Positions 1-64,000 of a stretch of 64,000 nt of DNA are shown here, one piece after another. Positions within the stretch are counted from its first letter, which is position 1. Every line of letters begins with the position of its first letter. Both the position numbers and the translations under genes were made by a program. Source of the stretch: Lachnospiraceae bacterium AC2028 (GTDB lineage: Bacteria > Bacillota > Clostridia > Lachnospirales > Lachnospiraceae); contig JNJD01000007.1 in NCBI GenBank assembly GCA_000702685.1, positions 186,001 to 250,000 on the forward strand, read 5' to 3'. Under the pieces are notes generated by a model, which worked only from the letters and a program-made list of their open reading frames with translations, was not told where the DNA came from and ran no database searches.

Positions 1-382
1 GATCATATACGATGACACCGGAAGTGACGATACCGCTTCCGGTAAAGTATGATGCACAGATATCATCATATCCGTCGCCGGTGACATCCAACTGACAGAC
101 ATTGAAGACCATCGTTCCCATAAGGGTAAGATTCTTATGAACGTATTCGGCAAATTCCGCCTTCGCATCATCGGGAACGGAATTGAATGCATACGGATAA
201 TAAACCAGCGGATCGTCCGATACGGCACCGGATGCATCATCCGAATTATGGAGCTCGGAGTCGAATCCGTAATCCAGCACCGTCGGGTCCGTATTCTCAT
301 CGCGGCCATCACCCGTGATGCCGCCGCATCCTGCCAGCAATAATACCGATGATAAAACAACAGCCCAAAATCTTTTCTTCAT
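1..382 (-). CDS. Lipoprotein with calcium-loop-like motif, 3' end cut off by the window
   Basis: The frame is open from an ATG at 382 to the left edge (127 codons seen, no stop). It begins MKKR followed by a hydrophobic stretch and the lipobox LLAGC (Cys19), so it should be a lipid-anchored exported protein. A strong GTGAGGAGG ribosome binding site precedes the ATG. The mature part is acidic. Near the cut end it has DVTGDGYDDI, which resembles the Asp-rich calcium loops of FG-GAP/VCBS or dockerin-like repeats, so a repeat-containing surface protein is possible. The gene follows the methyltransferase at 420-1160 after 37 bases. That gap contains a 7-bp stem (397-403 with 409-415) but no terminator, so cotranscription is plausible. 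The function is unknown. Confidence 0.75.
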   Translation of the reverse strand, partial: MKKRFWAVVLSSVLLLAGCGGITGDGRDENTDPTVLDYGFDSELHNSDDASGAVSDDPLVYYPYAFNSVPDDAKAEFAEYVHKNLTLMGTMVFNVCQLDVTGDGYDDICASYFTGSGIVTSGVIVYD

Positions 383-419
383 AAATCCCTCCTCACTTCC
401 GAATCCGGTTCGGAACGAT

Positions 420-1160
420 TCAGCGTTTCCCTGCCTTTACCAGCAGGAAATCCGGCTTGTGGAACAGATCCTTATGATCGGGATACTTAGCCAGGATCTC
501 GTCATCGGGTATCGGCTCAATCATTCTTTCTATCTCAAAGCCTGCATCTATCAGATCATTCACTATGGTGGAAAACATTCTGTGATATCTTTTTACGTTG
601 TCGACAAACCATACGCTTTCGGTCTCTTTTTCAACACCGTAATTCTTCAGGTTCAGATGGAGCTTATTTCCGTTTTCATCCCTTGTCCATCTGTCGCCTC
701 CGGAATGGCATGTGCTGAAGGGATGTTCCTGTGAAAAGACAAATATACCGCCGTCATTCAGGAGGTTATGGATCTTAGCGAGCACTCCCTTAAAGTCTTC
801 AACATAATGTATCGCAAGGGAGCTTATGACTATATCGAACTTTTCATCTATCGAATCGATATCCTCCATGGGCATCAGGAGATAAGTTATCTTCGGATCG
901 CTGTTTTCAGTTTTTGCAATTTCCAGCATCTTTTCGGATATATCGATGCCGACGATCCTTTCAGCGCCTTTTTTGATATAATCCATGCAATGCTCTCCGA
1001 AACCGCATCCGAGATCCAGGATATGCTTTCCGCTAAGATCCGGAAGGAGTGAATAAAGAGCCGGCATTTCAAATACTATATTTGCGCTTGCCTGATTTTC
1101 CCTGATCTTCTTGTATCCGTCAAAAAAAATCTGATTGTCAAATATGTTCTGTTTAGCCAC
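420..1160 (-). CDS. Class I SAM-dependent methyltransferase
   Basis: This 246-residue protein has the Rossmann-fold methyltransferase motifs in order: motif I HILDLGCGFGEH (residues 46-57), an acidic residue closing beta-2 in GIDIS (Asp73), and a motif IV-like DIVISSLAIHYV (109-120). These belong to the UbiE/COQ5-like Methyltransf_11/25 group, which transfers the methyl group of S-adenosylmethionine to small molecules. The start is GTG at 1160, preceded by AGGGAGAGAACG. The substrate cannot be told from the sequence. The gene lies 16 bases after the small unknown gene upstream and just before the lipoprotein, and all three read the same way. Confidence 0.85.
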   Translation of the reverse strand: MAKQNIFDNQIFFDGYKKIRENQASANIVFEMPALYSLLPDLSGKHILDLGCGFGEHCMDYIKKGAERIVGIDISEKMLEIAKTENSDPKITYLLMPMEDIDSIDEKFDIVISSLAIHYVEDFKGVLAKIHNLLNDGGIFVFSQEHPFSTCHSGGDRWTRDENGNKLHLNLKNYGVEKETESVWFVDNVKRYHRMFSTIVNDLIDAGFEIERMIEPIPDDEILAKYPDHKDLFHKPDFLLVKAGKR

Positions 1161-1176
1161 CGTTCTCTCCCTGTAT

Positions 1177-1437
1177 TCAATATTCGGTCCTGATCGTCTC
1201 TACACCGTAAGTCTCTTTAAAGATTTTTTCATCCTCCGGAGACCGGATCAGCATGACTTCCGTAAAATGACCGTCCTTTTTATTCTTGAATCCCGCGACC
1301 TTTTCACCGGTACATATGGAGCTTCTGATCACAGCCGTCTGGGTTTCCGGGTCAAAACGAATAACGGTGTCTTCAGAAAAGCCTGCCGGCACCTGTTTTC
1401 TTCCGGATAATAATGAGCCTATCTTAGGAAACTTCAT
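1177..1437 (-). CDS. Conserved-looking small protein of unknown function
   Basis: From an ATG at 1437 this encodes 86 residues (MKFPKIGSLLSG to the C-terminal IRTEY). The frame stays open upstream to a TTG at 1494, but neither start has a convincing ribosome binding site, so the start is uncertain. The protein is soluble, with no signal peptide or membrane segment. It has a charged C-terminal half (GFKNKKDG, SPEDEKIFKETYG). I do not recognise the family. It sits 16 bases upstream of the methyltransferase and probably shares its transcript. Confidence 0.5.
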   Translation of the reverse strand: MKFPKIGSLLSGRKQVPAGFSEDTVIRFDPETQTAVIRSSICTGEKVAGFKNKKDGHFTEVMLIRSPEDEKIFKETYGVETIRTEY

Positions 1438-1554
1438 ACCATATAAATGTACCACCAATCGGCCTTTTTGCCTATTATTCATTAATATATTCAAGAAATC
1501 TTAAGCTTCCGCAGCAGGCCGGTCACGCGTCCCCGGCCCTGATATCGGCTGTCA

Positions 1555-1588
1555 AATAAGAAAAGGAGGCGTAAGATTACGCCTCCTT
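1555..1588 (-). terminator. Rho-independent terminator of the LytTR/DUF3021 operon
   Basis: A near-perfect 12-bp inverted repeat (1563-1574 with 1577-1588) ends, on the minus strand, in a T-rich tract. It lies 25 bases past the stop of the DUF3021 gene. Confidence 0.85.
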
Positions 1589-1613
1589 GTTAAACCACAA
1601 GTATAAATCCTTA

Positions 1614-2051
1614 TCACAGGCTGCTTTTGTATTTCTCGAGCTTTTCCGTGTAGCTTACAGCCTGCTTTTTCATGATCAGCACATCAATGAGAAGTGCAAG
1701 GATATAAAGCAACGCGATTATCACGAAGAATATGATCCAGGAGATCATATTGCCGGCTCCGTTGAACAATCCCATGCTGTAGAAGAAAATGATCTCCGCC
1801 GGGACAAACAGCACATAGAAAACCGTAAGCTGAACAATGAATCCTTTTTTCTTCATAAACGAACTTTGGAATGCAGCGACAAATGATGCCGAGCTCCATA
1901 AGCAAAAGCCCAAAAGCTTTATAAGAAAAGTGACTTTGATATTTTCACTCCCGTTAATAAGTGATAGCACAAGGATGCAGATCATCAGCCACGAAAATAC
2001 ATAAGCAGAGGCATCACGGAAATTTTTCAGGTATTCTTTCATTCTATCCAT
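1614..2051 (-). CDS. DUF3021-type four-helix membrane protein, partner of the LytTR regulator
   Basis: The 145-residue protein has four hydrophobic segments (about residues 15-33, 42-62, 72-92 and 100-124) and short charged ends, the plan of DUF3021 proteins. In Firmicutes DUF3021 genes commonly sit directly beside LytTR DNA-binding proteins, as here: one base separates the regulator's stop from this ATG, so translation is probably coupled. In the known pairs the membrane protein is thought to restrain or inform the regulator. No enzymatic motif is present. A terminator follows at 1563-1588. Confidence 0.75.
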   Translation of the reverse strand: MDRMKEYLKNFRDASAYVFSWLMICILVLSLINGSENIKVTFLIKLLGFCLWSSASFVAAFQSSFMKKKGFIVQLTVFYVLFVPAEIIFFYSMGLFNGAGNMISWIIFFVIIALLYILALLIDVLIMKKQAVSYTEKLEKYKSSL

Positions 2052-2052
2052 A

Positions 2053-2496
2053 TCATCGTCCTATTCCGAGAAGATTCTTGAGCCCGACCGCATATCGTCT
2101 GGACACCATTATGTTCTCACCGTTTTCAAGAGTGGCAAGTATGTTCCTTGTGATCTCCGGCTTTAATTTCACCACCTTATTAAGATGGATTATGGTGGAT
2201 TTAGAACAACGGAAGAAATCCTTTCCATCAAGAATGCTCTCAAATTCATATAATCTCTTATCAGTGAGCAGAACCTTTTTATCTGTATAGATAAAGGTTT
2301 TCTTGTCGACGGATTCTATATAGAGGATATCGTCCGTTGAGACATTCACTATCTCGCCGTCTTTTGTCGCGGGGATGAAACTCCCGTATCTTTTGATATA
2401 TCTCTCAAGCCTTGAAACTTCTTCGGTTATATCGGTGCAGTGGATCTCCACATATACGGGTTCTGATTTTTGGTCCCGGGTTATCTCAACTTTCAA
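2053..2496 (-). CDS. LytTR-family DNA-binding transcriptional regulator
   Basis: The 147-residue protein has a short N-terminal region and a LytTR domain from about residue 45 to 145. The domain carries the usual IVNVSTDDILYIESVDKK, the conserved FFRCSKSTIIHLN strand-turn and the closing VSRRYAVGLKNLLG. It lacks a receiver domain, so it is not a phosphorylation-controlled regulator and probably depends on the DUF3021 membrane partner. The start is TTG at 2496, overlapping by 3 bases the stop of a small membrane ORF upstream. A GAAAGGTAAAG stretch can serve as ribosome binding site. The usual role is direct-repeat binding and control of a neighbouring membrane or transport operon, often including itself. 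Confidence 0.85.
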   Translation of the reverse strand: MKVEITRDQKSEPVYVEIHCTDITEEVSRLERYIKRYGSFIPATKDGEIVNVSTDDILYIESVDKKTFIYTDKKVLLTDKRLYEFESILDGKDFFRCSKSTIIHLNKVVKLKPEITRNILATLENGENIMVSRRYAVGLKNLLGIGR

Positions 2497-2609
2497 TTCA
2501 GCTTCTTTACCTTTCTGGTATCAATGAAGAGCATTGTGCTCAAAACAACCTGCATGACTATTATAAACATAATCATGGGAATATTGCCAAATTTTGTTGC
2601 GATGAGCAT
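2493..2609 (-). CDS. Putative 38-residue single-pass membrane protein upstream of the LytTR gene
   Basis: A short frame from ATG 2609 encodes 38 residues with one hydrophobic segment (about 11-29, rich in I, M and V) and a basic tail ending TRKVKKLN. Its TGA overlaps the TTG start of the LytTR gene, the arrangement of translationally coupled genes. An AAAGGAGG lies upstream, though 14 bases from this ATG, which is longer than ideal. It lies between the promoter at 2662-2690 and the regulator, so it would be the first gene of that transcript. It could instead be leader RNA without a product. Confidence 0.45.
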   Translation of the reverse strand: MLIATKFGNIPMIMFIIVMQVVLSTMLFIDTRKVKKLN

Positions 2610-2661
2610 AGCACCGCTCGTTTCCTCCTTTGATCGGGATTTCGTTCCCTGTTATGGACAC

Positions 2662-2690
2662 ATCATACAGAAAGAAAAACCGGCTTGCAA
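2662..2690 (-). promoter_or_regulatory. Sigma-A-type promoter for the LytTR operon
   Basis: Read on the minus strand there is a -35 TTGCAA (2685-2690), a 17-base spacer and a -10 TATGAT (2662-2667). It is followed by AAAGGAGG and the small ORF, then the LytTR gene. Confidence 0.65.
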
Positions 2691-2740
2691 TAGCTCCCAA
2701 ACCATGCGGTACACATACGGATACCAAGATGCCGAAATCG

Positions 2741-2773
2741 CAAAAAATCCCTGCAGGATGCCACCTGCAGGGA
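2741..2773 (-). terminator. Rho-independent terminator of the ECF S-component gene
   Basis: A perfect 10-bp stem (2748-2757 with 2764-2773) and a 6-base loop are followed on the minus strand by TTTTTT. It lies 28 bases past the stop of the S-component gene. Confidence 0.9.
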
Positions 2774-2801
2774 CCGGTCGGTTCATATGACCATTAACTG
2801 T

Positions 2802-3308
2802 TTACTTGCACAATTTCTTGATTCCTGCCTTATCCAAAGCCGCACCGAATATGTAGAATACCGCCGCGCTTCCGATACCCTGAATCGTATTGGTTGTCAC
2901 AGAGACCAGAAATGCCGCTTCCTTACCGTAGAGAATAACTTCCGCCGCATAATATCCGGCGATCGATATAACCATCGCAATAAGGGGAGCAAGGAGATTT
3001 CTCTTGTTAAGGATGCCGGAACCTTTCGATGTGAAAGGAATCACTATAAGTATCTTGATGATTATCGTGGCCGGAGCCCACATGGGTGCGGTAAGCAGGT
3101 CCGCAAGCCCGCCGCCTATGGCACCTGCCGCCATCGCATACGGCCAGGGCAAAAGTGCAGCGCCGAGATATATGAACGAATCACCGAGATGTACATATCC
3201 TCCTCCCACTCCGACAGGGATATGAACAATGTATGCGGTGAATAAAGTGATAAGTGCGGCTAAAAGTCCGGTCAATGTAAGTTGTCTTATTTTCCTGTCT
3301 GTCTTCAC
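2802..3308 (-). CDS. ECF transporter S component (substrate-binding membrane subunit)
   Basis: The 168-residue protein is made of five to six hydrophobic helices. It opens with the IRQLTLTGLLAALI segment typical of ECF S components, where an A-x-x-x-A face docks on EcfT. The stretch GGGYVHLGDSFIYLGAALLPWPYAMAAGAIGG matches the ThiW/HmpT-like group of S components, so a vitamin precursor or similar small molecule is a reasonable guess, but the ligand cannot be assigned. The start is GTG at 3308 with an AGAAGGA site 10 bases upstream. It is alone between its own promoter (3342-3370) and terminator, and would share the EcfA1A2T module encoded at 9.8-12.3 kb. Confidence 0.82.
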   Translation of the reverse strand: MKTDRKIRQLTLTGLLAALITLFTAYIVHIPVGVGGGYVHLGDSFIYLGAALLPWPYAMAAGAIGGGLADLLTAPMWAPATIIIKILIVIPFTSKGSGILNKRNLLAPLIAMVISIAGYYAAEVILYGKEAAFLVSVTTNTIQGIGSAAVFYIFGAALDKAGIKKLCK

Positions 3309-3341
3309 GTCATTGGTTCCTTCTTGCTTTTTTACATTAAC

Positions 3342-3370
3342 ACCTTATCCCCCCGGATGCATACTGTCAA
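3342..3370 (-). promoter_or_regulatory. Promoter of the ECF S-component gene
   Basis: Minus strand: consensus -35 TTGACA (3365-3370), 17-base spacer, -10 TAAGGT (3342-3347). The leader is only about 30 bases, too short for a riboswitch. Confidence 0.75.
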
Positions 3371-3425
3371 TTTCAGGATTTCTATTGCCCGCTAAAGGTT
3401 CAGCTTATATCTACCGTATGAACGA

Positions 3426-3647
3426 TCACATGAATGCACCGAATATTACCGGCAACAGAATCAACAACAATACTCCCAAAACCAGATATATGCATATTCT
3501 CAAAAGGGTATTTTTTATATCATCACCTTGAATCTTATTATTCTTTACATCATAAAAATATTTCGCTATGAGCGAAATGAATATGACCAAGAATACTACT
3601 AAAAGCGCTATCCATATGAATATATAAAAAATTATCTGTCCGATCAT
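3426..3647 (-). CDS. Small two-helix membrane protein
   Basis: The 73-residue protein has two strongly hydrophobic segments (about 4-30 and 46-71) joined by a short charged loop (KYFYDVKNNKIQGDDIKN). A GGGGAGG ribosome binding site lies 11 bases before the ATG. It is the last gene of the unit starting at 7772 and lies 24 bases after the GNAT gene. No family is recognised and no catalytic motif is visible. Confidence 0.65.
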   Translation of the reverse strand: MIGQIIFYIFIWIALLVVFLVIFISLIAKYFYDVKNNKIQGDDIKNTLLRICIYLVLGVLLLILLPVIFGAFM

Positions 3648-3671
3648 TTTTTACATAACCTCCCCGGTTAT

Positions 3672-4145
3672 TCAATCCAATGATTGACACTCTATGGTCT
3701 TCATCATTTCACAAAATCCGTTACGTTCATAGAAACGCATACCATCCGCATTACCGGGAAAGACCTGTGTGCGGATAAAATCAGCTCCATGCTTTTTCCC
3801 ATAGTCCTTGGAAGCGCGTATCAGCTTTGCTCCGATCCCATTATTTCTCATATCCTCTCGAACACATAAATCCTGAAGATACACAACGCTTTGAGGTTTA
3901 AGACACGAAACCTTCTTCTGCTGAAGGATCGTGACATGTACGAAGCCTATTGCTTTACCATCGATATCCGCTACCAGAATATCCTGACCGGCACTCTCAA
4001 ATACAGACTGAAAAAACTCTGAGGTTCTTTCTCCGATCACAAAGTGCTCCGGCTGATATCTGACTCCGTCCTCCTCCAGAGCCAAATACAATTTACGAAG
4101 TTCTTCGATGTCATCAATCCCGGCTTTTCTGATAAGGCAATCCAT
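3672..4145 (-). CDS. GNAT-family N-acetyltransferase
   Basis: The start is placed at ATG 4145, giving 157 residues, because a GGGGAGG site lies 6 bases upstream; a longer frame begins at 4169 without one. The GNAT fold is shown by the IRKAGIDDIEELRKLY opening, the beta-4 strand YLQDLCVRED, and the acetyl-CoA pyrophosphate loop in RNNGIGAKLI (motif A, R/Q-x-x-G-x-G/A type). The C-terminal GMRFYERNGF is the usual motif B signature. It probably acetylates an amine on a small molecule or protein. It begins two bases after the upstream membrane-protein gene ends, so translation is coupled. Confidence 0.85.
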   Translation of the reverse strand: MDCLIRKAGIDDIEELRKLYLALEEDGVRYQPEHFVIGERTSEFFQSVFESAGQDILVADIDGKAIGFVHVTILQQKKVSCLKPQSVVYLQDLCVREDMRNNGIGAKLIRASKDYGKKHGADFIRTQVFPGNADGMRFYERNGFCEMMKTIECQSLD

Positions 4146-4147
4146 CC

Positions 4148-4564
4148 TCAACCTCCCCAATTCATCCACATTATAAAAGAAACAACGGCAATGATCATCT
4201 GAACAAAATATAATATATTTTTCATACAGACGAATATTTTGTGATCCGGAACAGACATTCCGTTCTTTATCAGATAGATATGCGCAACCGCGATAGGGCC
4301 GGCTGCAGCTGCGGATTGATCTCCATCATTAGCCGCACTGTTAACTTCGGAAGCCCCGTCAAGTACCGTATCGAGATTTTTGCATTGTAATTGCAATCTC
4401 AAAAAGCACAAAGCATACCATATGCCCGTAACAGCAAAGAGATTCATAAAAACAACGCATAGATATATGAACAGTCCCCCACGCAGGTTAAATGACTCTT
4501 TCGAAAAATCCCCTCCGATAAAATGTGCGACTCCCGACGTCCCTAAAAACAATATCAAAAACAT
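4148..4564 (-). CDS. Membrane protein of unknown function
   Basis: From ATG 4564 this encodes 138 residues; a GTG at 4582 is an alternative start. It has hydrophobic segments near the N-terminus, at about 27-50 and at the C-terminus. A central hydrophilic stretch is rich in Asn, Asp and Ala (GASEVNSAANDGDQSAAAAG). The ATG overlaps the end of the CPBP protease gene by 10 bases and the stop lies two bases before the GNAT start, so it belongs tightly to this operon. No domain is recognised. Confidence 0.6.
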   Translation of the reverse strand: MFLILFLGTSGVAHFIGGDFSKESFNLRGGLFIYLCVVFMNLFAVTGIWYALCFLRLQLQCKNLDTVLDGASEVNSAANDGDQSAAAAGPIAVAHIYLIKNGMSVPDHKIFVCMKNILYFVQMIIAVVSFIMWMNWGG

Positions 4565-5394
4565 TTTCTGACATTTCTCCACACCAGTAAAATCACAGCA
4601 AATGAAAGAAGCTGTGCGATGGCAACACGTACTATCATCATTTCATCGGTTCCGCTTGCAGTGACCACATGAAGCAGGTTTGTCGCAATGCAGTTATTGA
4701 AAAAGTGATCGGCCATTCCCGCATACAGATTCCCTGTCATGCGATAAAGGAGTTCCCATTTGATGCCCATCATACCTGCCAAGATGATATATCCAATGCC
4801 TAGTACAGCAAAAGATATAAAATTAATATCACCATCTATCAGATTATGAAGCGGTGTTACGATATGCCATACTCCGAACAAAAATGCCTGGAAGAACAAA
4901 GCATTTTTTGCCGGACGGTCCATAAGGACCATATTATAGAACAGGCCACGGAACGTGCCTTCCTCCATGATCACATTTATTATATTGAAGAAAATACACA
5001 TCAGTATAAAACCGACACCTGTGTGTATGGTCGCTTCTCCGGTCAGCGAAAAACCGGATGTGAATATCCCGAATCCGACGTCATTTCCCCGGCTCTTAAG
5101 GATAATGATCTCCACACCGTATGAAACAACAAATGAGCACAGTGCGATCAGCAATCCTGTTCCTATGCTTTTAAATATACCGGTTTTAGCAAACCCGATA
5201 TCAGACCATTTCATATTAAGGCATTTAAGCACCGCAAAAATGACAGCGATCCCGAATACCTTATTTATGAAGTTTTCACCAAAAACAGTTTCATCCATTC
5301 TGAGTACGATGGCTTCAAACCCATGTACACATATCAGGATCAAAAATATGATCAGGCAGGACCTTATCGGATTGTTTCTTATACGTTCCTTCAT
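4555..5394 (-). CDS. CPBP-family intramembrane metalloprotease
   Basis: The 279-residue multi-pass membrane protein carries the three conserved motifs of the CPBP (CAAX protease and bacteriocin-processing, Abi) family: EEGTFRG (Glu144, Glu145, Arg149), FGVWH (His177) and MADHFFNN (His230, Asn233). In the family these line an intramembrane metal site that cleaves membrane proteins. Bacterial members act in bacteriocin self-immunity and prenyl-protein-like processing. The gene follows the methyltransferase by 21 bases and overlaps the next membrane-protein gene. The substrate is unknown; another product of the operon is possible. Confidence 0.88.
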   Translation of the reverse strand: MKERIRNNPIRSCLIIFLILICVHGFEAIVLRMDETVFGENFINKVFGIAVIFAVLKCLNMKWSDIGFAKTGIFKSIGTGLLIALCSFVVSYGVEIIILKSRGNDVGFGIFTSGFSLTGEATIHTGVGFILMCIFFNIINVIMEEGTFRGLFYNMVLMDRPAKNALFFQAFLFGVWHIVTPLHNLIDGDINFISFAVLGIGYIILAGMMGIKWELLYRMTGNLYAGMADHFFNNCIATNLLHVVTASGTDEMMIVRVAIAQLLSFAVILLVWRNVRKCF

Positions 5395-5415
5395 TACTTT
5401 AGTTCCCTCATTTTC

Positions 5416-6177
5416 TTACATGTAATACCATGTAAAGAATACCTTATGCCTGACCGTGAAGCTTTCCGGATAATTCTCTTCAAGCATCCTTCGGTGTTCT
5501 TCATCAAACTGCGAAAGCTGCTCGGAATTCATCGAAGCCATGACCCCACGGCTGGTCATCATACGGCCGTGCCAGGTTTCTCTGGTAAACGGAATTTCCA
5601 CGATCATTGTTTCCGTATGCGGATCTTCGAAATAATGTGTTTTCAGATCCTGAATTGCCGGTGAAGCACCCGCCCAGTTACCGTTGATCTTCCTTACAAT
5701 TCCGTTGGAATCATGAGTTATCGATTCCTCTTTCATATAACTCATATATAATTTCAAAAAGAAACCGCCGGGTTTCAGCAGTGTTCTGATCAATGGCACA
5801 ACAGCATTCGGGTCAAAGTACCAGAAGCACTGGCATGCCGTAACGGCATCAAAGCTGTGCTCCGGATAAGAAACATTTTCCGATGCCATGACTTCGTACC
5901 TTATATTGGAATAATCCCTCGAAAGCTCAACAGCTTCGGCAATCTGCTGTTCCGAAATATCGGTAGCCACGATATCCGCGCCGTATTTAGCAAGCCCTCT
6001 CGGGATCACACCGGTTCCCGTACCAAGGTCCAGCCATCTGCTGCCCTGTACGCCTACACCGATCTCATGTAATTTTTCAAAAACCTCTTCAGGATAAATA
6101 TCCCTGTATTTTGCATAAGCCTTGGAAGTCTTTCCGAAATCAAAAGCCTTTCCGTCATCTACTATTATTTTTTCCAT
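5416..6177 (-). CDS. Class I SAM-dependent methyltransferase
   Basis: The 253-residue protein has motif I WLDLGTGTG (48-56), the post-I acidic residue in ATDIS, and AVTACQCFWYFD in the motif IV position. This is the pattern of Methyltransf_11/25 enzymes (trans-aconitate or UbiE-like). The N-terminus FDFGKTSKAYAKYRDIYP is typical of this subgroup. Its ATG overlaps the end of the GT2 glycosyltransferase gene by 13 bases. The context (glycosyltransferase, another methyltransferase, protease) suggests modification of a secreted or cell-surface compound, but that is inference. Confidence 0.87.
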   Translation of the reverse strand: MEKIIVDDGKAFDFGKTSKAYAKYRDIYPEEVFEKLHEIGVGVQGSRWLDLGTGTGVIPRGLAKYGADIVATDISEQQIAEAVELSRDYSNIRYEVMASENVSYPEHSFDAVTACQCFWYFDPNAVVPLIRTLLKPGGFFLKLYMSYMKEESITHDSNGIVRKINGNWAGASPAIQDLKTHYFEDPHTETMIVEIPFTRETWHGRMMTSRGVMASMNSEQLSQFDEEHRRMLEENYPESFTVRHKVFFTWYYM

Positions 6178-6932
6178 ATATTCTCACCGTGACCGTGATC
6201 ATCGTTATAATCATAGAACATTTCATCGAGCAGCTTATCGAGACCCGAGCGGTCGCCGAAAGCCGCTTTCAAAAGCGTTCCCAAATTTGTGATCATCAGT
6301 TTGAAGTACAGCCAGTCGCCAAGATCGTCATATTTTCTTGTTGAATTGATAAGGCAGTTCCTTCTGAGTGTCGTATACTTTTTGCCAGATTTCCTGCCGT
6401 ATGCTTTCAACCGCTTTGCGGTCGCAACATCTTCCATTGCTTTTTGATCGACAAATCCTCCGATCGCATCAAAGGTATCTTTTTTCGCCCAGAAAATTCC
6501 GCTGTACAGCCCCGTCAGGGCAAAAGAAACCCTGCACATCATATCGTTGCACCACAGTGGGAACGAATACCTCTCAAAGCGTATCGGTGCACCGCCGCCT
6601 ATATACTTTCCCGTTCTCAGCAAAGCATATATTTCTCTGAGCGTGCCCTTTGTCATTCTGTTATCGGCATCTATCGTAACTATGATCTTTCCTTTTGCGG
6701 CGCTGATCCCGTCATTCCTTACCTTTGCAATGCACCTGTCTTCATTGTATAAAACAACGGCTCCGTTTTCTTCTGCAATATCCGGAGTTCTGTCCGTGCA
6801 CCTGTTGCAGACAACGATGATCTCGGTGTTACCCGGAAACGCACTGTCCGCTTCCCTTATCGAGTCTATGCAGCGCTTTATGTACTTTTCCTCATTATGA
6901 GCCGGAATGATGACAGAAATATGTATTTTCAT
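6165..6932 (-). CDS. Family 2 glycosyltransferase
   Basis: The 255-residue protein opens with the GT-A signature SVIIPAHNEEKYIKRCIDS. It has the nucleotide-sugar metal-binding DxD as IDAD (88-90) and the mid-domain GGAPIRFER segment. Such enzymes move a sugar from a nucleotide donor to lipid, polysaccharide or small-molecule acceptors on the cytoplasmic side. No membrane segment is evident, so it is probably soluble or peripheral. It lies 15 bases after one methyltransferase and overlaps the next. The acceptor is unknown. Confidence 0.88.
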   Translation of the reverse strand: MKIHISVIIPAHNEEKYIKRCIDSIREADSAFPGNTEIIVVCNRCTDRTPDIAEENGAVVLYNEDRCIAKVRNDGISAAKGKIIVTIDADNRMTKGTLREIYALLRTGKYIGGGAPIRFERYSFPLWCNDMMCRVSFALTGLYSGIFWAKKDTFDAIGGFVDQKAMEDVATAKRLKAYGRKSGKKYTTLRRNCLINSTRKYDDLGDWLYFKLMITNLGTLLKAAFGDRSGLDKLLDEMFYDYNDDHGHGENIWKK

Positions 6933-6947
6933 AGTTTTAGAATATGA

Positions 6948-7772
6948 TCAGTTCCTGATGCCTGCATATAATGCATGACTGCACATTTCTACGACAGCCT
7001 TGTTTTCGGATGTCTCATTGATGATGGACAGTATGGCATCAAACATTTCGGGATTTTTCTCGGCCAGATCGTATATGGAGTCTTCCCTTCCAAAACCGAT
7101 CCCGCGAATTGAACGAACAAGCTCTTTACGGAATCCGCATTCTTCGAACAGTTTTTCTATTTCTTCCGAAGTCGCATAGTAGCCCTCCTGAAAACCGAGT
7201 TCCTGAAGGTTGATAAATTTCCCGGAATCAAAAACCTTTCTGAGATTATCCGTATCCACCTGATTCGGATGCCAGAAATATCTGTCAAAAACTCCGACAC
7301 TTCCCGAAAGATACGGAATAAAAGCGGCCACAACAATCCCGCCCGGCTTCAGCACTCTGTGCACTTCCGATACGCACCGGGTTCTTTCCGATTCTTCGGT
7401 CAGATGATACAGCGGTCCGAGCAAAAGTACAGCGTCAAATTGCGCATCGGAATAGATTCCAAGATCCACGGCGTTTACAACATCACACGAAACAAGATTT
7501 TCACAGCTTTCTTCATCTTTACGGTCAGCCGCCTGCCGGATAAGATCTTCCGAAAGATCGGCAAGAGTCACTTTAAATCCACGCTCCGCAAGGGGAAACG
7601 AATATGCACCTGCTCCGCCTCCCAGATCGAGAACCGAACCTTCCGCAGGCAGGATTCTGTCCAGGATACTCATAGTCATGAAGTATTCAAGTTTCCCGCT
7701 GTTGCTGTCGGTCAGCCGGTTTTTTTCGTCAAAATTTTTATAATAATTCCTTATCCTGTCAAAATCCGTCAT
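6948..7772 (-). CDS. Class I SAM-dependent methyltransferase, first gene of a seven-gene unit
   Basis: The start is taken as ATG 7772 (274 residues), because AAAGGAGG lies 8 bases upstream; the frame extends to 7802 without a better site. Motif I is VLDLGGGAGAYS (47-58), the acidic residue after beta-2 is in ADLSED, and FDAVLLLGPLYHL is the motif IV region. The C-terminal part has a typical EVHRVLKPGG helix-strand. It is the first gene behind the promoter at 7831-7859 and is followed 15 bases later by the GT2 gene. The substrate is unknown. Confidence 0.87.
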   Translation of the reverse strand: MTDFDRIRNYYKNFDEKNRLTDSNSGKLEYFMTMSILDRILPAEGSVLDLGGGAGAYSFPLAERGFKVTLADLSEDLIRQAADRKDEESCENLVSCDVVNAVDLGIYSDAQFDAVLLLGPLYHLTEESERTRCVSEVHRVLKPGGIVVAAFIPYLSGSVGVFDRYFWHPNQVDTDNLRKVFDSGKFINLQELGFQEGYYATSEEIEKLFEECGFRKELVRSIRGIGFGREDSIYDLAEKNPEMFDAILSIINETSENKAVVEMCSHALYAGIRN

Positions 7773-7830
7773 TTCCCGTTCCTCCTTTACTTCATCAATC
7801 ATTCCTTCTCCGGATTGATTTTTTCAGACT

Positions 7831-7859
7831 AATATAGTCTTTCGCGAGGATAAGGTCAA
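7831..7859 (-). promoter_or_regulatory. Promoter of the methyltransferase/glycosyltransferase/protease unit
   Basis: Minus strand: -35 TTGACC (7854-7859), 17-base spacer, -10 TATATT (7831-7836). The start codon of the first gene is about 60 bases further on. Confidence 0.72.
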
Positions 7860-7889
7860 GAACAATTAAATAAGATTATATCATCAGAT

Positions 7890-7929
7890 CAAAACGAAAA
7901 ATACCCCGGAAGAATCGTCTTCCGGGGTA
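7890..7929 (-). terminator. Rho-independent terminator of rplM-rpsI
   Basis: A perfect 12-bp stem (7902-7913 with 7918-7929) and a 4-base loop are followed on the minus strand by TTTTTCGTTTT. It lies 22 bases past the rpsI stop and ends the ribosomal supercluster. Confidence 0.92.
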
Positions 7930-7950
7930 AAAATATCTTTGAAAATATTA

Positions 7951-8352
7951 TTATCTCTTACTAAACTGCGGTGCTCTACGTGCTTTCTTGAGACCGTACT
8001 TCTTTCTTTCCTTCATACGAGGATCTCTGGTAAGGAATCCTTCCTTCTTGAGTGCGGGTCTGTAATCAGCATCTGCCTCAAGGAGTGCTCTTGAAATTCC
8101 GTGGCGTACAGCGCCTGCCTGACCTGTGGTTCCGCCGCCCTTAACGGTAACGTTGATATCGAACTTTCCTTCGGTACCGGTTACTACGAGGGGCTGACGA
8201 ACTATGGTCTTAAGGATCTCGGTTCCGAAATACTCATCGATGGATCTTCCGTTGACAGTGATCTCACCTTTTCCGGCACTGAGATATACTCTGGCGACAG
8301 AAGACTTTCTTCTGCCGGTTCCGTAATATTTTACATCTGACTTCTTAGCCAT
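7951..8352 (-). CDS. rpsI: 30S ribosomal protein S9 (uS9)
   Basis: The 133-residue protein reads [16 protein letters not shown] at the start. It ends in the basic [13 protein letters not shown] tail, whose final Lys-Arg reaches the P-site tRNA in the small subunit. The length is normal for the family. It follows rplM by 15 bases, as in nearly all bacteria, and is closed by the terminator at 7902-7929. Confidence 0.98.
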
Positions 8353-8367
8353 TTCTTATCTCCCTTC

Positions 8368-8796
8368 TTAGAACTCAAGCACTTCAGGCTTCTGTGCAGC
8401 GTGATCGTGCTCTGCTCCTGCATATACATGGAGCTTTCTGTACATATCTCTTCCGAGGGGTCCCTTGGGGAGCATTCCTCTGACTGCTTCTTCAACTACT
8501 TCGCAGGGAGAATTAGCAAGTCTGTCTCTGAGAGACTCTTCCTTCATTCCGCCTACATAATCAGAATGATCGTGATAAATCTTCTGATCGAGCTTCTTTC
8601 CGGTTACCTTTACCTTGGAAGCGTTTACTACGATAACATAGTCGCCGGTATCAAGGTTGGGTGTAAAGATAGGCTTATTCTTTCCTCTGAGGACAGATGC
8701 AACTTCCGATGCAAGACGTCCGAGAGTCTTATCAGTTGCGTCAACGACATACCATTTTCTCTCAATGGCTGCCGCACTGGGCATATAAGTTTTCAT
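8368..8796 (-). CDS. rplM: 50S ribosomal protein L13 (uL13)
   Basis: The 142-residue protein matches L13 along its length: [28 protein letters not shown]-like [13 protein letters not shown], the [14 protein letters not shown]-type [21 protein letters not shown], and [11 protein letters not shown] at the end. It is an early-assembling 23S rRNA-binding protein. It heads a transcript with rpsI, driven by the promoter at 8958-8986 through a structured leader of about 150 bases. Upstream lies truA. Confidence 0.98.
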
Positions 8797-8951
8797 TTTA
8801 TTCCTCCAAAAAGTACAAAAAGAAAATCAAAAATCCATGCTGCAGACTTAAGCGTTTGGGAGACGCATACATCACGGGTACTACCCCCTTGGCATATATG
8901 TGGAAGGATCAATATTATGCGGATGTCCGGGCCGCATAAAACCCGCCACGG
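8797..8951 (-). ncRNA. Putative rplM leader RNA (L13-leader-like)
   Basis: The transcript from 8958-8986 has about 150 untranslated bases before rplM. They contain a perfect 8-bp hairpin (8915-8922 with 8932-8939) and a GGGGGTAGTACCC stretch with self-complementary GGGTA/TACCC. Firmicutes rplM-rpsI operons are known to carry an L13 leader that lets the protein repress its own operon. The placement fits that class, but I could not test the match to its consensus. Confidence 0.55.
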
Positions 8952-8957
8952 ATTAAC

Positions 8958-8986
8958 ATTTTACAACACGGATACCCTTAAGTCAA
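8958..8986 (-). promoter_or_regulatory. Promoter of rplM-rpsI
   Basis: Minus strand: -35 TTGACT (8981-8986), 17-base spacer, -10 TAAAAT (8958-8963). It lies in the 248-base gap between truA and rplM and makes the pair independent of the upstream ECF transcript. Confidence 0.8.
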
Positions 8987-9044
8987 CGAAAAATCGCGTT
9001 TTTTCCACATTTTTCGGTTTGAGCACCCGTATTATCCACGTTTT

Positions 9045-9797
9045 TCAGATCGGATAGTCCGGATATTCGTATCTGATAAGGGTAAGACCGCATGCCGGCA
9101 GCGTCGGCCCCGCCTTACGCCTGTCCAGGGAATCGATTATTCCCGGGATATCATCGGCTTTTTTCCTTCCCAGACCCACTTCATACAGAGTTCCGGCTAT
9201 GATCCGGACCATATTGTACAGAAATCCGCTGCCCGTAACGCTTATAACGGCCTCATTTCCGTCTTTTTTTACGCTGCAGGCGTAGATTGTCCTCGTAAAG
9301 GTCGTTGCCTGGCTTCCTGCGGCGCAGAAGGCCGTAAAATCGTGTTCTCCGGTGAAGAAACCGGCTGCCCTGTCCATTTCGCCTATATCGAGCTCACTGT
9401 ACGTATAATGGGCATACAGGCGCTTTAAAGGCATACGCACCGGAGCGGTATATATACGGTATTCATACGTCTTACGGCAATCCTGTTTCCTCGGATGCCA
9501 GTCGGAAGGCACTTCATCCGAGCACACAACGCTTATATCATCCGGAAGGAGCTTATTCAGCACCATGGACATCTTGTCTGCGGGGATGGGCGTATCCGCG
9601 TCAAAAACGGCGATATTTCCGAGTGCATGGACACCCGCATCCGTACGGCTTGCCCCGATCACTTCAACAGGCTTTCCGACCGCCTCGCCGATAGCCTCGG
9701 CCAGCACACCCTCAACGGTGACCATACCGTCCTGTATCTGCCAGCCGTGATAAGCCGTCCCATCGTATGATATTTTCAGTCTGATCCTTTTTTCCAT
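9045..9797 (-). CDS. truA: tRNA pseudouridine(38-40) synthase TruA
   Basis: The 250-residue enzyme converts uridines 38-40 of tRNA anticodon arms to pseudouridine. The RLKISYDGTAYHGWQ opening and the catalytic motif GASRTDAGVHALGN (Asp53 nucleophile) are diagnostic. FLYNMVRIIAGTLYEVG in the C-terminal half is also conserved. The length is normal. It follows ecfT by 7 bases, the usual Firmicutes linkage between the ECF genes and rplM. Confidence 0.97.
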   Translation of the reverse strand: MEKRIRLKISYDGTAYHGWQIQDGMVTVEGVLAEAIGEAVGKPVEVIGASRTDAGVHALGNIAVFDADTPIPADKMSMVLNKLLPDDISVVCSDEVPSDWHPRKQDCRKTYEYRIYTAPVRMPLKRLYAHYTYSELDIGEMDRAAGFFTGEHDFTAFCAAGSQATTFTRTIYACSVKKDGNEAVISVTGSGFLYNMVRIIAGTLYEVGLGRKKADDIPGIIDSLDRRKAGPTLPACGLTLIRYEYPDYPI

Positions 9798-9804
9798 GGA
9801 AAGA

Positions 9805-10653
9805 TCACTTAAGAATGTAACGAAGGTAAAGTGAATTGAAGATATCGGTTATGACCTGCCATCTGCCGATCCATACACTGATCCCTACAAAAGAAAACAA
9901 TATGATATACGCGACCGCATCTCTCTTTTTATAGATGAGAGGCTTCATCTTGGTCCTGCCGTCTCCACCTCTGTAGCATCTGGCTTCCATAGCCATTGCG
10001 AGATCTCCGGCTCTTCTGAATGCCGAAACGAAAAGAGGGACAAGAACCGGAACAAGTGCTTTCGCTTTCTTGACTATGTTCCCGCTCTCGAAATCCGCGC
10101 CTCTGGCAAGCTGGGCTTTCATGATCCTGTCGGTCTCCTCCATAAGGATGGGGATGAACCTTAAGGCTATCGACATCATCATGGCAACATCACCGACGGG
10201 AACACGGAATATCTTAAGGAATCCCAGCCCCTTTTCAAGTCCGTCGGTGAGGTTATTGGGAGTCGTTGTGAGCGTGACTATGCTTGAGCCCATAATGAGC
10301 ATCGTGAGCCTGAAGAGCATTGTAAGGGCAACGCCAATGCCTTCGTAAGTTATGGTTAATTTCCAAAAGCTGACAAGTGCTGTTCCGGGAGTCAGGAACA
10401 GATTTATGATCACGGTCAGGAGAAGTACTATCAGTATTCCCTTAAGTCCCTTTGTTATGAACTTAAGAGGAACGTGCGAGGTTTTTATCACGAAGAAAAG
10501 AAAGATCGCGCCGAGCGCATATCCCGCAGGATTCTTGTACAGGAAAAGAGTGATGATGAAAAGAAGGGTCCCCAAAAGCTTGACCCTGGGGTCAAGTCTG
10601 TGGACCGGACTGTCCGTCTGATAATATTGTCCAATCGTTATATCGCGGATCAT
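9805..10653 (-). CDS. ecfT: Energy-coupling factor transporter transmembrane protein EcfT
   Basis: The 282-residue membrane subunit couples ATP hydrolysis by EcfA1/EcfA2 to movement of S components. The N-terminus ITIGQYYQTDSPVHRLDPRVKLL is the family signature. Both coupling-helix motifs are present: QLARGADFE (first Ala-Arg-Gly) and MEARCYRGG, in which the second Gly is Cys, a common variant. Four to five membrane helices can be seen, plus a C-terminal pair. It overlaps ecfA2 by 4 bases. This group II module can serve several S components, including the one at 2802-3308. Confidence 0.96.
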   Translation of the reverse strand: MIRDITIGQYYQTDSPVHRLDPRVKLLGTLLFIITLFLYKNPAGYALGAIFLFFVIKTSHVPLKFITKGLKGILIVLLLTVIINLFLTPGTALVSFWKLTITYEGIGVALTMLFRLTMLIMGSSIVTLTTTPNNLTDGLEKGLGFLKIFRVPVGDVAMMMSIALRFIPILMEETDRIMKAQLARGADFESGNIVKKAKALVPVLVPLFVSAFRRAGDLAMAMEARCYRGGDGRTKMKPLIYKKRDAVAYIILFSFVGISVWIGRWQVITDIFNSLYLRYILK

Positions 10654-11507
10654 TTATTATTTCCCGTCACTGCGGCATAGATGGAATCGGTAGCCTCGTC
10701 AACCGTAAGCACATCGGGATCGACATTAATTCCCCTGCTCTTGAGCATACGGGCTATACGGGCCGATTCGGGTATTCCGAGTCCCATCTCTTCAAGTTCC
10801 TCACCATGTGAAAAGACTTCTCTGGGAGTGTCGTCATAAGCCACCTTGCCGCGGTCCATAACGATAACTCTTTCCACATATCTGGCTACATCCTCCATCG
10901 AATGTGATACGAGGATGATCGTCATTCCGCTGTCTTTGTGAAGTGCGGAAACCATATCAAGTATTTCATATCTTCCGACAGGATCGAGTCCTGCGGTAGG
11001 CTCGTCGAGAATAAGGAAATCCGGCTTCATTGCAAGCACTCCGGCAATTGCCGCTCTTCTCTTCTGGCCGCCGGAAAGTTCGAATACGGAAGCGTAATAA
11101 AGCTCATTCGGAAAATCCACTTTCCTTAAAGCATCGAATGCCGCAAGCTCGGCTTCTTTTTTGGACAGCCCCATATTCTTGGGTCCGAAGCATACATCCG
11201 CGAAAACATCCGTCTCGAACAGCTGGTGCTCGGGATACTGGAAGACAAGTCCGACGTGTTTCCTGAGATCTTTTTTGTCAAAATCCTTATCGGATATATC
11301 CTTGCCGTTGAAGTAAACATTTCCCGATGTAGGTTTCATAAGTCCGTTCAGATGCTGGACAAGAGTGGACTTGCCCGATCCGGTATGGCCGATGATCCCT
11401 ATGAACTGTCCTTCGGGCAGCACAAGAGAAACATCGTCAAGAGCTTTGACGGGTGTTTCGGTATCGGCATTATATATTTGACTTACATGATCGAGTATCA
11501 GCGGCAT
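10650..11507 (-). CDS. ecfA2: Energy-coupling factor transporter ATPase EcfA2
   Basis: The 285-residue ABC ATPase has Walker [10 protein letters not shown] (40-48), the Q-loop in [11 protein letters not shown], which is the EcfA2-type sequence, the signature LSGGQKRR, and Walker [14 protein letters not shown] with a following VSHSMEDV H-loop. It pairs with EcfA1 under EcfT. It overlaps ecfA1 by 10 bases upstream and ecfT by 4 bases downstream, so the three are translationally coupled. Confidence 0.96.
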
Positions 11508-12349
11508 TTTTCGATTTCTTTTACAAGCTCTTCGGCAGTTAATATTCCGTCGGGAAGAGGAAGACCTTTCTTCTTAAGTTCCCATGCTATACGTGTGGGG
11601 CCGGGAACATCGAGTCTTAATTTTTCCAGGGTGGGCACATCCGCAAAGACCTCTCTGGGAGTTCCCTGCATTACGACCTTTCCCTTGTCCATTACGAATA
11701 TGCGATCGGCATGCACAACCTCATCCATATAATGAGTGATGAGTATGACCGTCATTTTCTCTACATCATTGAGTCCTCTGATCGCTCTGATGACTTCCCT
11801 GCGGCCCGACGGATCGAGCATGGCCGTCGGCTCGTCGAGTACGATGCACTTGGGGTGCATTGCCAGAACGCCCGCGATGGAGACTCTCTGCTTCTGTCCG
11901 CCGGAAAGCTTGTTGGGGGATTTCTTCCTGTACTCAAGCATTCCAACGGCTCTGAGGCTTTCCTCGACTCTTTCCCATATTTCCCTGGTGGGAACTCCGA
12001 GGTTCTCGGGACCGAATCCAACATCCTCTTCAACAACCTGGCCTATTATCTGGTTATCGGGATTCTGGAACACCATTCCGGCGCAGCTCCTTACATCCCA
12101 GAGCTTGTCATCATCCCTGGTATTCATTCCGCCCACATAGACGGTGCCTTCGGTCGGATAAAGTATGGCATTGAGATGCTTGGCAAAAGTAGACTTACCC
12201 GAACCGTTATGTCCGAGTATGCCCACAAACTCTCCCTGTCTGACATCAATGTCCACATGATCGAGCGCAGTCGTGACATCGGTGGGATTACCCTCTTCGT
12301 CACGCCTGATGTATTCAAATACCAGATCTTCTGTCTTAACAATATCCAT
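11498..12349 (-). CDS. ecfA1: Energy-coupling factor transporter ATPase EcfA1
   Basis: The 283-residue ABC ATPase has Walker [10 protein letters not shown], the EcfA1-type Q-loop [12 protein letters not shown], the signature LSGGQKQR, and Walker [14 protein letters not shown] followed by ITHYMDEV. It is the first gene of ecfA1-ecfA2-ecfT-truA. The ATG at 12349 has no Shine-Dalgarno sequence and begins only 8 bases past the -10 box of the promoter at 12358-12386. The message may therefore be leaderless, which is unusual in this genome, where AGGAGG sites are strong. Confidence 0.95.
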
Positions 12350-12357
12350 AGAAAATA

Positions 12358-12386
12358 ATTGTACCCTAATAGGAAAGCAGGTGCAA
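12358..12386 (-). promoter_or_regulatory. Promoter of ecfA1-ecfA2-ecfT-truA
   Basis: Minus strand: -35 TTGCAC (12381-12386), 17-base spacer, -10 TACAAT (12358-12363). The expected transcription start falls within a few bases of the ecfA1 ATG at 12349. Confidence 0.72.
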
Positions 12387-12403
12387 GCATATGGGCCATA
12401 CGC

Positions 12404-12432
12404 TTTTCAAAAGGTTAAAAGGGTGGTATTCT
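12404..12432 (+). promoter_or_regulatory. Possible promoter of the small membrane-protein gene at 12440
   Basis: Plus strand: -35 TTTTCA (12404-12409), 17-base spacer ending in an extended -10 TG element, -10 TATTCT (12427-12432). The ATG at 12440 is where transcription would start. Confidence 0.4.
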
Positions 12433-12439
12433 TTTACGG

Positions 12440-12643
12440 ATGAAAGAATTATTCGGAAATGAAAAATTCAGACGCATGGTGTTCTTCATCATGGTCGGCA
12501 TTCTTCTCATAGGTCTCATCACGGCCATATCCAAATCCGGCAGCGAGACCCTTTCGGATTATGCGGAAAAGAATCCCGAGATCGCATACGCACAGACGGA
12601 CAACAGCTGGAAGGACGCATATACGTCACAGCCTCAGGAATAA
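12440..12643 (+). CDS. Small single-pass membrane protein on the strand opposite the ribosomal cluster
   Basis: The 67-residue protein has a basic start (MKELFGNEKFRR), one hydrophobic segment (about 13-31) and a polar tail rich in Ser, Asp, Gln and Glu, which positive-inside rules place outside the cell. It is the only plus-strand gene inside the supercluster, between rplQ and ecfA1. The bidirectional terminator at 12688-12715 closes it from one side and rplQ from the other, which supports it being a real gene. No Shine-Dalgarno sequence is seen; the extended -10 promoter would give a leaderless message. I do not recognise a family. Confidence 0.55.
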   Translation: MKELFGNEKFRRMVFFIMVGILLIGLITAISKSGSETLSDYAEKNPEIAYAQTDNSWKDAYTSQPQE

Positions 12644-12681
12644 CCCCGGAAAAGAGGGACATGTCCTTTCGTTCAACCGGA

Positions 12682-12720
12682 AATTTTAAAGGCAGGTGCA
12701 TAAGCACCTGCCTTTTAACA
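12682..12720. terminator. Bidirectional terminator between the 12440 gene and rplQ
   Basis: A perfect 12-bp stem (12688-12699 with 12704-12715) with loop ATAA separates two convergent genes, with short A/T tracts on both sides. It ends the S10-spc-alpha transcript after rplQ. Confidence 0.85.
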
Positions 12721-12735
12721 TATTCTCTGAAAGAA

Positions 12736-13344
12736 TTATACGAGCTCGATGATAACCTGCATTGCAGCATCGCCCTTTCTCTGGCCGAGCTTTACGATAC
12801 GGGTGTATCCGCCGCCTCTGTTAGCATACTTGGGAGCGATCTCATCGAAAAGCTTGTTGGCAAGATCAACTTCCTTAACGGATCTCTTTCTGCCCTTGTT
12901 CTCTGCGGAAACTTCGGTAACAGGGTAGAGAACCTTGAGCATCTGACGTCTTGCGTGAAGTCTTGAAGGCTTATCCTTCTTGATCTCCTTCTCTACTTCA
13001 TCGTAAACGGTAACGGTTACGCCGTTCTCAACCTTTACAAGCTTGCCGTCCTTGTCTCTTGCGCTTTCTGCAAGAACCTTCCCGGTCTCCTTGTCGACGA
13101 TCTGCTTAACTCTCTTGCCGTCCTTGTCCTTGCGGGCAACCTTAGCGGTAACCTTAACGGTCTCGAAGTTATCCTTCTCCTTGACTGCAAGTGCGATAAG
13201 TCTCTCAGCGATCCTCTGGATCTCCTCAGCCTTAGCTTCGGTGGTGGTGATGCGTCCGTTCTCGATAAGAGCGGTAACCTGGTTTCTTAAAAGTGCTTTT
13301 CTCTGGGAAGAAGTTCTTCCGAGTTTTCTGTAATGTACTGCCAT
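12736..13344 (-). CDS. rplQ: 50S ribosomal protein L17 (bL17) with a large internal insertion
   Basis: The start is ATG 13344 with an AGAAAGGA site, giving 202 residues where most L17 proteins have roughly 115-130. The family sequence is present at both ends: [19 protein letters not shown] and [23 protein letters not shown] at the start, [20 protein letters not shown] and [10 protein letters not shown] at the end. Between them (about residues 54-130) lies an extra Lys/Asp/Val-rich block with DKDGK twice. L17 lies near the exit tunnel on the large subunit. It is the last gene of the alpha operon, 126 bases after rpoA. Confidence 0.96.
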
Positions 13345-13470
13345 TTTATTTTCCTTTCTGTGATACGGTACATTCGGAACGTGCCCTGTGGTCTTACCAT
13401 TCCTATGCATTGATCCGTTCTACAACGCTTTGGGCGAACACATCGGCTTTACCGCCCTCGCGCATATCAT

Positions 13471-14427
13471 TTAGTTATCTGAAGCCTTGAAGCCGTAGCC
13501 GAGCTCTTCGAGCTTGAGCTGAACCTCATCAAGAGATTTCTTTCCAAGGTTTCTTACCTTCATCATATCCTCTGCAGTCTTCTCGCAAAGCTCTGCAACG
13601 GTATTGATTCCGGCACGCTTGAGACAGTTGAAGCTTCTTACGGAAAGCTCGAGATCTTCGATGCTCATTCCGTCAACAGTCTTGCTGCTGTTCTCTTCTC
13701 TGGGTCCGCCGATGAACTCGATCCTCTGTCCTTTCTCGGAAAGATCGATGAAGAGTCCGAGGTGATCGGAAAGAACCTTAGCGGAAAGGCTTACTGCCTC
13801 TTCGGGAGTCATGGTTCCGTTGGTATATACATCAAGGGTGAGCTTATCATAATCGGTGCTCTGTCCTACACGGGTGTCTTCAACGGTAGCATTTACTCTC
13901 TCAATGGGAGTGTAGATAGCATCTACAGCGATGGTTCCGATGCTGTGATCTCCGGGACGGAGTCTGTCTGCTCCTACATATCCTCTTCCTTCTGTTACAA
14001 CAAGCTCCATATAGAGCTTAGCATTCTTGCCGCAAAGAGTTGCGATCACCTGATCGGGATTTGCAATCTCAATGTCGGGATCATGGTGAATATCGGAAGC
14101 CTTTACAACTCCCTCGCCCTCAGCCTCGATATACATGGTCTTGGGCTCGCCGCTCTCATCGGAATTGCTGATGGCAAGGCTCTTGATATTAAGGATGATC
14201 TCAGTCATATCCTCTTTAACGCCGGGGATGGTGCTGAGCTCATGCTGAACTCCGTCAACTTTGATCTCACTTACCGCAAATCCGGGAAGTGAAGAGAGCA
14301 TGATCCTGCGGAGTGAATTGCCGAGTGTGATACCATATCCTCTCTCAAGAGGCATGATAACAAAGCGGCCATATCTTTTATCATCGGACTTTTCAATCTT
14401 TATTGAAGGTCTTTCGAAATCTGTCAC
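13471..14427 (-). CDS. rpoA: DNA-directed RNA polymerase subunit alpha
   Basis: The 318-residue protein has the N-terminal dimerisation domain (RFVIMPLERGYGITLGNSLRRIMLSSLPG is the hallmark). A linker leads to the C-terminal domain with SVRSFNCLKRAGINTV and the KVRNLGKKSLDEV helix-hairpin-helix, which contacts UP elements and activators. The length is typical of Firmicutes. It lies between rpsD and rplQ as expected. Confidence 0.98.
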   Translation of the reverse strand: MTDFERPSIKIEKSDDKRYGRFVIMPLERGYGITLGNSLRRIMLSSLPGFAVSEIKVDGVQHELSTIPGVKEDMTEIILNIKSLAISNSDESGEPKTMYIEAEGEGVVKASDIHHDPDIEIANPDQVIATLCGKNAKLYMELVVTEGRGYVGADRLRPGDHSIGTIAVDAIYTPIERVNATVEDTRVGQSTDYDKLTLDVYTNGTMTPEEAVSLSAKVLSDHLGLFIDLSEKGQRIEFIGGPREENSSKTVDGMSIEDLELSVRSFNCLKRAGINTVAELCEKTAEDMMKVRNLGKKSLDEVQLKLEELGYGFKASDN

Positions 14428-14482
14428 TAATATACCCTCCTGTATTTTCCAAATACATTTTATCGGTTACTGTCCGTTTTTA

Positions 14483-15076
14483 TTACTTGGAATAAAGCTC
14501 GACGATAAGCATCTCGTCTACGGGAACATCGATCATCTCTCTGGTGGGAAGATTCTTTACGGTTCCCTTGAAGTTCTCAAGATCTCCGTCAAGCCACTCG
14601 GGAACAAGTCTTCCGCCGGTAACTTCGGCGATCTCCTTGTATCTGGTAAGTGACTTTGCCTTCTCGGTAAGCTCGATAACATCTCCTGCCTTTACAAGAT
14701 ATGAAGGAATGTTGATCTTCTTGCCGTTGACCATAACATGCTTATGGCCTACAACCTGTCTTGCCTCGCGGCGGGTTCTTGCAAGTCCGAGACGGAAAAT
14801 AACATTGTCAAGACGGCTCTCAAGCATGACCATGAGGTTCTCACCGGTCATTCCCTTCATACGGTCAGCCTTCTCATAATAGTTACGGAAGGGCTTCTCG
14901 AGAACGCCGTAGATGAACTTAGCCTTCTGCTTCTCACGAAGCTGGGTGCCGTATTCACTTACTTTCTTGCCAATACGCTGATTCTGGCGATTGGACTTCT
15001 TGTCATAGCCGAGAACTGCGGGCTCAATGCCGAGTGCTCTGCATCTTTTAAGTACCGGTACACGATTTACTGCCAT
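14483..15076 (-). CDS. rpsD: 30S ribosomal protein S4 (uS4), zinc-free form
   Basis: The 197-residue protein organises the 5' domain of 16S rRNA. The S4 RNA-binding fold is clear in [36 protein letters not shown]. The N-terminus has one Cys (residue 12) rather than a zinc-binding set, so this is the C-minus form. In the alpha operon S4 is often the autogenous repressor; see the candidate leader before rpsM. It lies 88 bases after rpsK. Confidence 0.97.
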
Positions 15077-15164
15077 TTTAAATAAATCCTTTCTAAATGT
15101 TGTTTACAACAGCGCGCTATGCGATGCCTTCATCCAACGAGTTAACAAAGAAACAAAAATACGA

Positions 15165-15554
15165 TCAAACGCGACGTCTCTTGGGAGGTCTGCATCCGTT
15201 GTGAGGAACGGGAGTTACATCGGTAATGGAGAGGACATTAAGTCCCGATGCAGCAAGTGCTCTGATAGCTGCTTCTCTTCCGGTTCCGGGTCCCTTTACG
15301 AATACATCCACATCCTTAAGTCCGTGTACAAGAGCTGCCTTTGTAGCGGTCTCTGCAGCAACCTGTGCAGCATAAGGAGTAGATTTCCTTGAACCTCTGA
15401 AGCCCAGTCCGCCTGCGCTTGCCCAGCTCAGTGCATTTCCCTGTGCATCCGTAAGAGTAACGATAGTGTTATTGAAGGATGCCTGGATGTGTGCCTGGCC
15501 ATGTTCAACGTTTTTCTTGACACGCTTTTTAGCGCCTGATTTAGAATCTGCCAT
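15165..15554 (-). CDS. rpsK: 30S ribosomal protein S11 (uS11)
   Basis: The 129-residue protein contains the conserved [19 protein letters not shown], the [18 protein letters not shown] segment and the terminal [16 protein letters not shown]. It forms the small-subunit platform with S6 and S18. The length and neighbours (rpsM 37 bases upstream, rpsD downstream) are standard. Confidence 0.98.
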
Positions 15555-15591
15555 GATAAACTAACCTACTTTCTGATTATGCTCTGATTGA

Positions 15592-15963
15592 TTACTTCTT
15601 CTTATTTGCAACGGTACGCTTGGGTCCCTTACGGGTTCTAGCGTTGTTCTTGGTGTTCTGTCCACGAACGGGAAGTCCCTTTCTGTGGCGTACACCGCGG
15701 TAGCAGCCGATCTCCTGAAGAGTCTTGATGTTGAGTGCAACTTCTCTTCTGAGATCACCTTCGACCATTACTCCCAGCTTGTTGATGGATTCGGTTATCT
15801 TCTTAACCTCATCATCGGTAATATCCCTAACTCTGGTATCGGGATTAACACCTGCGTCAGCAAGAATCTTGTTAGACGTGGTTCTTCCGATTCCGTAAAT
15901 GTAGGTAAGACCGATCTCAATCCTTTTATCTCTGGGGAGATCTACACCTTCGATACGAGCCAT
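15592..15963 (-). CDS. rpsM: 30S ribosomal protein S13 (uS13)
   Basis: The 123-residue protein starts [26 protein letters not shown] and ends in the basic [19 protein letters not shown] tail that reaches the P-site t[17 protein letters not shown] is fully conserved. It lies in the small-subunit head and bridges to the large subunit. An AGGAGGAATTAGTA site precedes the ATG. The 215-base gap to rpmJ upstream is unusually long and folds (separate entry). Confidence 0.98.
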
Positions 15964-16178
15964 TACTAATTCCTCCTAAATGTGATGCCCTTTTGCAAAG
16001 CATCTGTTTCATGTACGATCCGCGTGGTCTGATTATTACGCTTCTCATACGGTTACCAATTGATTGGGGCTAATGCCCAACCGGACTCATCAGTCATCCG
16101 ATCTTTCCGTTTCTTCCTAATATGAAGTATCTCATACAGGGATATCAAGAAACGGTATCAAGAAGTAACAGGTGTATA
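15964..16178 (-). ncRNA. Candidate structured leader of the rpsM-rpsK-rpsD-rpoA-rplQ segment
   Basis: This is a 215-base gap between rpmJ and rpsM with no credible ORF. On the minus-strand transcript, CCGTTTCTT pairs perfectly with AAGAAACGG (16107-16115 with 16147-16155), enclosing a TATGA/TCATA hairpin. Further stems follow around TTGGGC/GCCCCAA and GATGC/GCATC, the last close to the rpsM ribosome binding site. In other bacteria S4 represses this operon by binding just upstream of rpsM, so an S4-binding leader is a sensible guess. No known consensus was tested. Confidence 0.4.
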
Positions 16179-16292
16179 TCAACCCTGTACCTGCTTGTGT
16201 TTGGGATTCTCACAGATAATCCTGATGCGTCCTTTTCTCTTGATGACTTTGCATTTTTCGCACATCGGTTTTACTGAACTTCTAACCTTCAT
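16179..16292 (-). CDS. rpmJ: 50S ribosomal protein L36 (bL36), zinc-binding form
   Basis: The 37-residue protein reads [20 protein letters not shown] at the start. The zinc ligands are Cys11, Cys14, Cys27 and His32, the C-plus form of L36. GGAGG precedes the ATG at 16292. It is the smallest gene of the cluster, 140 bases after infA, with its own promoter upstream (16327-16355). Confidence 0.97.
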
Positions 16293-16326
16293 CTCAAAGC
16301 CCTCCTTTCAAAAAAGACCATTTTCG

Positions 16327-16355
16327 AATATACCACAAGGAATGCCTCGTGGCAA
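16327..16355 (-). promoter_or_regulatory. Internal promoter before rpmJ and the alpha operon
   Basis: Minus strand: -35 TTGCCA (16350-16355), 17-base spacer, extended -10 TGG-TATATT (16327-16332). The spacer is itself an imperfect inverted repeat (CCACGAGG facing CCTTGTGG), a possible operator. Confidence 0.7.
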
Positions 16356-16432
16356 GCACTTTTTTATATCAATAAGATCCGGCAAAAACGGACCTTTGAT
16401 ATCGGTTTGGTGTGATGACTACGGTCGGCGGA

Positions 16433-16651
16433 TTATTTGTCTCTCCAGATGATACGTCCCTTGGTGAGATCATAGGGTGAAAGCTCCATCGTGACCTTGT
16501 CACCGGGAAGTATACGTATGAAGTTCTGACGAAGTCTTCCGCTTATGGTTGCCAGTACCTGATGTCCGTTTTCAAGTTCAACCTTGAACATGGTATTGGG
16601 AAGCTTCTCGACTACGACACCGCCAATTTCGATTACATCACTTTTTGACAT
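16433..16651 (-). CDS. infA: Translation initiation factor IF-1
   Basis: The 72-residue protein is a single S1-like OB-fold: [44 protein letters not shown], ending in [15 protein letters not shown]. It occupies the ribosomal A site during initiation. The length is exact for the family. It lies 23 bases after map. Confidence 0.98.
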
Positions 16652-16674
16652 TCAATACTCCTCTTTTGTCCGGG

Positions 16675-17463
16675 TCATTCAAGACCCATTTCCTTTTCTT
16701 TTTCGCCCAGAGAAAGGATCTCCGGATATCCGTCCGTTATAAGGATGGTGTTCTCATAATGCGCTGCCCACGATCCGTCGCTTGTGACGACCGTCCAGTC
16801 ATCATCAAGGATCTCAATATCGGGACGTCCCATCGTGATCATCGGTTCAACGGCAAGTGTATTACCTTTGGAAAGGCGCGGACCTTTCAGTTTCTTACGG
16901 TAATTCGGGATCATTGGATTTTCATGCATCTGCTTTCCGATGCCGTGACCCGTAAGTTCCCTTACTATTCCGTAATCCGCTTCCGTTTCTTCTATATAAG
17001 AAGCTACGGCATTCGATATGTCATACAGCCTGCCACCGCTCACCGCTGCCTTCATAGCTGCAAAAAAAGCGGATCTGGTGTCCTTGATCAGCAATGCGCA
17101 CTCGGGTGAGATACTGCCTACTCCGAATGTCCTTGCGGCATCGGAATGATAACCGTCCATCTCTATTCCGGCGTCTATGCTGATGATATCGCCTTCCTTA
17201 AGTATTCTTTTCTCCGAAGGGATACCGTGTACCACCTCATCATTTACAGATGTGCATATGCTGGCGGGATAACCTTCATAATTTTTGAAATTCGGTCTTC
17301 CGCCAAGCTTTTTGATCAGTTTTTCGGCCTGATCGTTAAGGTAAGATGTTGTGATGCCCGGACGTATCATCTCGCTGAGTTCATCAAGCATCACACCCAA
17401 AGCCTTATTGCATCTGCGCATGCATTCGATGGCTTTTTCATCTCTTACGGGGATCATGATCAT
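16675..17463 (-). CDS. map: Type I methionine aminopeptidase
   Basis: The 262-residue enzyme removes the initiator methionine from new proteins. The five metal ligands can be seen in context: the two Asp in [19 protein letters not shown], His in [14 protein letters not shown], Glu in [10 protein letters not shown] and the last Glu in [11 protein letters not shown]. There is no N-terminal zinc or SH3 extension. The ATG overlaps the adk stop (ATGA), so the two are coupled, as in many Firmicutes. Confidence 0.97.
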
Positions 17464-18101
17464 CCGAGAATGGAGATGATATCTGCGAATACGTCCTTCA
17501 TGTCCCTGGTTCCGTCAACGGTCTTAAGGACATTTCTCTCAGTGTAGAAATCAATGAGAGGCTGGGTCTGATCATGATAAACCTTCAGTCTGTTAAGAAC
17601 GGTCTCGGGCTTATCATCATCGCGGAGAACAAGTTCGGATCCGCAGGTGTCGCAGATTCCTTCCTGCTTGGGAGGAATGTGCTCGATGTGATAAGTAGCG
17701 CCGCACTTAAGGCAGGCACGTCTTCCGCTCATACGGCGGACGATATTCTCATCGGGTACATCTACGTTAACCGCATAATCGATCTTGTCGCCGAGCTTGT
17801 TGAGCGCATCCTCAAGCACCTCTGCCTGAGGAATGGTGCGGGGAAATCCATCGAGTACATAACCATTCTTGCAGTCGTCCTGAGCAACTCTGTCAAGAAG
17901 GATCTTGACGGTAAGTTCATCGGGAACAAGCTTTCCGGCATCCATATACTCCTTGGCCTGTTTTCCGAGATCGGTTCCGTTCTTGATATTTGCACGGAAG
18001 ATATCTCCGGTAGATACATGGGGAATGCTGTACTTTTCAGCGATCATTTTGGCCTGGGTGCCTTTTCCGGCGCCGGGCGCTCCGAGCATGATTATCTTCA
18101 T
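17460..18101 (-). CDS. adk: Adenylate kinase
   Basis: The 213-residue enzyme interconverts ATP and AMP with two ADP. The P-loop is [11 protein letters not shown] at residues 7-17, the AMP-binding [11 protein letters not shown] follows, and the LID carries CLKCG and CDTCG, a four-cysteine zinc site typical of Gram-positive enzymes. It sits between secY (101 bases, with a hairpin) and map (overlapping). Confidence 0.98.
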
Positions 18102-18127
18102 TGGGATCTCCTTATATTAAGCACTTA

Positions 18128-18181
18128 AGAGAGATCACATCATTTCGCTTTCCGAAGAAAGCGAAACACTGCGGTCTCTCT
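18128..18181 (-). other. Two-part hairpin in the secY-adk gap
   Basis: A perfect 10-bp stem with a 4-base loop (18143-18152 with 18157-18166) is enclosed by a 7-bp outer stem (18128-18134 with 18175-18181). No T-run follows, so it is not a standard terminator. It could be a processing or stability element, or reduce read-through from secY into adk. Confidence 0.5.
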
Positions 18182-18202
18182 GTTTGATGTTACATATCTT
18201 TA

Positions 18203-19519
18203 TCAGTCTTTAAGGAAGCCCTTATAGTTTCTGACAAGCATCATGGACTCTACCTGTTTGAGGGTTTCGAGGATAACGCTTACGATGATTATCAGGCTCG
18301 CGCCGGATGTCGAAACGTTTGCTCCGAATACTCCGTTAAATACATAAGGCAGAACAGATACTATTATGAGTCCTACGGCACCTATGAAGATCAGATAATT
18401 AAGGACCTTGCCAAGGTAATCCGATGTGGGCTTGCCCGGACGAATGCCGGGGATGAATCCACCCTGTCTCTTCAGGTTATCTGCTACCATAAGCGGATTA
18501 AAGGTTATGGAAGTATAGAAATACGAGAAGAATACGAGCAGTAAAATGTATACCAGAAGTCCGATCGAATACTTGAGCTGTCCGGGTACACACCAGTTCT
18601 TCGTTGAAAGTCCCTTAAGTATCTCTGCCCAGAATCCGGTGGGATTGCAATCGGGGATCATTGATACGATGATAACGGGGAATTCAAGGAGTGACTGTGC
18701 GAAGATGATGGGGATCATTCCCGAGGTGTTGACCTTGAGGGGAATGTTGGATGTTGCTCCGCCCACCAGCTTATTACCTGCCATCTTCTTGGCATACTGT
18801 ACGGGGATCCTTCTCTCGCCGCCGTTAAGGAAAACAACCATTACGATCATACCGATAAGAATAGCGATAATGATCAGTGAAGCAAGAACTGCGGTTGCAG
18901 GTGCTTTGCCTTTTACGAACTGCTCAAAGAGAGACTGGAGATCCTGGGGTATCCTCGAAAGGATATTAATGATAAGGACTATCGATATACCGTTTCCGAT
19001 ACCGTGCTCAGTGATCTGCTCACCCAGCCACATAAGGAATGCCGAGCCGGCAGTAAGAGCTACGATACAGGTTATGACGTTGTACCAGGTAAAAGGAATG
19101 AGCAGGCCGTTCTGTCCGAATCCGATGGCCATAGCCGTCGACTGGATAAGAGCGAGAACAACCGTGACATACCTGGTGATCGCGACCATCTTCTTACGTC
19201 CCGTTTCTCCGTCGCGCTGCATCTCCTCAAGCTTCGGGATAGCTATGGTGAGGAGCTGAACGATAATCGATGATGTAATGTACGGATTGATGTTAAGTGC
19301 AAGGATCGACATCGCGAGGAACGAACCGCCGGTGATCTGATCAAAGAAGCCAAGAGCTCCTCCGCTCTGCTCGGCGAACCATCTCGCAAAATATGTCCTG
19401 TCAACACCGGGAACCGGGATCGACGATCCTATGCGGATGACTATCAGCATCAGGAAGGTAAAGATCACACGCTGTCTGATCTCTTTTACCTTCATGGCAT
19501 TTTTTAGTGTAGTGAGCAT
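18203..19519 (-). CDS. secY: Preprotein translocase subunit SecY
   Basis: The 438-residue protein has ten membrane helices forming the protein-conducting channel. Recognisable parts are the FTFLMLIVIRIGSSIPVPGVD first helix, the plug-region GGALGFFDQITGGS, the cytoplasmic loops GGERRIPVQYAKKM and IPGIRPGKPTSDYL, and the C-terminal YKGFLKD. The length is normal. It follows rplO by 15 bases. Confidence 0.98.
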   Translation of the reverse strand: MLTTLKNAMKVKEIRQRVIFTFLMLIVIRIGSSIPVPGVDRTYFARWFAEQSGGALGFFDQITGGSFLAMSILALNINPYITSSIIVQLLTIAIPKLEEMQRDGETGRKKMVAITRYVTVVLALIQSTAMAIGFGQNGLLIPFTWYNVITCIVALTAGSAFLMWLGEQITEHGIGNGISIVLIINILSRIPQDLQSLFEQFVKGKAPATAVLASLIIIAILIGMIVMVVFLNGGERRIPVQYAKKMAGNKLVGGATSNIPLKVNTSGMIPIIFAQSLLEFPVIIVSMIPDCNPTGFWAEILKGLSTKNWCVPGQLKYSIGLLVYILLLVFFSYFYTSITFNPLMVADNLKRQGGFIPGIRPGKPTSDYLGKVLNYLIFIGAVGLIIVSVLPYVFNGVFGANVSTSGASLIIIVSVILETLKQVESMMLVRNYKGFLKD

Positions 19520-19534
19520 CCGATCACCTCGTTA

Positions 19535-19978
19535 TTATTCAATGATTTCTGCGCTTCCGCCTGCGTTCTCGATCTTTTCCTTAGCCGATGCAGAATATGC
19601 ATTAACCTTTACATTAAGCTTCTTGGTGAGTTCTCCGTTACCAAGGATCTTAACACCGTCAGCGATCTTGCTGATAACACCTTCTGCAAGAAGAACTTCG
19701 GGAGTGATCTCGGTTCCGTTCTCGAATCTCTCAAGTGCGCTTACGTTGATAGCGATGATCTCAAGTGAGTTGCGGTTGTTGAATCCTCTCTTGGGGATAC
19801 GTCTGTAGAGAGGCATCTGACCACCTTCGAATCCGATACGGGGCGCTCCTGAACGAGCCTTCTGACCCTTGTGGCCCTTACCTGCGGTCTTGCCGTTTCC
19901 TGAACCGTGTCCGCGTCCTCTTCTGAAGTTATCGCTCTTTACTGAACCTTCAGCGGGCTGTAAATTTGACATTTCCAT
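19535..19978 (-). CDS. rplO: 50S ribosomal protein L15 (uL15)
   Basis: The 147-residue protein has the glycine- and arginine-rich N-terminal extension ([26 protein letters not shown]) that threads into 23S rRNA, followed by the globular L18e/L15 domain with [17 protein letters not shown]. The order rpmD-rplO-secY is the standard spc operon. The gap to rpmD is 14 bases. Confidence 0.98.
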
Positions 19979-19992
19979 GTTTTAGGCCCTCC

Positions 19993-20178
19993 TTATGCTT
20001 CTTCGACCTTGACCATGTGGGAGATCAGTCTGACCTGTCCCTTTGTTGCGTCATTGTCGGGAAGTACTACGGACTGTCCGATCTTACGCAGACCCATGGA
20101 CTGTGCAATATTCTTGTTCTTAGGTACCTGTCCGATAAGGGACTTTACCAGAGTTACTTTTACCTTCTTGTCTGCCAT
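19993..20178 (-). CDS. rpmD: 50S ribosomal protein L30 (uL30)
   Basis: The 61-residue protein is a complete bacterial L30: KVTLVKSLIGQVPKNKNIAQSMGLRKIGQSVVLPDN. It lies 13 bases after rpsE and 14 before rplO. Length and position are standard. Confidence 0.97.
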   Translation of the reverse strand: MADKKVKVTLVKSLIGQVPKNKNIAQSMGLRKIGQSVVLPDNDATKGQVRLISHMVKVEEA

Positions 20179-20191
20179 CTGTCTCTCCTCC

Positions 20192-20701
20192 TTATGCCAG
20201 AACGTCAGCTACTGCCTTGCCGCGCTTTCTGGCAACTTCTTCAGGGCGCTTAAGCTCTGCAAGTCCTTCGATTGCTGCAAGAACGACATTCTGCTTGTTG
20301 TGAGAACCGAGGCACTTGGTACGGATGTTTCTTACGCCTGCGAGCTCACAAACGATACGGACGGGACCACCTGCGATGATACCGGTTCCTTCGGGAGCTC
20401 TCTTGAGGAGAACGTCTGCGGAACCATAATGTCCGATGTAATCATGAGGCACTGAATTGTTGTCATCAAGAGGGATCTCGATGATATGCTTAACGGCATC
20501 TTCCTTACCCTTGCGGATAGCTTCGGGAACTTCCTTAGCCTTGCCGAGTCCGACGCCTACGTGACCATTCTTGTCACCTACAACTACAAGTGCAGTAAAG
20601 CGGGAATTGGATCCGCCCTTTACGACCTTGGTAACTCTCTTGATCGTAACGACCTTATCCTCGAGCTCTAACTGGCTTGCATCTATGATAGTACGCTTCA
20701 T
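20192..20701 (-). CDS. rpsE: 30S ribosomal protein S5 (uS5)
   Basis: The start is taken as ATG 20701 (169 residues). An earlier ATG at 20713 sits directly on the AGAAAGG site and is unlikely to be used. The S5 double-stranded RNA-binding fold is seen in [20 protein letters not shown], with the [21 protein letters not shown] loop and the C-terminal [16 protein letters not shown]5 lies at the mRNA entry and takes part in decoding accuracy. Confidence 0.97.
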
Positions 20702-20719
20702 ATTTGTGATCATCCTTTC

Positions 20720-21088
20720 TTAGAATTCCAGGCCAGCTTCTCTGGCTGCCTCTGCTAATGCTGCGACCTTGCCCTGGTATATAAAGCCGCCTCTGTCGAA
20801 TACGACTTCCTTGATACCCTTTTCAAGAGCACGCTTTGCGATCACAGTGCCGACATAGGCAGCTGCTTCTACGTTATCTGTCTGCTCAAGCTCACCCTTG
20901 ATCTCTTTTTCCATGGTGGATGCCGATACAAGAGTCTTGCCTTCTACATCGTCAATAATCTGAGCAGACATGTGGCTGTTGCTTCTGAAAACTGCAAGGC
21001 GGGGACGCTCTGCGGTTCCTTTGAAGCGGTTACGAATTCTTTCGTGCTTCTTGGCACGTACATCCTGTCTAGATACTTTGCTAACCAT
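20720..21088 (-). CDS. rplR: 50S ribosomal protein L18 (uL18)
   Basis: ATG 21088 is chosen (122 residues) because AAGGAGAG lies at the right distance; a GTG two codons earlier is too close. The protein is the 5S rRNA-binding L18, with [21 protein letters not shown] and the closing [13 protein letters not shown]. It follows rplF by 23 bases. Confidence 0.97.
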
Positions 21089-21111
21089 CTTCACACTCTC
21101 CTTATCTCAGA

Positions 21112-21651
21112 TTATTTCTTACCGGTCTTACCAACCTTGCGGCGGATAGTCTCATCGGCATACTTGATTCCCTTGCCCTTATAAGGCTCAGGTCTTCTCT
21201 TGTCGCGGATGACTGCTGCAAGCTGTCCAACCTTCTCTTTATCAATTCCCTTGACGGTGATGATGTTGCCTTCAACAACCGTCTCAACACCTTCGGGATC
21301 TTCCATCTCAACGGGATGAGAATATCCGAGGTTAAGTGTAAGCTTCTTGCCCTGCTTAGCAGCTCTGTAACCTACACCGTTGATCTCAAGCTTCTTCTCG
21401 AAGCCATCGGTAACACCGATGATCATGTTGTTGAGAAGAGTTCTTGAAAGTCCGTGAAGGGATCTGTTCTTCTTAAGATCATTGGGTCTTGAAACGGTGA
21501 TCTCACCGTTTTCCTGTTCGATCTTCATGTCCGCGGGGAATACTCTCTCAAGAGTTCCCTTGGGGCCTTTTACAGTCACTTTATTATTTTCTGCTACCTC
21601 TACAGTAACACCTGCAGGGACAGCGATTGGCATTTTACCGATTCGTGACAT
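21112..21651 (-). CDS. rplF: 50S ribosomal protein L6 (uL6)
   Basis: The 179-residue protein has two repeated L6 folds. The first begins [18 protein letters not shown], and the second contains [14 protein letters not shown] and the [30 protein letters not shown] signature. It binds 23S rRNA near the factor-binding site. Length and place are standard, 33 bases after rpsH. Confidence 0.98.
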
Positions 21652-21684
21652 GCCCGTACCTCCTTGAAATATATAAATTAATGA

Positions 21685-22086
21685 TTACCAGATGAATGCA
21701 AGAACTTCGCCGCCGATCTTCTTCTCACGAGCCTGCTTGTCGGTAAGCACACCCTGATTGGTGGAGATGATTGCGGTGCCGAGTCCGCCGAGTACCTTGG
21801 GAAGCTCATCGCCGCCTGCGTATACTCTAAGGCCGGGCTTGGAGATTCTCTTGATGCCGGAGATGACTCTCTCGTTCTTGTTGTTGTTGTACTTCAGGAA
21901 GATACGGATATCCTTGAATGAGCCGTTGTCAACCATTTCGTACTTTGCGACATATCCTTCATCAACGAGGATGTCTGCGATAGCCAGCTTCATGCGTGAG
22001 CTGGGGATGTCTACTGTATCATGCTTTGCAGTGTTAGCATTACGGATTCTTGTAAGCATATCTGCAATAGGATCACTCATTGTCAT
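21685..22086 (-). CDS. rpsH: 30S ribosomal protein S8 (uS8)
   Basis: The 133-residue protein starts [18 protein letters not shown] and ends in the conserved [32 protein letters not shown]8 organises the central domain of 16S rRNA, and in enteric bacteria it represses the spc operon. AAGGAGG lies 9 bases before the ATG. It follows rpsN by 15 bases. Confidence 0.98.
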
Positions 22087-22101
22087 TGCGCTTTTCCTCC
22101 T

Positions 22102-22287
22102 TTACCAAGATGCCTTCTTGACTCCGGGAATCTCACCCTTGTAAGCGAGTTCACGGAAGCATACTCTGCAGATGCCGTACTTCTTGAGCACGGAGTGAGG
22201 ACGGCCGCAAATCTTGCAGCGGGTGTAAGCCTGGGTGGAGAACTTAGGCTTGCGCTGCTGTTTGATCTTCATAGATGTTTTAGCCAT
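22102..22287 (-). CDS. rpsN: 30S ribosomal protein S14 type Z (uS14, zinc form)
   Basis: The 61-residue protein has the zinc ligands as two CxxC pairs, CKIC and CRVC, 15 residues apart, which marks the short type Z (RpsZ) form. It ends [15 protein letters not shown]. It lies between rplE (18 bases upstream) and rpsH. Confidence 0.98.
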
Positions 22288-22305
22288 TTAAACTTTTCCT
22301 CCCTA

Positions 22306-22845
22306 TTATTTAGCAAAAGGCATATTAAACAGGGTGAGAAGCTCTCTGGCCTCTTCGTCTGTCTTTGCCGTTGTTACGAAGATGATGTCCATTCCGCGAA
22401 CCTTGTCGATCTTGTCGAACTCGATCTCGGGGAAGATGAACTGCTCCTTGATGCCGAGTGCATAGTTGCCTCTTCCATCAAAGCTGTTGGGGTTAACACC
22501 CCTGAAGTCACGGACACGGGGAAGAGCAAGATTTACAAGTCTGTCAAGGAACTCATACATCTTATCGCCGCGAAGGGTAACCTTACATCCGATGTTCATT
22601 CCCTCACGGATCTTGAAGTTTGCGATTGAGTTCTTAGCCTTGGTAAGAACTGCCTTCTGTCCTGTTATTGTTTCGAGATCTGCTACTGCGCTCTCAAGAG
22701 CCTTGGGATTCTCCTTAGCTTCGCCTACGCCCATGTTGATGACGATCTTGTCGAGCTTGGGAACCTGCATTACGTTCTCATAACCGAACTTCTTGGTGAG
22801 TGCGGGAACGATCTCTGCTTTATACTGATCCTTAAGTCTGCTCAC
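22306..22845 (-). CDS. rplE: 50S ribosomal protein L5 (uL5)
   Basis: The 179-residue 5S rRNA-binding protein is recognised by [46 protein letters not shown] and the [30 protein letters not shown] segment. It contacts the P-site tRNA. It lies 20 bases after rplX. Confidence 0.98.
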
Positions 22846-22865
22846 TTAATGTTTCCTCCTTCCCG

Positions 22866-23210
22866 TTATTTGGTCTTATCGAATACTACATCGATAACTT
22901 TGCCGGTAGACTTTGCAACTCTGGACTTCTTAACAACCTTGCCCTTGTCATCGGTCTCTACCTGAAAACCAACACGGGTCTTCTTGCCGTCAACGACGAG
23001 CATAACGTTAGAAATATCAATGGGAGCTTCCATCTCGCTGATGCCACCGTTGGGGTTGGACTGTGAAGGCTTTGCATGCTTTGTTACCATGTTGAGTCCT
23101 TCTACGATAACCTTGCCGTTCTTGACATCTACGGACTTGATCTTGCCCTGCTGGCCTTTATCCTTGCCTGCGATGATCTCTACTGTATCACCCTTTTTAA
23201 CTTTAAGCAT
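22866..23210 (-). CDS. rplX: 50S ribosomal protein L24 (uL24)
   Basis: The 114-residue protein opens with a KOW motif (VKKGDTVEIIAGKDKGQQGKIKSV) and has VEGLNMVTKHAKPSQ and GGISEMEAPIDISNVMLV, all conserved in L24. It starts large-subunit assembly by binding the 5' end of 23S rRNA. The Lys-rich tail KKSRVAKSTGKVIDVVFDKTK is slightly longer than average. Confidence 0.97.
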   Translation of the reverse strand: MLKVKKGDTVEIIAGKDKGQQGKIKSVDVKNGKVIVEGLNMVTKHAKPSQSNPNGGISEMEAPIDISNVMLVVDGKKTRVGFQVETDDKGKVVKKSRVAKSTGKVIDVVFDKTK

Positions 23211-23224
23211 TTATTAGGCCCTCC

Positions 23225-23593
23225 TTATAATACTTCGGGAGCAAGTGAAACGATCTTCATGAACTTCTTCTCACGAAGTTCTCTTGCTACCGGTCCGAAA
23301 ATACGGGTTCCTGTGGGAGTCTTGTCTTCCTTGATGATAACTGCTGCGTTCTCATCGAACTTGATGTAAGAACCATCCTTACGGCGTGCGCCCTTTACGG
23401 TACGTACTACAACAGCCTTAACAACATCACCCTTTTTTACAACGCCTCCGGGTGTTGCGTCCTTAACGGAAGCAACGATGATATCGCCGATGTTGGCATA
23501 TCTTCTGGTAGAGCCGCCCATAACGCGGATGCAAAGGAGTTCCTTGGCACCGGTATTGTCGGCAACTTTAAGTCTAGTTTCCTGCTGTACCAT
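23225..23593 (-). CDS. rplN: 50S ribosomal protein L14 (uL14)
   Basis: The 122-residue protein is a complete L14: [27 protein letters not shown] at the start, [12 protein letters not shown] in the barrel and [26 protein letters not shown] at the end. It forms inter-subunit bridges. It lies 12 bases after rpsQ. Confidence 0.98.
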
Positions 23594-23605
23594 TTTACTT
23601 CCTCC

Positions 23606-23863
23606 TTATTTTGCTCTCTCTACGATCTCGACAAGTCTCCATCTCTTATCCTTGGAAAGAGGTCTTGTCTCCATGACTCTGACGGTATCGCCGATCTTGC
23701 ACTCGTTGTTCTCGTCATGAGCCTTAAGCTTATATGTTCTCTTAACGACCTTGTTGTAAAGAGGATGATCAACGCGCTCCTCAATGGCAACTACGATCGT
23801 CTTGTCCATTTTGTCACTGGTAACCTTGCCGGTTCTTACCTTGCGCAAATTTCTTTCTTCCAC
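23606..23863 (-). CDS. rpsQ: 30S ribosomal protein S17 (uS17), GTG start
   Basis: The start is placed at GTG 23863 (85 residues, [14 protein letters not shown]...), because GAAAGG lies 9 bases upstream. The frame continues to an ATG at 23887 inside rpmC that lacks a site. The S17 OB-fold is clear in [25 protein letters not shown] and [31 protein letters not shown]. Confidence 0.95.
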
Positions 23864-23879
23864 TGCCGTTGTCCTTTCA

Positions 23880-24083
23880 TTAAGCATTAGCCTTAGCGGT
23901 AAGTGCTGTCTGAATACGTGCGATATTCTTTCTTACTTCCGTTATTCTGGCTGTATTGTCAAGCTGGTTGGTTGCATTCTGGAATCTCAGGTTGAACAGT
24001 TCCTTTTTGGCATCCGTGAGCTCCTGCTTAAGTGCTTCAACGCTCTTTGCCTGAAGTTCTTCATTATACTTAGCTGATTTCAT
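23880..24083 (-). CDS. rpmC: 50S ribosomal protein L29 (uL29)
   Basis: The 67-residue helical hairpin protein carries the conserved [27 protein letters not shown]. It sits at the polypeptide exit, where it helps form the docking site for trigger factor and SRP. Its ATG overlaps the stop of rplP (TAATG), which implies coupled translation. Confidence 0.97.
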
Positions 24084-24508
24084 TACTGCTCACCGCCTTC
24101 CTGCTCCTTGGTAACGATCTTGCACTTGCAAGGAAGCTTCTGAGATGCGAGTCTGAGTGCTTCTCTTGCTGCTGACTCAGGTACTCCGCCAATCTCGAAC
24201 AATACTCTTCCGGGCTTAACTACTGCTACCCAGTACTCAACGGTTCCTTTTCCGGAACCCATTCTGGTCTCTGCGGGCTTAGCAGTAACGGGCTTGTCGG
24301 GGAAAATCTTGATCCAGACCTGTCCTTCACGCTTGGTATATCTGGTGAGAGCGACACGGGCTGCTTCTATCTGGTTTGACTTGATCCAGCAAGGCTCGGT
24401 AGCTGCAAGTCCGAACTCACCGTATGCTACCTTGTTTCCTCTGGAAATCTTTCCTGCCATGCTTCCGCGGAACTGCTTGCGGTGCTTGACTCTCTTAGGC
24501 ATTAACAT
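24083..24508 (-). CDS. rplP: 50S ribosomal protein L16 (uL16)
   Basis: The 141-residue protein starts [20 protein letters not shown] and carries the conserved [31 protein letters not shown] and [18 protein letters not shown], which reaches the A-site tRNA. The ATG overlaps the rpsC stop (TAATG). Length and place are standard. Confidence 0.98.
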
Positions 24509-25176
24509 TATGCTTCGCTCCCTTCCGGCTGCTTGTCATTTCCCTTGGTGGGAAGGACTTCGCCCTTGTAAATCCAGACCTTAACACCTACCTTGCCGTA
24601 GGTTGTATCAGCCTCTGAAAATCCGTAATCAATATCTGCTCTGAGGGTCTGAAGAGGAATGGTGCCCTCGCTGTAGAACTCGGTACGAGCGATATCAGCT
24701 CCGCCAAGTCTTCCCGAACATGCTGCCTTGATTCCGAGTGCTCCTGCCTTCATGGTTCTGCCCATGCAGGACTTCATTGCACGACGGAAGGAAACACGGT
24801 TCTCGAGCTGCTGTGCGATATTCTCTGCAACAAGCTGTGCATCGCGGTCCGGACGCTTGATCTCGGTGATGTCCATCTTAACCTTCTTGCCGGTCATCTT
24901 CTCGATCTCAGCGCGGGTCTTGTCGATCTCGGTTCCGCCCTTACCGATGATGACACCGGGCTTAGCGGTAAATACGATAACGCGGATACGATCGGAAGCA
25001 CGCTCGATCTCTATCTTGGAAACGCCTGCGCTTGCAAGCTTTTTCTTGAGATACTTACGAATATTGTAGTCTTCGACGAGATAATCTGAGAATTCTTCGT
25101 CAGATGCATACCATCTGGAATCCCAATCCTTTATAACGCCGACTCTAAGTCCATGAGGATTAACTTTCTGTCCCAT
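24508..25176 (-). CDS. rpsC: 30S ribosomal protein S3 (uS3)
   Basis: The 222-residue protein has the N-terminal [24 protein letters not shown], a KH domain with [25 protein letters not shown], and the C-terminal [38 protein letters not shown]3 lines the mRNA entry and has helicase-like roles. It ends in a short acidic extension (DKQPEGSEA). Confidence 0.98.
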
Positions 25177-25198
25177 TTTGCTTTATAAGCTCCTTTCC

Positions 25199-25588
25199 TT
25201 ATTTCTTCTCGTCAAGCACGATTGTAATGTTGCTCATCCTTTTGAGGATCCTGTAAGCTCTGCCCTGTGCCCTGGGTCTGATTCTCTTCATTGTGGGACC
25301 CTGGTTGGCATAGCACTCAGCAACATAGAGGTTCTCGGGGTTGAGGCCCTGATTGTTCTCTGCATTGGCGATTGCTGAAGCAAGAAGCTTTTTAACTATC
25401 TGTGAACCATATCTGGGGTTGTACTCCAGGATGGCCATAGCTGTCTGTACGTCCTTTCCGCGGATCGCATCGAGTACGAAGCATGCCTTCTGTACAGAGA
25501 TGCGGGCGTAGGAAAGCTTTGCTGAAGGTCTTAAGTCCTTCTGCTCGTTTCTCTCTCTCTTAATCTGAGATCTATGTCCCTTAGCCAT
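25199..25588 (-). CDS. rplV: 50S ribosomal protein L22 (uL22)
   Basis: The 129-residue protein carries LRPSAKLSYARISVQKACFVLDAIRGKDV and the beta-hairpin GPTMKRIRPRAQGRAYRILKRMSNITIVL, which reaches into the exit tunnel near the macrolide site. An N-terminal basic extension (AKGHRSQIKRERNEQKD) is longer than in E. coli and common in Clostridia. It follows rpsS by 34 bases. Confidence 0.97.
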   Translation of the reverse strand: MAKGHRSQIKRERNEQKDLRPSAKLSYARISVQKACFVLDAIRGKDVQTAMAILEYNPRYGSQIVKKLLASAIANAENNQGLNPENLYVAECYANQGPTMKRIRPRAQGRAYRILKRMSNITIVLDEKK

Positions 25589-25622
25589 AGATATAAACTC
25601 CTTTCAAATCTGTACGCCGGTC

Positions 25623-25898
25623 TTATGACTTCTTACCGGAATTGTCTGCGTGACCTCTGTATGTACGTGTTGCCACGAACTCTCCAAGCTTATGTCCGAC
25701 CATGTCCTCGGTGATATATACGGGAACATGCTTGCGTCCGTCATGAACGGCGATCGTATGTCCGACAAAAGAAGGAAAAATTGTTGATCTGCGGGACCAG
25801 GTCTTGATAACCGACTTGTTGCCCGACTCGTTCATTGCGTCTACCTTTTTAAGCAGGCTTTCATCTGCAAAAGGTCCTTTTTTTAATGATCTGCCCAT
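25623..25898 (-). CDS. rpsS: 30S ribosomal protein S19 (uS19)
   Basis: The 91-residue protein reads [20 protein letters not shown], then [45 protein letters not shown], a full S19. It lies in the small-subunit head with S13. It lies 14 bases after rplB. Confidence 0.98.
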
Positions 25899-25912
25899 TC
25901 TGTCCTCCTACC

Positions 25913-26755
25913 TTACTTCAGTGTCTTTCCGTCACGTCTTCTTACGATCAACTTGCTGGAAGCCTTCTTCTTCTTTCTGGTCTTAAGACCGAGAGCAGGC
26001 TTACCCCAAGGGGTGCTGGGTCCGGGACGACCGATTCCGGTCTTTCCTTCACCACCGCCGTGAGGGTGATCGTTCGGGTTCATGACCGATCCTCTTACGG
26101 TAGGACGGATGCCCATGTGGCGCTTACGTCCTGCTTTGCCGAGCTTGACCAGGTTGTGATCAACGTTTCCGATGATGCCGATGGTTGCTCTGCAATTGAT
26201 GGGAACCATTCTCATTTCGCCTGAAGGAAGTCTGAGTGTTGCATACTTGCCTTCCTTAGCAACAAGCTGTGCTCCGGTTCCGGCGCTGCGGACCATCTGG
26301 CCGCCCTTTCCGGGATAGAGCTCGATGTTGTGTACCATGGTACCTACGGGGATGAGCTCGAGGGGAAGGCAGTTACCAACCCTTACTTCGGCGTTAACGC
26401 CGCTCATAACCTTCATTCCGTCGGTGAGTCCCTGAGGAGCGAGGATGTATGCCTTCTCGCCGTCTTCATAACAGATGAGCGCAATGTTTGCGGTTCTGTT
26501 GGGATCGTACTCGATTCCGATTACCCTTGCGGGAACATCGTCCTTAAGTCTTCTGAAATCGATCTGTCTGTATTTAACCTTGTTTCCGCCGCCCTTATGG
26601 CGAACGGTGATCTTACCCTGGCTGTTACGTCCTGCGTTCTTCTTCTTGTTGCTGATGAGGCTCTTCTCGGGAGTCTTCTTGGTTACTTCAGCAAAGTCGG
26701 AACCGGTCATGTTCCTTCTGGACGCTGTATAGGGCTTGTAAGTCTTGATACCCAT
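25913..26755 (-). CDS. rplB: 50S ribosomal protein L2 (uL2)
   Basis: The 280-residue protein has the RNA-binding N-terminal domain ([26 protein letters not shown]) and the C-terminal domain with [46 protein letters not shown]. The invariant His of the peptidyl-transferase-related loop lies there. It follows rplW after 111 bases, the longest gap within the S10 block apart from the leader; that gap holds a short CGGATC/GATCCG hairpin (26786-26800). Confidence 0.98.
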
Positions 26756-26866
26756 TTTTTACGTTCTCCTTTTTTCTAAACTCTCCGGATCTTCGATCCG
26801 TTTGCACAGACGGCGTATATTCGTTTGGGTTGTCACGCGCATCTGTATACTATTTTGCAGGACTTA

Positions 26867-27166
26867 TCATAATCCGCTATAGATCTCAATGTCCTTGCTG
26901 TCATCGGTAAGCCATACAACGGCTTTCTTGGTCTTGGCGGTCTCGCCAACGGTACGGCCTCTTCTCTTGGTCTTGCCGTCGAGGTTGATGGTGTTAACTC
27001 TCTTAACCTTAGCACCGTCGAACATCTTCTCGACTGCTTCCTTGATCTGGCTCTTGTTTGATTCGGGATGTACGAGGAAGGTGTACTTCTTCTCTGCCAT
27101 TCCGCTCATGCTCTTCTCGGTGATCACAGGTCTAAGGATCACATCATAATACTTAATGTCAGCCAT
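26867..27166 (-). CDS. rplW: 50S ribosomal protein L23 (uL23)
   Basis: The 99-residue protein begins [19 protein letters not shown] and has [31 protein letters not shown], the L23 core that forms the exit-tunnel docking site. The ATG overlaps the rplD stop (TAATG). Its length is standard. Confidence 0.97.
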
Positions 27167-27786
27167 TATGCATATACCTCCTCGATCTTCTCAAGTGCAT
27201 CCTTGGTAAGTACGAGCTTTCCTGCGGAAAGAATGTCGTAAACATTGATAGCATTTACAACCTCGGTATTTACGTCAGCCATGTTTCTGGCACTGAGCAC
27301 TACGTTCTGGTCATTGTTTCCAAGAACAACAAGGCCCTTCTCTACGTTGAGGTTCTTCATAACCTTTGCGAACTCTTTGGTTGCGATCTCGTCAAGCTTG
27401 AGTTCATCAACAACTACGAGTGCATCGTTCTGAACCTTGTCGGTAAGCACGCTCTTAAGAGCTGCCTGCTTTTCCTTCTTGTTGAGCTTGAAGGAATAAT
27501 CTCTGGGAGTGGGAGCGAAAACAACTCCGCCGCCGGTCCACTGAGGAGATCTGGTCGATCCCTGTCTTGCATGTCCGGTTCCCTTCTGTCTCCAAGGCTT
27601 TCTTCCGCCGCCGGATACTTCCGAACGGGTCTTAGCCTTCTGTGTTCCCTGTCTGTTATTGGCAAGCTGCTGAAGTACAGCCATGTGTACGAGATGCTCG
27701 TTGATCTCTACTCCGAAGATTGAATCGTTGAGCTCGGCGGTGCCTACTTCCTTGCCTTCCATATTGTATACGGATACTTTTGCCAT
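27166..27786 (-). CDS. rplD: 50S ribosomal protein L4 (uL4)
   Basis: ATG 27786 is chosen because AAAGGAGG lies upstream (206 residues); the frame extends to 27816 without a site. L4 features are [65 protein letters not shown], the tunnel loop, and the C-terminal [18 protein letters not shown]. In enteric bacteria L4 represses the S10 operon; whether it reads the leader here is unknown. Confidence 0.97.
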
Positions 27787-27812
27787 TTTAATTGGTCCTC
27801 CTTTCGCCGAGA

Positions 27813-28496
27813 TCAAACTTCTGCGATGGTAGTCTCTTTGATGGTGACAAGAGCATTCTTTGCTCCGGGTACTGCGCCCTTAACAAGAATGAGATTCTTC
27901 TCTGCATCAACTCTGACTATCTCGAGATTCTGTACTGTTGCATTAACGCTTCCCATGTGTCCGGGCATTCCCTTTCCCTTGAAAACTCTTGAAGGGGATG
28001 AGCAAGCACCGTTGGAACCCTGATGTCTGTGGAACTTGGAACCGTGCTTCATGGGTCCTCTGTGCTGTCCGAGTCTCTTGACCGCACCCTGGAATCCTTT
28101 TCCCTTGGTGATTGCGGAAGCATCAATGTGATCTCCGTTTTCGAAGATGTCTGCCTTAATCTCATCGCCGACATTGTATTCGGAGCTGTTCTCAAAGCGG
28201 AACTCTCTGACATATCTCTTTGAAGTGGTGCCGGCCTTCTTGAAGTGTCCTGCTTCAGCCTTGGTTGCACCGTTTCTGTGTGCGATCTTCTTATCGCCCT
28301 TGCCGTCCTTCTCAACGACCTTGTCCTTCATATCGACAAAGCCGACCTGGACTGCTTCATAACCATCATTCTCTTCGGTCTTGACCTGGGTTACTACGCA
28401 AGGTCCGGCCTGAAGTACGGTAACGGGGATAAGCTCACCGTTATCTGCAAAGATCTGAGTCATTCCGACCTTTGTTGTAAGTATTGCCTTTTTCAT
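27813..28496 (-). CDS. rplC: 50S ribosomal protein L3 (uL3)
   Basis: The 227-residue protein starts [35 protein letters not shown] and has the long loop with [54 protein letters not shown], which reaches the peptidyl-transferase centre. Some 14 residues in the middle ([24 protein letters not shown]) are family-typical. It follows rpsJ after 108 bases. Confidence 0.98.
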
Positions 28497-28604
28497 TTCC
28501 TTTTCCTCTCTTAATCAGTGCCATGGGCCTACGGCACATAATTTTCTACATATTGGACCGCTTACGCGTTCGTGTATAGTAGAGATTGTTTGTTACTTGC
28601 CTTA

Positions 28605-28922
28605 TTATTTGTTGAGCATCTTGAGATCGATGAAGACACCGGCAGGCATCTCAAGGCGCTGTAAGGACTCGATGGTACCGGGAGTAGGAGCGGAAATGTC
28701 GATAAGTCTCTTGTGAGTTCTCTGCTCAAACTGCTCTCTGGAATCCTTGTACTTATGAGTAGCACGGAGAATGGTAACTACCTCTTTCTTGGTGGGAAGG
28801 GGCACAGGTCCTGAAACCTTAGAGCCGTTCTTCTTAGCGGTCTCGATGATCTTTGCTGCGGAAGCATCAACGAGTTCGTGCTCATAAGCCTTAAGTGTAA
28901 TTCTCATTACTGATTTTGCCAT
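28605..28922 (-). CDS. rpsJ: 30S ribosomal protein S10 (uS10)
   Basis: The start is ATG 28922 (105 residues), with AAAAGGAGG upstream; the frame remains open far into the leader by chance. The protein reads [44 protein letters not shown], the S10/NusE core, and ends with [16 protein letters not shown]-type beta strand. Besides its place in the small-subunit head, S10 is the NusG/NusB partner in antitermination. It is the first gene of the supercluster. Confidence 0.97.
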
Positions 28923-29213
28923 AAAAAAAGTCGCCTCCTTTTCGCGATTTCGCAGGTTCTTCTTTAATGAAGATTCCCGCAATCTTGCGACAAGCGGTGA
29001 CTGTACACTTGCCCGTGTGTTTCCTACCTCGCTGGAAGATGGAACCTTGGCCCCGGTTCCTTTAGGACCACACGTCGTTTCTGCCCAAGGCAGACTGTAA
29101 TGGTACAGTGACTTGTCGTCAGTTTTGTAACTTGACATTCGCTCCGCGTAAAAACCTGCTTAAGATCACTCCGAAGCAGCAACCTCACGCTTCACAGCTA
29201 TCACGTCACAGCA
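28923..29213 (-). ncRNA. Long structured 5' leader of the S10 operon
   Basis: About 290 untranslated bases separate the promoter from rpsJ. The minus-strand RNA can form a long-range two-part helix (28988-28994 with 29112-29118, and 29000-29006 with 29103-29109; seven pairs each). That helix encloses a TCTGCC/GGCAGA hairpin (29080-29094), a CGTGTG/CACACG helix (29014-29019 with 29069-29074) and, within it, a GGAACC/GGTTCC hairpin (29041-29060). Shorter stems AAGATT/AATCTT and GCGA/TCGC follow near the ribosome binding site. It looks like an autoregulatory ribosomal leader; the ligand is unknown. Confidence 0.6.
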
Positions 29214-29219
29214 TTTGAT

Positions 29220-29248
29220 ATAATACTCGTCTTTAAAAATAAATGCAA
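29220..29248 (-). promoter_or_regulatory. Main promoter of the S10-spc-alpha supercluster
   Basis: Minus strand: -35 TTGCAT (29243-29248), 17-base spacer, -10 TATTAT (29220-29225). It is preceded by A/T-rich tracts (29230-29285) that could act as an UP element, as expected for a strong ribosomal promoter. Confidence 0.8.
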
Positions 29249-29382
29249 GAAAAATTTAAAGTTTTTTTGTAAAATTTTTCCAATGGCATTTCTGACACAA
29301 TTTATTGTGGTTCCGGCTCTGCCCGACCACAATTATCGAAGATACCGCCCGGGCACATAAGCCCGTGACCTGCGCCGTCATC

Positions 29383-30279
29383 TCAGGCCTGCCATCTTCC
29401 GCTGGCGCCGCAGGGAAGGAACAGCCCGCTTCCGCTCACGGGAAGTCCGACCTCATCCGATCCGCAGCTTCCTCCGAACCTCGGCACTATGAGCTTTCCC
29501 ATCATATGATCGAGAACCCCGGCCTGAAGTCCTGTCGTATATGAATTTATTAGGAAGAAAAGAGGACGGTCCGAAAGGAGCTTTACGCAGTTTTCAAGAA
29601 AAGGCCATATACTCTCTTCTATCTTCCATATTTCTCCCTTGGGTCCCCTTCCGTATGAAGGTGGATCCATTATGATCGCATCGTATTTGTTGCCGCGCCT
29701 GATCTCGCGCTCCACGAACTTACCGCAGTCATCGACCAGCCACCTTACGGGTCTGTCCGCAAGGCCGCTGCTTGCCGCGTTCTCTTTGGCCCAGCCAACC
29801 ATGCCCTTTGAAGCATCGACATGGGCGACGCTTGCGCCTGCTGCCAGGGCCGCCATTGTGGCGCCGCCGGTATATGCAAAAAGATTCAGAACTTTTACAG
29901 GATCATCGGCGGATCTCTTTTCGGATTCCTTCTTTATTATAGAAGAAGTCCATTCCCAATTGGCTGCCTGCTCGGGGAAAACTCCGGTATGCTTGAACGC
30001 AAAGGGCTTGAGATTAAAGGTAAGCTCACAGTCCATGCTTTTGAAGCCGTAGCCTATGCTCCACTCATCCGGAAGACCCCTGAACTCCCACTCTCCTCCG
30101 CCTTTTGACGATCTGTGGTAGTGTCCGTTCGCATTCTTCCATCCCGGATGCTTATGATCGGTCTGCCATATGACCTGGGGATCGGGTCTGACCAGAATGT
30201 ATTTTCCCCATCTTTCAAGCTTTTCACCATTTCCGGTATCAAGCACTTCATAATCTTTCCAGTTATCTGCTGTGTACAT
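29383..30279 (-). CDS. RlmI-like class I SAM-dependent (rRNA) methyltransferase
   Basis: The 298-residue protein has a SAM-binding motif I in VLNLFAYTGGATMAALAAGA, DASKGMVGWAKENAA after beta-2, and the catalytic-loop-like DPPSYGRG (motif IV). This pattern is that of RlmI/RlmK-type enzymes that make 5-methylcytosine or 7-methylguanine in 23S rRNA. It lacks an N-terminal PUA domain and instead has a 100-residue head (MDCELTFNLKPFAFKHTGVFPEQAANW). The ATG overlaps the epimerase gene by 17 bases. The target is unproven. Confidence 0.8.
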   Translation of the reverse strand: MYTADNWKDYEVLDTGNGEKLERWGKYILVRPDPQVIWQTDHKHPGWKNANGHYHRSSKGGGEWEFRGLPDEWSIGYGFKSMDCELTFNLKPFAFKHTGVFPEQAANWEWTSSIIKKESEKRSADDPVKVLNLFAYTGGATMAALAAGASVAHVDASKGMVGWAKENAASSGLADRPVRWLVDDCGKFVEREIRRGNKYDAIIMDPPSYGRGPKGEIWKIEESIWPFLENCVKLLSDRPLFFLINSYTTGLQAGVLDHMMGKLIVPRFGGSCGSDEVGLPVSGSGLFLPCGASGRWQA

Positions 30280-31144
30280 AGAATTCCCAAGCCTCTTTCA
30301 AGCCTTCTGTTATTTCCGTATATTCAAATCCGCATCCCGCCAGAGCGCTTCCGTCATACTTTTCCGATTCAGCCGATGATATCGGATAAGGGAACGGCAC
30401 CTGTCCGGCGATCGCCTCTTCCGGTGTGATCCTTATCACTTCGAAATCCGTTCCGCACGCCTTCTTCAACGCCTGCGTAAACAGTTCGTATGTAAGCATT
30501 TCATTTGATGTGACATTGAACGCTCTTCCCCTGAAGGATTCTTCCTCGCACGCTTTAAGGATCGCCCTTGCCACATCGGAAACGCATACCATCTGAAAGC
30601 ATCCGTCCGAGGGTGAAGGTTCCAGTATCTGTCCCGCGGCGCTTATCCATTTGAAATAGATATTCTCCCTGGGAGCATAATTGCCGGGGCCGTATATTAT
30701 GGAAGGTCTCAACACGCATCTGTCCTCTACAGACGCTATTTCTTTTTCCAGAGCCGCTTTCCCGAGGATATACGCACCCGCTTCTCCTCCGAAATCCCGC
30801 GTCTCGAATCCGGCGGATTCATCCAAAAGCTTTCCCGTTCCTCTTTCGTATACATCAACGGTACTTATAAAGACATATCTGCCGGTCCGGTCGCCGAGCG
30901 CATCCTTAACTCTCTTTATGTCACCGCTGACATACGCACACAGATCGACAGTCGCGTCATATTTTCCGTCTATCCTGCGAAGATCCGCATCCGCGCTTCT
31001 GTCACCGCGGATCTCCCTGACACCCGGCACATTAAGCGGCCTGGAGCCCCGGTTGAATACCGTGACCGTATGGCCCGCATCAAGAGCAGTTTTTATGAAC
31101 TTAGGTCCGAGGAAATAACTTCCGCCGAGCACAAGGATATCCAT
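30263..31144 (-). CDS. NAD-dependent epimerase/dehydratase (extended SDR)
   Basis: The 293-residue protein has the dinucleotide-binding opening ILVLGGSYFLGPKFI, a VDLCAYVSGDIKRV central region, the STVDVYE strand and the active-site Tyr-Lys as YILGK. The later PSIIYGPGNYAPRENIYF is typical of sugar-nucleotide epimerases and isoflavone-reductase-like SDRs. The substrate is unknown. It overlaps the methyltransferase gene downstream, so the two share a transcript. Confidence 0.87.
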   Translation of the reverse strand: MDILVLGGSYFLGPKFIKTALDAGHTVTVFNRGSRPLNVPGVREIRGDRSADADLRRIDGKYDATVDLCAYVSGDIKRVKDALGDRTGRYVFISTVDVYERGTGKLLDESAGFETRDFGGEAGAYILGKAALEKEIASVEDRCVLRPSIIYGPGNYAPRENIYFKWISAAGQILEPSPSDGCFQMVCVSDVARAILKACEEESFRGRAFNVTSNEMLTYELFTQALKKACGTDFEVIRITPEEAIAGQVPFPYPISSAESEKYDGSALAGCGFEYTEITEGLKEAWEFYVHSR

Positions 31145-31156
31145 GCAAATCCGCGC

Positions 31157-31212
31157 TTTCTCATATCATGCACATATTGTATAATGAAACAGTAACTATA
31201 GTAACATAGTTA
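31157..31212 (+). promoter_or_regulatory. Promoter and 7-bp inverted repeat before the DHH gene
   Basis: A perfect -10 TATAAT (31180-31185) with a weak -35 TTTCTC (31157-31162) points at the DHH gene. Just downstream TAACTAT (31193-31199) and ATAGTTA (31206-31212) form a perfect inverted repeat around the expected transcription start, a possible operator. Confidence 0.5.
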
Positions 31213-31226
31213 AGAGGGGGCGTAAA

Positions 31227-32753
31227 ATGAAACTCTCCGATCTTCTCAAGTACGATAACATAGTCATCCAGTGTCACGACAACCCGGATGCGGATGCTAT
31301 CGGTTCCGGCTTCGCACTTTATTCCTATTTTAAAGACAAGGGTAAAAAACCCCGTTTCATCTATTCGGGCAGAAAAAAGATCTCGAAATCCAATCTCGAG
31401 TATCTTGTCAAAGCTCTCGAGATCCCGATAGAATTCGAAACATCGAACATCGGTAATCCCGATCTTCTCCTGACATGCGACTGCCAGTACGGCGAGAGCA
31501 ATGTCACCATGTTTGATGCCAAGGAAGTTGCCATCATCGATCACCATCAGGTGGCTCCGGGCAAGAGACTTCCCAGGCTCCATGAGATCAGATCCGGTAT
31601 CGGCTCCTGCTGCACCGTCATCTGGGACATGATGAGAAAGGAAAAATACCAGCCCGGTCCGGAAGTATCTTCCGCAATGTATTACGGGCTTTTCACGGAT
31701 ACGAATGCTCTTTCCGAATTGTTCCACCCTCTGGATAAGGATATGCTGGAAGATATCTATGTCGACCAGGTTCTACTCAGAAGACTCAACGGAATGAACA
31801 TATCCCTTGAAGAAGCCAAGATCGCGGGAGTCGCACTTCTCGGAGTCGAATATCACCAGGATCACAATTATGCGATCCTCGAAGCACAGCCCTGCGATCC
31901 CAACATTCTCGGACTCATCAGCGACTTCTTCCTTGCAGTCGATACCGTCAACGTATGTCTTGTATTCTCCGTACTCGATTACGGCGTCAAATTCTCGGTA
32001 AGAAGCGACTATGCCGAGGTCCGTGCGGATGAACTCGCAGCATACATTTCCGAAAAGATAGGAAGCGGCGGCGGACACATCAACAAGGCCGGCGGCTTCA
32101 TCCAGAATGAGCTTCTCGTTCAGGAGTATAAACGGTATGCCGAAGCATCGGATAAAGAGAAAGCCGCAGCCGTCACATCCATTCTCCGTGAAAGACTTCA
32201 CGATTACTTTACAAGCGTGGATGTCATCTATGCCGGCAAGACCAAGGTGAGCAAGGCAGGCATGAAGGAATACGTCAAGATGCCTATCAAACAGGGCTAC
32301 GCGATTCCTTCGGAATTCCTTCCCATCGGCACCAAGGTGCTCGTAAGAACTCTCGAAGGCGATATCTATCTTACTGTCGAAGAAGACACCGTGATAATGA
32401 TCGGAATACGCGGAGAAGTTTATCCCTCCACTCAGACGGTATTCAAAAAGAATTACAAAAAGCTGAAAGGCAAATACGATCTGAAGCTCGAATACTCGCC
32501 CACGGTCAGGATCATATCGACCAGCGAAACCATAGACCTGGTACCCGTTGCAAAACTGTGCGTCTCCTCCGGAGGCAACCACATCCTTGCAAGACAGCTT
32601 AAAAAGAGAGCCAAGGTCTTCACCAAGTGGCTCAAGAACGATTACCTTAACGGCGAGGTCGGAGACTATCTTGCGATGAAAGCTTCGGATCAGGATGATG
32701 TATATATCATCGGAAAAGATCTTTTCAAGGAATCATACGAACTCGTAAAGTGA
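31227..32753 (+). CDS. DHH/DHHA1 phosphoesterase with a duplicated C-terminal module
   Basis: The 508-residue protein has the NrnA-like DHH domain: HDNPDADAIGSG (residues 17-28), the DHH motif IDHHQ (104-108) and, later, the substrate-binding DHHA1 motif GSGGGHINKAGG (279-290). Such enzymes degrade short oligoribonucleotides, pAp or cyclic dinucleotides. NrnA proteins stop near residue 330. Here about 180 residues follow, containing two similar units, each ending in a valine-tyrosine-phenylalanine-tyrosine pattern (EVYPSTQTVFKKNYKKL near 397-413 and DVYIIGKDLFKESYELV near 491-507). A GAGGGGG site precedes the ATG. The substrate is unknown. Confidence 0.88.
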   Translation: MKLSDLLKYDNIVIQCHDNPDADAIGSGFALYSYFKDKGKKPRFIYSGRKKISKSNLEYLVKALEIPIEFETSNIGNPDLLLTCDCQYGESNVTMFDAKEVAIIDHHQVAPGKRLPRLHEIRSGIGSCCTVIWDMMRKEKYQPGPEVSSAMYYGLFTDTNALSELFHPLDKDMLEDIYVDQVLLRRLNGMNISLEEAKIAGVALLGVEYHQDHNYAILEAQPCDPNILGLISDFFLAVDTVNVCLVFSVLDYGVKFSVRSDYAEVRADELAAYISEKIGSGGGHINKAGGFIQNELLVQEYKRYAEASDKEKAAAVTSILRERLHDYFTSVDVIYAGKTKVSKAGMKEYVKMPIKQGYAIPSEFLPIGTKVLVRTLEGDIYLTVEEDTVIMIGIRGEVYPSTQTVFKKNYKKLKGKYDLKLEYSPTVRIISTSETIDLVPVAKLCVSSGGNHILARQLKKRAKVFTKWLKNDYLNGEVGDYLAMKASDQDDVYIIGKDLFKESYELVK

Positions 32754-32769
32754 TCGGAGCATATCCGTC

Positions 32770-32812
32770 TAAAACAAAAAGCCGGAAGGATTTCCTTCCG
32801 GCTTTACTTAAA
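32770..32812. terminator. Bidirectional terminator between the DHH and TIR genes
   Basis: An 11-bp stem (32778-32788 with 32795-32805) separates the convergent genes, with an A-tract on the left and TTT on the right, so it can serve both strands. Confidence 0.85.
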
Positions 32813-32819
32813 GGTATTT

Positions 32820-35800
32820 TTATGAGATTCCGTACATATTCTTCATCTCTTCACTGAGAGTTTCGCTTCCGACGTATTCAACTCCCCTTTCGATCATTTC
32901 CTCTACGGAAAGTCTGTCATAATACAGGACTGCCGAGGTTCCGGGAAGATCCATGTATGACTTTACGTAAAATCTTCCGTTTTCACGGTCGAAACACTTA
33001 AGTCCGTACAGAGTGGTCCGCATCTCAAATTCTTCCATATCTACCAGATTGCTGCATTCTCCGCAAGTAACAAGCAGATCATCTTCCGTAAGTGAAAGAG
33101 AAGAATTATCGTAGGTGACGGAGGGATTACCTTCCAATTGAATGCTGCCGCTCATGTTACCATCGAGATCATACAGCGTCAGGATACCGGTCTGTGAGCA
33201 GACGATCAGTCCCTTATCGCAAAAGAGTATATTCTCTATCTCCGAATCCCCCTTGGGGATCGTAAGGAATATTCCGTCCGTGATATCATACATATTTACA
33301 TAGTTTCCGCATCCTATCGCATATTTTTCCGAAGCCTCATCCCAAACGGCAAAAGAGCCGCCGGCACATGCGGTTTCCGTGTACGAGCCGCTTTCAAGAT
33401 CGATGAAATAAGCAGTCTCATTATCTGCCATAAAGTCGCCGCAAATATATATTGCTTTCTTTCCGTCCGGAGACACGGCCAGTCTTCCCAGACCGTATTT
33501 TATGGCTTCATCATCTGCGACCTCCACTCTCTCGGAAGTGTGCGCAATACAGTCATATATATATATGCCGGAAGGAAGATCACCGTATCCGATCGCAGAA
33601 ATGAACATCTTATCGTCCACGCAGCATTCCGTGATAGTGCCTGAGCAGGGGATTCCCTCAACCCGGCTGATCGTTCCGTCGGACGTATCGACCATAAACA
33701 ATTTATCGCCCAAGAGATCGTCCTCCGAAAGTGAATTTCTGTTTACAAAATATGCTTTGCCATCCGAAGCTGCATATATCAGCCTTACCGACACGTAAGA
33801 ATCTCCGTCAACAACAGTCTTCCATTCGATCTTTCCCGCGGAGGCATCGTAGCAATACAGATTCATGCTGCTGCCTAAAAACAGGATCTTATCACCGCAC
33901 TGAAGCGCCTGTCTTATCTGGTCGCCTTCCTCAATCCCCTCTATGGTGTGAAAACCTGTGTCATAGAACTCTGAATCATACTCTATTATCCCGGTATCAT
34001 CCGAATAATTGATCAGGAAATGAACATCATCTTCTTCTTCGGAATAACATGCCGCCACATCACCGAGCCCATCCTGAAAATAATCGTAGGAAACAATGCC
34101 GAGCCCATCTGAGGAAAACGGAGCATAGACGTATTTTCCGCTTCTTAATACAAGCACGATCCCTTTGCCGTTATCGGTCAGGTATGAGTAAACATTCTCG
34201 CCCAGCATCTCTGTGTCAAACAGCACTTTTCCAGTTGCAAGATCAAACATGTACAGCTTGTTGGAGAAAACGGCACAGACAGCCGGGATCATTTCTCCGG
34301 ATTTGTCGAAATCGCAAAAATGGATCTGCGTGTTTGCGTATGATAAAGTATAAGGAACATCAGCTTCCCACTCTTCTTTGCCGGTAGTTACATCGAATTT
34401 CGCCGTTGTGCGGATACTGCTGGTGAGAAATGCCGCCGAGCCTATCTGAAAAGATCCTAAGTCCGAGCTTTCCTTTTCGTAGGAGATGATAAGATCATTA
34501 TCCTCAGTAAATCTCATGGAAAAAAACTGACCGAACGTTTCGGAAAGCGGTGTAAATTCGGATGCATCACGGTCATATACCGATAATACAGGCGCTTCCT
34601 GGTATTTGGAGGATACTACAGCTATAAGGTGTCCGTCATTGGAAGCCTTCAATGCGGTTATGTAAGGCGCGTAGATTGAAAAGCTGTTTTCTTCCTCTTC
34701 GCTTCGGATGTTCAAATCTAATTCGACCGATCCTGTAAGTACATCAAGGACCATTGCATGAGTCTGTCCGGCAAAAAGAATTTCCTTACCTTCGGTGATC
34801 ATCTGCAATGATTTCTTCTTGGAATAGCATATATGATCTTCATCAAGTTCCAGACTCCAGAGCACATTTTCATATGAAGCGTCATAGGCGATCAGTTTTT
34901 TATCATAGTTTATCACCAGAATACCCTCTCTGTTTATGGCAATATCATGGGTTTCCCTGCCTTCGCGAGGGATCACCTTATAAACACTGTGGTCAGAGAG
35001 GCTCCATATCGTGACATCACCGCAGGCATCAAGCGCGATCAGTCTGGTCTGATCCTGAGTGACAAAATATTTCTCAATCGTATATGCTGTGGAGTACCTC
35101 CATACAGGCTCCATGGCAAAGGCTCCCGGAGTAAGATAACAGCTCAGAGCACTGGTCAGCGCATACTCCGCTCTGGTGGTCACCGGTCTGTCATTTCCCT
35201 CGGAGGGAAGAGCGGAAAGAGCCAGAAGGATCGCACTTACCCTGTCGCCCCTCTCGAGCAGCTGTCCCGATACGGTCGCAAGATAGTCGGACTGGTTCCT
35301 GAGGGATTCCCTGTAATTGGCCTGTGCGGTCTCGTAATTGGCCTGTGCAAGAGCCAGATTACTCTGCGCAAGTTCGTAATTGGTCTGTGCCAGTTCATAA
35401 TTCATTCTGATCTGCATAAGGCTCCATACAAGGTATGCCATGATGCAGAGACCCGCACATGTGGATATCGTTCCGATTATCGCATTTCTTCTTCTTTCAT
35501 ACTGTCTTCTTCTCTGAACAAGCTCATCATATGAGCATCCCAGAAGTGATGCCGCAAGTCTGGGAAGCTCCACCTTGCGCGCTTTTTTTATTCCGATCCT
35601 GTAATCACAGCTGAGGGGCTCTATGAGCGCTTCCTTTGTTTCCGTGGTTCCGTCGGGCTTTCTTATGGTGATCGTATCGTGCTGAAGGATATCGGGAATG
35701 ACATCCTCGGGTTCGCCGTCCACAAGAACCGTGAATATCTCTTTTTTCGTATGGTACTTAAGGAAGGTCTCTATCTCCTTCCTGACCCAGATGGATTCGC

Positions 35801-36053
35801 TCGTTCTGGTGGAACAGATAACTATAAGGTTATCCGAATTCTTGATAGCCTCATCTATATCATCATTAAGATCGGCGGTAATGGGAAGCTCTTCCTTATC
35901 GCGGAATACCCTCTCAAACCTCTTGATCCCCGTCTTCTGCTGTATGGCTGCAGGTATCTTGAATCTCTCAAGCGATTTCTGAACCTCCGAAGCGATCTTG
36001 ATGTCTTCGGGAGCGTGTCTGTATGAAATGAATGCATTGTACTTGTTAGCCAT
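32820..36053 (-). CDS. TIR-domain transmembrane protein with heptad stalk and beta-propeller-like ectodomain
   Basis: The start is ATG 36053, 7 bases after GGAGG (1077 residues). A TIR domain (1-150) reads NKYNAFISYRHAPEDIKIASEVQKSLERF and has SIWVRKEIETF, where Glu93 matches the catalytic Glu of NAD-cleaving TIRs (W-x-x-x-E). After a basic RRRQYERRRN comes one membrane helix (190-213), then five heptads of the type NYELAQT (218-252), then about 800 residues of short repeats with W/D-rich strands (LYCYDASAGKIEW, KLYMFDLATGKVLF), like WD40/PQQ propellers. Positive-inside rules put the TIR inside and the propeller outside. Family and role are inferred; the ligand is unknown. Confidence 0.82.
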   Translation of the reverse strand: MANKYNAFISYRHAPEDIKIASEVQKSLERFKIPAAIQQKTGIKRFERVFRDKEELPITADLNDDIDEAIKNSDNLIVICSTRTSESIWVRKEIETFLKYHTKKEIFTVLVDGEPEDVIPDILQHDTITIRKPDGTTETKEALIEPLSCDYRIGIKKARKVELPRLAASLLGCSYDELVQRRRQYERRRNAIIGTISTCAGLCIMAYLVWSLMQIRMNYELAQTNYELAQSNLALAQANYETAQANYRESLRNQSDYLATVSGQLLERGDRVSAILLALSALPSEGNDRPVTTRAEYALTSALSCYLTPGAFAMEPVWRYSTAYTIEKYFVTQDQTRLIALDACGDVTIWSLSDHSVYKVIPREGRETHDIAINREGILVINYDKKLIAYDASYENVLWSLELDEDHICYSKKKSLQMITEGKEILFAGQTHAMVLDVLTGSVELDLNIRSEEEENSFSIYAPYITALKASNDGHLIAVVSSKYQEAPVLSVYDRDASEFTPLSETFGQFFSMRFTEDNDLIISYEKESSDLGSFQIGSAAFLTSSIRTTAKFDVTTGKEEWEADVPYTLSYANTQIHFCDFDKSGEMIPAVCAVFSNKLYMFDLATGKVLFDTEMLGENVYSYLTDNGKGIVLVLRSGKYVYAPFSSDGLGIVSYDYFQDGLGDVAACYSEEEDDVHFLINYSDDTGIIEYDSEFYDTGFHTIEGIEEGDQIRQALQCGDKILFLGSSMNLYCYDASAGKIEWKTVVDGDSYVSVRLIYAASDGKAYFVNRNSLSEDDLLGDKLFMVDTSDGTISRVEGIPCSGTITECCVDDKMFISAIGYGDLPSGIYIYDCIAHTSERVEVADDEAIKYGLGRLAVSPDGKKAIYICGDFMADNETAYFIDLESGSYTETACAGGSFAVWDEASEKYAIGCGNYVNMYDITDGIFLTIPKGDSEIENILFCDKGLIVCSQTGILTLYDLDGNMSGSIQLEGNPSVTYDNSSLSLTEDDLLVTCGECSNLVDMEEFEMRTTLYGLKCFDRENGRFYVKSYMDLPGTSAVLYYDRLSVEEMIERGVEYVGSETLSEEMKNMYGIS
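35300..35402 (-). repeat. Tandem heptad-coding repeat in the TIR gene
   Basis: Five consecutive 21-bp units encode N-Y/L-E/A-L/T-A-Q-T/S/A heptads (residues 218-252), predicting a short coiled-coil stalk directly after the membrane helix. It lies wholly within the reading frame. Confidence 0.75.
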
Positions 36054-36090
36054 ATTTTGTCCTCCGTGCAAAAACCGCACATACATAGTA

Positions 36091-36145
36091 ATTATACCAC
36101 GAGTCCGGGTGGTTTTTTATTACCCCGGGTAATAATTTATGTCAA
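36091..36145 (-). promoter_or_regulatory. Promoter region of the TIR gene with a 9-bp inverted repeat
   Basis: Minus strand: an extended -10 TGG-TATAAT (36091-36099) about 38 bases before the ATG. A second possible promoter is TTGACA (36140-36145), 17 bases, TAATAA (36117-36122). Its -10 and spacer are covered by a perfect 9-bp inverted repeat around a central C (36117-36135, TTATTACCC facing GGGTAATAA), in the gap shared with the divergent XRE gene. It is a likely operator. Confidence 0.6.
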
Positions 36146-36259
36146 AAATATAACCTCCGTCGTATGGAATCTGCATTTTCCCTTCTTTACCATTTATATA
36201 GACGGCAAGCAGAGCCGTTATGTCACAATCCAACCGTATCTTTATGTGAGGGAATGCTT

Positions 36260-36730
36260 ATGGATTATTTTATCGACGGAATCATCTGTGAAAAATGGCC
36301 CGAAAGATCAACGGAAGAAACACTCCGTGGCATCATGGAGTTCAACGAGCAGGATTTCATCATCCGGGGAACCGGAAGATATGAACCGAATCTCGTGGAT
36401 CTGAGAAAAGAAATGGGGAAAAACCTGCAGATTCTCAGAAATAACATCAATCACACGCAGGACCAGCTCGGAATGGTTCTCGGAGTAAACCAGTCGGATA
36501 TCTCAAACATAGAAAACGGAAACCGGATGCTCACAGTTCCCAAGATACGAATGCTGAGCTGCTACGTCCCCGACATCGACCTTAACGTACTCTTCGGAAA
36601 AAAGAGTAAATTCAAAAGACCCACCGATCAGAAATACTTCCTGGTCTGTTCCATCCTGAATCCCATCGGTTTTGATTATCTGAACGATCAATTGTCCATT
36701 CTTATGAATATCCCCAGATTTCACATATAG
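36260..36730 (+). CDS. XRE-family helix-turn-helix regulator
   Basis: The start is ATG 36260 (156 residues), 7 bases after GAGGG; the frame is open from 36164. An N-terminal segment of about 50 residues (MDYFIDGIICEKWPERS) precedes the HTH_3 fold: LRKEMGKNLQILRNNINHTQDQLGMVLGVNQSDISNIENGNRMLTVPKIRML. The C-terminal part is a short hydrophobic and charged tail without a recognised sensor domain. It is divergent from the TIR gene and followed 22 bases later by an unknown gene. It may bind the inverted repeat at 36117-36135. Confidence 0.85.
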   Translation: MDYFIDGIICEKWPERSTEETLRGIMEFNEQDFIIRGTGRYEPNLVDLRKEMGKNLQILRNNINHTQDQLGMVLGVNQSDISNIENGNRMLTVPKIRMLSCYVPDIDLNVLFGKKSKFKRPTDQKYFLVCSILNPIGFDYLNDQLSILMNIPRFHI

Positions 36731-36752
36731 ACCACAACAGAAAGAGGCGATC

Positions 36753-37613
36753 ATGAAGACGGAAAGCAGAGAAGACCCGCTGCTCTGGATAAACCGGGGC
36801 AAAAAAGATTATTTTACAGCAAAAGAAACCCTATGCATTTTCGGAGCCGAACCAAAGGGAAGAGTGGTTCCGGAGATCTCAAAGGTTTCAATGATATGGA
36901 AGGGCATGCTCATCACACTGTGCAAATACATCCATCAGGATGCCGAACAGCTTCTTGTCCCGGTAAACAGGGATGAAACGGCAGGCTGGAACGTTCCTCT
37001 CATCACACTGTTCAAAGATGCAATATCCAACACCGCGCTTCTCTTCCCTCCAAACATCTACGATATCAAAGCGGCATCATATATTGAATATTCACCGGCC
37101 GCCGAAAGCGGATATGATTTTGACGGCACCGCTCCGGTACAGGCGGCAGCCGAAAGCACGGACTTTTACGACATCGTATCCTCCGCATCCGGCTCGGGGC
37201 TGAAGCTCATCATAACAACATCCCCCCTCGTGGGCGATACTCCCCTCCTGTATCCCGGTCTCATGCTCACTGCAGGAAGAGCCGTTGACGCGGATCCCAC
37301 CGTGCTCGTCTGCGAACCCGGCAAGTTCTTTGTATTCGATAATCCGAATCTTAAAGAGTTCGAAGAATATATCGACAGATACAGGAAGAGATTCGGGCCG
37401 GATTCACCGGACCCGAGGATCTACAGATATTTTCGCAAAAACAGGATCCTTCTGAACAATTCCGATATGGACAGCGGGAAGGGACCTAACATACGCAAGG
37501 AAGCAAAAATCCCCCGAGGCAGCGTGATAAGCGCCTGGGGGGATACGGAATACAGGATCGAACTCCTCGAATGGAAGAAAAACATCGGAAAGCCTAAGGA
37601 ACCTCTTATGTGA
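36753..37613 (+). CDS. Protein of unknown function downstream of the XRE regulator
   Basis: The 286-residue protein has no signal peptide or membrane segment. The C-terminal half holds LIITTSPLVGDTPLLYPGLMLTAGRAVDADPTVLVCEPGKFFVF. The spacing LLYPG...L...V..P faintly recalls the DUF5688 proteins common in Lachnospiraceae, but the match is too weak to assign. The N-terminus contains WINRGKKDYFTAKETLCIFG. AGAGGCG precedes the ATG, 22 bases after the XRE stop, so the two are probably cotranscribed. The 3' end overlaps the convergent ABC gene by 8 bases. Confidence 0.7.
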   Translation: MKTESREDPLLWINRGKKDYFTAKETLCIFGAEPKGRVVPEISKVSMIWKGMLITLCKYIHQDAEQLLVPVNRDETAGWNVPLITLFKDAISNTALLFPPNIYDIKAASYIEYSPAAESGYDFDGTAPVQAAAESTDFYDIVSSASGSGLKLIITTSPLVGDTPLLYPGLMLTAGRAVDADPTVLVCEPGKFFVFDNPNLKEFEEYIDRYRKRFGPDSPDPRIYRYFRKNRILLNNSDMDSGKGPNIRKEAKIPRGSVISAWGDTEYRIELLEWKKNIGKPKEPLM

Positions 37614-39420
37614 ACGCATCCAGCTGTGATTCGACCAGCCTTCTGTAATTACCGTTTTCTATCTTCATCAGTTCTTCATGCGTTCCCTTTTCCTCTATCA
37701 TTCCGTGGTCCACATACATGATGCAGTCCGCATTCCTGATGGTGGAAAGTCTGTGGGCGATGATGAACGAGGTGCGTCCCTGCAGCATTCCGGCAAGACC
37801 CTCCTGAAGAAGAATCTCGGTCTCGGTATCTATCGCTGCGGTTGCCTCATCGAGTATGAGGATCTTGGGATCCGCAAGAACCGCTCTTGCGAAGGAGATG
37901 AGCTGTCTCTGTCCGGCGGAAAGTCTCGAACCCCTTTCGTTGACCTGCGTCTCATATCCCTTCTCGAGGGAAATTATAAAGTCATGCGCACGCACCGTCT
38001 TGGCCGCCCTGATGACATCGTCGTCCGAAGCTTCCTTGTTGCCGTATCTGATATTGTCCATTATCGTGCCGGAGAAGATGAATGAATCCTGCATCATCAC
38101 ACCCATCTGGGTCCTGAGTGACTTGATGGTGACATCCTCGATATTGACGCCGTCTATGAGGATCTCTCCGGAAGAGACATTATAGAATCTGCTTATCAGG
38201 TTGACGATGGTGGTCTTGCCGGCGCCGGTGGGTCCTACTATCGCATAGCTCTCTCCGGGGTTGACCTTGAAGGAAACTCCGTGCAATACCTCCACTCCGT
38301 CTTCGTATGCAAATCTTACGTCTTTGTATTCAACCTCACCCCTGATGGGAGGCATCAGTCCGGCGTCCTCCTTATCCTTGACAAGAACCGGAGCGTCGAT
38401 GGTCTCGAATATTCTCTCAAGATATGAAATGGCGGTCAGGAGCGAATTATAGAAATTCGCAAGTGTCATGATGGGCTGCCAGAATCTTGAAGCGTATCCG
38501 GCAAATGCGATCAAAAGTCCGGCGGTTATCGTGACACTGCCCTTTGCAAGCCAGCCTATACCGAGAACATAGATGATGCTCGCGGAGATGACATTGATGT
38601 TGTTGATGACGGGCCAGAGTATGAAATTATACTTGACCGCGGTAAGCCAGGATTTCTGTGCTTCCTTATTGAGAACATTGAAATAATCGGTGTTGTAATC
38701 TTCCCTTACGAATGACTGCGTGACACGTATACCGTTCACAGACTCGGCGATATAAGCATTAAGATTGGACTGCTTATTGGATTGTATCTGCCATGCCTTG
38801 TGCTGTCTGCTCTTGATGAACACGATGATGAATACCAGAACGGGCATTCCGCACAGGACTATGAGAGTAAATCTCACGTCGAGATACAGCATATAGACCA
38901 CAATGAATATCATGGAAAAGATATCCGTGATCGTATTGACTATACCGTTGGACAGAAGGTCCGAAAGGTTGTTGACGTAGTTAACGACCCTTACCTGGAT
39001 CTTGCCGTGAGGCTTGTCATCAAAGTAAGAGAATGGAAGCTCCTGAAGGTGTATGAACAGTTCTCTTCTGAGATTATATATAATGCCCTGTCCGACCTGT
39101 GATGTAAGCTTGATCTTGGCTCTCGTTATGAGTGCGCAGGTCACGGTTATAAGGAAAGTCAGCGCCGAATAGAAAACTATCTTTTTGATCGCTTCGTCTT
39201 CCGTGAGACTGTTCCCGAAATTCGACTCCGTTACCACATCCATTACATTCTTCATGAATATGGGGATCAGCATCGAAAGACCGCTTGATACGATCATAAT
39301 GCCAACCGCAAGCGACAGCTTTCCCTTGAACGCGCCGACATACTTTCCCAGCCGCTTCAGCTGTTCTAAGTCAAACGACTCTTCTAAGATCTCATCTTCA
39401 TTTATCTTGTTTCTTGCCAT
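37606..39420 (-). CDS. ABC exporter half-transporter with complete catalytic site
   Basis: The 604-residue protein is a type IV ABC exporter half: six membrane helices in the first 330 residues, with ELPFSYFDDKPHGKIQVRVVNYVNNL (coupling region). The ATPase domain has Walker A GPTGAGKTT, ABC signature LSAGQRQL and Walker B ILILDEATAAIDTETE with the catalytic Glu, then IAHRLSTIRNAD (H-loop). It follows the partner gene by 51 bases, and the two should form a heterodimer of the BmrCD/LmrCD/TM287-288 class exporting drugs, lipids or peptides. The C-terminal 8 bases overlap the convergent unknown gene. Confidence 0.93.
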   Translation of the reverse strand: MARNKINEDEILEESFDLEQLKRLGKYVGAFKGKLSLAVGIMIVSSGLSMLIPIFMKNVMDVVTESNFGNSLTEDEAIKKIVFYSALTFLITVTCALITRAKIKLTSQVGQGIIYNLRRELFIHLQELPFSYFDDKPHGKIQVRVVNYVNNLSDLLSNGIVNTITDIFSMIFIVVYMLYLDVRFTLIVLCGMPVLVFIIVFIKSRQHKAWQIQSNKQSNLNAYIAESVNGIRVTQSFVREDYNTDYFNVLNKEAQKSWLTAVKYNFILWPVINNINVISASIIYVLGIGWLAKGSVTITAGLLIAFAGYASRFWQPIMTLANFYNSLLTAISYLERIFETIDAPVLVKDKEDAGLMPPIRGEVEYKDVRFAYEDGVEVLHGVSFKVNPGESYAIVGPTGAGKTTIVNLISRFYNVSSGEILIDGVNIEDVTIKSLRTQMGVMMQDSFIFSGTIMDNIRYGNKEASDDDVIRAAKTVRAHDFIISLEKGYETQVNERGSRLSAGQRQLISFARAVLADPKILILDEATAAIDTETEILLQEGLAGMLQGRTSFIIAHRLSTIRNADCIMYVDHGMIEEKGTHEELMKIENGNYRRLVESQLDAFT

Positions 39421-39471
39421 CTTTTATCTCCGCCGGATAAGTAATTCCTGTCCGGTAATAAACTCTTTCGG

Positions 39472-41250
39472 TCACGCGGTCTGCGATTTAAGGTTTCCGA
39501 GCTGATGTTCGTAAACGGTCCTGTAATATCCGTCCTCTGCAACAAGCTCCTTATGTGTACCCATCTGGGTGATCCTGCCGTCTTCAACCACAAGTATCAC
39601 ATCCGCGTCCTTGAGTGATGAAATGCGCTGTGCGATTATGAACACGGTCTCATTTTCCAGGAGCTTAAGGTCCTTCTGGATCTGGGACTCAGTCTCCATA
39701 TCAACCGCGGACGTGGTATCGTCGAGGATAACTATCGCAGGCTTTTTAAGGATGGCTCTCGCGAGTGCGATCCTCTGTTTCTGGCCGCCGGAAAGACCGA
39801 TGCCTCTTTCACCGACAACCGTGTCATATCCGTCCGGCATCTCACTGATGAAACCGTCGGCATCCGCCATCTTGGCTGCCCACTTGACCTGATCGAGCGT
39901 GCAGTCGGGATCGCCGTATGCGATATTGCCTTCTATCGTATCCGAGAAAAGGAAAACATCCTGCATCGCAAGTCCGATGCCGTCTCGCAGGGTGTGAAGC
40001 TCCATATCCCTTACATCGATTCCGTCGACAAGGACCGCTCCGTCGGTAACATCATAGAATCTGCATATAAGATTCATTATCGTCGTCTTGCCGGATCCCG
40101 TTGCTCCGAGTATTCCAACCGTCTCTCCCTGCTTTACCTTAAACGAAACATGATCGAGTATGGGTTCGCCTTCGACTTTGTAGGAGACGTCCCTGAATTC
40201 AACCTCTCCCTTTATCTTCTTTTCATTCTTCGGTTTGGAAGGATTGGTGATCTGCGGCTTTTCTGAAACGGTCGTATAGATCTTGACCACCGATGTCGTA
40301 AATCTCTGGTAATCGTTGATCAGCCATCCGAACATCCTCAGGGGCATGTTGAGCATCCACAGATATGAGTTGACTATGACCATGTCACCGAGAGTCATGG
40401 CGCCCTTGACGCACATTATTCCGCCGACCAGCATCAGTATTACGGTAAGGAACGAAGCGCAGACTTCGAAAATGGGTACGTACTTTGTCCACACCTTGGC
40501 GGCATCAAGCTCCGCATCGCGGTAAGCGGCATTTTCAACATCGAACTTCTCGATCTCGTAATCTTCCTTGGCAAATGCCCTGACAACGCGGTTGCCGCTG
40601 ATATTCTCCTGGGCAAATGCATTAAGCGAAGAGAATCTGTCCCTGATCTTCATGAACTTCGGCTTGATGGTTTTGGACTGAAGATACGTGACAAACGCAC
40701 TTATCGGAAGCACAGCCATCATGGCCAGTCCGATCCTCCAGTCTACAGAGAAGATCATGATGAGAGCGATCACGAAAAGAAGAACATTTTCATAAATGGA
40801 ATAGATGACGTATGCGACGAAATGCCTGATGGCCATCATATCTCCGGTCTGACGGCTCATGAGGTCTCCGGTCCTGTTCCTGTTATAGAAGGAGAAATCC
40901 TTCTGAAGCAGGCTTCTGTAAACACCGTCCCTCATATCGTAGAGCATATCCTGTGAACAGGTCTCAAACAGCCACTGGGATATGAGCCTGATGACGGCAC
41001 GGACGAACTGGCATCCGATCATAAGCGCAACGGCTATCGGAAGAATTCCCATTCTCTCGGATATTCCTTTTCCGTCTCCGATAACATCATCGACTATGAT
41101 TCCCATGATCTTGGGATTGATTATGTTGAGGACCGCGCAGATCGTCACCAGAACAAGTCCCACCGCTTCCTTCCACTTATACTTGGCAAGATAGCGGTAG
41201 AACCATTTCATGGCTCTCTTCCATTCGGGATCATTCAATCTGTTTTTCAT
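39472..41250 (-). CDS. ABC exporter half-transporter with degenerate Walker B
   Basis: The 592-residue half has six N-terminal helices with KDFSFYNRNRTGDLMSRQTGDM, then Walker A GATGSGKTT, signature LSGGQKQR and Walker B IVILDDTTSAVD, where the catalytic Glu is replaced by Asp. IAQRISSLKDAD replaces the usual H-loop His by Gln. Such degenerate halves are normal in heterodimeric exporters, where only one of two ATP sites is active. It is the first gene of the pair, divergent from an AraC-type regulator that may control it. Confidence 0.93.
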   Translation of the reverse strand: MKNRLNDPEWKRAMKWFYRYLAKYKWKEAVGLVLVTICAVLNIINPKIMGIIVDDVIGDGKGISERMGILPIAVALMIGCQFVRAVIRLISQWLFETCSQDMLYDMRDGVYRSLLQKDFSFYNRNRTGDLMSRQTGDMMAIRHFVAYVIYSIYENVLLFVIALIMIFSVDWRIGLAMMAVLPISAFVTYLQSKTIKPKFMKIRDRFSSLNAFAQENISGNRVVRAFAKEDYEIEKFDVENAAYRDAELDAAKVWTKYVPIFEVCASFLTVILMLVGGIMCVKGAMTLGDMVIVNSYLWMLNMPLRMFGWLINDYQRFTTSVVKIYTTVSEKPQITNPSKPKNEKKIKGEVEFRDVSYKVEGEPILDHVSFKVKQGETVGILGATGSGKTTIMNLICRFYDVTDGAVLVDGIDVRDMELHTLRDGIGLAMQDVFLFSDTIEGNIAYGDPDCTLDQVKWAAKMADADGFISEMPDGYDTVVGERGIGLSGGQKQRIALARAILKKPAIVILDDTTSAVDMETESQIQKDLKLLENETVFIIAQRISSLKDADVILVVEDGRITQMGTHKELVAEDGYYRTVYEHQLGNLKSQTA

Positions 41251-41315
41251 TCAAAACCCCTTAAAACAAACCGTCGGGGTGTTCCCCACGGCATATCATC
41301 TGTTTTCATATACAT

Positions 41316-41344
41316 TTGATATTAAGGCAATCTGTTAGTAATAC
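41316..41344 (+). promoter_or_regulatory. Possible promoter of the AraC-type regulator
   Basis: Plus strand: TTGATA (41316-41321), 17 bases, TAATAC (41339-41344), about 60 bases before the chosen start. The same gap must hold the promoter of the divergent ABC pair; a candidate minus-strand pair is weaker. Confidence 0.4.
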
Positions 41345-41402
41345 AATGATTTTATATGCTTTATACTTGACTTTTTCTGCTTTGAGATGTCAGAATCAGG
41401 AT

Positions 41403-42215
41403 ATGATCAGAATTCCCTATGCAGGCTACAATTATTTTCACGAGAACGGCTGGGAGATAAACAGGCCCGGCGGTATGCATTTTTACAGCATCATCAGGAT
41501 ACGCAATCCGTTCTGGTATGAAGAAGACGGCAGGATGAAGTATGTGGACAGACCCGCATATCTGTTTTTCAGGCCCTCGGATCCGGAACACTTCTACCTC
41601 AGAAATGCACCGTATACCGATGACTGGATACATCTCGAAGCCGATGAAGGTGAGCTTGAAACCCTTTTTGACGAGTCCGGGCTTGTATTTGCGAAGGCCC
41701 TGATCGTCCATGACAGTTCGGAAGCCTCGTCCATAATGCAAAGCATTGCCGCCGAAGCCAGAAGAAGCGGCGAAAACCACGAAAAGATCATGGACTGCCT
41801 GGCCAGACTCCTCATATACAAGATCGGCGACCTCAGCAGAGTAAAGGAAGAATCGGACTTTAATTCCGGAACGCTCGAATCCTACAGATACAGATTCAAC
41901 ATCCTCAGAGGCCGCATATATCAGGGCGGTGAAGCCGCAAGAATAGGAAAAGTATCCGATCTTGCCGCCGAGATGAATATGAGCGTTTCATATTTCCAGC
42001 ATGTCTATAAGGCTCTCTTCGGAGTTCCGGTCACCAGGGATCTGATCATAGCCCGTATAGAATATGCGATCTATCTGCTCAGGAACAGGAATCTCTCCAT
42101 AGCTGAGGTGGCATCCATCTGCGGCTACGAGACGATAGAGCATTTCAACAGACAGTTCAAAAAAGAAAAAGGGTGCTCCCCCACGGATTACATGAAAGAG
42201 CACCGTATTGTTTAA
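41403..42215 (+). CDS. AraC-family transcriptional regulator
   Basis: ATG 41403 gives 270 residues (MIRIPYAGYNYF...); an ATG-less extension runs upstream to 41316. The N-terminal half looks like a cupin-type sensor (YNYFHENGWEINRPGGMHFYSIIRI). The C-terminal HTH_18 has VSDLAAEMNMSVSYFQHVYKALFGVPVTRDLIIARIEYAIYLLRNRNLSIAEVASICGYETIEHFNRQFKKEKGCSPTDYM, both helix-turn-helix motifs. It faces the ABC exporter pair and probably controls it in response to a small ligand, perhaps the exported compound. Confidence 0.88.
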   Translation: MIRIPYAGYNYFHENGWEINRPGGMHFYSIIRIRNPFWYEEDGRMKYVDRPAYLFFRPSDPEHFYLRNAPYTDDWIHLEADEGELETLFDESGLVFAKALIVHDSSEASSIMQSIAAEARRSGENHEKIMDCLARLLIYKIGDLSRVKEESDFNSGTLESYRYRFNILRGRIYQGGEAARIGKVSDLAAEMNMSVSYFQHVYKALFGVPVTRDLIIARIEYAIYLLRNRNLSIAEVASICGYETIEHFNRQFKKEKGCSPTDYMKEHRIV

Positions 42216-42227
42216 TATGTTTTCTTT

Positions 42228-43088
42228 TCAGATGATGTTCTTTATGCCGTCACAGATCCTGCGCGCAGCCACGGGGTTGTTCATCGTATAGATGTGCACA
42301 CCGTCGGAACCGGTCGCGATCAGGTCTATGATCTGGCTTATCGCATAGTAGAGGCCCGCATCAAAAAGGGCTTCTTTCTTTTCACCGTATTTATCAAGTA
42401 TCCTCTTGAATCTTTCGGGAAGCCTTGCTCCGCAGGTTGTGACCATCCTGTTTATGGTCTTGGCGGAAAGACAGGGCATGATGCCCGGAGTGATGGGGAC
42501 ATCTATTCCGGCGATCCTCGCATCCTCCACAAATCTGAAGAAATCCTCATTATCGAAGAAAAGCTGGCTCAGGAGCACCTCAGCACCTGCTTCGACCTTA
42601 GTCCTGAGTGCGGCCATCTCGGCAATGCGGTCGGGCGAATCGGGGTGGTTTTCGGGATAGCACGCTCCCGCGATACAGAAATCGGTCTTAGGTCTGATAT
42701 AGGTGATCAGGTCGGATGCGTGTGTGAAAACACCCTTGGCGGGAGCGTTCGGATTGGCATCGCCCCTGAGCGCCAGTATGTTTTCAATCCCGTTGTCTGA
42801 AAGCTCCCTGCAGAACTCATCGATCTCTTTTTCGTCATAGCAAAGGCAGGTCAGATGCGCCACGGCCTCGGTATGGTACTTTTCGCGGATCTTCCTGCAG
42901 ATGGCGATGGTCTTGTTGTTATTGGAGCTTCCGCCGGCACCGAATGTGACACTTATGTAATCCGGCTTAAGATCGCAGAGGATCTCAAGTGTTTCGTCTA
43001 TGTTCTCCAGTTCCTCTGCCGCCTTCGGGGGAAATATCTCGAAGGAGAGGACTCTGTCTTTATTTTGGTAGATTTCAGTCAGTTTCAT
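42228..43088 (-). CDS. metF: Methylenetetrahydrofolate reductase
   Basis: The 286-residue flavoenzyme reduces 5,10-methylene- to 5-methyltetrahydrofolate for methionine synthesis or the acetyl-CoA pathway. The N-terminal VLSFEIFPPKAAEELENIDETLEIL holds the conserved FEFFPP-like motif with its Glu. YISVTFGAGGSSNN and VAHLTCLCYDE are the folate- and FAD-binding segments. The length is normal for a MetF without a C-terminal regulatory domain. It stands alone between the AraC gene and fba. Confidence 0.96.
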   Translation of the reverse strand: MKLTEIYQNKDRVLSFEIFPPKAAEELENIDETLEILCDLKPDYISVTFGAGGSSNNNKTIAICRKIREKYHTEAVAHLTCLCYDEKEIDEFCRELSDNGIENILALRGDANPNAPAKGVFTHASDLITYIRPKTDFCIAGACYPENHPDSPDRIAEMAALRTKVEAGAEVLLSQLFFDNEDFFRFVEDARIAGIDVPITPGIMPCLSAKTINRMVTTCGARLPERFKRILDKYGEKKEALFDAGLYYAISQIIDLIATGSDGVHIYTMNNPVAARRICDGIKNII

Positions 43089-43147
43089 AACCTTTTCTCC
43101 TATAAACAGACTCTACTATATCACGTTCTTTGGTCAAAATACCAATA

Positions 43148-43176
43148 TTGACTTAAAACCCCTCACAAATTATTAT
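43148..43176 (+). promoter_or_regulatory. Promoter of fba
   Basis: Plus strand: TTGACT (43148-43153), 17-base spacer, TATTAT (43171-43176). AAGGAGG precedes the ATG at 43232. Sequence and spacing are near consensus, fitting a highly expressed glycolytic gene. Confidence 0.82.
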
Positions 43177-43231
43177 TGATACATACGAGTCTTTTCGTAA
43201 AAACATTCACTTTTTAAGGAGGTTTTTCGTT

Positions 43232-44200
43232 ATGGCATTGGTAACAACCAAAGAGATGTTTAAGAAAGCCTACGACGGCGGATATGCAGTCGGTGCTTTC
43301 AACGTCAACAACATGGAGATCGTTCAGGGTATCACTGAAGCTGCAGGAGAGCTTGAGAGCCCTGTAATCCTTCAGGTTTCCAAGGGCGCTAGAGCATACG
43401 CTAACCACACCTATCTTGTAAAGATGGTTGAGGCAGCTGTTCAGGAGAATCCCCAGATTCCCATCGCTCTTCACCTTGATCACGGTGATACCTTTGAGCT
43501 CTGCAAGTCCTGTATCGACGGCGGATTCACTTCCGTTATGATCGACGCTTCTTCCAAGTCCTTCGAGGACAACATCGCTCTTACCAAGCAGGTAGTTGAG
43601 TATGCTCACGATCACGGCGTAGTCGTTGAGGCTGAGCTCGGAACTCTCGCAGGTATCGAGGATGAGGTTCAGGTTGAGGCAGGTAAGGAAGCTTACACCA
43701 GACCCGAAGAGGTTGAAGAGTTCGTAGACAGAACCGGATGCGACTCTCTCGCAATCGCAATCGGAACCAGCCACGGTGCTTACAAGTTCACCGCTGCTCA
43801 GTGCACCAGAAACGCTGACGGCATCCTTGTTCCCCCTCCGCTCCGTTTCGACGTTCTCGAGGAGTGCATCAAGAGACTTCCCGGATTCCCCATCGTTCTT
43901 CACGGATCATCTTCCGTTCCCCAGGAATTCGTAAAGATGGTCAATGAGTACGGCGGAAACATGCCCGATGCTATCGGTATCCCCGAGGATCAGCTCCGTG
44001 AGGCTGCTAAGCTCGCTGTATGTAAGATCAATATCGACTCCGATATCCGTCTTGCAATGACCGCTACCATCCGTAAGTACTTCGTTGAGCATCCCGATCA
44101 CTTCGATCCCAGACAGTATCTCAAGCCCGCTCGTCAGGCTGTTAAGGATATGGTCGCTCACAAGATCGTCAACGTTCTCGGATCCGATCACAAGATCTGA
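43232..44200 (+). CDS. fba: Class II fructose-bisphosphate aldolase
   Basis: The 322-residue zinc enzyme splits fructose-1,6-bisphosphate into two triose phosphates. The active-site motifs are HLDHGD (Asp83 and His84), VEAELGTLAG (Glu135) and IAIGTSHGAY (His181), with HGSSSVPQEFV and KINIDSDIRLA completing the phosphate site. Codon use is strongly biased (GCT, CGT and CTT), unlike its neighbours, as expected for an abundant protein. A terminator follows 13 bases after the stop. Confidence 0.97.
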   Translation: MALVTTKEMFKKAYDGGYAVGAFNVNNMEIVQGITEAAGELESPVILQVSKGARAYANHTYLVKMVEAAVQENPQIPIALHLDHGDTFELCKSCIDGGFTSVMIDASSKSFEDNIALTKQVVEYAHDHGVVVEAELGTLAGIEDEVQVEAGKEAYTRPEEVEEFVDRTGCDSLAIAIGTSHGAYKFTAAQCTRNADGILVPPPLRFDVLEECIKRLPGFPIVLHGSSSVPQEFVKMVNEYGGNMPDAIGIPEDQLREAAKLAVCKINIDSDIRLAMTATIRKYFVEHPDHFDPRQYLKPARQAVKDMVAHKIVNVLGSDHKI

Positions 44201-44213
44201 TAATGAGTATGTT

Positions 44214-44244
44214 AAAGCCCCGGCAGCTGCCGGGGCTTTTTTAA
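44214..44244 (+). terminator. Rho-independent terminator of fba
   Basis: A 26-base perfect palindrome (44214-44239) forms a GC-rich hairpin with TTTTTT after it on the plus strand. Confidence 0.93.
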
Positions 44245-44276
44245 TACCCTGAAACATCAATATGCATTTTGCGGAT

Positions 44277-44936
44277 TCAGTTCATCTTCCAGTTTTTGAA
44301 GTGTTTCTTCTCGCCTCTCCAATATGCTGTAAAATCATCCCTTGTTCCGTGGAAGAATATTCCTTCCGTAAAATTGCACCAGTTTTCTCCCTCAAGTCCG
44401 GTCTTAAGATCGAACAGTGCGCTTGCGATGATGACAACATGTCCGTCATGTGAACAGATCAGATCCAGCTCGCCTTCGGATGAAGGCACCGAGAAGATCG
44501 CATTGATCATGGGAAGTGCCGCTTCATCCAGCGTAATACCGGCTGTATACTCAGGGATATTGTTCTGAAGTCCGTAGTAAAACTGATACCACCCTATTCC
44601 GGATTCCAATGCGGGGCCGAGTCCTTCGATATGTGCAAAAGGCTTTACCTTCTCTATCTCGGGATTCTCTATTCCCGCACCTCTTGCTATCTCAGTTGCC
44701 GTCTGGACGCATCTTTTTACAGGGCTCGCATAGAATCTGCCTATCGGAACATCCAGATTGGCTCCGATACGGTTGGCGATCTCAATACCTTCGGGTGTCA
44801 GCAGCAGATTTGAATAATCGCCGTCAACGGGATTATCGAATCTGATAGAGTGCCTCATATAAACTTTTATATTCGTGTCCTTGGGAAGCTTAAGTGCATC
44901 CTCTTTCATAAGAGGGCTGATCGCATCAAAGATCAT
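44277..44936 (-). CDS. Histidine phosphatase family protein
   Basis: The 219-residue protein has the phosphohistidine motif VYMRHSIRF (Arg28, His29), the second Arg in ASPVKRCVQTA, and LICSHDGHV, carrying the second catalytic His. The HSIRF version, where Ser replaces the Gly of RHG, is less common. Family members dephosphorylate sugar phosphates, phytate or proteins. The substrate is unknown. It lies after the sensor-kinase operon, 54 bases past its last stop, with a possible TATAAT promoter at 44976-44981. Confidence 0.85.
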   Translation of the reverse strand: MIFDAISPLMKEDALKLPKDTNIKVYMRHSIRFDNPVDGDYSNLLLTPEGIEIANRIGANLDVPIGRFYASPVKRCVQTATEIARGAGIENPEIEKVKPFAHIEGLGPALESGIGWYQFYYGLQNNIPEYTAGITLDEAALPMINAIFSVPSSEGELDLICSHDGHVVIIASALFDLKTGLEGENWCNFTEGIFFHGTRDDFTAYWRGEKKHFKNWKMN

Positions 44937-44990
44937 TTGTCTTTATCTCCGGGAAAAATTTGTTAACTTCCATTGATTATACAACATAAA

Positions 44991-46517
44991 TCACTTTACC
45001 GCTTCCTTTCCGGCAGGCAGATCATCTTTTCTGACGACCGGAAGATGAACGGTGACTTCGGTTCCCTTTTGAGGATCGGATGTGATCTCCAATCCGTATT
45101 CTTTTCCGAAAAGTGCTTCGATCCTCTTTCTTACGTTTACAAGGGCTATATGATCCAGGCCGCCCTGTCCGGAGGACTCTTTTTCTTCCATTGCATTTCT
45201 GACATTTTCAAGGCCTTCCGCATCCATTCCCTTTCCGTTATCGGATACGGTTATGAACAGATCATCCTTTTCCGTATGCGCATTCACCTCAAGTTTTCCG
45301 CCTTCCGCGGAAAGTCCGTGCATTATCGCATTCTCAACTATCGGCTGTATCAGCATCCTCGGAAGATAGATATCGCTGAAGGAATCATCCTCACCGAATT
45401 GCACCTCTATCATATCCGGATATCTGGCCTGCATTATCTCCGTATACTGTTCAAGAACATAGAATTCTTCAAGCAGCGATATGTACTCATCCGCGGCATT
45501 GGCGTATCTGAGCATGATCGAAAGTTCGGTACATATCCTCGACGCCGTTTCCTTATCGCCCCTTCCTATGAGAGCCCTGACTATATTCAGGGTGTTGACC
45601 GTAAAGTGGGCGCTTATCTGTTTTTTCAAAAGAGTAAGATTGGTTCTCTCAAGTTCCAGATCAACACTTGTCTTGACGAACCTCTTCATGAATCTTTCGA
45701 AAACAAAGGCCACGAACACAAGTATCAGTATCGTAACGGGCAGAGCGATCCTGAAAAAGCGGGAGACCTCTTCAGATACGGAGTCCACACAATATACGAC
45801 GATCCTGCAGCCGGTAAGTCCTATATATCTTTCGGTAACATAAACGGATCTGTTCAGCCTGCTTTCCAGATCTTCTTTTCCGATGCCTCCGCCGGCACAT
45901 ACAAGCTTATCTTCATAATACAGAGCCGCACCTATATAGTCCGGATCGTTGTAAACGGAGAGAAGCTTTTCCACCTTTCTCTGATCCATCAAAAGCAGTA
46001 CATATCCGACACACTTTTCTTCATCGGATATCTCTTCGTATATTCCTATATAGTTTTCCCTGCCCGAGGAAACCGCAATGACATTGTCGCTTCCTTCTCC
46101 GATAAGATAAAAAGAACGGGCAAGGACCGTATTCGGAGCCGTCCCCTTAAGCCTGTAATAATCACCGGAAGAATTATATATGACAACGCTGTCGGCATTG
46201 ACTATCCTCTTGAGAACAGGTTCAAACATTTCCTGGGCATAGGCATTTATGTCATAAAATTCATTTAGTGACTTTGCATTTACTGCAGCAATCATCTCCG
46301 CATCATCAGACAAAATGGATGCCGATTCTTCCATAAGAAGCATCTCGTTGCCGATATCATTCATAATGGTTCCGACCGCATTCATGGCATGTTTTTCCAT
46401 GTTGCTTCTGATGACCCTTACCGTAAGAATGTAAAAAACCACCCAGAGCAGTACTATAACTGCCCCGAAAAGAATGATCGCCGCTGTTTTTCTTTTTCCG
46501 GGTCGGCTGCTTACCAT
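44991..46517 (-). CDS. YesM/LytS-type sensor histidine kinase
   Basis: ATG 46517 is chosen; its frame overlaps the stop of the solute-binding gene upstream. The 508-residue protein has membrane helix 1 (11-33), an extracytoplasmic sensor of about 215 residues, helix 2 (256-275) and the His_kinase domain with QISAHFTVNTLNI, whose His304 is the phosphorylation site (usual sequence QxxPHFLFN). The ATPase domain has MLIQPIVENAIMHG and TVSDNGKGMD. It should pass phosphate to the YesN-type regulator encoded first in the operon. The outer domain may bind one of the two lipoproteins between them. Confidence 0.92.
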   Translation of the reverse strand: MVSSRPGKRKTAAIILFGAVIVLLWVVFYILTVRVIRSNMEKHAMNAVGTIMNDIGNEMLLMEESASILSDDAEMIAAVNAKSLNEFYDINAYAQEMFEPVLKRIVNADSVVIYNSSGDYYRLKGTAPNTVLARSFYLIGEGSDNVIAVSSGRENYIGIYEEISDEEKCVGYVLLLMDQRKVEKLLSVYNDPDYIGAALYYEDKLVCAGGGIGKEDLESRLNRSVYVTERYIGLTGCRIVVYCVDSVSEEVSRFFRIALPVTILILVFVAFVFERFMKRFVKTSVDLELERTNLTLLKKQISAHFTVNTLNIVRALIGRGDKETASRICTELSIMLRYANAADEYISLLEEFYVLEQYTEIMQARYPDMIEVQFGEDDSFSDIYLPRMLIQPIVENAIMHGLSAEGGKLEVNAHTEKDDLFITVSDNGKGMDAEGLENVRNAMEEKESSGQGGLDHIALVNVRKRIEALFGKEYGLEITSDPQKGTEVTVHLPVVRKDDLPAGKEAVK

Positions 46518-47662
46518 TTTGATTCCAGTATACCTGCCCAAAAATCTTCAAAGTATTCCCTGTTCTGGATCATATAATCCTGATCCGGAACAAACAGATC
46601 TATTTCGTCCAAAGGTACTTCGCTTCCGTCAGGGATGTCGGTTCTGACAGACCACGTTCCCTCGGTGCAGAACGGTCTGTATCCATCGATGTTTCCGTCG
46701 GTCTCACCGTACAGAAATCTGATGAAAAGCTTCGCCGTATTGATATTGTCCGAATTCCTTGCGATCATCGCACAGAATGATATCCTGCATCCGCAAAACG
46801 GCTCAAGATCATATACGGGAGCCATATCATATCCGAGATCCATGAATCTCAGTTTGCTCGATACCATTATCCCGAAATCCGCAGCTCCCGATCCGAGCGC
46901 TTCGAGCACTTCGTCGGAACTGTTTGTATAGACTATGTTTTTCGATACGCTTTTCCAGAAATATTCTGCAATACCTTCGTCACCGGTGTCCGGTTCCATT
47001 CCGTACAGATCGGTGTACGCGCAGGTCAGTTCGTCCGAATATTCGAAGACACCTCCGCAGAACGCATATGTGGAAAAAGAATGCAGGGGATTCGGCATAT
47101 AGATCCTGCCTTCATAGCACTCATCGGCAAGTTCCCATATATTCTCAATGGGACATTCATCGAATAATCCGGAATTGTAAAACAGCATCTCCGCTTCATA
47201 TGTGAACGATCCCATATCATTGCTGCCGGGATCCTTCATCTTTTCCGCGATATCTGACGGAAGATACGGATATGCGATCCCCGTATCGACAATGCGCTCC
47301 TTGAACTGGCCGCTGTTGTCATTGCAGATTATCACATCGCAATCGGTAAGTCCGTTTTTGTAATTTTCTTCCACCTCTTCAACCAGATTGGGACTTCGCA
47401 GATCCCTTATCTCCACACACAATCCGGGGTACAGTTTTTCGAAAGCCTCCTTGGTCCGGGTTGCTCTTGTGGAAACGGTATACACTACAAGAACATCTTC
47501 CTTAAGCGCTTTTTCGTACAGTTCGTCTGCGGTCTCTTCCTTATCAAGCGCCGCTCCGGCAAGCCATGCATCTTCATCCGCGGTTTTTCCGCATGCGGCG
47601 GTGATACATAACATGCACACTGTCATTATGAAGGAAAGTACCCTGACATATCCCGTTTTCAA
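46511..47662 (-). CDS. Solute-binding lipoprotein (ABC-type, ferric/thiamine-like)
   Basis: The 383-residue protein has a signal peptide ending in lipobox ITAAC (Cys24). The mature part reads like a family 1 or family 6 solute-binding protein (VYTVSTRATRTKEAFEKLYPGLCVEIRDLRSPNLVEEVEENYKNG), the Fe3+/polyamine-type fold. The ligand is unknown. The ATG overlaps the upstream gene's stop (ATGA), and its 3' end overlaps the kinase gene. No permease or ATPase gene is near, so a sensory role with the kinase is likely. Confidence 0.85.
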   Translation of the reverse strand: MKTGYVRVLSFIMTVCMLCITAACGKTADEDAWLAGAALDKEETADELYEKALKEDVLVVYTVSTRATRTKEAFEKLYPGLCVEIRDLRSPNLVEEVEENYKNGLTDCDVIICNDNSGQFKERIVDTGIAYPYLPSDIAEKMKDPGSNDMGSFTYEAEMLFYNSGLFDECPIENIWELADECYEGRIYMPNPLHSFSTYAFCGGVFEYSDELTCAYTDLYGMEPDTGDEGIAEYFWKSVSKNIVYTNSSDEVLEALGSGAADFGIMVSSKLRFMDLGYDMAPVYDLEPFCGCRISFCAMIARNSDNINTAKLFIRFLYGETDGNIDGYRPFCTEGTWSVRTDIPDGSEVPLDEIDLFVPDQDYMIQNREYFEDFWAGILESKW

Positions 47663-49065
47663 TGTATAAGCCCCTCCGCTCCCGATACGTATTCATTCCA
47701 TACATCATCATCTGAGATATCCGATCTGCCGGTCACAAAATCCGCCAGATACCGGTCAAGATATACGGAAAGTTTTTCATCTTTCCCGGCTGCTCTGACA
47801 TCATTCTGCGGCAGATAGTCCGCATATGCCATCTTTGCCCTTGCATCAACATATTCCGAATCCGAATTGAGTCCGTTCCATGTGACTCCGTACAGATACT
47901 TATCGGGAACCCTCATGGGTCCGACACCGTTAAGATTCTTATTCTGGACAACGTCACGGATATAATTCCTTGTAATGATCGTGGACGGAGTCATATAAAT
48001 ACTTATGTCCCTGCCGTCCGAATAATCCCAGTCAACGCCCGGCTCTCCGAATCTGGCGATCAGTGAAGCTTCCTCCGACATCATAGTGTCAAGCAGAAGC
48101 TCGGCCGCTTCCTTCTTTTCGCTTCTCGAAAGGATTATCGCACCGATCTGAGGCTCGTTTTCGGGAAGCACTGCAAATGCTTTTCCGTCCGGTCCCTTAA
48201 GCGGCGGCACATGGACATATCTGGCCATGATCTCCGGATTTCCGCGGTATATGACATCTCCTATCGAGGAAGCCGTGAAAGCCCCCACAATATGTTCCGG
48301 GCTGTTAACCAGTTCGCACAGCTCGGATTCCGAGCATGTAAGTATACTGTCGTCTATAAGGCCCTTTTCATAAAGTTCATTACAGAACAAAAGTCCGTCC
48401 CGATACTCCGGATCTGTGGCAATGCAGTGTCCGTCTGCGGACATTCTCGAATGATACGGATCGTTTTTGGCATAAGAACCGAGAATGAATTCCACGGGAT
48501 CCAGATCGTAACGGGACAGCGAACCTGCAAGCGGTATCTCGTCACGGATGCCGTTTCCGTTGGGGTCTTCATTCTTAAACGCTTCCAGGATCTCTTCAAA
48601 TTCCTCGCAGGTTTTAGGAACTGACATCCCCAGATTGATAAGCCATTCTTTATTGATCCAAAGAATGGTTCCTATTTTATCCTGCGTGTCCCATCCTTCC
48701 GATACATATCGGAACTCACCGTCCGGAAGATATATATCTCCACGGGATGCATATTCATCAAGCACCCCGTCACTCGGAACAAAGTCCTTTCCGAACAGCA
48801 CAACATCTATCTCCGCTTCGGAGTTAAAAAGCATATCAAGGTAATCGTCACAGTCTTCTATCTTCACAAAAGCCACGACTATCTCAAGCCCGGTCTTTTC
48901 CTCGAGATAGTTAATGTAATAATTCGTATCTATATCCTGGATGTTTTCCGAATAGGGAATTGCGACATACAAAATCTCGGGCTGCGATCTCAAACCGCAG
49001 CCCGGTATATGCAGAAGCGACATTATGAAAGCAAAAATGAGAAGTTTACTGATCTTCCTGTTCAC
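47659..49065 (-). CDS. Extracellular solute-binding lipoprotein
   Basis: The 468-residue protein has a signal peptide and lipobox HIPGC (Cys23). The mature chain has the family 1/UgpB-like layout with EIPLAGSLSRYDLDPVEFILG, the opening YVAIPYSENIQDIDTNYYINYLEEKTGLEIVV, and a C-terminal AKMAYADYLPQND. It looks like the large binding proteins for sugars or oligosaccharides in Lachnospiraceae. It is the second gene of the operon, starting inside the end of the response-regulator gene (20-base overlap) and overlapping the second binding-protein gene. Confidence 0.86.
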   Translation of the reverse strand: MNRKISKLLIFAFIMSLLHIPGCGLRSQPEILYVAIPYSENIQDIDTNYYINYLEEKTGLEIVVAFVKIEDCDDYLDMLFNSEAEIDVVLFGKDFVPSDGVLDEYASRGDIYLPDGEFRYVSEGWDTQDKIGTILWINKEWLINLGMSVPKTCEEFEEILEAFKNEDPNGNGIRDEIPLAGSLSRYDLDPVEFILGSYAKNDPYHSRMSADGHCIATDPEYRDGLLFCNELYEKGLIDDSILTCSESELCELVNSPEHIVGAFTASSIGDVIYRGNPEIMARYVHVPPLKGPDGKAFAVLPENEPQIGAIILSRSEKKEAAELLLDTMMSEEASLIARFGEPGVDWDYSDGRDISIYMTPSTIITRNYIRDVVQNKNLNGVGPMRVPDKYLYGVTWNGLNSDSEYVDARAKMAYADYLPQNDVRAAGKDEKLSVYLDRYLADFVTGRSDISDDDVWNEYVSGAEGLIH

Positions 49066-49783
49066 CGGGATTCCTCATTTCCTTCGGAGAAACTCCGTAG
49101 TAATTCTTGAACACTTTGAAAAAATGATAATAGTCGGTATATCCGGCCATGACTCCTATCTGTTTGATAAGAAGAGTTCTGTCGTTCATAAGTTCTCCCG
49201 CATACTTCATCCTCTTATCGGTAAGGTACATGCTGAGAGACTGGTTATAATATTTCTGGAAAAGAGCGCAGATATAATTCCTGCTGAATCCGAATTTCTC
49301 CGAGAGCGATGAAAGAGTTATCTTCTCAGTGAAATTTTCATCGACATATTTTACGAGACTGTTGAATCCCGGATTATCCGTAACGCTTTCGGTAACGGCG
49401 GGACGGCTCTTGGAAAGCTTTGAATTCAGTTTCTCCAAAACGATACGGACATCTCCGTTATCGACCGGCTTGAGGATATAATCAAAACCATCCTGCTGGA
49501 AAAACGCACGGACATTTTCAAAATCATCATATGCGGATATGATCACAAATTCAGCTTCGCATCCGCTATCTTTTAGCCTGGATATCAGCTCATTGCCGTC
49601 CATCTTCGGCATCTTCATATCGCAGAAGACCGCATCCGCTCCCAGTTCAAGGATCTCGCCTATAGCTTTTTCGGGATCGGTATTGCTCCCTATCACCTCG
49701 AAGCCGTTCTCCATCCACGGAATGATCTCTGTCAGTTCTTCCAATATGAAACGGTCGTCATCTACCAGATATGCCCTGTACAT
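49046..49783 (-). CDS. YesN-type response regulator (receiver plus AraC DNA-binding domain)
   Basis: ATG 49783 is chosen (245 residues); the frame is open to 49825 without a site. The receiver has the acidic pair Asp8/Asp9, phosphoacceptor Asp55 in FCDMKMPKMDG, and Lys in YILKPVD. The C-terminal HTH_18 has LSSLSEKFGFSRNYICALFQKYYNQSLSMYLTDKRMKYAGELMNDRTLLIKQIGVMAGYTDYYHFFKVFKNYYGVSPKEMR. It is first in the operon and cognate to the kinase at 44991-46517. Such pairs usually regulate carbohydrate uptake and degradation genes, none of which are close. Confidence 0.93.
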   Translation of the reverse strand: MYRAYLVDDDRFILEELTEIIPWMENGFEVIGSNTDPEKAIGEILELGADAVFCDMKMPKMDGNELISRLKDSGCEAEFVIISAYDDFENVRAFFQQDGFDYILKPVDNGDVRIVLEKLNSKLSKSRPAVTESVTDNPGFNSLVKYVDENFTEKITLSSLSEKFGFSRNYICALFQKYYNQSLSMYLTDKRMKYAGELMNDRTLLIKQIGVMAGYTDYYHFFKVFKNYYGVSPKEMRNPGEQEDQ

Positions 49784-49815
49784 TGAATTACCCCGCAAAA
49801 CTGTTGTTTTGTTAG

Positions 49816-49824
49816 ATTGTATCA
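49816..49824 (-). promoter_or_regulatory. Promoter of the response-regulator operon
   Basis: Minus strand: extended -10 TGA-TACAAT (49816-49824), about 33 bases before the ATG at 49783. The -35 at 17 bases is poor (ACATAA), as is usual with extended -10 elements. Confidence 0.5.
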
Positions 49825-49905
49825 CATATTCCGGTCATTTATGTACGGCCCGTCCCAAAAACACCGCGGAGGGACAAAAATGTGGATAAAATGCCCAAAA
49901 TACAG

Positions 49906-49911
49906 TAAAAT
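49906..49911 (+). promoter_or_regulatory. Possible -10 box before the channel operon
   Basis: TAAAAT (49906-49911), with TGGATA (49883-49888) at 17 bases, points to transcription starting at the ATG 49920 itself, which has no Shine-Dalgarno sequence. Confidence 0.35.
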
Positions 49912-49919
49912 AACTATGT

Positions 49920-51104
49920 ATGGGCAAAAAAGCAAAATCCGACAATCTCATACCGGGAAACGGCAGAAAAAAAAGCCTGATAAGCAGGATAAAGGACTCA
50001 CATATCGCAGTGATAACCGTGATCCTGGTACTGGTCCTCCTTGTATGCTACGCCTGCTACATGCTCGGCGGTGCCAGGGAAGACGGCCTGAGCTTCTGGG
50101 ACGTAATAGTCTACAATCTGCTGGCACTTGCGGGTAACGATTACGAATTCACCGGAACACCCGCCGGAAGGATCCTGGGACTCATAGTACTGGTGCTCGG
50201 AGTCCTCGCACTTTCAACCATCACGGGTTATATCTCATCCGCCCTGGTCGCAAGCAAGCTTAACGCAGAAAGAGGTATCAAGAAAATGCAGAATATGAAA
50301 GATCACATCATCGTCTGCGGATGGAAAAACGACATAAAGAATCTCATCACCGGAATCCTCCGCAAGAACAGAAATCTTTCCGTATCGGACATAATCCTCA
50401 TCACGGGCGCGGATGACGTTAAGACCCAGGCATTAAAGGACGACCCCGTTCTTAAGGGGCTCAATCTTCTCAAGGGTGATTTCACCGAGGAACAGACTCT
50501 CAAAAATGCGGGCATCGGCGCCGCAGCCAAGGTTCTCATAATCGGCGAGAGCGGTGAGAACCTCGATGACGAGCTTATCGATTCCAGAGTATTTGTCACT
50601 GCGCTTCTGGCAAGAAATCTCAATTCAAAATGTCACATATGCGCTCAGATCCGTACCGAGCGCTATCGCAATTATCTCGAAGCACAGGGCTGCGCAGAGA
50701 TCATCTACACCGAGGAATATACACGCCACATTCTCACCACATCCACCAACTACAGCGGAATGAGCAAAGTCATGAGCTCGCTCCTCGATAACGGTGACGG
50801 CATTTCCGTCCAGATCGAGCCCGTTCCCGAAAAATGGATCGGCAGGAAATATTCCGAATTCTTCGATATGTACAAGAAGGAAAAGAATATCCTTCTGCTC
50901 GGCATCCTTGAAAATATGGGCGTCGAAAAAGAGATCAAGCACAGCATTCTGTCCGAAGCACAGAAATCAACAAATTACGGCGAGATCATTCAGCGTCTCA
51001 AGACCGTTAAATCCATGGAAACCAATAAGCCGCTCCTCAATCCCGGAGACGATTACCTCATCCCCGCCAATTCAGGAGCGATAATACTGGGAGCGGAGGT
51101 CTGA
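49920..51104 (+). CDS. CASTOR/POLLUX-like cation channel with RCK (TrkA-N) domains
   Basis: The 394-residue protein has membrane helix 1 (28-50), a pore loop and membrane helix 2 (84-108), then a cytoplasmic TrkA-N/RCK domain (HIIVCGWKNDIKNLITGIL, from about 128). The rest has a second RCK-like half with TNYSGMSKVMSSLLDNG. Where potassium channels have TVGYGD, this one has ALAGNDY (69-75), close to the ADxGNH filter of plant CASTOR/POLLUX channels. It is first in an operon with a cyclic-nucleotide-binding protein, whose ATG overlaps its stop (TGATG). Calcium or potassium permeation is undecided. Confidence 0.82.
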   Translation: MGKKAKSDNLIPGNGRKKSLISRIKDSHIAVITVILVLVLLVCYACYMLGGAREDGLSFWDVIVYNLLALAGNDYEFTGTPAGRILGLIVLVLGVLALSTITGYISSALVASKLNAERGIKKMQNMKDHIIVCGWKNDIKNLITGILRKNRNLSVSDIILITGADDVKTQALKDDPVLKGLNLLKGDFTEEQTLKNAGIGAAAKVLIIGESGENLDDELIDSRVFVTALLARNLNSKCHICAQIRTERYRNYLEAQGCAEIIYTEEYTRHILTTSTNYSGMSKVMSSLLDNGDGISVQIEPVPEKWIGRKYSEFFDMYKKEKNILLLGILENMGVEKEIKHSILSEAQKSTNYGEIIQRLKTVKSMETNKPLLNPGDDYLIPANSGAIILGAEV

Positions 51105-51586
51105 TGCAATACACGGAAAAACTCAAACAATTTCCCCTTTTTAATTCCATATCCGGTAAGGATCTTGAAGATTTCGCAGGGCTTTTGAAGGTTTCGAAAG
51201 CTTCCGCCGGCGAGAACATCATCACCGAAGGATCCACCGGGGCGGACATGTATTTCCTGATCGACGGAAGCGTCGACATCATCAAGACAACCGTCTTCGG
51301 CGAGAAATTCGTATGTGCCAGCCTCGACAGTGCGATGCACTGCGTATTCGGCGAAATGGCTCTGATCGACAGCGACACGAGATCGGCAACCGTCAAGGCA
51401 AGGACCGACTGCGTATCCTTAAGCATTTCCAAGAAGGACTTTGATTCCTTCGCGGATTCGCATCCGAATGCCGGCGTATCGCTCCTTCGTTTCATCGGGA
51501 TCAACCTCGTACGCAACATCCGCAAGGAAAACGAGAATCTTAACCTGGTCTACCAGGCACTTATAGAAGAGATAGAATCAAACTGA
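51104..51586 (+). CDS. Cyclic-nucleotide-binding domain protein
   Basis: The 160-residue protein is one CNB (cNMP/Crp-type) beta-roll: KLKQFPLFNSISGKDLEDFAGLL, then GENIITEGSTGADMYFLIDGSVDI, and the phosphate-binding cassette FGEMALIDSDTRSATV (82-97), with Glu84 and Arg93 in the ligand-binding positions. It has no helix-turn-helix, so it is not a CRP-type activator; helices follow to the end (LVYQALIEEIE). It overlaps the channel gene by one base, so it may gate or inform that channel as a separate subunit. Ligand binding is likely because the cassette is intact. Confidence 0.88.
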   Translation: MQYTEKLKQFPLFNSISGKDLEDFAGLLKVSKASAGENIITEGSTGADMYFLIDGSVDIIKTTVFGEKFVCASLDSAMHCVFGEMALIDSDTRSATVKARTDCVSLSISKKDFDSFADSHPNAGVSLLRFIGINLVRNIRKENENLNLVYQALIEEIESN

Positions 51587-51614
51587 TCATTATTCTTACA
51601 GGAGCTTTAAGACA

Positions 51615-54095
51615 ATGTACAGAACCGACGAACTGCTTTTGATCGAACATCTTACCTATATCCCCGACATCCCGCCTTTCTTTTCCATCCTTAAGGGCGA
51701 GGGAATGACCGTCGGAGAATTCCTCGAAAAGACCGATATGGATGCGCTTGATGCGGAGGTCACATATACGACCCAGATGAACGGTGATGATTTCCGCAAT
51801 GTCTTCCTCGCAATGAAAAAGAATACTTCCATTACGCAGGCGCGTATCGTCGATGCACATCTCGATACCGCATACGGAGCGGGCGGCGGAATATCGATAG
51901 TCGTCATCAATGATGGGGACGAACCCGGTGAGAACGGCAAGCATGAAGCGGTCGTTGCATTCAGGGGAACCGCGGAGAACGAATGGACCGACGATTTCGA
52001 AGGTGCGGCCCAGGTTGATTCGCTCCAGCAGATCAACGCTCTCGAGTGGTACAAGCAGGTTTACGACAAATACGAACTGGAGAATTACAACGTTACCGTC
52101 ATCGGTCACTCCAAAGGCGGCAACAAAGCCAAGTACATAACCATCTTAAACGACACCCCCTTCCGCTGCGTATCATTCGACGGACAGGGTTTTTCGGATA
52201 ATTTCTTTGATCATTACCGCAAGCGCATCATACAGCGCCAGGGCATCATCGAAAATCACAACATCGATTTTGACTACGTAAATATCCTGATGAACGATAT
52301 AGGTGAGAAGACCTATTACATCGGATATGATTACGGCAAATTCGGTTTTACGGAGGCCCACGCTCCCAATACATTCTTCGACTTCGGCGAGAACGGTGAA
52401 TACAACATCCGAGTCAATCCCGGCGGACAGCGCCCCGAGATGCAGATCATCGACCAGTTCATCAACAGCATGATCCGCTCCGCCGTCAGTGAAAAAGAAA
52501 GCGCCGAGACCAACTATCTCGTGGGAATCCTTGTCGAGAAGGCATTCTCTTTGTCAAACGGATGCGATGTATCGGAATTCATCGCATTCCTCTGTGATAT
52601 GATCGGAGATCCCAAATACTCCGACAATGTTGCGTACATACTCGCATACTGCATCCTCTATTCACGCAAGAATCCCGAGTTCCTCAAATCACTCAGGAGC
52701 ATAATGACCGCATTCAAAGCGGACGGCGTCCTCAAGATCATCGATATGGTCGACGATCTTGTAACTTCAAGAAAGCTCAATGCTCTTCTCGGAGTTACCG
52801 ATTTCCTTGTAGTACATGTAAACCGCCCGATCACCAAAAGCATAAGATCCTTCGTCAAAAAGAAATACGATGTCGATCTTAAACCGGACCAGGTAAGCAG
52901 CATTCTCAAGATTGCTTCGCTCACCCGTCATATGGTATCAAACCTCGAACTCAATATGGACGGATCCGACCTTCTCATTGAAGAAGTGCGCCTTACCGAG
53001 GATGAACTCAGGGAATTCGTTCTTCCCGGCAATCTCAATATCGTCGTTCTGGCAGGCGGTCTGTCCAACGAAAGAAACCTTTCCCTCAAGACCGGAGTAA
53101 CCGTTGCGGATACATTGAGGAGCAGGGGAAACAGCGTCATTCTCCTCGATGCGTTCATGGGATACGGGGATACCGAAGAGATCCTTCCCGACAACGTATT
53201 CGAAGCACCCTTTAAATATTCTCTTTCACCGGGCGACATCCCCGATGAGATACCCGATCTGTGGGCAACCAGAAAGCGCCGTCCGGATCAGTCCGGCGCA
53301 TACTTCGGCCCCAATGTTCTCCAGATCTGCAGACAGTCCGACCTCATATTCATCGCCCTCCACGGAGCAAACGGCGAAAACGGCAAGGTACAGGCGGCAT
53401 TCGACCTCCTCGGACTCGACTATACCGGATGCGATTATTTCTCATCCGCGATCTCGTCCAATAAATCCGCTGCAAAGCAACTTATGCAGACACTCGGTGT
53501 TCCTGTTCCCGCAGGTTACTGCATCAGGAAGGGAGCCGAATATCCCGATCCCGAACAGATGGGCCTTAAATATCCCGTCATCGTCAAGCCCAACAACGGC
53601 GGCATAGGTGTCGGAATATCGCTCGCATCGGATGTTACCGCTTATACAAAGGCCGTAAAGAGCGCATTCAGATGGGATACCGAGATTCTTGTCGAGGAAT
53701 ACTATCCCGGACGCGAATTCGCGGTATGTACGATCGAAGGCAAGGCTCTGCCGGTTCTCGAAAAGCTCCCGATGGAGACAAGCGACAAGGAAAAGGGCCT
53801 TTCGATGGACGGAAAATCGGTCGTCAAATGTCCTGCGGAGATTCCCGAAGAACTTGCCAAGGCTCTGCAGAAATCAGCGGAAGATGCTGCATTCGCCCTC
53901 GGCGTAAACGCTTATGCCAAGTTCGATTTCATCGTTTCTCAGGACAACGGCAGTTTTATCTGTCTCGAATGCGATTCCCTGCCCCAGCTCTATCCCGATT
54001 CCCACCTTGTCATTTCGGCCAAGGCTGCGGGAAGAAGCTTCGGCGATCTCTGCGACAAGATCATGGAGATCAGCCTCGTGAAAAAGGCAAACTAA
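51615..54095 (+). CDS. Fusion of a DUF2974-like alpha/beta hydrolase and a divergent D-Ala-D-Ala ligase
   Basis: The 826-residue protein has an N-terminal lipase-like alpha/beta hydrolase with FRGTAENEWTDDF and VTVIGHSKGGNKAKY (Ser166 nucleophile; DUF2974/Mbeg1-like). A mostly helical middle (about 290-470) leads to an ATP-grasp ligase with VVLAGGLSNERNLSLKTG, ALHGANGENGKVQAAFDLLGLDYTG, YPVIVKPNNGGIGVGI and EEYYPGREFAV. At the end, where Ddl has E-x-N-T-x-P-G, it reads ECDSLPQ (Glu785, Asp787). So the ATP site looks kept while the D-Ala-binding part differs. Its function is unproven. It starts 28 bases after the CNB gene. Confidence 0.85.
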   Translation: MYRTDELLLIEHLTYIPDIPPFFSILKGEGMTVGEFLEKTDMDALDAEVTYTTQMNGDDFRNVFLAMKKNTSITQARIVDAHLDTAYGAGGGISIVVINDGDEPGENGKHEAVVAFRGTAENEWTDDFEGAAQVDSLQQINALEWYKQVYDKYELENYNVTVIGHSKGGNKAKYITILNDTPFRCVSFDGQGFSDNFFDHYRKRIIQRQGIIENHNIDFDYVNILMNDIGEKTYYIGYDYGKFGFTEAHAPNTFFDFGENGEYNIRVNPGGQRPEMQIIDQFINSMIRSAVSEKESAETNYLVGILVEKAFSLSNGCDVSEFIAFLCDMIGDPKYSDNVAYILAYCILYSRKNPEFLKSLRSIMTAFKADGVLKIIDMVDDLVTSRKLNALLGVTDFLVVHVNRPITKSIRSFVKKKYDVDLKPDQVSSILKIASLTRHMVSNLELNMDGSDLLIEEVRLTEDELREFVLPGNLNIVVLAGGLSNERNLSLKTGVTVADTLRSRGNSVILLDAFMGYGDTEEILPDNVFEAPFKYSLSPGDIPDEIPDLWATRKRRPDQSGAYFGPNVLQICRQSDLIFIALHGANGENGKVQAAFDLLGLDYTGCDYFSSAISSNKSAAKQLMQTLGVPVPAGYCIRKGAEYPDPEQMGLKYPVIVKPNNGGIGVGISLASDVTAYTKAVKSAFRWDTEILVEEYYPGREFAVCTIEGKALPVLEKLPMETSDKEKGLSMDGKSVVKCPAEIPEELAKALQKSAEDAAFALGVNAYAKFDFIVSQDNGSFICLECDSLPQLYPDSHLVISAKAAGRSFGDLCDKIMEISLVKKAN

Positions 54096-54125
54096 GCCTC
54101 AAATCCCCAAATGACATATGTACAA

Positions 54126-54158
54126 CAAGCCCGTCCTCATCCGGCGGGCTTGTTTTTT
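54126..54158 (+). terminator. Rho-independent terminator of the channel operon
   Basis: An 8-bp stem (CAAGCCCG 54126-54133 with CGGGCTTG 54145-54152) is followed by TTTTTT. It lies 30 bases past the ligase-fusion stop. Confidence 0.9.
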
Positions 54159-54207
54159 GCCGTATTTTCGCGCTTTTGAAGGCTTTTGAAATTTTTTTAT
54201 TTTTTTG

Positions 54208-54236
54208 TTGACAACCTACGACTGTCGTAGTATATT
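54208..54236 (+). promoter_or_regulatory. PadR operon promoter with operator in the spacer
   Basis: TTGACA (54208-54213) and TATATT (54231-54236) with a 17-base spacer. The spacer contains the perfect palindrome CTACGACTGTCGTAG (54216-54230), so a bound repressor would block RNA polymerase. Confidence 0.85.
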
Positions 54237-54248
54237 TACCACATCAGA

Positions 54249-54303
54249 CATAGTACGACTGTCGTAGTACGATAAACATAGTACGGCTGGCATAGTACGA
54301 CTG
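54249..54303 (+). repeat. Array of PadR-type operator copies
   Basis: CATAGTACGRCTG occurs three times at 54249-54261, 54277-54289 and 54291-54303 (spacing 28 and 14). The first is part of a perfect palindrome, TACGACTGTCGTA (54254-54266). With the spacer site this gives at least four related sites upstream of the padR gene. Confidence 0.75.
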
Positions 54304-54375
54304 ATAAAGTAACAAGGTCTCCGGGTCAATGCGCAGGACCCGCAGATACGAAAAAAGAAAAAACGGAGGACACAT

Positions 54376-54714
54376 ATGGTAGAGATCAGCTCAGATGTGA
54401 TCCGCGGTTATAACGACACAATGATCCTAAGCATTCTCATGAACGGCCCCTCATACGGGTACGAGATCTCCAAGCAGATCAAGAGCATCACCGATGAGAA
54501 ATATGTCATCAAGGAAACAACGCTCTACTCGGCTTTCACGAGAATGGAAAAGAACGGACATATCGAATCGTTCACCGCAGATCAGGACGGAAGCGGAAAC
54601 GGTAAAAAGAGAACCTATTACCGCATAACAGACTTAGGAATGCAGTATTACAGAGCAAAATGCGAAGAATGGGATATAACCCAGGAAGTCGTTTCTAAGT
54701 TTATCAGGCATTAA
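54376..54714 (+). CDS. PadR-family transcriptional repressor
   Basis: The 112-residue protein is a PadR winged helix: VIRGYNDTMILSILMNGPSYGYEISKQI, then ETTLYSAFTRMEKNGHIES and KKRTYYRITDLGMQYY (wing). The short C-terminal helix makes the dimer. GGAGGACACAT precedes the ATG. It is the first gene of an operon with DUF1700 and DUF4097 proteins, and is expected to repress itself through the sites at 54216-54303. Related modules respond to envelope stress or antimicrobials. Confidence 0.93.
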   Translation: MVEISSDVIRGYNDTMILSILMNGPSYGYEISKQIKSITDEKYVIKETTLYSAFTRMEKNGHIESFTADQDGSGNGKKRTYYRITDLGMQYYRAKCEEWDITQEVVSKFIRH

Positions 54715-54724
54715 GGAGAAAAAT

Positions 54725-55690
54725 ATGGAAACAATAAAAAGTTATCTCGAGGCTATGTTTGCCGCAATGCCCAATACCGCAGAGGTAAGAAAGGCTAAGG
54801 CCGAACTGCTCCAGATGATGGAAGATAAATATAACGAGCTCATTGCAAACGGACAAAGTGAGAACACCGCAGTCGGCACCGTTATATCGGAGTTCGGAAA
54901 CCTTGATGAGCTTGCCGAAGGTTTGGGACTTGTAAAGGTTGTAGAGGAAACACGTACCAGGGAAAGCGAAACTCCCCGCAGGAACGTAGGAATTGATGAA
55001 GTTAAGGGCTTCATCGAGAACAGAAGAAAGAAAGCACTGCTTCTTGCACTCGGAGTATTCTTCTGTATTGTATCCGTAGCTTGCCCGATCCTCTTCGGAG
55101 AAAGATACGGCGCCGTATCGGTACTTTTGATGTTCGTATGCATCGCACTCGGAGTAGGATTCATAATTTACAGCAGCTACGTTGATTCCAACTGGAGATT
55201 CTTAAAGACAGAGCTTTGCAGGATCGATATGGCAACAGCCGATTATGTGAAGGAAAAGCTCCGCAGCTTCGAACCGGTAAGGGCACTCTGCGTAACGATC
55301 GGAGTGATACTCTTCATCATCTGCTGGGTACCCAACATGTTCTATGTAAGCGGCAGTTATTTTGCACCGGCACTTATGTTCGTTCTGATCGGTCTCGGAG
55401 TACTTCTCATCATTTATTCATCCAAGATCCGCAGCGGATATGAGATCCTCATGCAGCTCAATGATGTAAACACGATAAGCGGAACATACATTAACCAGAA
55501 CGTTAAACCCGTCAGATACAAGAACAAGACAGCACAGACAATAGTAGAGATCTACTGGCCCGCAGCAACCTGTCTTTATCTCATACTCAGCTTCCTGACC
55601 TTCAGATGGGATCTTACCTGGATCATCTGGCTGGTAGCGGGAATCATGCACAGAGCGGTTGTGATCAATTGCCGCGCAGACGAATTATAA
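54725..55690 (+). CDS. DUF1700/HAAS-type membrane protein
   Basis: The 321-residue protein has an N-terminal soluble head with ETIKSYLEAMFAAMPNTAEVRKAKAELLQMMEDKYNELI, the DUF1700 (permease-prefix) helix pair, up to about residue 70. Five to six hydrophobic segments follow (about 107-125, 133-150, 195-213, 220-238 and 285-305). The head is known to contact PadR-type or DUF4097 partners in similar operons. It lies 10 bases after the PadR gene and 12 before the DUF4097 gene. Its exact role is unknown. Confidence 0.8.
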   Translation: METIKSYLEAMFAAMPNTAEVRKAKAELLQMMEDKYNELIANGQSENTAVGTVISEFGNLDELAEGLGLVKVVEETRTRESETPRRNVGIDEVKGFIENRRKKALLLALGVFFCIVSVACPILFGERYGAVSVLLMFVCIALGVGFIIYSSYVDSNWRFLKTELCRIDMATADYVKEKLRSFEPVRALCVTIGVILFIICWVPNMFYVSGSYFAPALMFVLIGLGVLLIIYSSKIRSGYEILMQLNDVNTISGTYINQNVKPVRYKNKTAQTIVEIYWPAATCLYLILSFLTFRWDLTWIIWLVAGIMHRAVVINCRADEL

Positions 55691-55702
55691 TAGGAGGTCA
55701 TT

Positions 55703-56467
55703 ATGACTACAGCATCCAAGATAATAATAACAATACTTTCCATTGTAACCGTACTTGTAATATTCTTTGCCGTGATCTTCAGAGGCATCAGGGGATTTAT
55801 ATTCAATTTCAGTTCCAACTTCAAAATGGTTGAAGAGAGCAAAGAGCTTGAGGGCGAAGTTTCGGAGATAATCTTTGACGCTTCCTTCACCGAAGCAAGC
55901 ATCGTATACGGCAATGAGCTTTCGGTAGCATATTCCATGCCCGAAGAGCTTGTTCCCACAATTTCTCTCAAGAACGGAACCCTCACCGTAAAGACCGGAA
56001 GCAACAGACTTACGAACATCCCCATGAATGTGACCGATGATCTCTATATCACCATCACTATCCCCGAGGGAACCGAGCTCGATAAAGTCAGCGTAGATAT
56101 CGATGCGGGTAATCTTGATATCACGGATCTCAAAGCCGGAACAGTCGACCTTGATATGGATGCCGGCAATATCGATATGAAGGGTGTCGAAGCAGACAAG
56201 ATCTCGATCGACTGCGATGCGGGCAATGTAGATGTCAAAAACTGCATCACCGGTGAATTCATCATAGATCTTGATGCGGGAAATGCGGATCTCAACAACT
56301 GTGAGATCGATACCATAGATGCCGATGTCGATGCAGGTAATTTCGATGCAAGAAACTGCACCATCAACGGCGGAAGCTGTAAGACCAGTCTCGGTAACAT
56401 CTCTCTTTCCGGCAACATCGGAGATGTAAAGACAGATGCAGACCTCGGAAACGTAGAGGTGCACTGA
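55703..56467 (+). CDS. DUF4097-type protein with membrane anchor and beta-helix repeats
   Basis: The 254-residue protein has one N-terminal membrane helix (about 6-27) and then a repeat domain of the DUF4097 (putative adhesin) type, resembling LiaF/LiaG partners. Five copies of DAGN lie exactly 19 residues apart (134, 153, 172, 191, 210), followed by SLGN and DLGN, which fits a right-handed parallel beta-helix outside the membrane. AGGAGG precedes the ATG. It is the last gene of the PadR operon, followed by a terminator. Confidence 0.85.
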   Translation: MTTASKIIITILSIVTVLVIFFAVIFRGIRGFIFNFSSNFKMVEESKELEGEVSEIIFDASFTEASIVYGNELSVAYSMPEELVPTISLKNGTLTVKTGSNRLTNIPMNVTDDLYITITIPEGTELDKVSVDIDAGNLDITDLKAGTVDLDMDAGNIDMKGVEADKISIDCDAGNVDVKNCITGEFIIDLDAGNADLNNCEIDTIDADVDAGNFDARNCTINGGSCKTSLGNISLSGNIGDVKTDADLGNVEVH

Positions 56468-56480
56468 TAATATAGATATA

Positions 56481-56515
56481 AAAAAAGGGGAGCCTTGCGG
56501 CTTCCCTTTTTCAGT
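56481..56515. terminator. Bidirectional terminator after the DUF4097 gene
   Basis: AAAAAGGGGAGCC pairs with GGCTTCCCTTTTT around a TTGC loop, with one G-T pair. It lies between convergent genes and serves both strands. Confidence 0.88.
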
Positions 56516-57707
56516 CTATCAACATTCTGACTCTGTTGAAATAATTCATCTTCGAACCGCTCATATCCGGTTCAAGCACGGAAATGGAAGAACCGGGATA
56601 TTTTCTCTTAAGATAGGGATAAAGTCCTCTTCCCTCGCAGACATTCGGCATACATCCGAAAGGAGCGATGCAGAGCACTTTCTTAATATCATTTTCAATG
56701 TAATCTATAAGTTCGGCTCCCATCAGCCATCCGTCGCCTATCTGAAAATTATGGGATACGATCTCTCTGGAATTTTCATCAAGCGTATTATATGAACTGA
56801 GGGCTTTGAAACCGTACTTTGTCATGGTCTCTCTCATAGAATCCTGCAGATCTACCATCAGCTTTTTCACGAACTCAAAGCCGAGTCTTTCGAGGTTCAT
56901 CTTATCGGGCTTATGGGAATCGATATAATAAAGCATATAGTATGACAGACCGTTCACATACGCTTCGCATTTATTGTCTTCGAGATAATCTATAAGATCC
57001 CAGTTTCCGAGAGCACAGTACTTAACGTAGAATTCTCCCACCACTCCTATTACCTGACGCGGCTTACCATCCTTTTTTATTGCCGCGAAGGATTCGGATA
57101 TCTTCGCGAAATTCTTTTTCATTTTTCCGAGTGAAAGATTCCTTCCGAGCCTGAGGTCTTCGGAAAGCACTTCTATCCAGTGATCATACAGAGCCGTTGT
57201 TTCACCCTTGTTTACTTCGTAAGGTCTCACCTGGTTCGACAGCATCATCAGGATGTCCCCGTAAAAGAGTCCGAACAATCCGCGTATCGCGGTATCGAGA
57301 TTTATCCTGAGAGAAATGTCGTCACGAACGTGACGTACATTTATGGTCATGACACGGACTTCATCAAATCCCGCTCTCTTAAGTGCCCTTGTCATAAGCC
57401 CCATATAGCATGCTCCCCTGCAGGCATCGCCGGCCGTCGGAATCAGGATGAAGGTTTTCTTCGGATCATATTTTCCGGTCTTAAGCGCAATGATCGTCTG
57501 TCCCGCTATCAGAATGAAGGGATAACAGATATCATGGTTGGTATATTTCATACCCTCCTGTCTTATCGTGAACTCATCTCCTTCATCAAGCAGTTCACAT
57601 TTATAGCCCTTGCTCCAGAACATATACTTGAGCAACGGAAAATGGCCGTCCAGCGTTGCGGGCAGCAGGATGGTATTTTCCTCGTTGTCACTCAGTATCT
57701 TATACAT
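56511..57707 (-). CDS. 2-hydroxyacyl-CoA dehydratase (HgdB/activase)-related protein
   Basis: The 398-residue protein has Cys residues in the pattern of 2-hydroxyglutaryl-CoA dehydratase D-component and CoA-activase C-terminal regions: NHDICYPF (Cys61), GDACRGACYMG (Cys96, Cys100) and APFGCMPNVCEGRG (Cys352, Cys357). These bind a [4Fe-4S] cluster in the family. In most genomes this region is fused to activase ATPase domains; here it stands alone, and no BcrAD/HgdC activase gene is near. It starts 3 bases after the AlkD-like gene ends. The substrate is unknown. Confidence 0.72.
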   Translation of the reverse strand: MYKILSDNEENTILLPATLDGHFPLLKYMFWSKGYKCELLDEGDEFTIRQEGMKYTNHDICYPFILIAGQTIIALKTGKYDPKKTFILIPTAGDACRGACYMGLMTRALKRAGFDEVRVMTINVRHVRDDISLRINLDTAIRGLFGLFYGDILMMLSNQVRPYEVNKGETTALYDHWIEVLSEDLRLGRNLSLGKMKKNFAKISESFAAIKKDGKPRQVIGVVGEFYVKYCALGNWDLIDYLEDNKCEAYVNGLSYYMLYYIDSHKPDKMNLERLGFEFVKKLMVDLQDSMRETMTKYGFKALSSYNTLDENSREIVSHNFQIGDGWLMGAELIDYIENDIKKVLCIAPFGCMPNVCEGRGLYPYLKRKYPGSSISVLEPDMSGSKMNYFNRVRMLID

Positions 57708-57710
57708 TGA

Positions 57711-58406
57711 TCATTTAACCTTCAGTGACTTCAGATATTCCTTATGCTCGGGAGTAATGCGGTTGCTTTCGACCGATTTCTGTATTGCTTTGTTGTGTGT
57801 CCACGCGGGAAGTTTTTTCTTTTCGATATAGGGGATCACAGCATCGTACTGCTTGGCGAGAGCCGTGGCAAAATACCATGCGATCATCATATTGATGTAA
57901 TATTCTTCGGACTTTACGCCCGCAACCATCTTCGGATATGCCTTATCGAAATCCTCATCAAGGAAATGCTCCATCAGCATTCCTATTCCGAATCTGACGG
58001 TATATGTATCATCCGACGCTATCCATGCCTTTATTCGTTCGAGGAGTTCCTTTCGATGCTTTTTGAATACCTTGGGTGACATCTGATCGCAGGTTGCCCA
58101 GTTATTGACATAGGGAAGGAACAGTTCGAGTCTTTCCATGCATTCTTCATAATCCTTCATTCCGGAAAGAATGAAAGCATGAAGCTGGTCTTCATCGAAA
58201 TATTTATGTGGAAGATCATCGAGAAAAAGACTGCAGTCATAAGACCTGAGCAATTCCTTTGCAAGGTCCCTGAGCTGCGGTGTCCTTGTTCCGATAATGT
58301 GCTTTACGTCCACGGTCGGGATAAGCTTTGCCTGAAAATCCCTGTATTCCTTATCCTGAAGCGCAAGCAGTTTTTCCCTGATCTCTTTTACTTTTATCTT
58401 TTCCAT
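57711..58406 (-). CDS. AlkD-like DNA alkylation repair protein
   Basis: The 231-residue protein is made of HEAT-like helix pairs, as in AlkC/AlkD glycosylases. It contains YVNNWATCDQMSPKVF, TVRFGIGMLMEHFL and NMMIAWYFATALAK, corresponding to the W-x-x-x-D, Arg and Trp regions that line the lesion-binding groove in AlkD. It would remove alkylated purines without base flipping. It follows trkA by 6 bases, with no functional link obvious. Confidence 0.85.
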   Translation of the reverse strand: MEKIKVKEIREKLLALQDKEYRDFQAKLIPTVDVKHIIGTRTPQLRDLAKELLRSYDCSLFLDDLPHKYFDEDQLHAFILSGMKDYEECMERLELFLPYVNNWATCDQMSPKVFKKHRKELLERIKAWIASDDTYTVRFGIGMLMEHFLDEDFDKAYPKMVAGVKSEEYYINMMIAWYFATALAKQYDAVIPYIEKKKLPAWTHNKAIQKSVESNRITPEHKEYLKSLKVK

Positions 58407-58412
58407 ACGGTT

Positions 58413-59780
58413 TTATGCAAAGATACTGTTCAGATTCTCGATGCGGTTCTTCTTTTCGGAAACGATGATGACCTTGTCACCCGGATTGATGCACGTGCTT
58501 CCGTCAGGTATGATGACTTCTCCGTCACGAATGATGGATGCAACGATGATATTCTTCTTGAGCTTAAAGGATGCATCCTTGAACTGCATACCCTTCTTCG
58601 CAAAGCTTTCACCTGCAGTAAACTGAAGCACCTCCGCTTTGTTCTCCGCAACGGATGCATACTTTTCGATATCGTTGGGAGCATCGCCCGCTTCCTGGTT
58701 ATGCACGAAACGTATGAGCTTGTTGACGGATATCTCTGAAGGAGAAAGGGTTATGTCGAGATTGATCCTGTGGAGGAGATTGAGATGTCCGGGTGCTTCG
58801 ATCCTTGTCAGTACCGAAGGAACGTTTCTCGACCAGGCATACATGCTCGTTACGAGATTGGTCTCATCCGTATCGGTGAGCGAAACAAGAGCATCCATCG
58901 AAGCAATGCCTTCCTCCTCAAGTACCTCTCCCATCTCTCCCTTCCAGAATGAAACCTTGACATCGGGATAACGTGCCATAAGGTCGGAACATCTCTCAAG
59001 GTCCGCTTCTATGACGGTGATATCTTTCTTTTCCTTAAGGAGCATCTCTATAAGGTATTCCGCAGTGATGCCTCCGCCTACGATCATTACCTTCTTCGCG
59101 GGTCTCTTTACGATGCCGATCTTGTGGAGGATCTTCATCATACGGTCCTTCTTCGCAGCGATGCCTATGCTGTCGCCGGTCTCTATAATGAACTGTCCGT
59201 CGGGAACATAGAGCTTGCCCTGCCTGAGCACGGTGGCGATAAGGATCTCATCGTCAAGCTTTTTCCTTATCTCATAGAGCGACATGCCGTTAAGAGGCGA
59301 ATCATCCAGCATCTTTACTGTCGCCATCTGCATCATATCGCCGAACAGTCCCTCCGGCTTTACGATGCCCGGAAGACCGATGGAAAGATCGGACGCTTCG
59401 GCCATATCGTATTTGGGATTGAATATGTAATCTATGTTCTGCTCTTTTTCGAGAGTCTTTCTTTCTGCGGCAAAATCAGGCTGGAATACCCTTGCTACGG
59501 TACGGAGCGTGCCGACCGCCTTAGCCTGTACGCAGCTGAGAAGATTGATCTCATCCACCGGTGTAAGTGCGATCAGGATATCCGCGGTATCCGCGCCCGC
59601 CTTGTACAGAGTGTCTTTGGAAGCACCGCTTCCGACGACTCCGCTGACATTGTATTTATCCGTCACTTCATCGACAAGCTCCTTACGCTTATCGATGATG
59701 GTGATGTCATAATTCTTTTTGGCGAGAGCTCCGATGAGTGAACATCCCGTACGTCCCGCACCTACAATAATGATCTTCAT
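58413..59780 (-). CDS. trkA: Trk-type potassium uptake regulatory protein TrkA
   Basis: The 455-residue protein is two TrkA-N/TrkA-C units in tandem. The first opens MKIIIVGAGRTGCSLIGALAKKNYDITIIDKR (G-x-G-x-x-G) and the second VMIVGGGITAEYLIEMLLKEKKDITVIEADLERC. These bind NAD(H) and ATP/ADP and gate the TrkH/TrkG channel. No trkH gene is in the window. It lies 34 bases after an antiporter gene and 6 before alkD-like, probably in one transcript, which suggests joint control of K+ and pH. Confidence 0.93.
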   Translation of the reverse strand: MKIIIVGAGRTGCSLIGALAKKNYDITIIDKRKELVDEVTDKYNVSGVVGSGASKDTLYKAGADTADILIALTPVDEINLLSCVQAKAVGTLRTVARVFQPDFAAERKTLEKEQNIDYIFNPKYDMAEASDLSIGLPGIVKPEGLFGDMMQMATVKMLDDSPLNGMSLYEIRKKLDDEILIATVLRQGKLYVPDGQFIIETGDSIGIAAKKDRMMKILHKIGIVKRPAKKVMIVGGGITAEYLIEMLLKEKKDITVIEADLERCSDLMARYPDVKVSFWKGEMGEVLEEEGIASMDALVSLTDTDETNLVTSMYAWSRNVPSVLTRIEAPGHLNLLHRINLDITLSPSEISVNKLIRFVHNQEAGDAPNDIEKYASVAENKAEVLQFTAGESFAKKGMQFKDASFKLKKNIIVASIIRDGEVIIPDGSTCINPGDKVIIVSEKKNRIENLNSIFA

Positions 59781-59814
59781 ATTATGATCCTTTCCGGAGC
59801 AGATGACTGTCCGA

Positions 59815-61107
59815 TCATGAATTCCTGTTTGCGGTCATTCTATTTGTTTTGTGCTTTTCAAGTGCAAAATAAACATTCTTCACCGTAAGTCCCTGTACAA
59901 GCACCGTGAAGAATATCGTAATATACGTCACGTTGATAAAAATGTCGTATACGTCGGGAGGAAGGAATTCCTTCGTTCCGAAAGCAAGTGCGAGAGAAAG
60001 GCCGCCCTTAAGTGCCGACCACGTCATCAGGACCACATATTCTCCGACACTGTAATTACCCGGAATGTTCCTCTTGCCGGTAAGAAAACTGCTGATCGAA
60101 ACGCCGAAGCCTCTTGCGATCACATTTATCAGGATCGCTGCAGGAGCAATGATCAGGATATACTTACTGACATCAATATTGAGTACGAGAAGTCCGATCA
60201 TGATGAAAAGAATGGAATTGAGAAGACTCTCCACTATTTCCCAGAAATCCTTGTAGAGTTCTCTTCTGTCTATGACCATGGCCCTGCGCTCGATCTTGGA
60301 ATACGCACCGGAAAAATACATTCCGCAGACAACGGATGCGATGACCCCGGAGAATCCGAGATGTTCACAGATAATATAGACCAGCGAAACATCGAGGAGA
60401 GATATGAGGATATATTTGATGGGATCCCTGGTGATCTCCATAAGTTTGAACAAAAGGAACGAAACGACCAAAGCTACTGCCACTGCACCGACGATCTCTT
60501 TTAACATCAGTACAAGGAAATTACTGTCACCGCTGTGGACTACAAGGCTTCTCACGAAGATGAAAAGCGTAACGCCCGTACCGTCGTTAAAGAGGGATTC
60601 ATTCTCAATGACCGAGCAGACATTCTTGGAAAGACCTATCTTATTCAATATTCCGGTAGCCGCGATCGGATCGGTAGGTGATACGACGCACCCGAGAAGA
60701 ATGCAGGTAAGGATATCCATTCCGAGTCCGAAGATAAATGAAACCGCAAAGAACAAACATCCGTAGATCACGGATGAAAGCATCGTGGTAAGTAGTGCGA
60801 GAAGGCTTATGGCTCTGACATTCTGTCTGAACTTGTGCATGTTGACTTTGCTTGCCCCGGAAAAGAGCATGAAGCACAGCACTCCGTCCATGAGATATTC
60901 TTCGAAACCGAAATCTCCGAGATCGGTGACAAATTCGGTAACCGAATCGATCCCGAGAAGTCTTCCGACGATCAGAAGAACAAGTGAGATTATAAGGGAA
61001 AACAGAATAAGAGCGATATCACTCTGAATATGGAAGAATTTCTCATTTAAGATTCCGATCATCACTATCATTACCAGTATGATGATCAGGAAATACAAAA
61101 CACTCAT
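59815..61107 (-). CDS. CPA1-type cation:proton antiporter
   Basis: ATG 61107 is chosen (430 residues), because GAAAGG lies upstream; the frame is open to 61203. Twelve to thirteen membrane helices are visible. The core motif is SPTDPIAATGILNKIGLSKNVCSVIENESLFNDGTGVTLFIFVRSL (the CPA1 acidic pair and ESLFNDG). Members exchange Na+ or K+ for H+. It heads the transcript antiporter-trkA-alkD-activase from the promoter at 61175-61203. Confidence 0.92.
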   Translation of the reverse strand: MSVLYFLIIILVMIVMIGILNEKFFHIQSDIALILFSLIISLVLLIVGRLLGIDSVTEFVTDLGDFGFEEYLMDGVLCFMLFSGASKVNMHKFRQNVRAISLLALLTTMLSSVIYGCLFFAVSFIFGLGMDILTCILLGCVVSPTDPIAATGILNKIGLSKNVCSVIENESLFNDGTGVTLFIFVRSLVVHSGDSNFLVLMLKEIVGAVAVALVVSFLLFKLMEITRDPIKYILISLLDVSLVYIICEHLGFSGVIASVVCGMYFSGAYSKIERRAMVIDRRELYKDFWEIVESLLNSILFIMIGLLVLNIDVSKYILIIAPAAILINVIARGFGVSISSFLTGKRNIPGNYSVGEYVVLMTWSALKGGLSLALAFGTKEFLPPDVYDIFINVTYITIFFTVLVQGLTVKNVYFALEKHKTNRMTANRNS

Positions 61108-61174
61108 ATCGGTCCTTTCGGGTTTCCGGCGGCTTTTTCGGCTTGCCCAAACCACAGTTGTACATAACATATAT

Positions 61175-61203
61175 ATTTTAAAGAATATGGGGGCTTCAGT
61201 CAA
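61175..61203 (-). promoter_or_regulatory. Promoter of the antiporter-trkA transcript
   Basis: Minus strand: -35 TTGACT (61198-61203), 17-base spacer, -10 TAAAAT (61175-61180). Confidence 0.75.
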
Positions 61204-61263
61204 ATTTCCGCATCAGTGTATAAGTACAACTCATGCTTTATACATATTTCACGGAAAAAAGGG

Positions 61264-61269
61264 TATAAT
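61264..61269 (+). promoter_or_regulatory. Possible -10 box of the MoxR operon
   Basis: A perfect TATAAT lies about 98 bases before the MoxR ATG; the -35 at 17 bases (TACATA) is weak. Confidence 0.4.
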
Positions 61270-61366
61270 ACTGTATAAGCCCGTTTATGGGGAATATCAG
61301 AAAATACGATCTGAGGATAAAGAGCAGGTTTCGAAGAAGCCCGATACCGGATAAAGAGGTAAGTTT

Positions 61367-62290
61367 ATGATCGATAAATTACGTGAGCAGATAAATGAGT
61401 ATTTCGTCGGAAAAGAGGACGTCGTGGAAAACGTGCTCATCTGTCTTCTTGCGGGAGGACATGTGCTCATCGAAGATGTTCCCGGTGTCGGAAAGACCAC
61501 CCTCGCCAGGGTGCTCGCCGGTTCGGTCGATATGTCATTCGGAAGGATCCAGTTCACCCCCGATACACTTCCGGGAGATGTCATCGGAGTATCCGTCTAC
61601 AATATGAAGAGCGGCGATTTCGAATACAGGGAAGGCGCCATAATGAGGCAGATGATCCTTGCAGATGAGATCAACAGGACCTCTCCCAAGACTCAGTCCG
61701 CACTCCTCGAAGCAATGGCCGAAGGCTCCGTCACCGTTGACGGAAATAAATACACTCTTCCCGATCCGTTCATAGTCATAGCTACCCAGAATCCGACCGA
61801 ATTCATAGGCACCTATCCTCTTCCCGAAGCATCGGTCGACAGGTTCATGATGAGGCTCAGCATAGGCTATCCCGAAAAGAGCGAAGAGCTGAAACTTGCC
61901 CGCAACTACATTGAAGGCAAAACCGCAGATACGGTAAAACCCGTATGCAGCTCCGAAGATATCATCAATATGAAAAAGAAAGTCCGCGAGGTTACCATCG
62001 CAGACAATTGCCTGGCATATGCCAGGGAGATCATCGAGCTCACCAGATCGGATTCGCATTTCGTTCTCGGCGCTTCTCCCAGAGCTCTGCTTTCACTTAT
62101 CAGTGCGTCCCAGGCAAAAGCGTTTCTGTCCGGAAGGGACTTTGTAAAGCCGGATGACATCAAAGCCGTAGCGGTAAACGTTCTGAACCACAGACTTGTA
62201 CTGACTCCCGAAAGCCGCATCGCCGGTGAAAAGAAGGATTCGATTATCAAGAGCATCGTTCTCAAGGTCAAGATCCCCACTAAAGAATAA
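61367..62290 (+). CDS. MoxR-family AAA+ ATPase
   Basis: The 307-residue protein has Walker A EDVPGVGKTTLARVLAG, Walker B MILADEINRTSPKTQSALLEAM, sensor 1 VIATQNPTEFIGTYPLPEASVDRF and the lid. It is the standard MoxR AAA_3 ATPase, which works with DUF58 proteins in assembling or maturing envelope or metalloprotein complexes. AGAGGTAAG precedes the ATG. The DUF58 gene starts one base after its stop. Confidence 0.95.
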   Translation: MIDKLREQINEYFVGKEDVVENVLICLLAGGHVLIEDVPGVGKTTLARVLAGSVDMSFGRIQFTPDTLPGDVIGVSVYNMKSGDFEYREGAIMRQMILADEINRTSPKTQSALLEAMAEGSVTVDGNKYTLPDPFIVIATQNPTEFIGTYPLPEASVDRFMMRLSIGYPEKSEELKLARNYIEGKTADTVKPVCSSEDIINMKKKVREVTIADNCLAYAREIIELTRSDSHFVLGASPRALLSLISASQAKAFLSGRDFVKPDDIKAVAVNVLNHRLVLTPESRIAGEKKDSIIKSIVLKVKIPTKE

Positions 62291-62291
62291 T

Positions 62292-63455
62292 ATGGCAGTT
62301 CGCAGGATCATCTTAATAGTATTATGGATCCTCTCCCTGGTCGGCATATCATATTACGGCGGCCCGGTAAGCTACGGTTTTTTTGCGGCGGTAACGATCG
62401 CCCCTTTCATGTCGCTTCTCTATACTCTTATCGTTCTTTTCAGATTCAAGATATACCAGGACGTCAACAGGAAAAATGTTGTTGCGGGCAGTGTATCCGA
62501 TTTCTATATCACTCTCCAGAACGAAGACCTCTTCACCTATTCAGGCGTCCGGATCACTTTCTACAGTCCGTTTTCCTCAATAAGCGGAATTGATGAGAAT
62601 GCGGAATATGAACTTGCGCCTCATTCAGGCATAAAAAAAGAAACTTCACTTTTGTGCAGATACCGCGGTGAATATGAAGTAGGAGTAAAGAGCATAATCA
62701 TCAGGGATTACCTGAAGATATTCAGGATCACGTTCAAAAACCGCGAACCGTTCAGAGTCAATGTGCTTCCCGCCGTTTACAAACCTGTCATGCTCAAAAC
62801 CCTGGAAAATATAGATTCCGCATCCGTCGATTCCGCCGGAGGAAATACCGAGCCCGATGTCACGGTCAGGGAATACGTTCCCGGTGACGATATAAGAAAG
62901 ATACATTGGAAGGCTGTCGCAGCGACCGGAAAACTTCTTGTAAGAAATACTACCGGCGAAGAAAAGCAGGGCATCGGAGTTATCATGGATCCGGAGCGGT
63001 ATTCAAAGGATCCGTCCGATTATCTTCCACTGGAAAACAAGATAACCGAGATCGTCATCGCACTTCTTCATTATCTGTATTCAAACGGCAGCAGCGTATC
63101 CGCTTACACTTTTCAGACCCTGCTCAGATCGGATCTTGTAAAGGATGCGGATTCTTTCAAGGAGTTCTATACATTCCTGTCGGGTTACCGGTTCGAAAAA
63201 GACAGCACTTCCGGAAAAATGCTGACACAGCTAATATCCGAAGGCTCACTCTTTTCACACAAGATAGTGATCGCCGTTCTGCATAAGCTGACCGGCGAAG
63301 TGACTGAAGCGATCCGCATACTGGAAATGAACGGTGTCGTTGTTATCGTATACCTTGTCACCGATGATGAAGCCGAAACCGAAAATGCAAGAAATGTGCT
63401 TCATGGGAAATTCTTCCGTATCGGAACGGAAGATGATCTGAAAGAGGTACTGTGA
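62292..63455 (+). CDS. DUF58 domain protein
   Basis: ATG 62292 is chosen (387 residues), directly after the MoxR stop; the frame runs back into moxR by chance. Two N-terminal membrane helices (about 5-22 and 30-52) precede a DUF58 core with VREYVPGDDIRKIHWKAVAATGKLLVRN, then a von Willebrand-like fold. It is the constant partner of MoxR. The stop overlaps the next ATG (TGATG). Confidence 0.92.
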   Translation: MAVRRIILIVLWILSLVGISYYGGPVSYGFFAAVTIAPFMSLLYTLIVLFRFKIYQDVNRKNVVAGSVSDFYITLQNEDLFTYSGVRITFYSPFSSISGIDENAEYELAPHSGIKKETSLLCRYRGEYEVGVKSIIIRDYLKIFRITFKNREPFRVNVLPAVYKPVMLKTLENIDSASVDSAGGNTEPDVTVREYVPGDDIRKIHWKAVAATGKLLVRNTTGEEKQGIGVIMDPERYSKDPSDYLPLENKITEIVIALLHYLYSNGSSVSAYTFQTLLRSDLVKDADSFKEFYTFLSGYRFEKDSTSGKMLTQLISEGSLFSHKIVIAVLHKLTGEVTEAIRILEMNGVVVIVYLVTDDEAETENARNVLHGKFFRIGTEDDLKEVL

Positions 63456-64000
63456 TGATCACGTTCGTATATGACATCATATATCTTGTTTCTCTCTCGC
63501 TCATACCTTCGCTATGGGCTGTTTTCCATGCTTACGAAGATGTCTCCCTGTTTCCGGTCTTCCTTGCCTCGGCGGCCGTTTCTTCCGTGATACTCATCTT
63601 CATGCATCTGAAAAATTCCGGAAAGATAATACTGGGCGGCGTGCTGATAACGATCGCAGCGGCATCCGTACTTCTGCTGCCGGATACCATAAAGAGCACG
63701 ATCATCACCGATCATCCGCAGCTTGTCATGGCACTTCTGATATCTGCCGGAGTTACGATCGCAGGTAAGATACTCTGTTCATTCAGGTTTGCACGTCCCG
63801 TTATTTCAGGTCTTCTGATCGCATCACTGGCTTTCTCAATGTACCGGGATATGTGTCCTCCGAAGTCCGTTGTTGCATTTGTATTCTTTTTCGTGCTCTG
63901 CACATTTGCCGACGAAATCCAGACCGGATGGAAAAAGAACGGCAAGCTCCCCGGCAAAAAGCATCTTGTTTTCATCTCTCCCTTCCTTGCACTGTTCCTG
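63455..64000 (+). CDS. Multi-pass membrane protein, probable N-terminus of a TgpA-type transglutaminase-like protein (cut at right edge)
   Basis: The frame starts at ATG 63455, inside the DUF58 stop, and is open to the end of the window (182 codons). It has at least five hydrophobic segments in a hydrophobic series (ILIFMHLKN, VLITIAAASVLLL, ALLISAGVTIAGKIL, VISGLLIASLAF, VVAFVFFFVLC). In MoxR-DUF58 operons the third gene is usually a membrane protein with a transglutaminase-like domain, whose N-terminal half looks like this. The catalytic domain would lie outside the window. Confidence 0.7.
   Translation, partial: MITFVYDIIYLVSLSLIPSLWAVFHAYEDVSLFPVFLASAAVSSVILIFMHLKNSGKIILGGVLITIAAASVLLLPDTIKSTIITDHPQLVMALLISAGVTIAGKILCSFRFARPVISGLLIASLAFSMYRDMCPPKSVVAFVFFFVLCTFADEIQTGWKKNGKLPGKKHLVFISPFLALFL

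What the first reader, a model, noticed from the sequence alone, without database searches (positions are those of the whole stretch)
51615..54095. Alpha/beta hydrolase fused to a divergent D-Ala-D-Ala ligase
One 826-residue frame joins a lipase-like hydrolase (GHSKGG, Ser166) to an ATP-grasp ligase with Ddl signatures (GGLSNERNLS, HGANGENG, KPNNGGIG). I know of no established pathway with this pairing. The Ddl motif for D-Ala and Mg (E-x-N-T-x-P-G) reads ECDSLPQ, so Asn becomes Asp and Gly becomes Gln. The ligase may join another acid and amine, and the hydrolase could release or provide one partner, for example an acyl group or an ester.
Basis: partly seen in the sequence, partly recalled or inferred. 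Interest (0 to 1): 0.82.

Follow-up and report, generated by a model that had tools for sequence, protein, structure and literature searches.

The report
Lipase fused to repurposed cell-wall ligase
Some gut bacteria carry a two-headed protein, half lipase-like enzyme and half a cell-wall ligase whose active site has been rebuilt, encoded beside an ion channel and a cyclic-nucleotide sensor, so it probably does a new job that can now be tested.

Summary
Window 51615-54095 (+) is one unbroken 826-residue frame joining a Mbeg1-like (lipase-type) serine hydrolase to an ATP-grasp domain of the D-Ala-D-Ala ligase (Ddl) fold. It is no assembly artefact: 18 full-length copies, one split over two contigs and one edge fragment were found, all in Lachnospiraceae, with low dN/dS. 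All 19 copies whose ligase could be read replaced the Ddl motif E-x-N-T-x-P-G-M-T by E-C-D-S-L-P-Q-L-Y and also changed the lid loop and oxyanion residues, while keeping the ATP/Mg core; 43 of 43 readable free relatives are canonical. All 16 carriers found in the genus have another Ddl. The ligase half forms one clade on a long stem: repurposed once, then constrained. The gene follows an RCK-domain channel gene and a single-domain cyclic-nucleotide-binding gene in one tight unit. Two of five free hydrolase relatives have type-VII-secretion-like neighbours, but none of the 16 genus carriers has a detectable WXG100 gene, so the fused form is probably captured and cytosolic. Best reading: an active esterase plus a neofunctionalised ATP-grasp ligase serving a channel/cNMP unit. 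Substrates are unknown; a pseudoenzyme ATP sensor is the main rival.

The parts
49920..51104 (+). RCK-domain ion channel (394 aa), two TM helices and a pore segment LAGNDYEF without TVGYG (TM helices and pore read by eye)
   Evidence: Pfam Slo-like_RCK E 3e-11, TrkA_N E 3e-7; upstream of the cNMP gene in 14 of 15 related loci, truncated in L042/L135, interrupted in L136
51104..51586 (+). Single-domain cyclic-nucleotide-binding protein (160 aa), cassette FGEMALIDSDTRSATV, no DNA-binding domain found by Pfam
   Evidence: Pfam cNMP_binding E 1.2e-16, its only match; PDB sequence matches are mostly PKA/PKG-type regulatory domains, also SthK and PycTIR; its ATG overlaps the channel stop by one base
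51615..54095 (+). 826-aa hydrolase-ligase fusion
51615..52484 (+). Lipase/PLA1-like alpha/beta hydrolase domain (residues 1-290)
   Evidence: Pfam Mbeg1-like; model pLDDT 80.8 for residues 1-465; Foldseek best 7x0d phospholipase A1 E 1.3e-3, then 3ngm lipase and 9cys T6SS lipase effector, all weak
52104..52121 (+). Nucleophile elbow GHSKGG, Ser166
   Evidence: G164 H165 S166 K167 G168 invariant in 21 of 21 aligned relatives, 16 fused and 5 free
52359..52361 (+). His249, probable catalytic histidine; Asp189 and Asp220 are invariant acid candidates
   Evidence: invariant in 21 of 21; role inferred
52485..53009 (+). Helical linker domain (residues 291-465), also present in free hydrolases L054 and L055
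   Evidence: all-helical in the model, aligned
53010..54092 (+). Ddl-fold ATP-grasp domain (residues 466-826)
   Evidence: model pLDDT 90.0; Foldseek 8evw DdlA E 5e-32, TM (target) 0.85
53586..53609 (+). Glycine-rich loop KPNNGGIG (canonical KPxxGGSS): Ser150 to Ile, Ser151 to Gly
   Evidence: Ile in 19/19, Gly in 18/19 and Ser in 1/19 fused; Ser-Ser in 43/43 readable free rows
53769..53813 (+). Rebuilt lid (omega) loop PMETSDKEKGLSMDG in place of P..GFYDYKNKY.AG
   Evidence: Lys215 and Tyr216 equivalents lost in 19/19 fused, kept in 43/43 free; pLDDT under 50 in the model
53919..53921 (+). Lys769 in place of DdlB Arg255
   Evidence: K 18, N 1 of 19 fused; R 43/43 free
53967..53987 (+). ECDSLPQ in place of ExNTxPG (Asn272 to Asp, Gly276 to Gln)
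   Evidence: 19/19 fused; N and G in 43/43 free
54142..54162 (+). Candidate intrinsic terminator just after the fusion gene
   Evidence: 6 such sites in the region, 4.9 expected by chance, so weak on its own

Best explanation
A cytosolic bifunctional enzyme, perhaps membrane-facing, that is the enzymatic arm of a three-gene channel / cNMP-sensor / enzyme unit. The N-terminal half is a serine esterase of the lipase/phospholipase-A type, related to hydrolases that some other Lachnospiraceae carry beside type-VII-secretion-like genes. The C-terminal half descends from a free D-Ala-D-Ala ligase of the Lachnospiraceae; it still binds ATP and Mg and activates a carboxylate, but its acceptor site, oxyanion residues and lid were rebuilt once, so it joins a different pair of substrates. 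Shown: the frame, its conservation and selection, gene order, residue changes, presence of a separate Ddl. Inferred: both activities, cytosolic location, functional link to channel and cNMP protein. Unknown: substrates.
For: Fusion in 18 full-length copies with dN/dS 0.02-0.11 in all three segments of 11 pairs. ATP/Mg-core residues (DdlB E15, H63, K97, K144, E180, E187, D257, E270) kept in 19/19 while S150, K215, Y216, N272, G276, M277, T278 and L282 are changed in 19/19 and R255 is K/N; free rows canonical in 43/43. Among 22 functional sites that I chose after seeing the alignment, 15 are fixed in the fused set against 134 of 339 other columns (Fisher p 0.012, indicative only), which speaks for a new constraint rather than decay. 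Fused rows form one clade (SH-aLRT 100, quick tree) on a stem of 1.48 changes per column. All 16 carriers in the genus sample have another Ddl. Hydrolase Ser166 and His249 invariant in 21/21. Channel, cNMP gene and fusion lie together; a strong channel match is found in 15 of 16 genus carriers (partial or interrupted in two of them) and in 0 of 15 genomes without a detected fusion. No WXG100 match in 16 of 16 genus carriers. A class III cyclase is present in the own genome.
Against: No activity is shown for either half. Loss of the Lys215 equivalent removes a residue that in DdlB contacts the phosphates (recalled). The lid is disordered in the model. Foldseek support for the lipase half is weak (best E 1.3e-3, TM about 0.3) and sequence search of the PDB gave nothing better than E 0.05. 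Cyclase presence does not track the fusion (13 of 16 carriers, 11 of 15 others). In two genomes the channel is truncated or interrupted while fusion and cNMP gene are intact, so the channel is not strictly needed. No interaction between the three products was tested.
Confidence: 0.5

Rival explanations
1. The ligase half is a pseudoenzyme: it binds ATP/Mg but no longer makes a bond, and acts as an energy sensor or scaffold that switches the lipase on or off.
For: Loss of lid residues Lys215/Tyr216, Ser150 and the Gly276 oxyanion position in 19/19; Asn272 to Asp alters the Mg site; lid disordered in the model.
Against: ATP and Mg core kept in 19/19 and functional-site columns fixed more often than the rest; the rebuilt lid is itself largely conserved (LP[MLF]ET.[DN][KR] in 16 of 19 rows), which suggests a new function over the active site.
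Confidence: 0.28
2. The ligase half still joins D-Ala (first subsite, Glu15 kept) to another acceptor and feeds a variant cell-wall or D-amino-acid product, like the VanA/VanC type shift.
For: Glu15 equivalent kept in 19/19 and Ser281 equivalent in 15/19; descent from Lachnospiraceae Ddl, several of them beside Mur ligase genes; Tyr216 is also the residue changed in D-Ala-D-Lac ligases (recalled).
Against: No Mur ligase among the nine neighbouring window proteins scanned; VanA-type enzymes keep ExN and G276 (recalled), and the Van models listed score far below their cut-offs here; the nearest neighbours are a channel and a cNMP protein.
Confidence: 0.15
3. The protein is a type VII secreted antibacterial effector of the TslA kind whose C-terminal half was swapped.
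For: Of five free relatives, L054 has a WXG100-like neighbour (E 1e-5, just below the curated cut-off) and L056 an FtsK/FHA ATPase of EssC type; L054 and L057 have Ser/Thr kinases. TslA has an N-terminal phospholipase and a C-terminal helical targeting domain (PMC10730906, passages read).
Against: No WXG100 match in 16 of 16 genus carriers (the other carriers were not searched); an ATP-grasp domain needs cytosolic ATP; none of the nine window neighbours scanned matches WXG100.
Confidence: 0.04
4. The three genes form an anti-phage unit: a cNMP alarm opens the channel and activates the lipase.
For: The cNMP protein matches the PycTIR sensor part (E 9e-18); channel plus lipase would both hit the membrane.
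Against: No cyclase in the unit; no PADLOC match for the channel and only a chance-level one for the fusion; distribution bound to one part of one family in what was searched; no full-length copy found on plasmids, phages or viral contigs.
Confidence: 0.03

Closest known systems
D-alanine-D-alanine ligase (Ddl; PF01820 + PF07478; E. coli DdlB, P. aeruginosa DdlA 8evw)
   Same: Whole fold (Foldseek E 5e-32), ATP/Mg core residues, N-terminal ER..S motif
   Different: Lid loop, Arg255, Ser150, Asn272, Gly276, Thr278, Leu282 replaced in all fused copies read; fused to a hydrolase; another Ddl present in the 16 genus carriers
Free Ddl of Lachnospiraceae (e.g. L063, L065, L067)
   Same: Nearest relatives of the ligase half, best about 43-47% identical
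   Different: Canonical active site, not fused; a Mur ligase lies beside it in five of nine loci with a scanned neighbour, called MurF by NCBIfam in the two tested
Mbeg1-like/DUF2974 hydrolases (L054-L058) and TslA phospholipase
   Same: Catalytic Ser and His (21 of 21), helical domain after the hydrolase in L054 and L055
   Different: Fused copies end in a ligase, and genus carriers show no WXG100. TslA itself was not compared by sequence here
CASTOR/POLLUX RCK channels
   Same: TM-pore-TM then RCK; filter with AGN and no TVGYG (CASTOR filter AD265S(A)GNHA, PMC6697748, passages read)
   Different: Short (394 aa), lacks the filter Asp265; membership not shown (no Castor_Poll_mid match for it)

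Membership tests
D-alanine-D-alanine ligase | Ddl N and C domains above curated Pfam cut-offs | tested here: met
   64.8 and 85.5 bits
D-alanine-D-alanine ligase | NCBIfam Ddl models above cut-off | tested here: not met
   best 203.1 bits against cut-off 243; TIGR01205 187.7 against 245.65; none of the 25 listed (of 60) passes
D-alanine-D-alanine ligase | E-x-N-T-x-P-G-M-T with Mg ligand Asn and oxyanion Gly | tested here: not met
   ECDSLPQLY in 19/19 fused
D-alanine-D-alanine ligase | Lid Lys215/Tyr216, Arg255, Ser150 | tested here: not met
D-alanine-D-alanine ligase | ATP-dependent D-Ala-D-Ala synthesis | not testable with these tools
   needs an assay
ATP-grasp superfamily | Fold plus ATP/Mg residues (two Lys, Asp, Glu) | tested here: met
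   the Asn Mg ligand is Asp
Mbeg1-like / lipase-type hydrolase | Family match, GxSxG nucleophile and conserved His | tested here: met
   PF11187 37.4 bits against 21.1; invariants
TslA-type T7SS effector | T7SS in the genome (WXG100 marker) | tested here: not met
   0 of 16 genus carriers
TslA-type T7SS effector | C-terminal helical targeting domain at the end of the protein | tested here: not met
   helical part is internal, followed by the ligase
Pycsar defence | Cyclase encoded beside a cNMP-binding effector | tested here: not met
   no cyclase in the three-gene unit; the own genome's only PF00211 match is on contig C8

The most novel reading that the evidence does not exclude
A new signalling or membrane-homeostasis unit in which a cyclic nucleotide and ion flux control a two-step enzyme: the lipase head frees an acyl or head-group product at the membrane and the repurposed Ddl head conjugates it, with ATP, to an amino acid or amine, giving a lipid-amino-acid type product made by a Ddl-derived enzyme.
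Probability: 0.13. Interest if true: 0.85.

Novelty: new variant of a known kind. Interest (0 to 1): 0.6.

Why it matters
It looks like a clear natural case of a cell-wall ligase repurposed after fusion, with a small set of diagnostic residue changes, a single origin on the tree and unfused canonical relatives for comparison. It also points to a three-gene unit linking an RCK-domain channel without the K+ filter, a lone cyclic-nucleotide sensor and an enzyme; I came across no description of it, but made no paper search for that gene order as such. If the reading is right, calling the gene a second D-Ala-D-Ala ligase on domain matches alone would be wrong.

Tried and rejected
Assembly join or frameshift: rejected. 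Chance motif: rejected. Plain Ddl: rejected on residues and NCBIfam cut-offs. Mobile origin: in plasmids 555 records matched and in phages 22, none with one place covering 80% of the query; the ten best shown of each cover 29-56% on the ligase side; no pattern match in viral contigs. Cyclase co-occurrence as support for cNMP signalling: no association. Known defence system: no. Profile search of the PDB with the hydrolase half gave only weak hits (feruloyl esterase E 0.05). Paper searches: 'ATP-grasp' + 'D-alanine-D-alanine ligase' + 'lipase domain' + 'fusion' gave 0 papers; DUF2974 6 papers and Mbeg1-like/PF11187 5 papers, listings only, none naming this pairing in title or shown abstract; TslA 9 papers, 8 listed; CASTOR/POLLUX filter and RCK 2; two searches for DdlB residue roles gave 0. 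So roles of DdlB residues are recalled; their numbers were counted along the 1iow/1iov alignment and agree. No search was made for papers on the channel-cNMP-enzyme gene order as such.

Full report
What is there. Pfam finds Mbeg1-like (110-202), Dala_Dala_lig_N (475-606) and Dala_Dala_lig_C (623-818), all over cut-off. The same three matches are found in the divergent copies L142, L050 and L136.

It is conserved. One scan of the species-genome collection found 15 other full-length copies at 64-91% identity, in records named Lachnospiraceae or Acetatifactor, plus an edge fragment. In the window's genus 14 of 31 genomes (own included) have a full-length match, G160 has it split over two contigs and G163 has a 33-residue edge piece; I count these 16 as carriers. 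Collapsing identical copies leaves 18 full-length ones, the split one and the fragment. In a draw of 149 genomes of the family (own included) no listed match outside the own genome covers both halves in one frame; the list was cut. The hydrolase half alone matched 37 of 391 genomes of the class, own included; the long frames among those (693-954 aa) were not checked for a ligase. dN/dS is 0.018-0.107 in the hydrolase, helical and ligase segments of 11 pairs.

The ligase half. Its nearest free relatives (about 43-47% identical) are Ddl genes. Of 10 neighbour proteins scanned from 9 such loci, five were Mur ligases by Pfam and two nicotinate phosphoribosyltransferases; the other three were unrelated. 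Two of the five Mur ligases were also scanned with NCBIfam and pass the MurF model. The own genome has another Ddl on contig C11, and all 16 carriers in the genus have one: 14 of the own C11 type and 2 of the nearer free type. Aligning 19 fused and 44 free sequences (one free row, L127, has no letters at these columns) shows a clean split: E15, H63, K97, K144, E180, E187, D257 and E270 are kept in 19/19, while S150 (I 19), S151 (G 18, S 1), K215 (L/M), Y216 (T/S/N), R255 (K 18, N 1), N272 (D 19), G276 (Q 19), M277 (L 19), T278 (Y 19) and L282 (H/D/Q) are changed; free rows are canonical in 43/43 at each of these ten sites. Numbers were counted along the alignment to E. coli DdlB 1iow/1iov; residue roles are recalled. 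The lid changes from GFYDYKNKY to TSDKEKGLS-like; the exact pairing of residues inside the lid depends on the alignment. Fifteen of 22 sites, chosen by me after seeing the alignment, are fixed among fused copies against 134 of 339 others (p 0.012, indicative). In a quick tree of 63 rows the 19 fused rows are one clade (SH-aLRT 100) on a stem of 1.48 changes per column, among the free Lachnospiraceae Ddl of other genera and not with the nine free Ddl rows of the own genus; the long stem and the very distant outgroup make the exact attachment unsure. The model (pLDDT 90) matches P. aeruginosa DdlA with TM 0.85 over the target.

The hydrolase half. Ser166 and His249 are invariant among 21 aligned sequences, 16 fused and 5 free; Asp189 and Asp220 are the invariant candidates for the acid. 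The model (pLDDT 80.8) is closest in Foldseek to phospholipase A1 7x0d, a fungal lipase and a T6SS lipase effector, at weak E-values (1.3e-3 to 1e-2). Of the five free relatives, L054 lies near a WXG100-like protein (26.2 bits, cut-off 27.3) and beside a Ser/Thr kinase, L056 downstream of an FtsK/FHA ATPase of EssC type, L057 beside a kinase; L055 lies beside Ig-like proteins instead, and for L058 no neighbour was scanned. This suggests kinship with type VII lipases such as TslA, a phospholipase A with reversed domain order (PMC10730906, passages only), though TslA was not compared by sequence. WXG100 was found in 4 of 31 genus genomes, none of them carriers.

The unit. Upstream lie an RCK-domain channel (49920-51104) and a 160-aa cyclic-nucleotide-binding protein (51104-51586); stop and start overlap by one base, and 28 bases separate the latter from the fusion. 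A terminator-like hairpin follows at 54142-54162, though such sites are about as frequent here as by chance. The cNMP gene was found upstream of the fusion in all 15 full-length loci, next to it in 12 and one gene away in L050-L052, where a 231-aa gene lies between (no Pfam match for the L050 copy), and next to it in L136, L138 and L142. The channel is present over most of its length in 14 of those 15 loci and truncated in L042; it is interrupted in L136. A strong channel match occurs in 15 of 16 genus carriers, partial in G165 and interrupted in G171, and in none of the 15 other genus genomes, three of which have weak ones of 18-22% identity. In the family draw the only strong match among 148 genomes is the own genome's; nine others are 22-31% identical. 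The pore segment LAGNDYEF lacks TVGYG and recalls the CASTOR filter AD265S(A)GNHA (passages); this is a resemblance, not membership. A class III cyclase exists in the own genome but cyclases do not track the fusion (13 of 16 carriers, 11 of 15 others).

Mechanism. I commit to an active esterase plus a neofunctionalised ATP-grasp ligase in a channel/cNMP unit (0.5), with a pseudoenzyme ATP sensor (0.28) as chief rival. The kept ATP/Mg core, the conserved new residues and low dN/dS favour the first; loss of lid Lys/Tyr and of the oxyanion Gly favour the second. Substrates cannot be read from sequence.

Noticed in passing
window 54205-54300: Several near-copies of TACGACTGTCGTAGTA (by eye) lie around a promoter-like site at 54208-54236 upstream of the padR gene (54376-54714); perhaps PadR operators (inference).
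   Followed up: no
window 56511-57707 (-): 398-aa protein without Pfam match at E 0.001 although conserved at 71-91% in related loci.
   Followed up: no
L050-L052, about 5286-5980: A 231-aa gene lies between the cNMP gene and the fusion; the L050 copy has no Pfam or PADLOC match.
   Followed up: partly
L042/L135 and L136: The channel gene is truncated or interrupted while the cNMP gene and fusion stay intact.
   Followed up: partly
L054, L056, L057: Free Mbeg1-like hydrolases of 512-559 aa; L054 and L056 have type-VII-like neighbours (WXG100-like protein below cut-off; FtsK/FHA ATPase), L054 and L057 a Ser/Thr kinase; candidate reverse-order secreted lipases.
   Followed up: partly
G000:C8:226774-227289 (L144): The genome's only class III cyclase match lies in a frame of about 600 residues whose N-terminal part looks like an extracellular sensor followed by TM helices (by eye; not scanned).
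   Followed up: no
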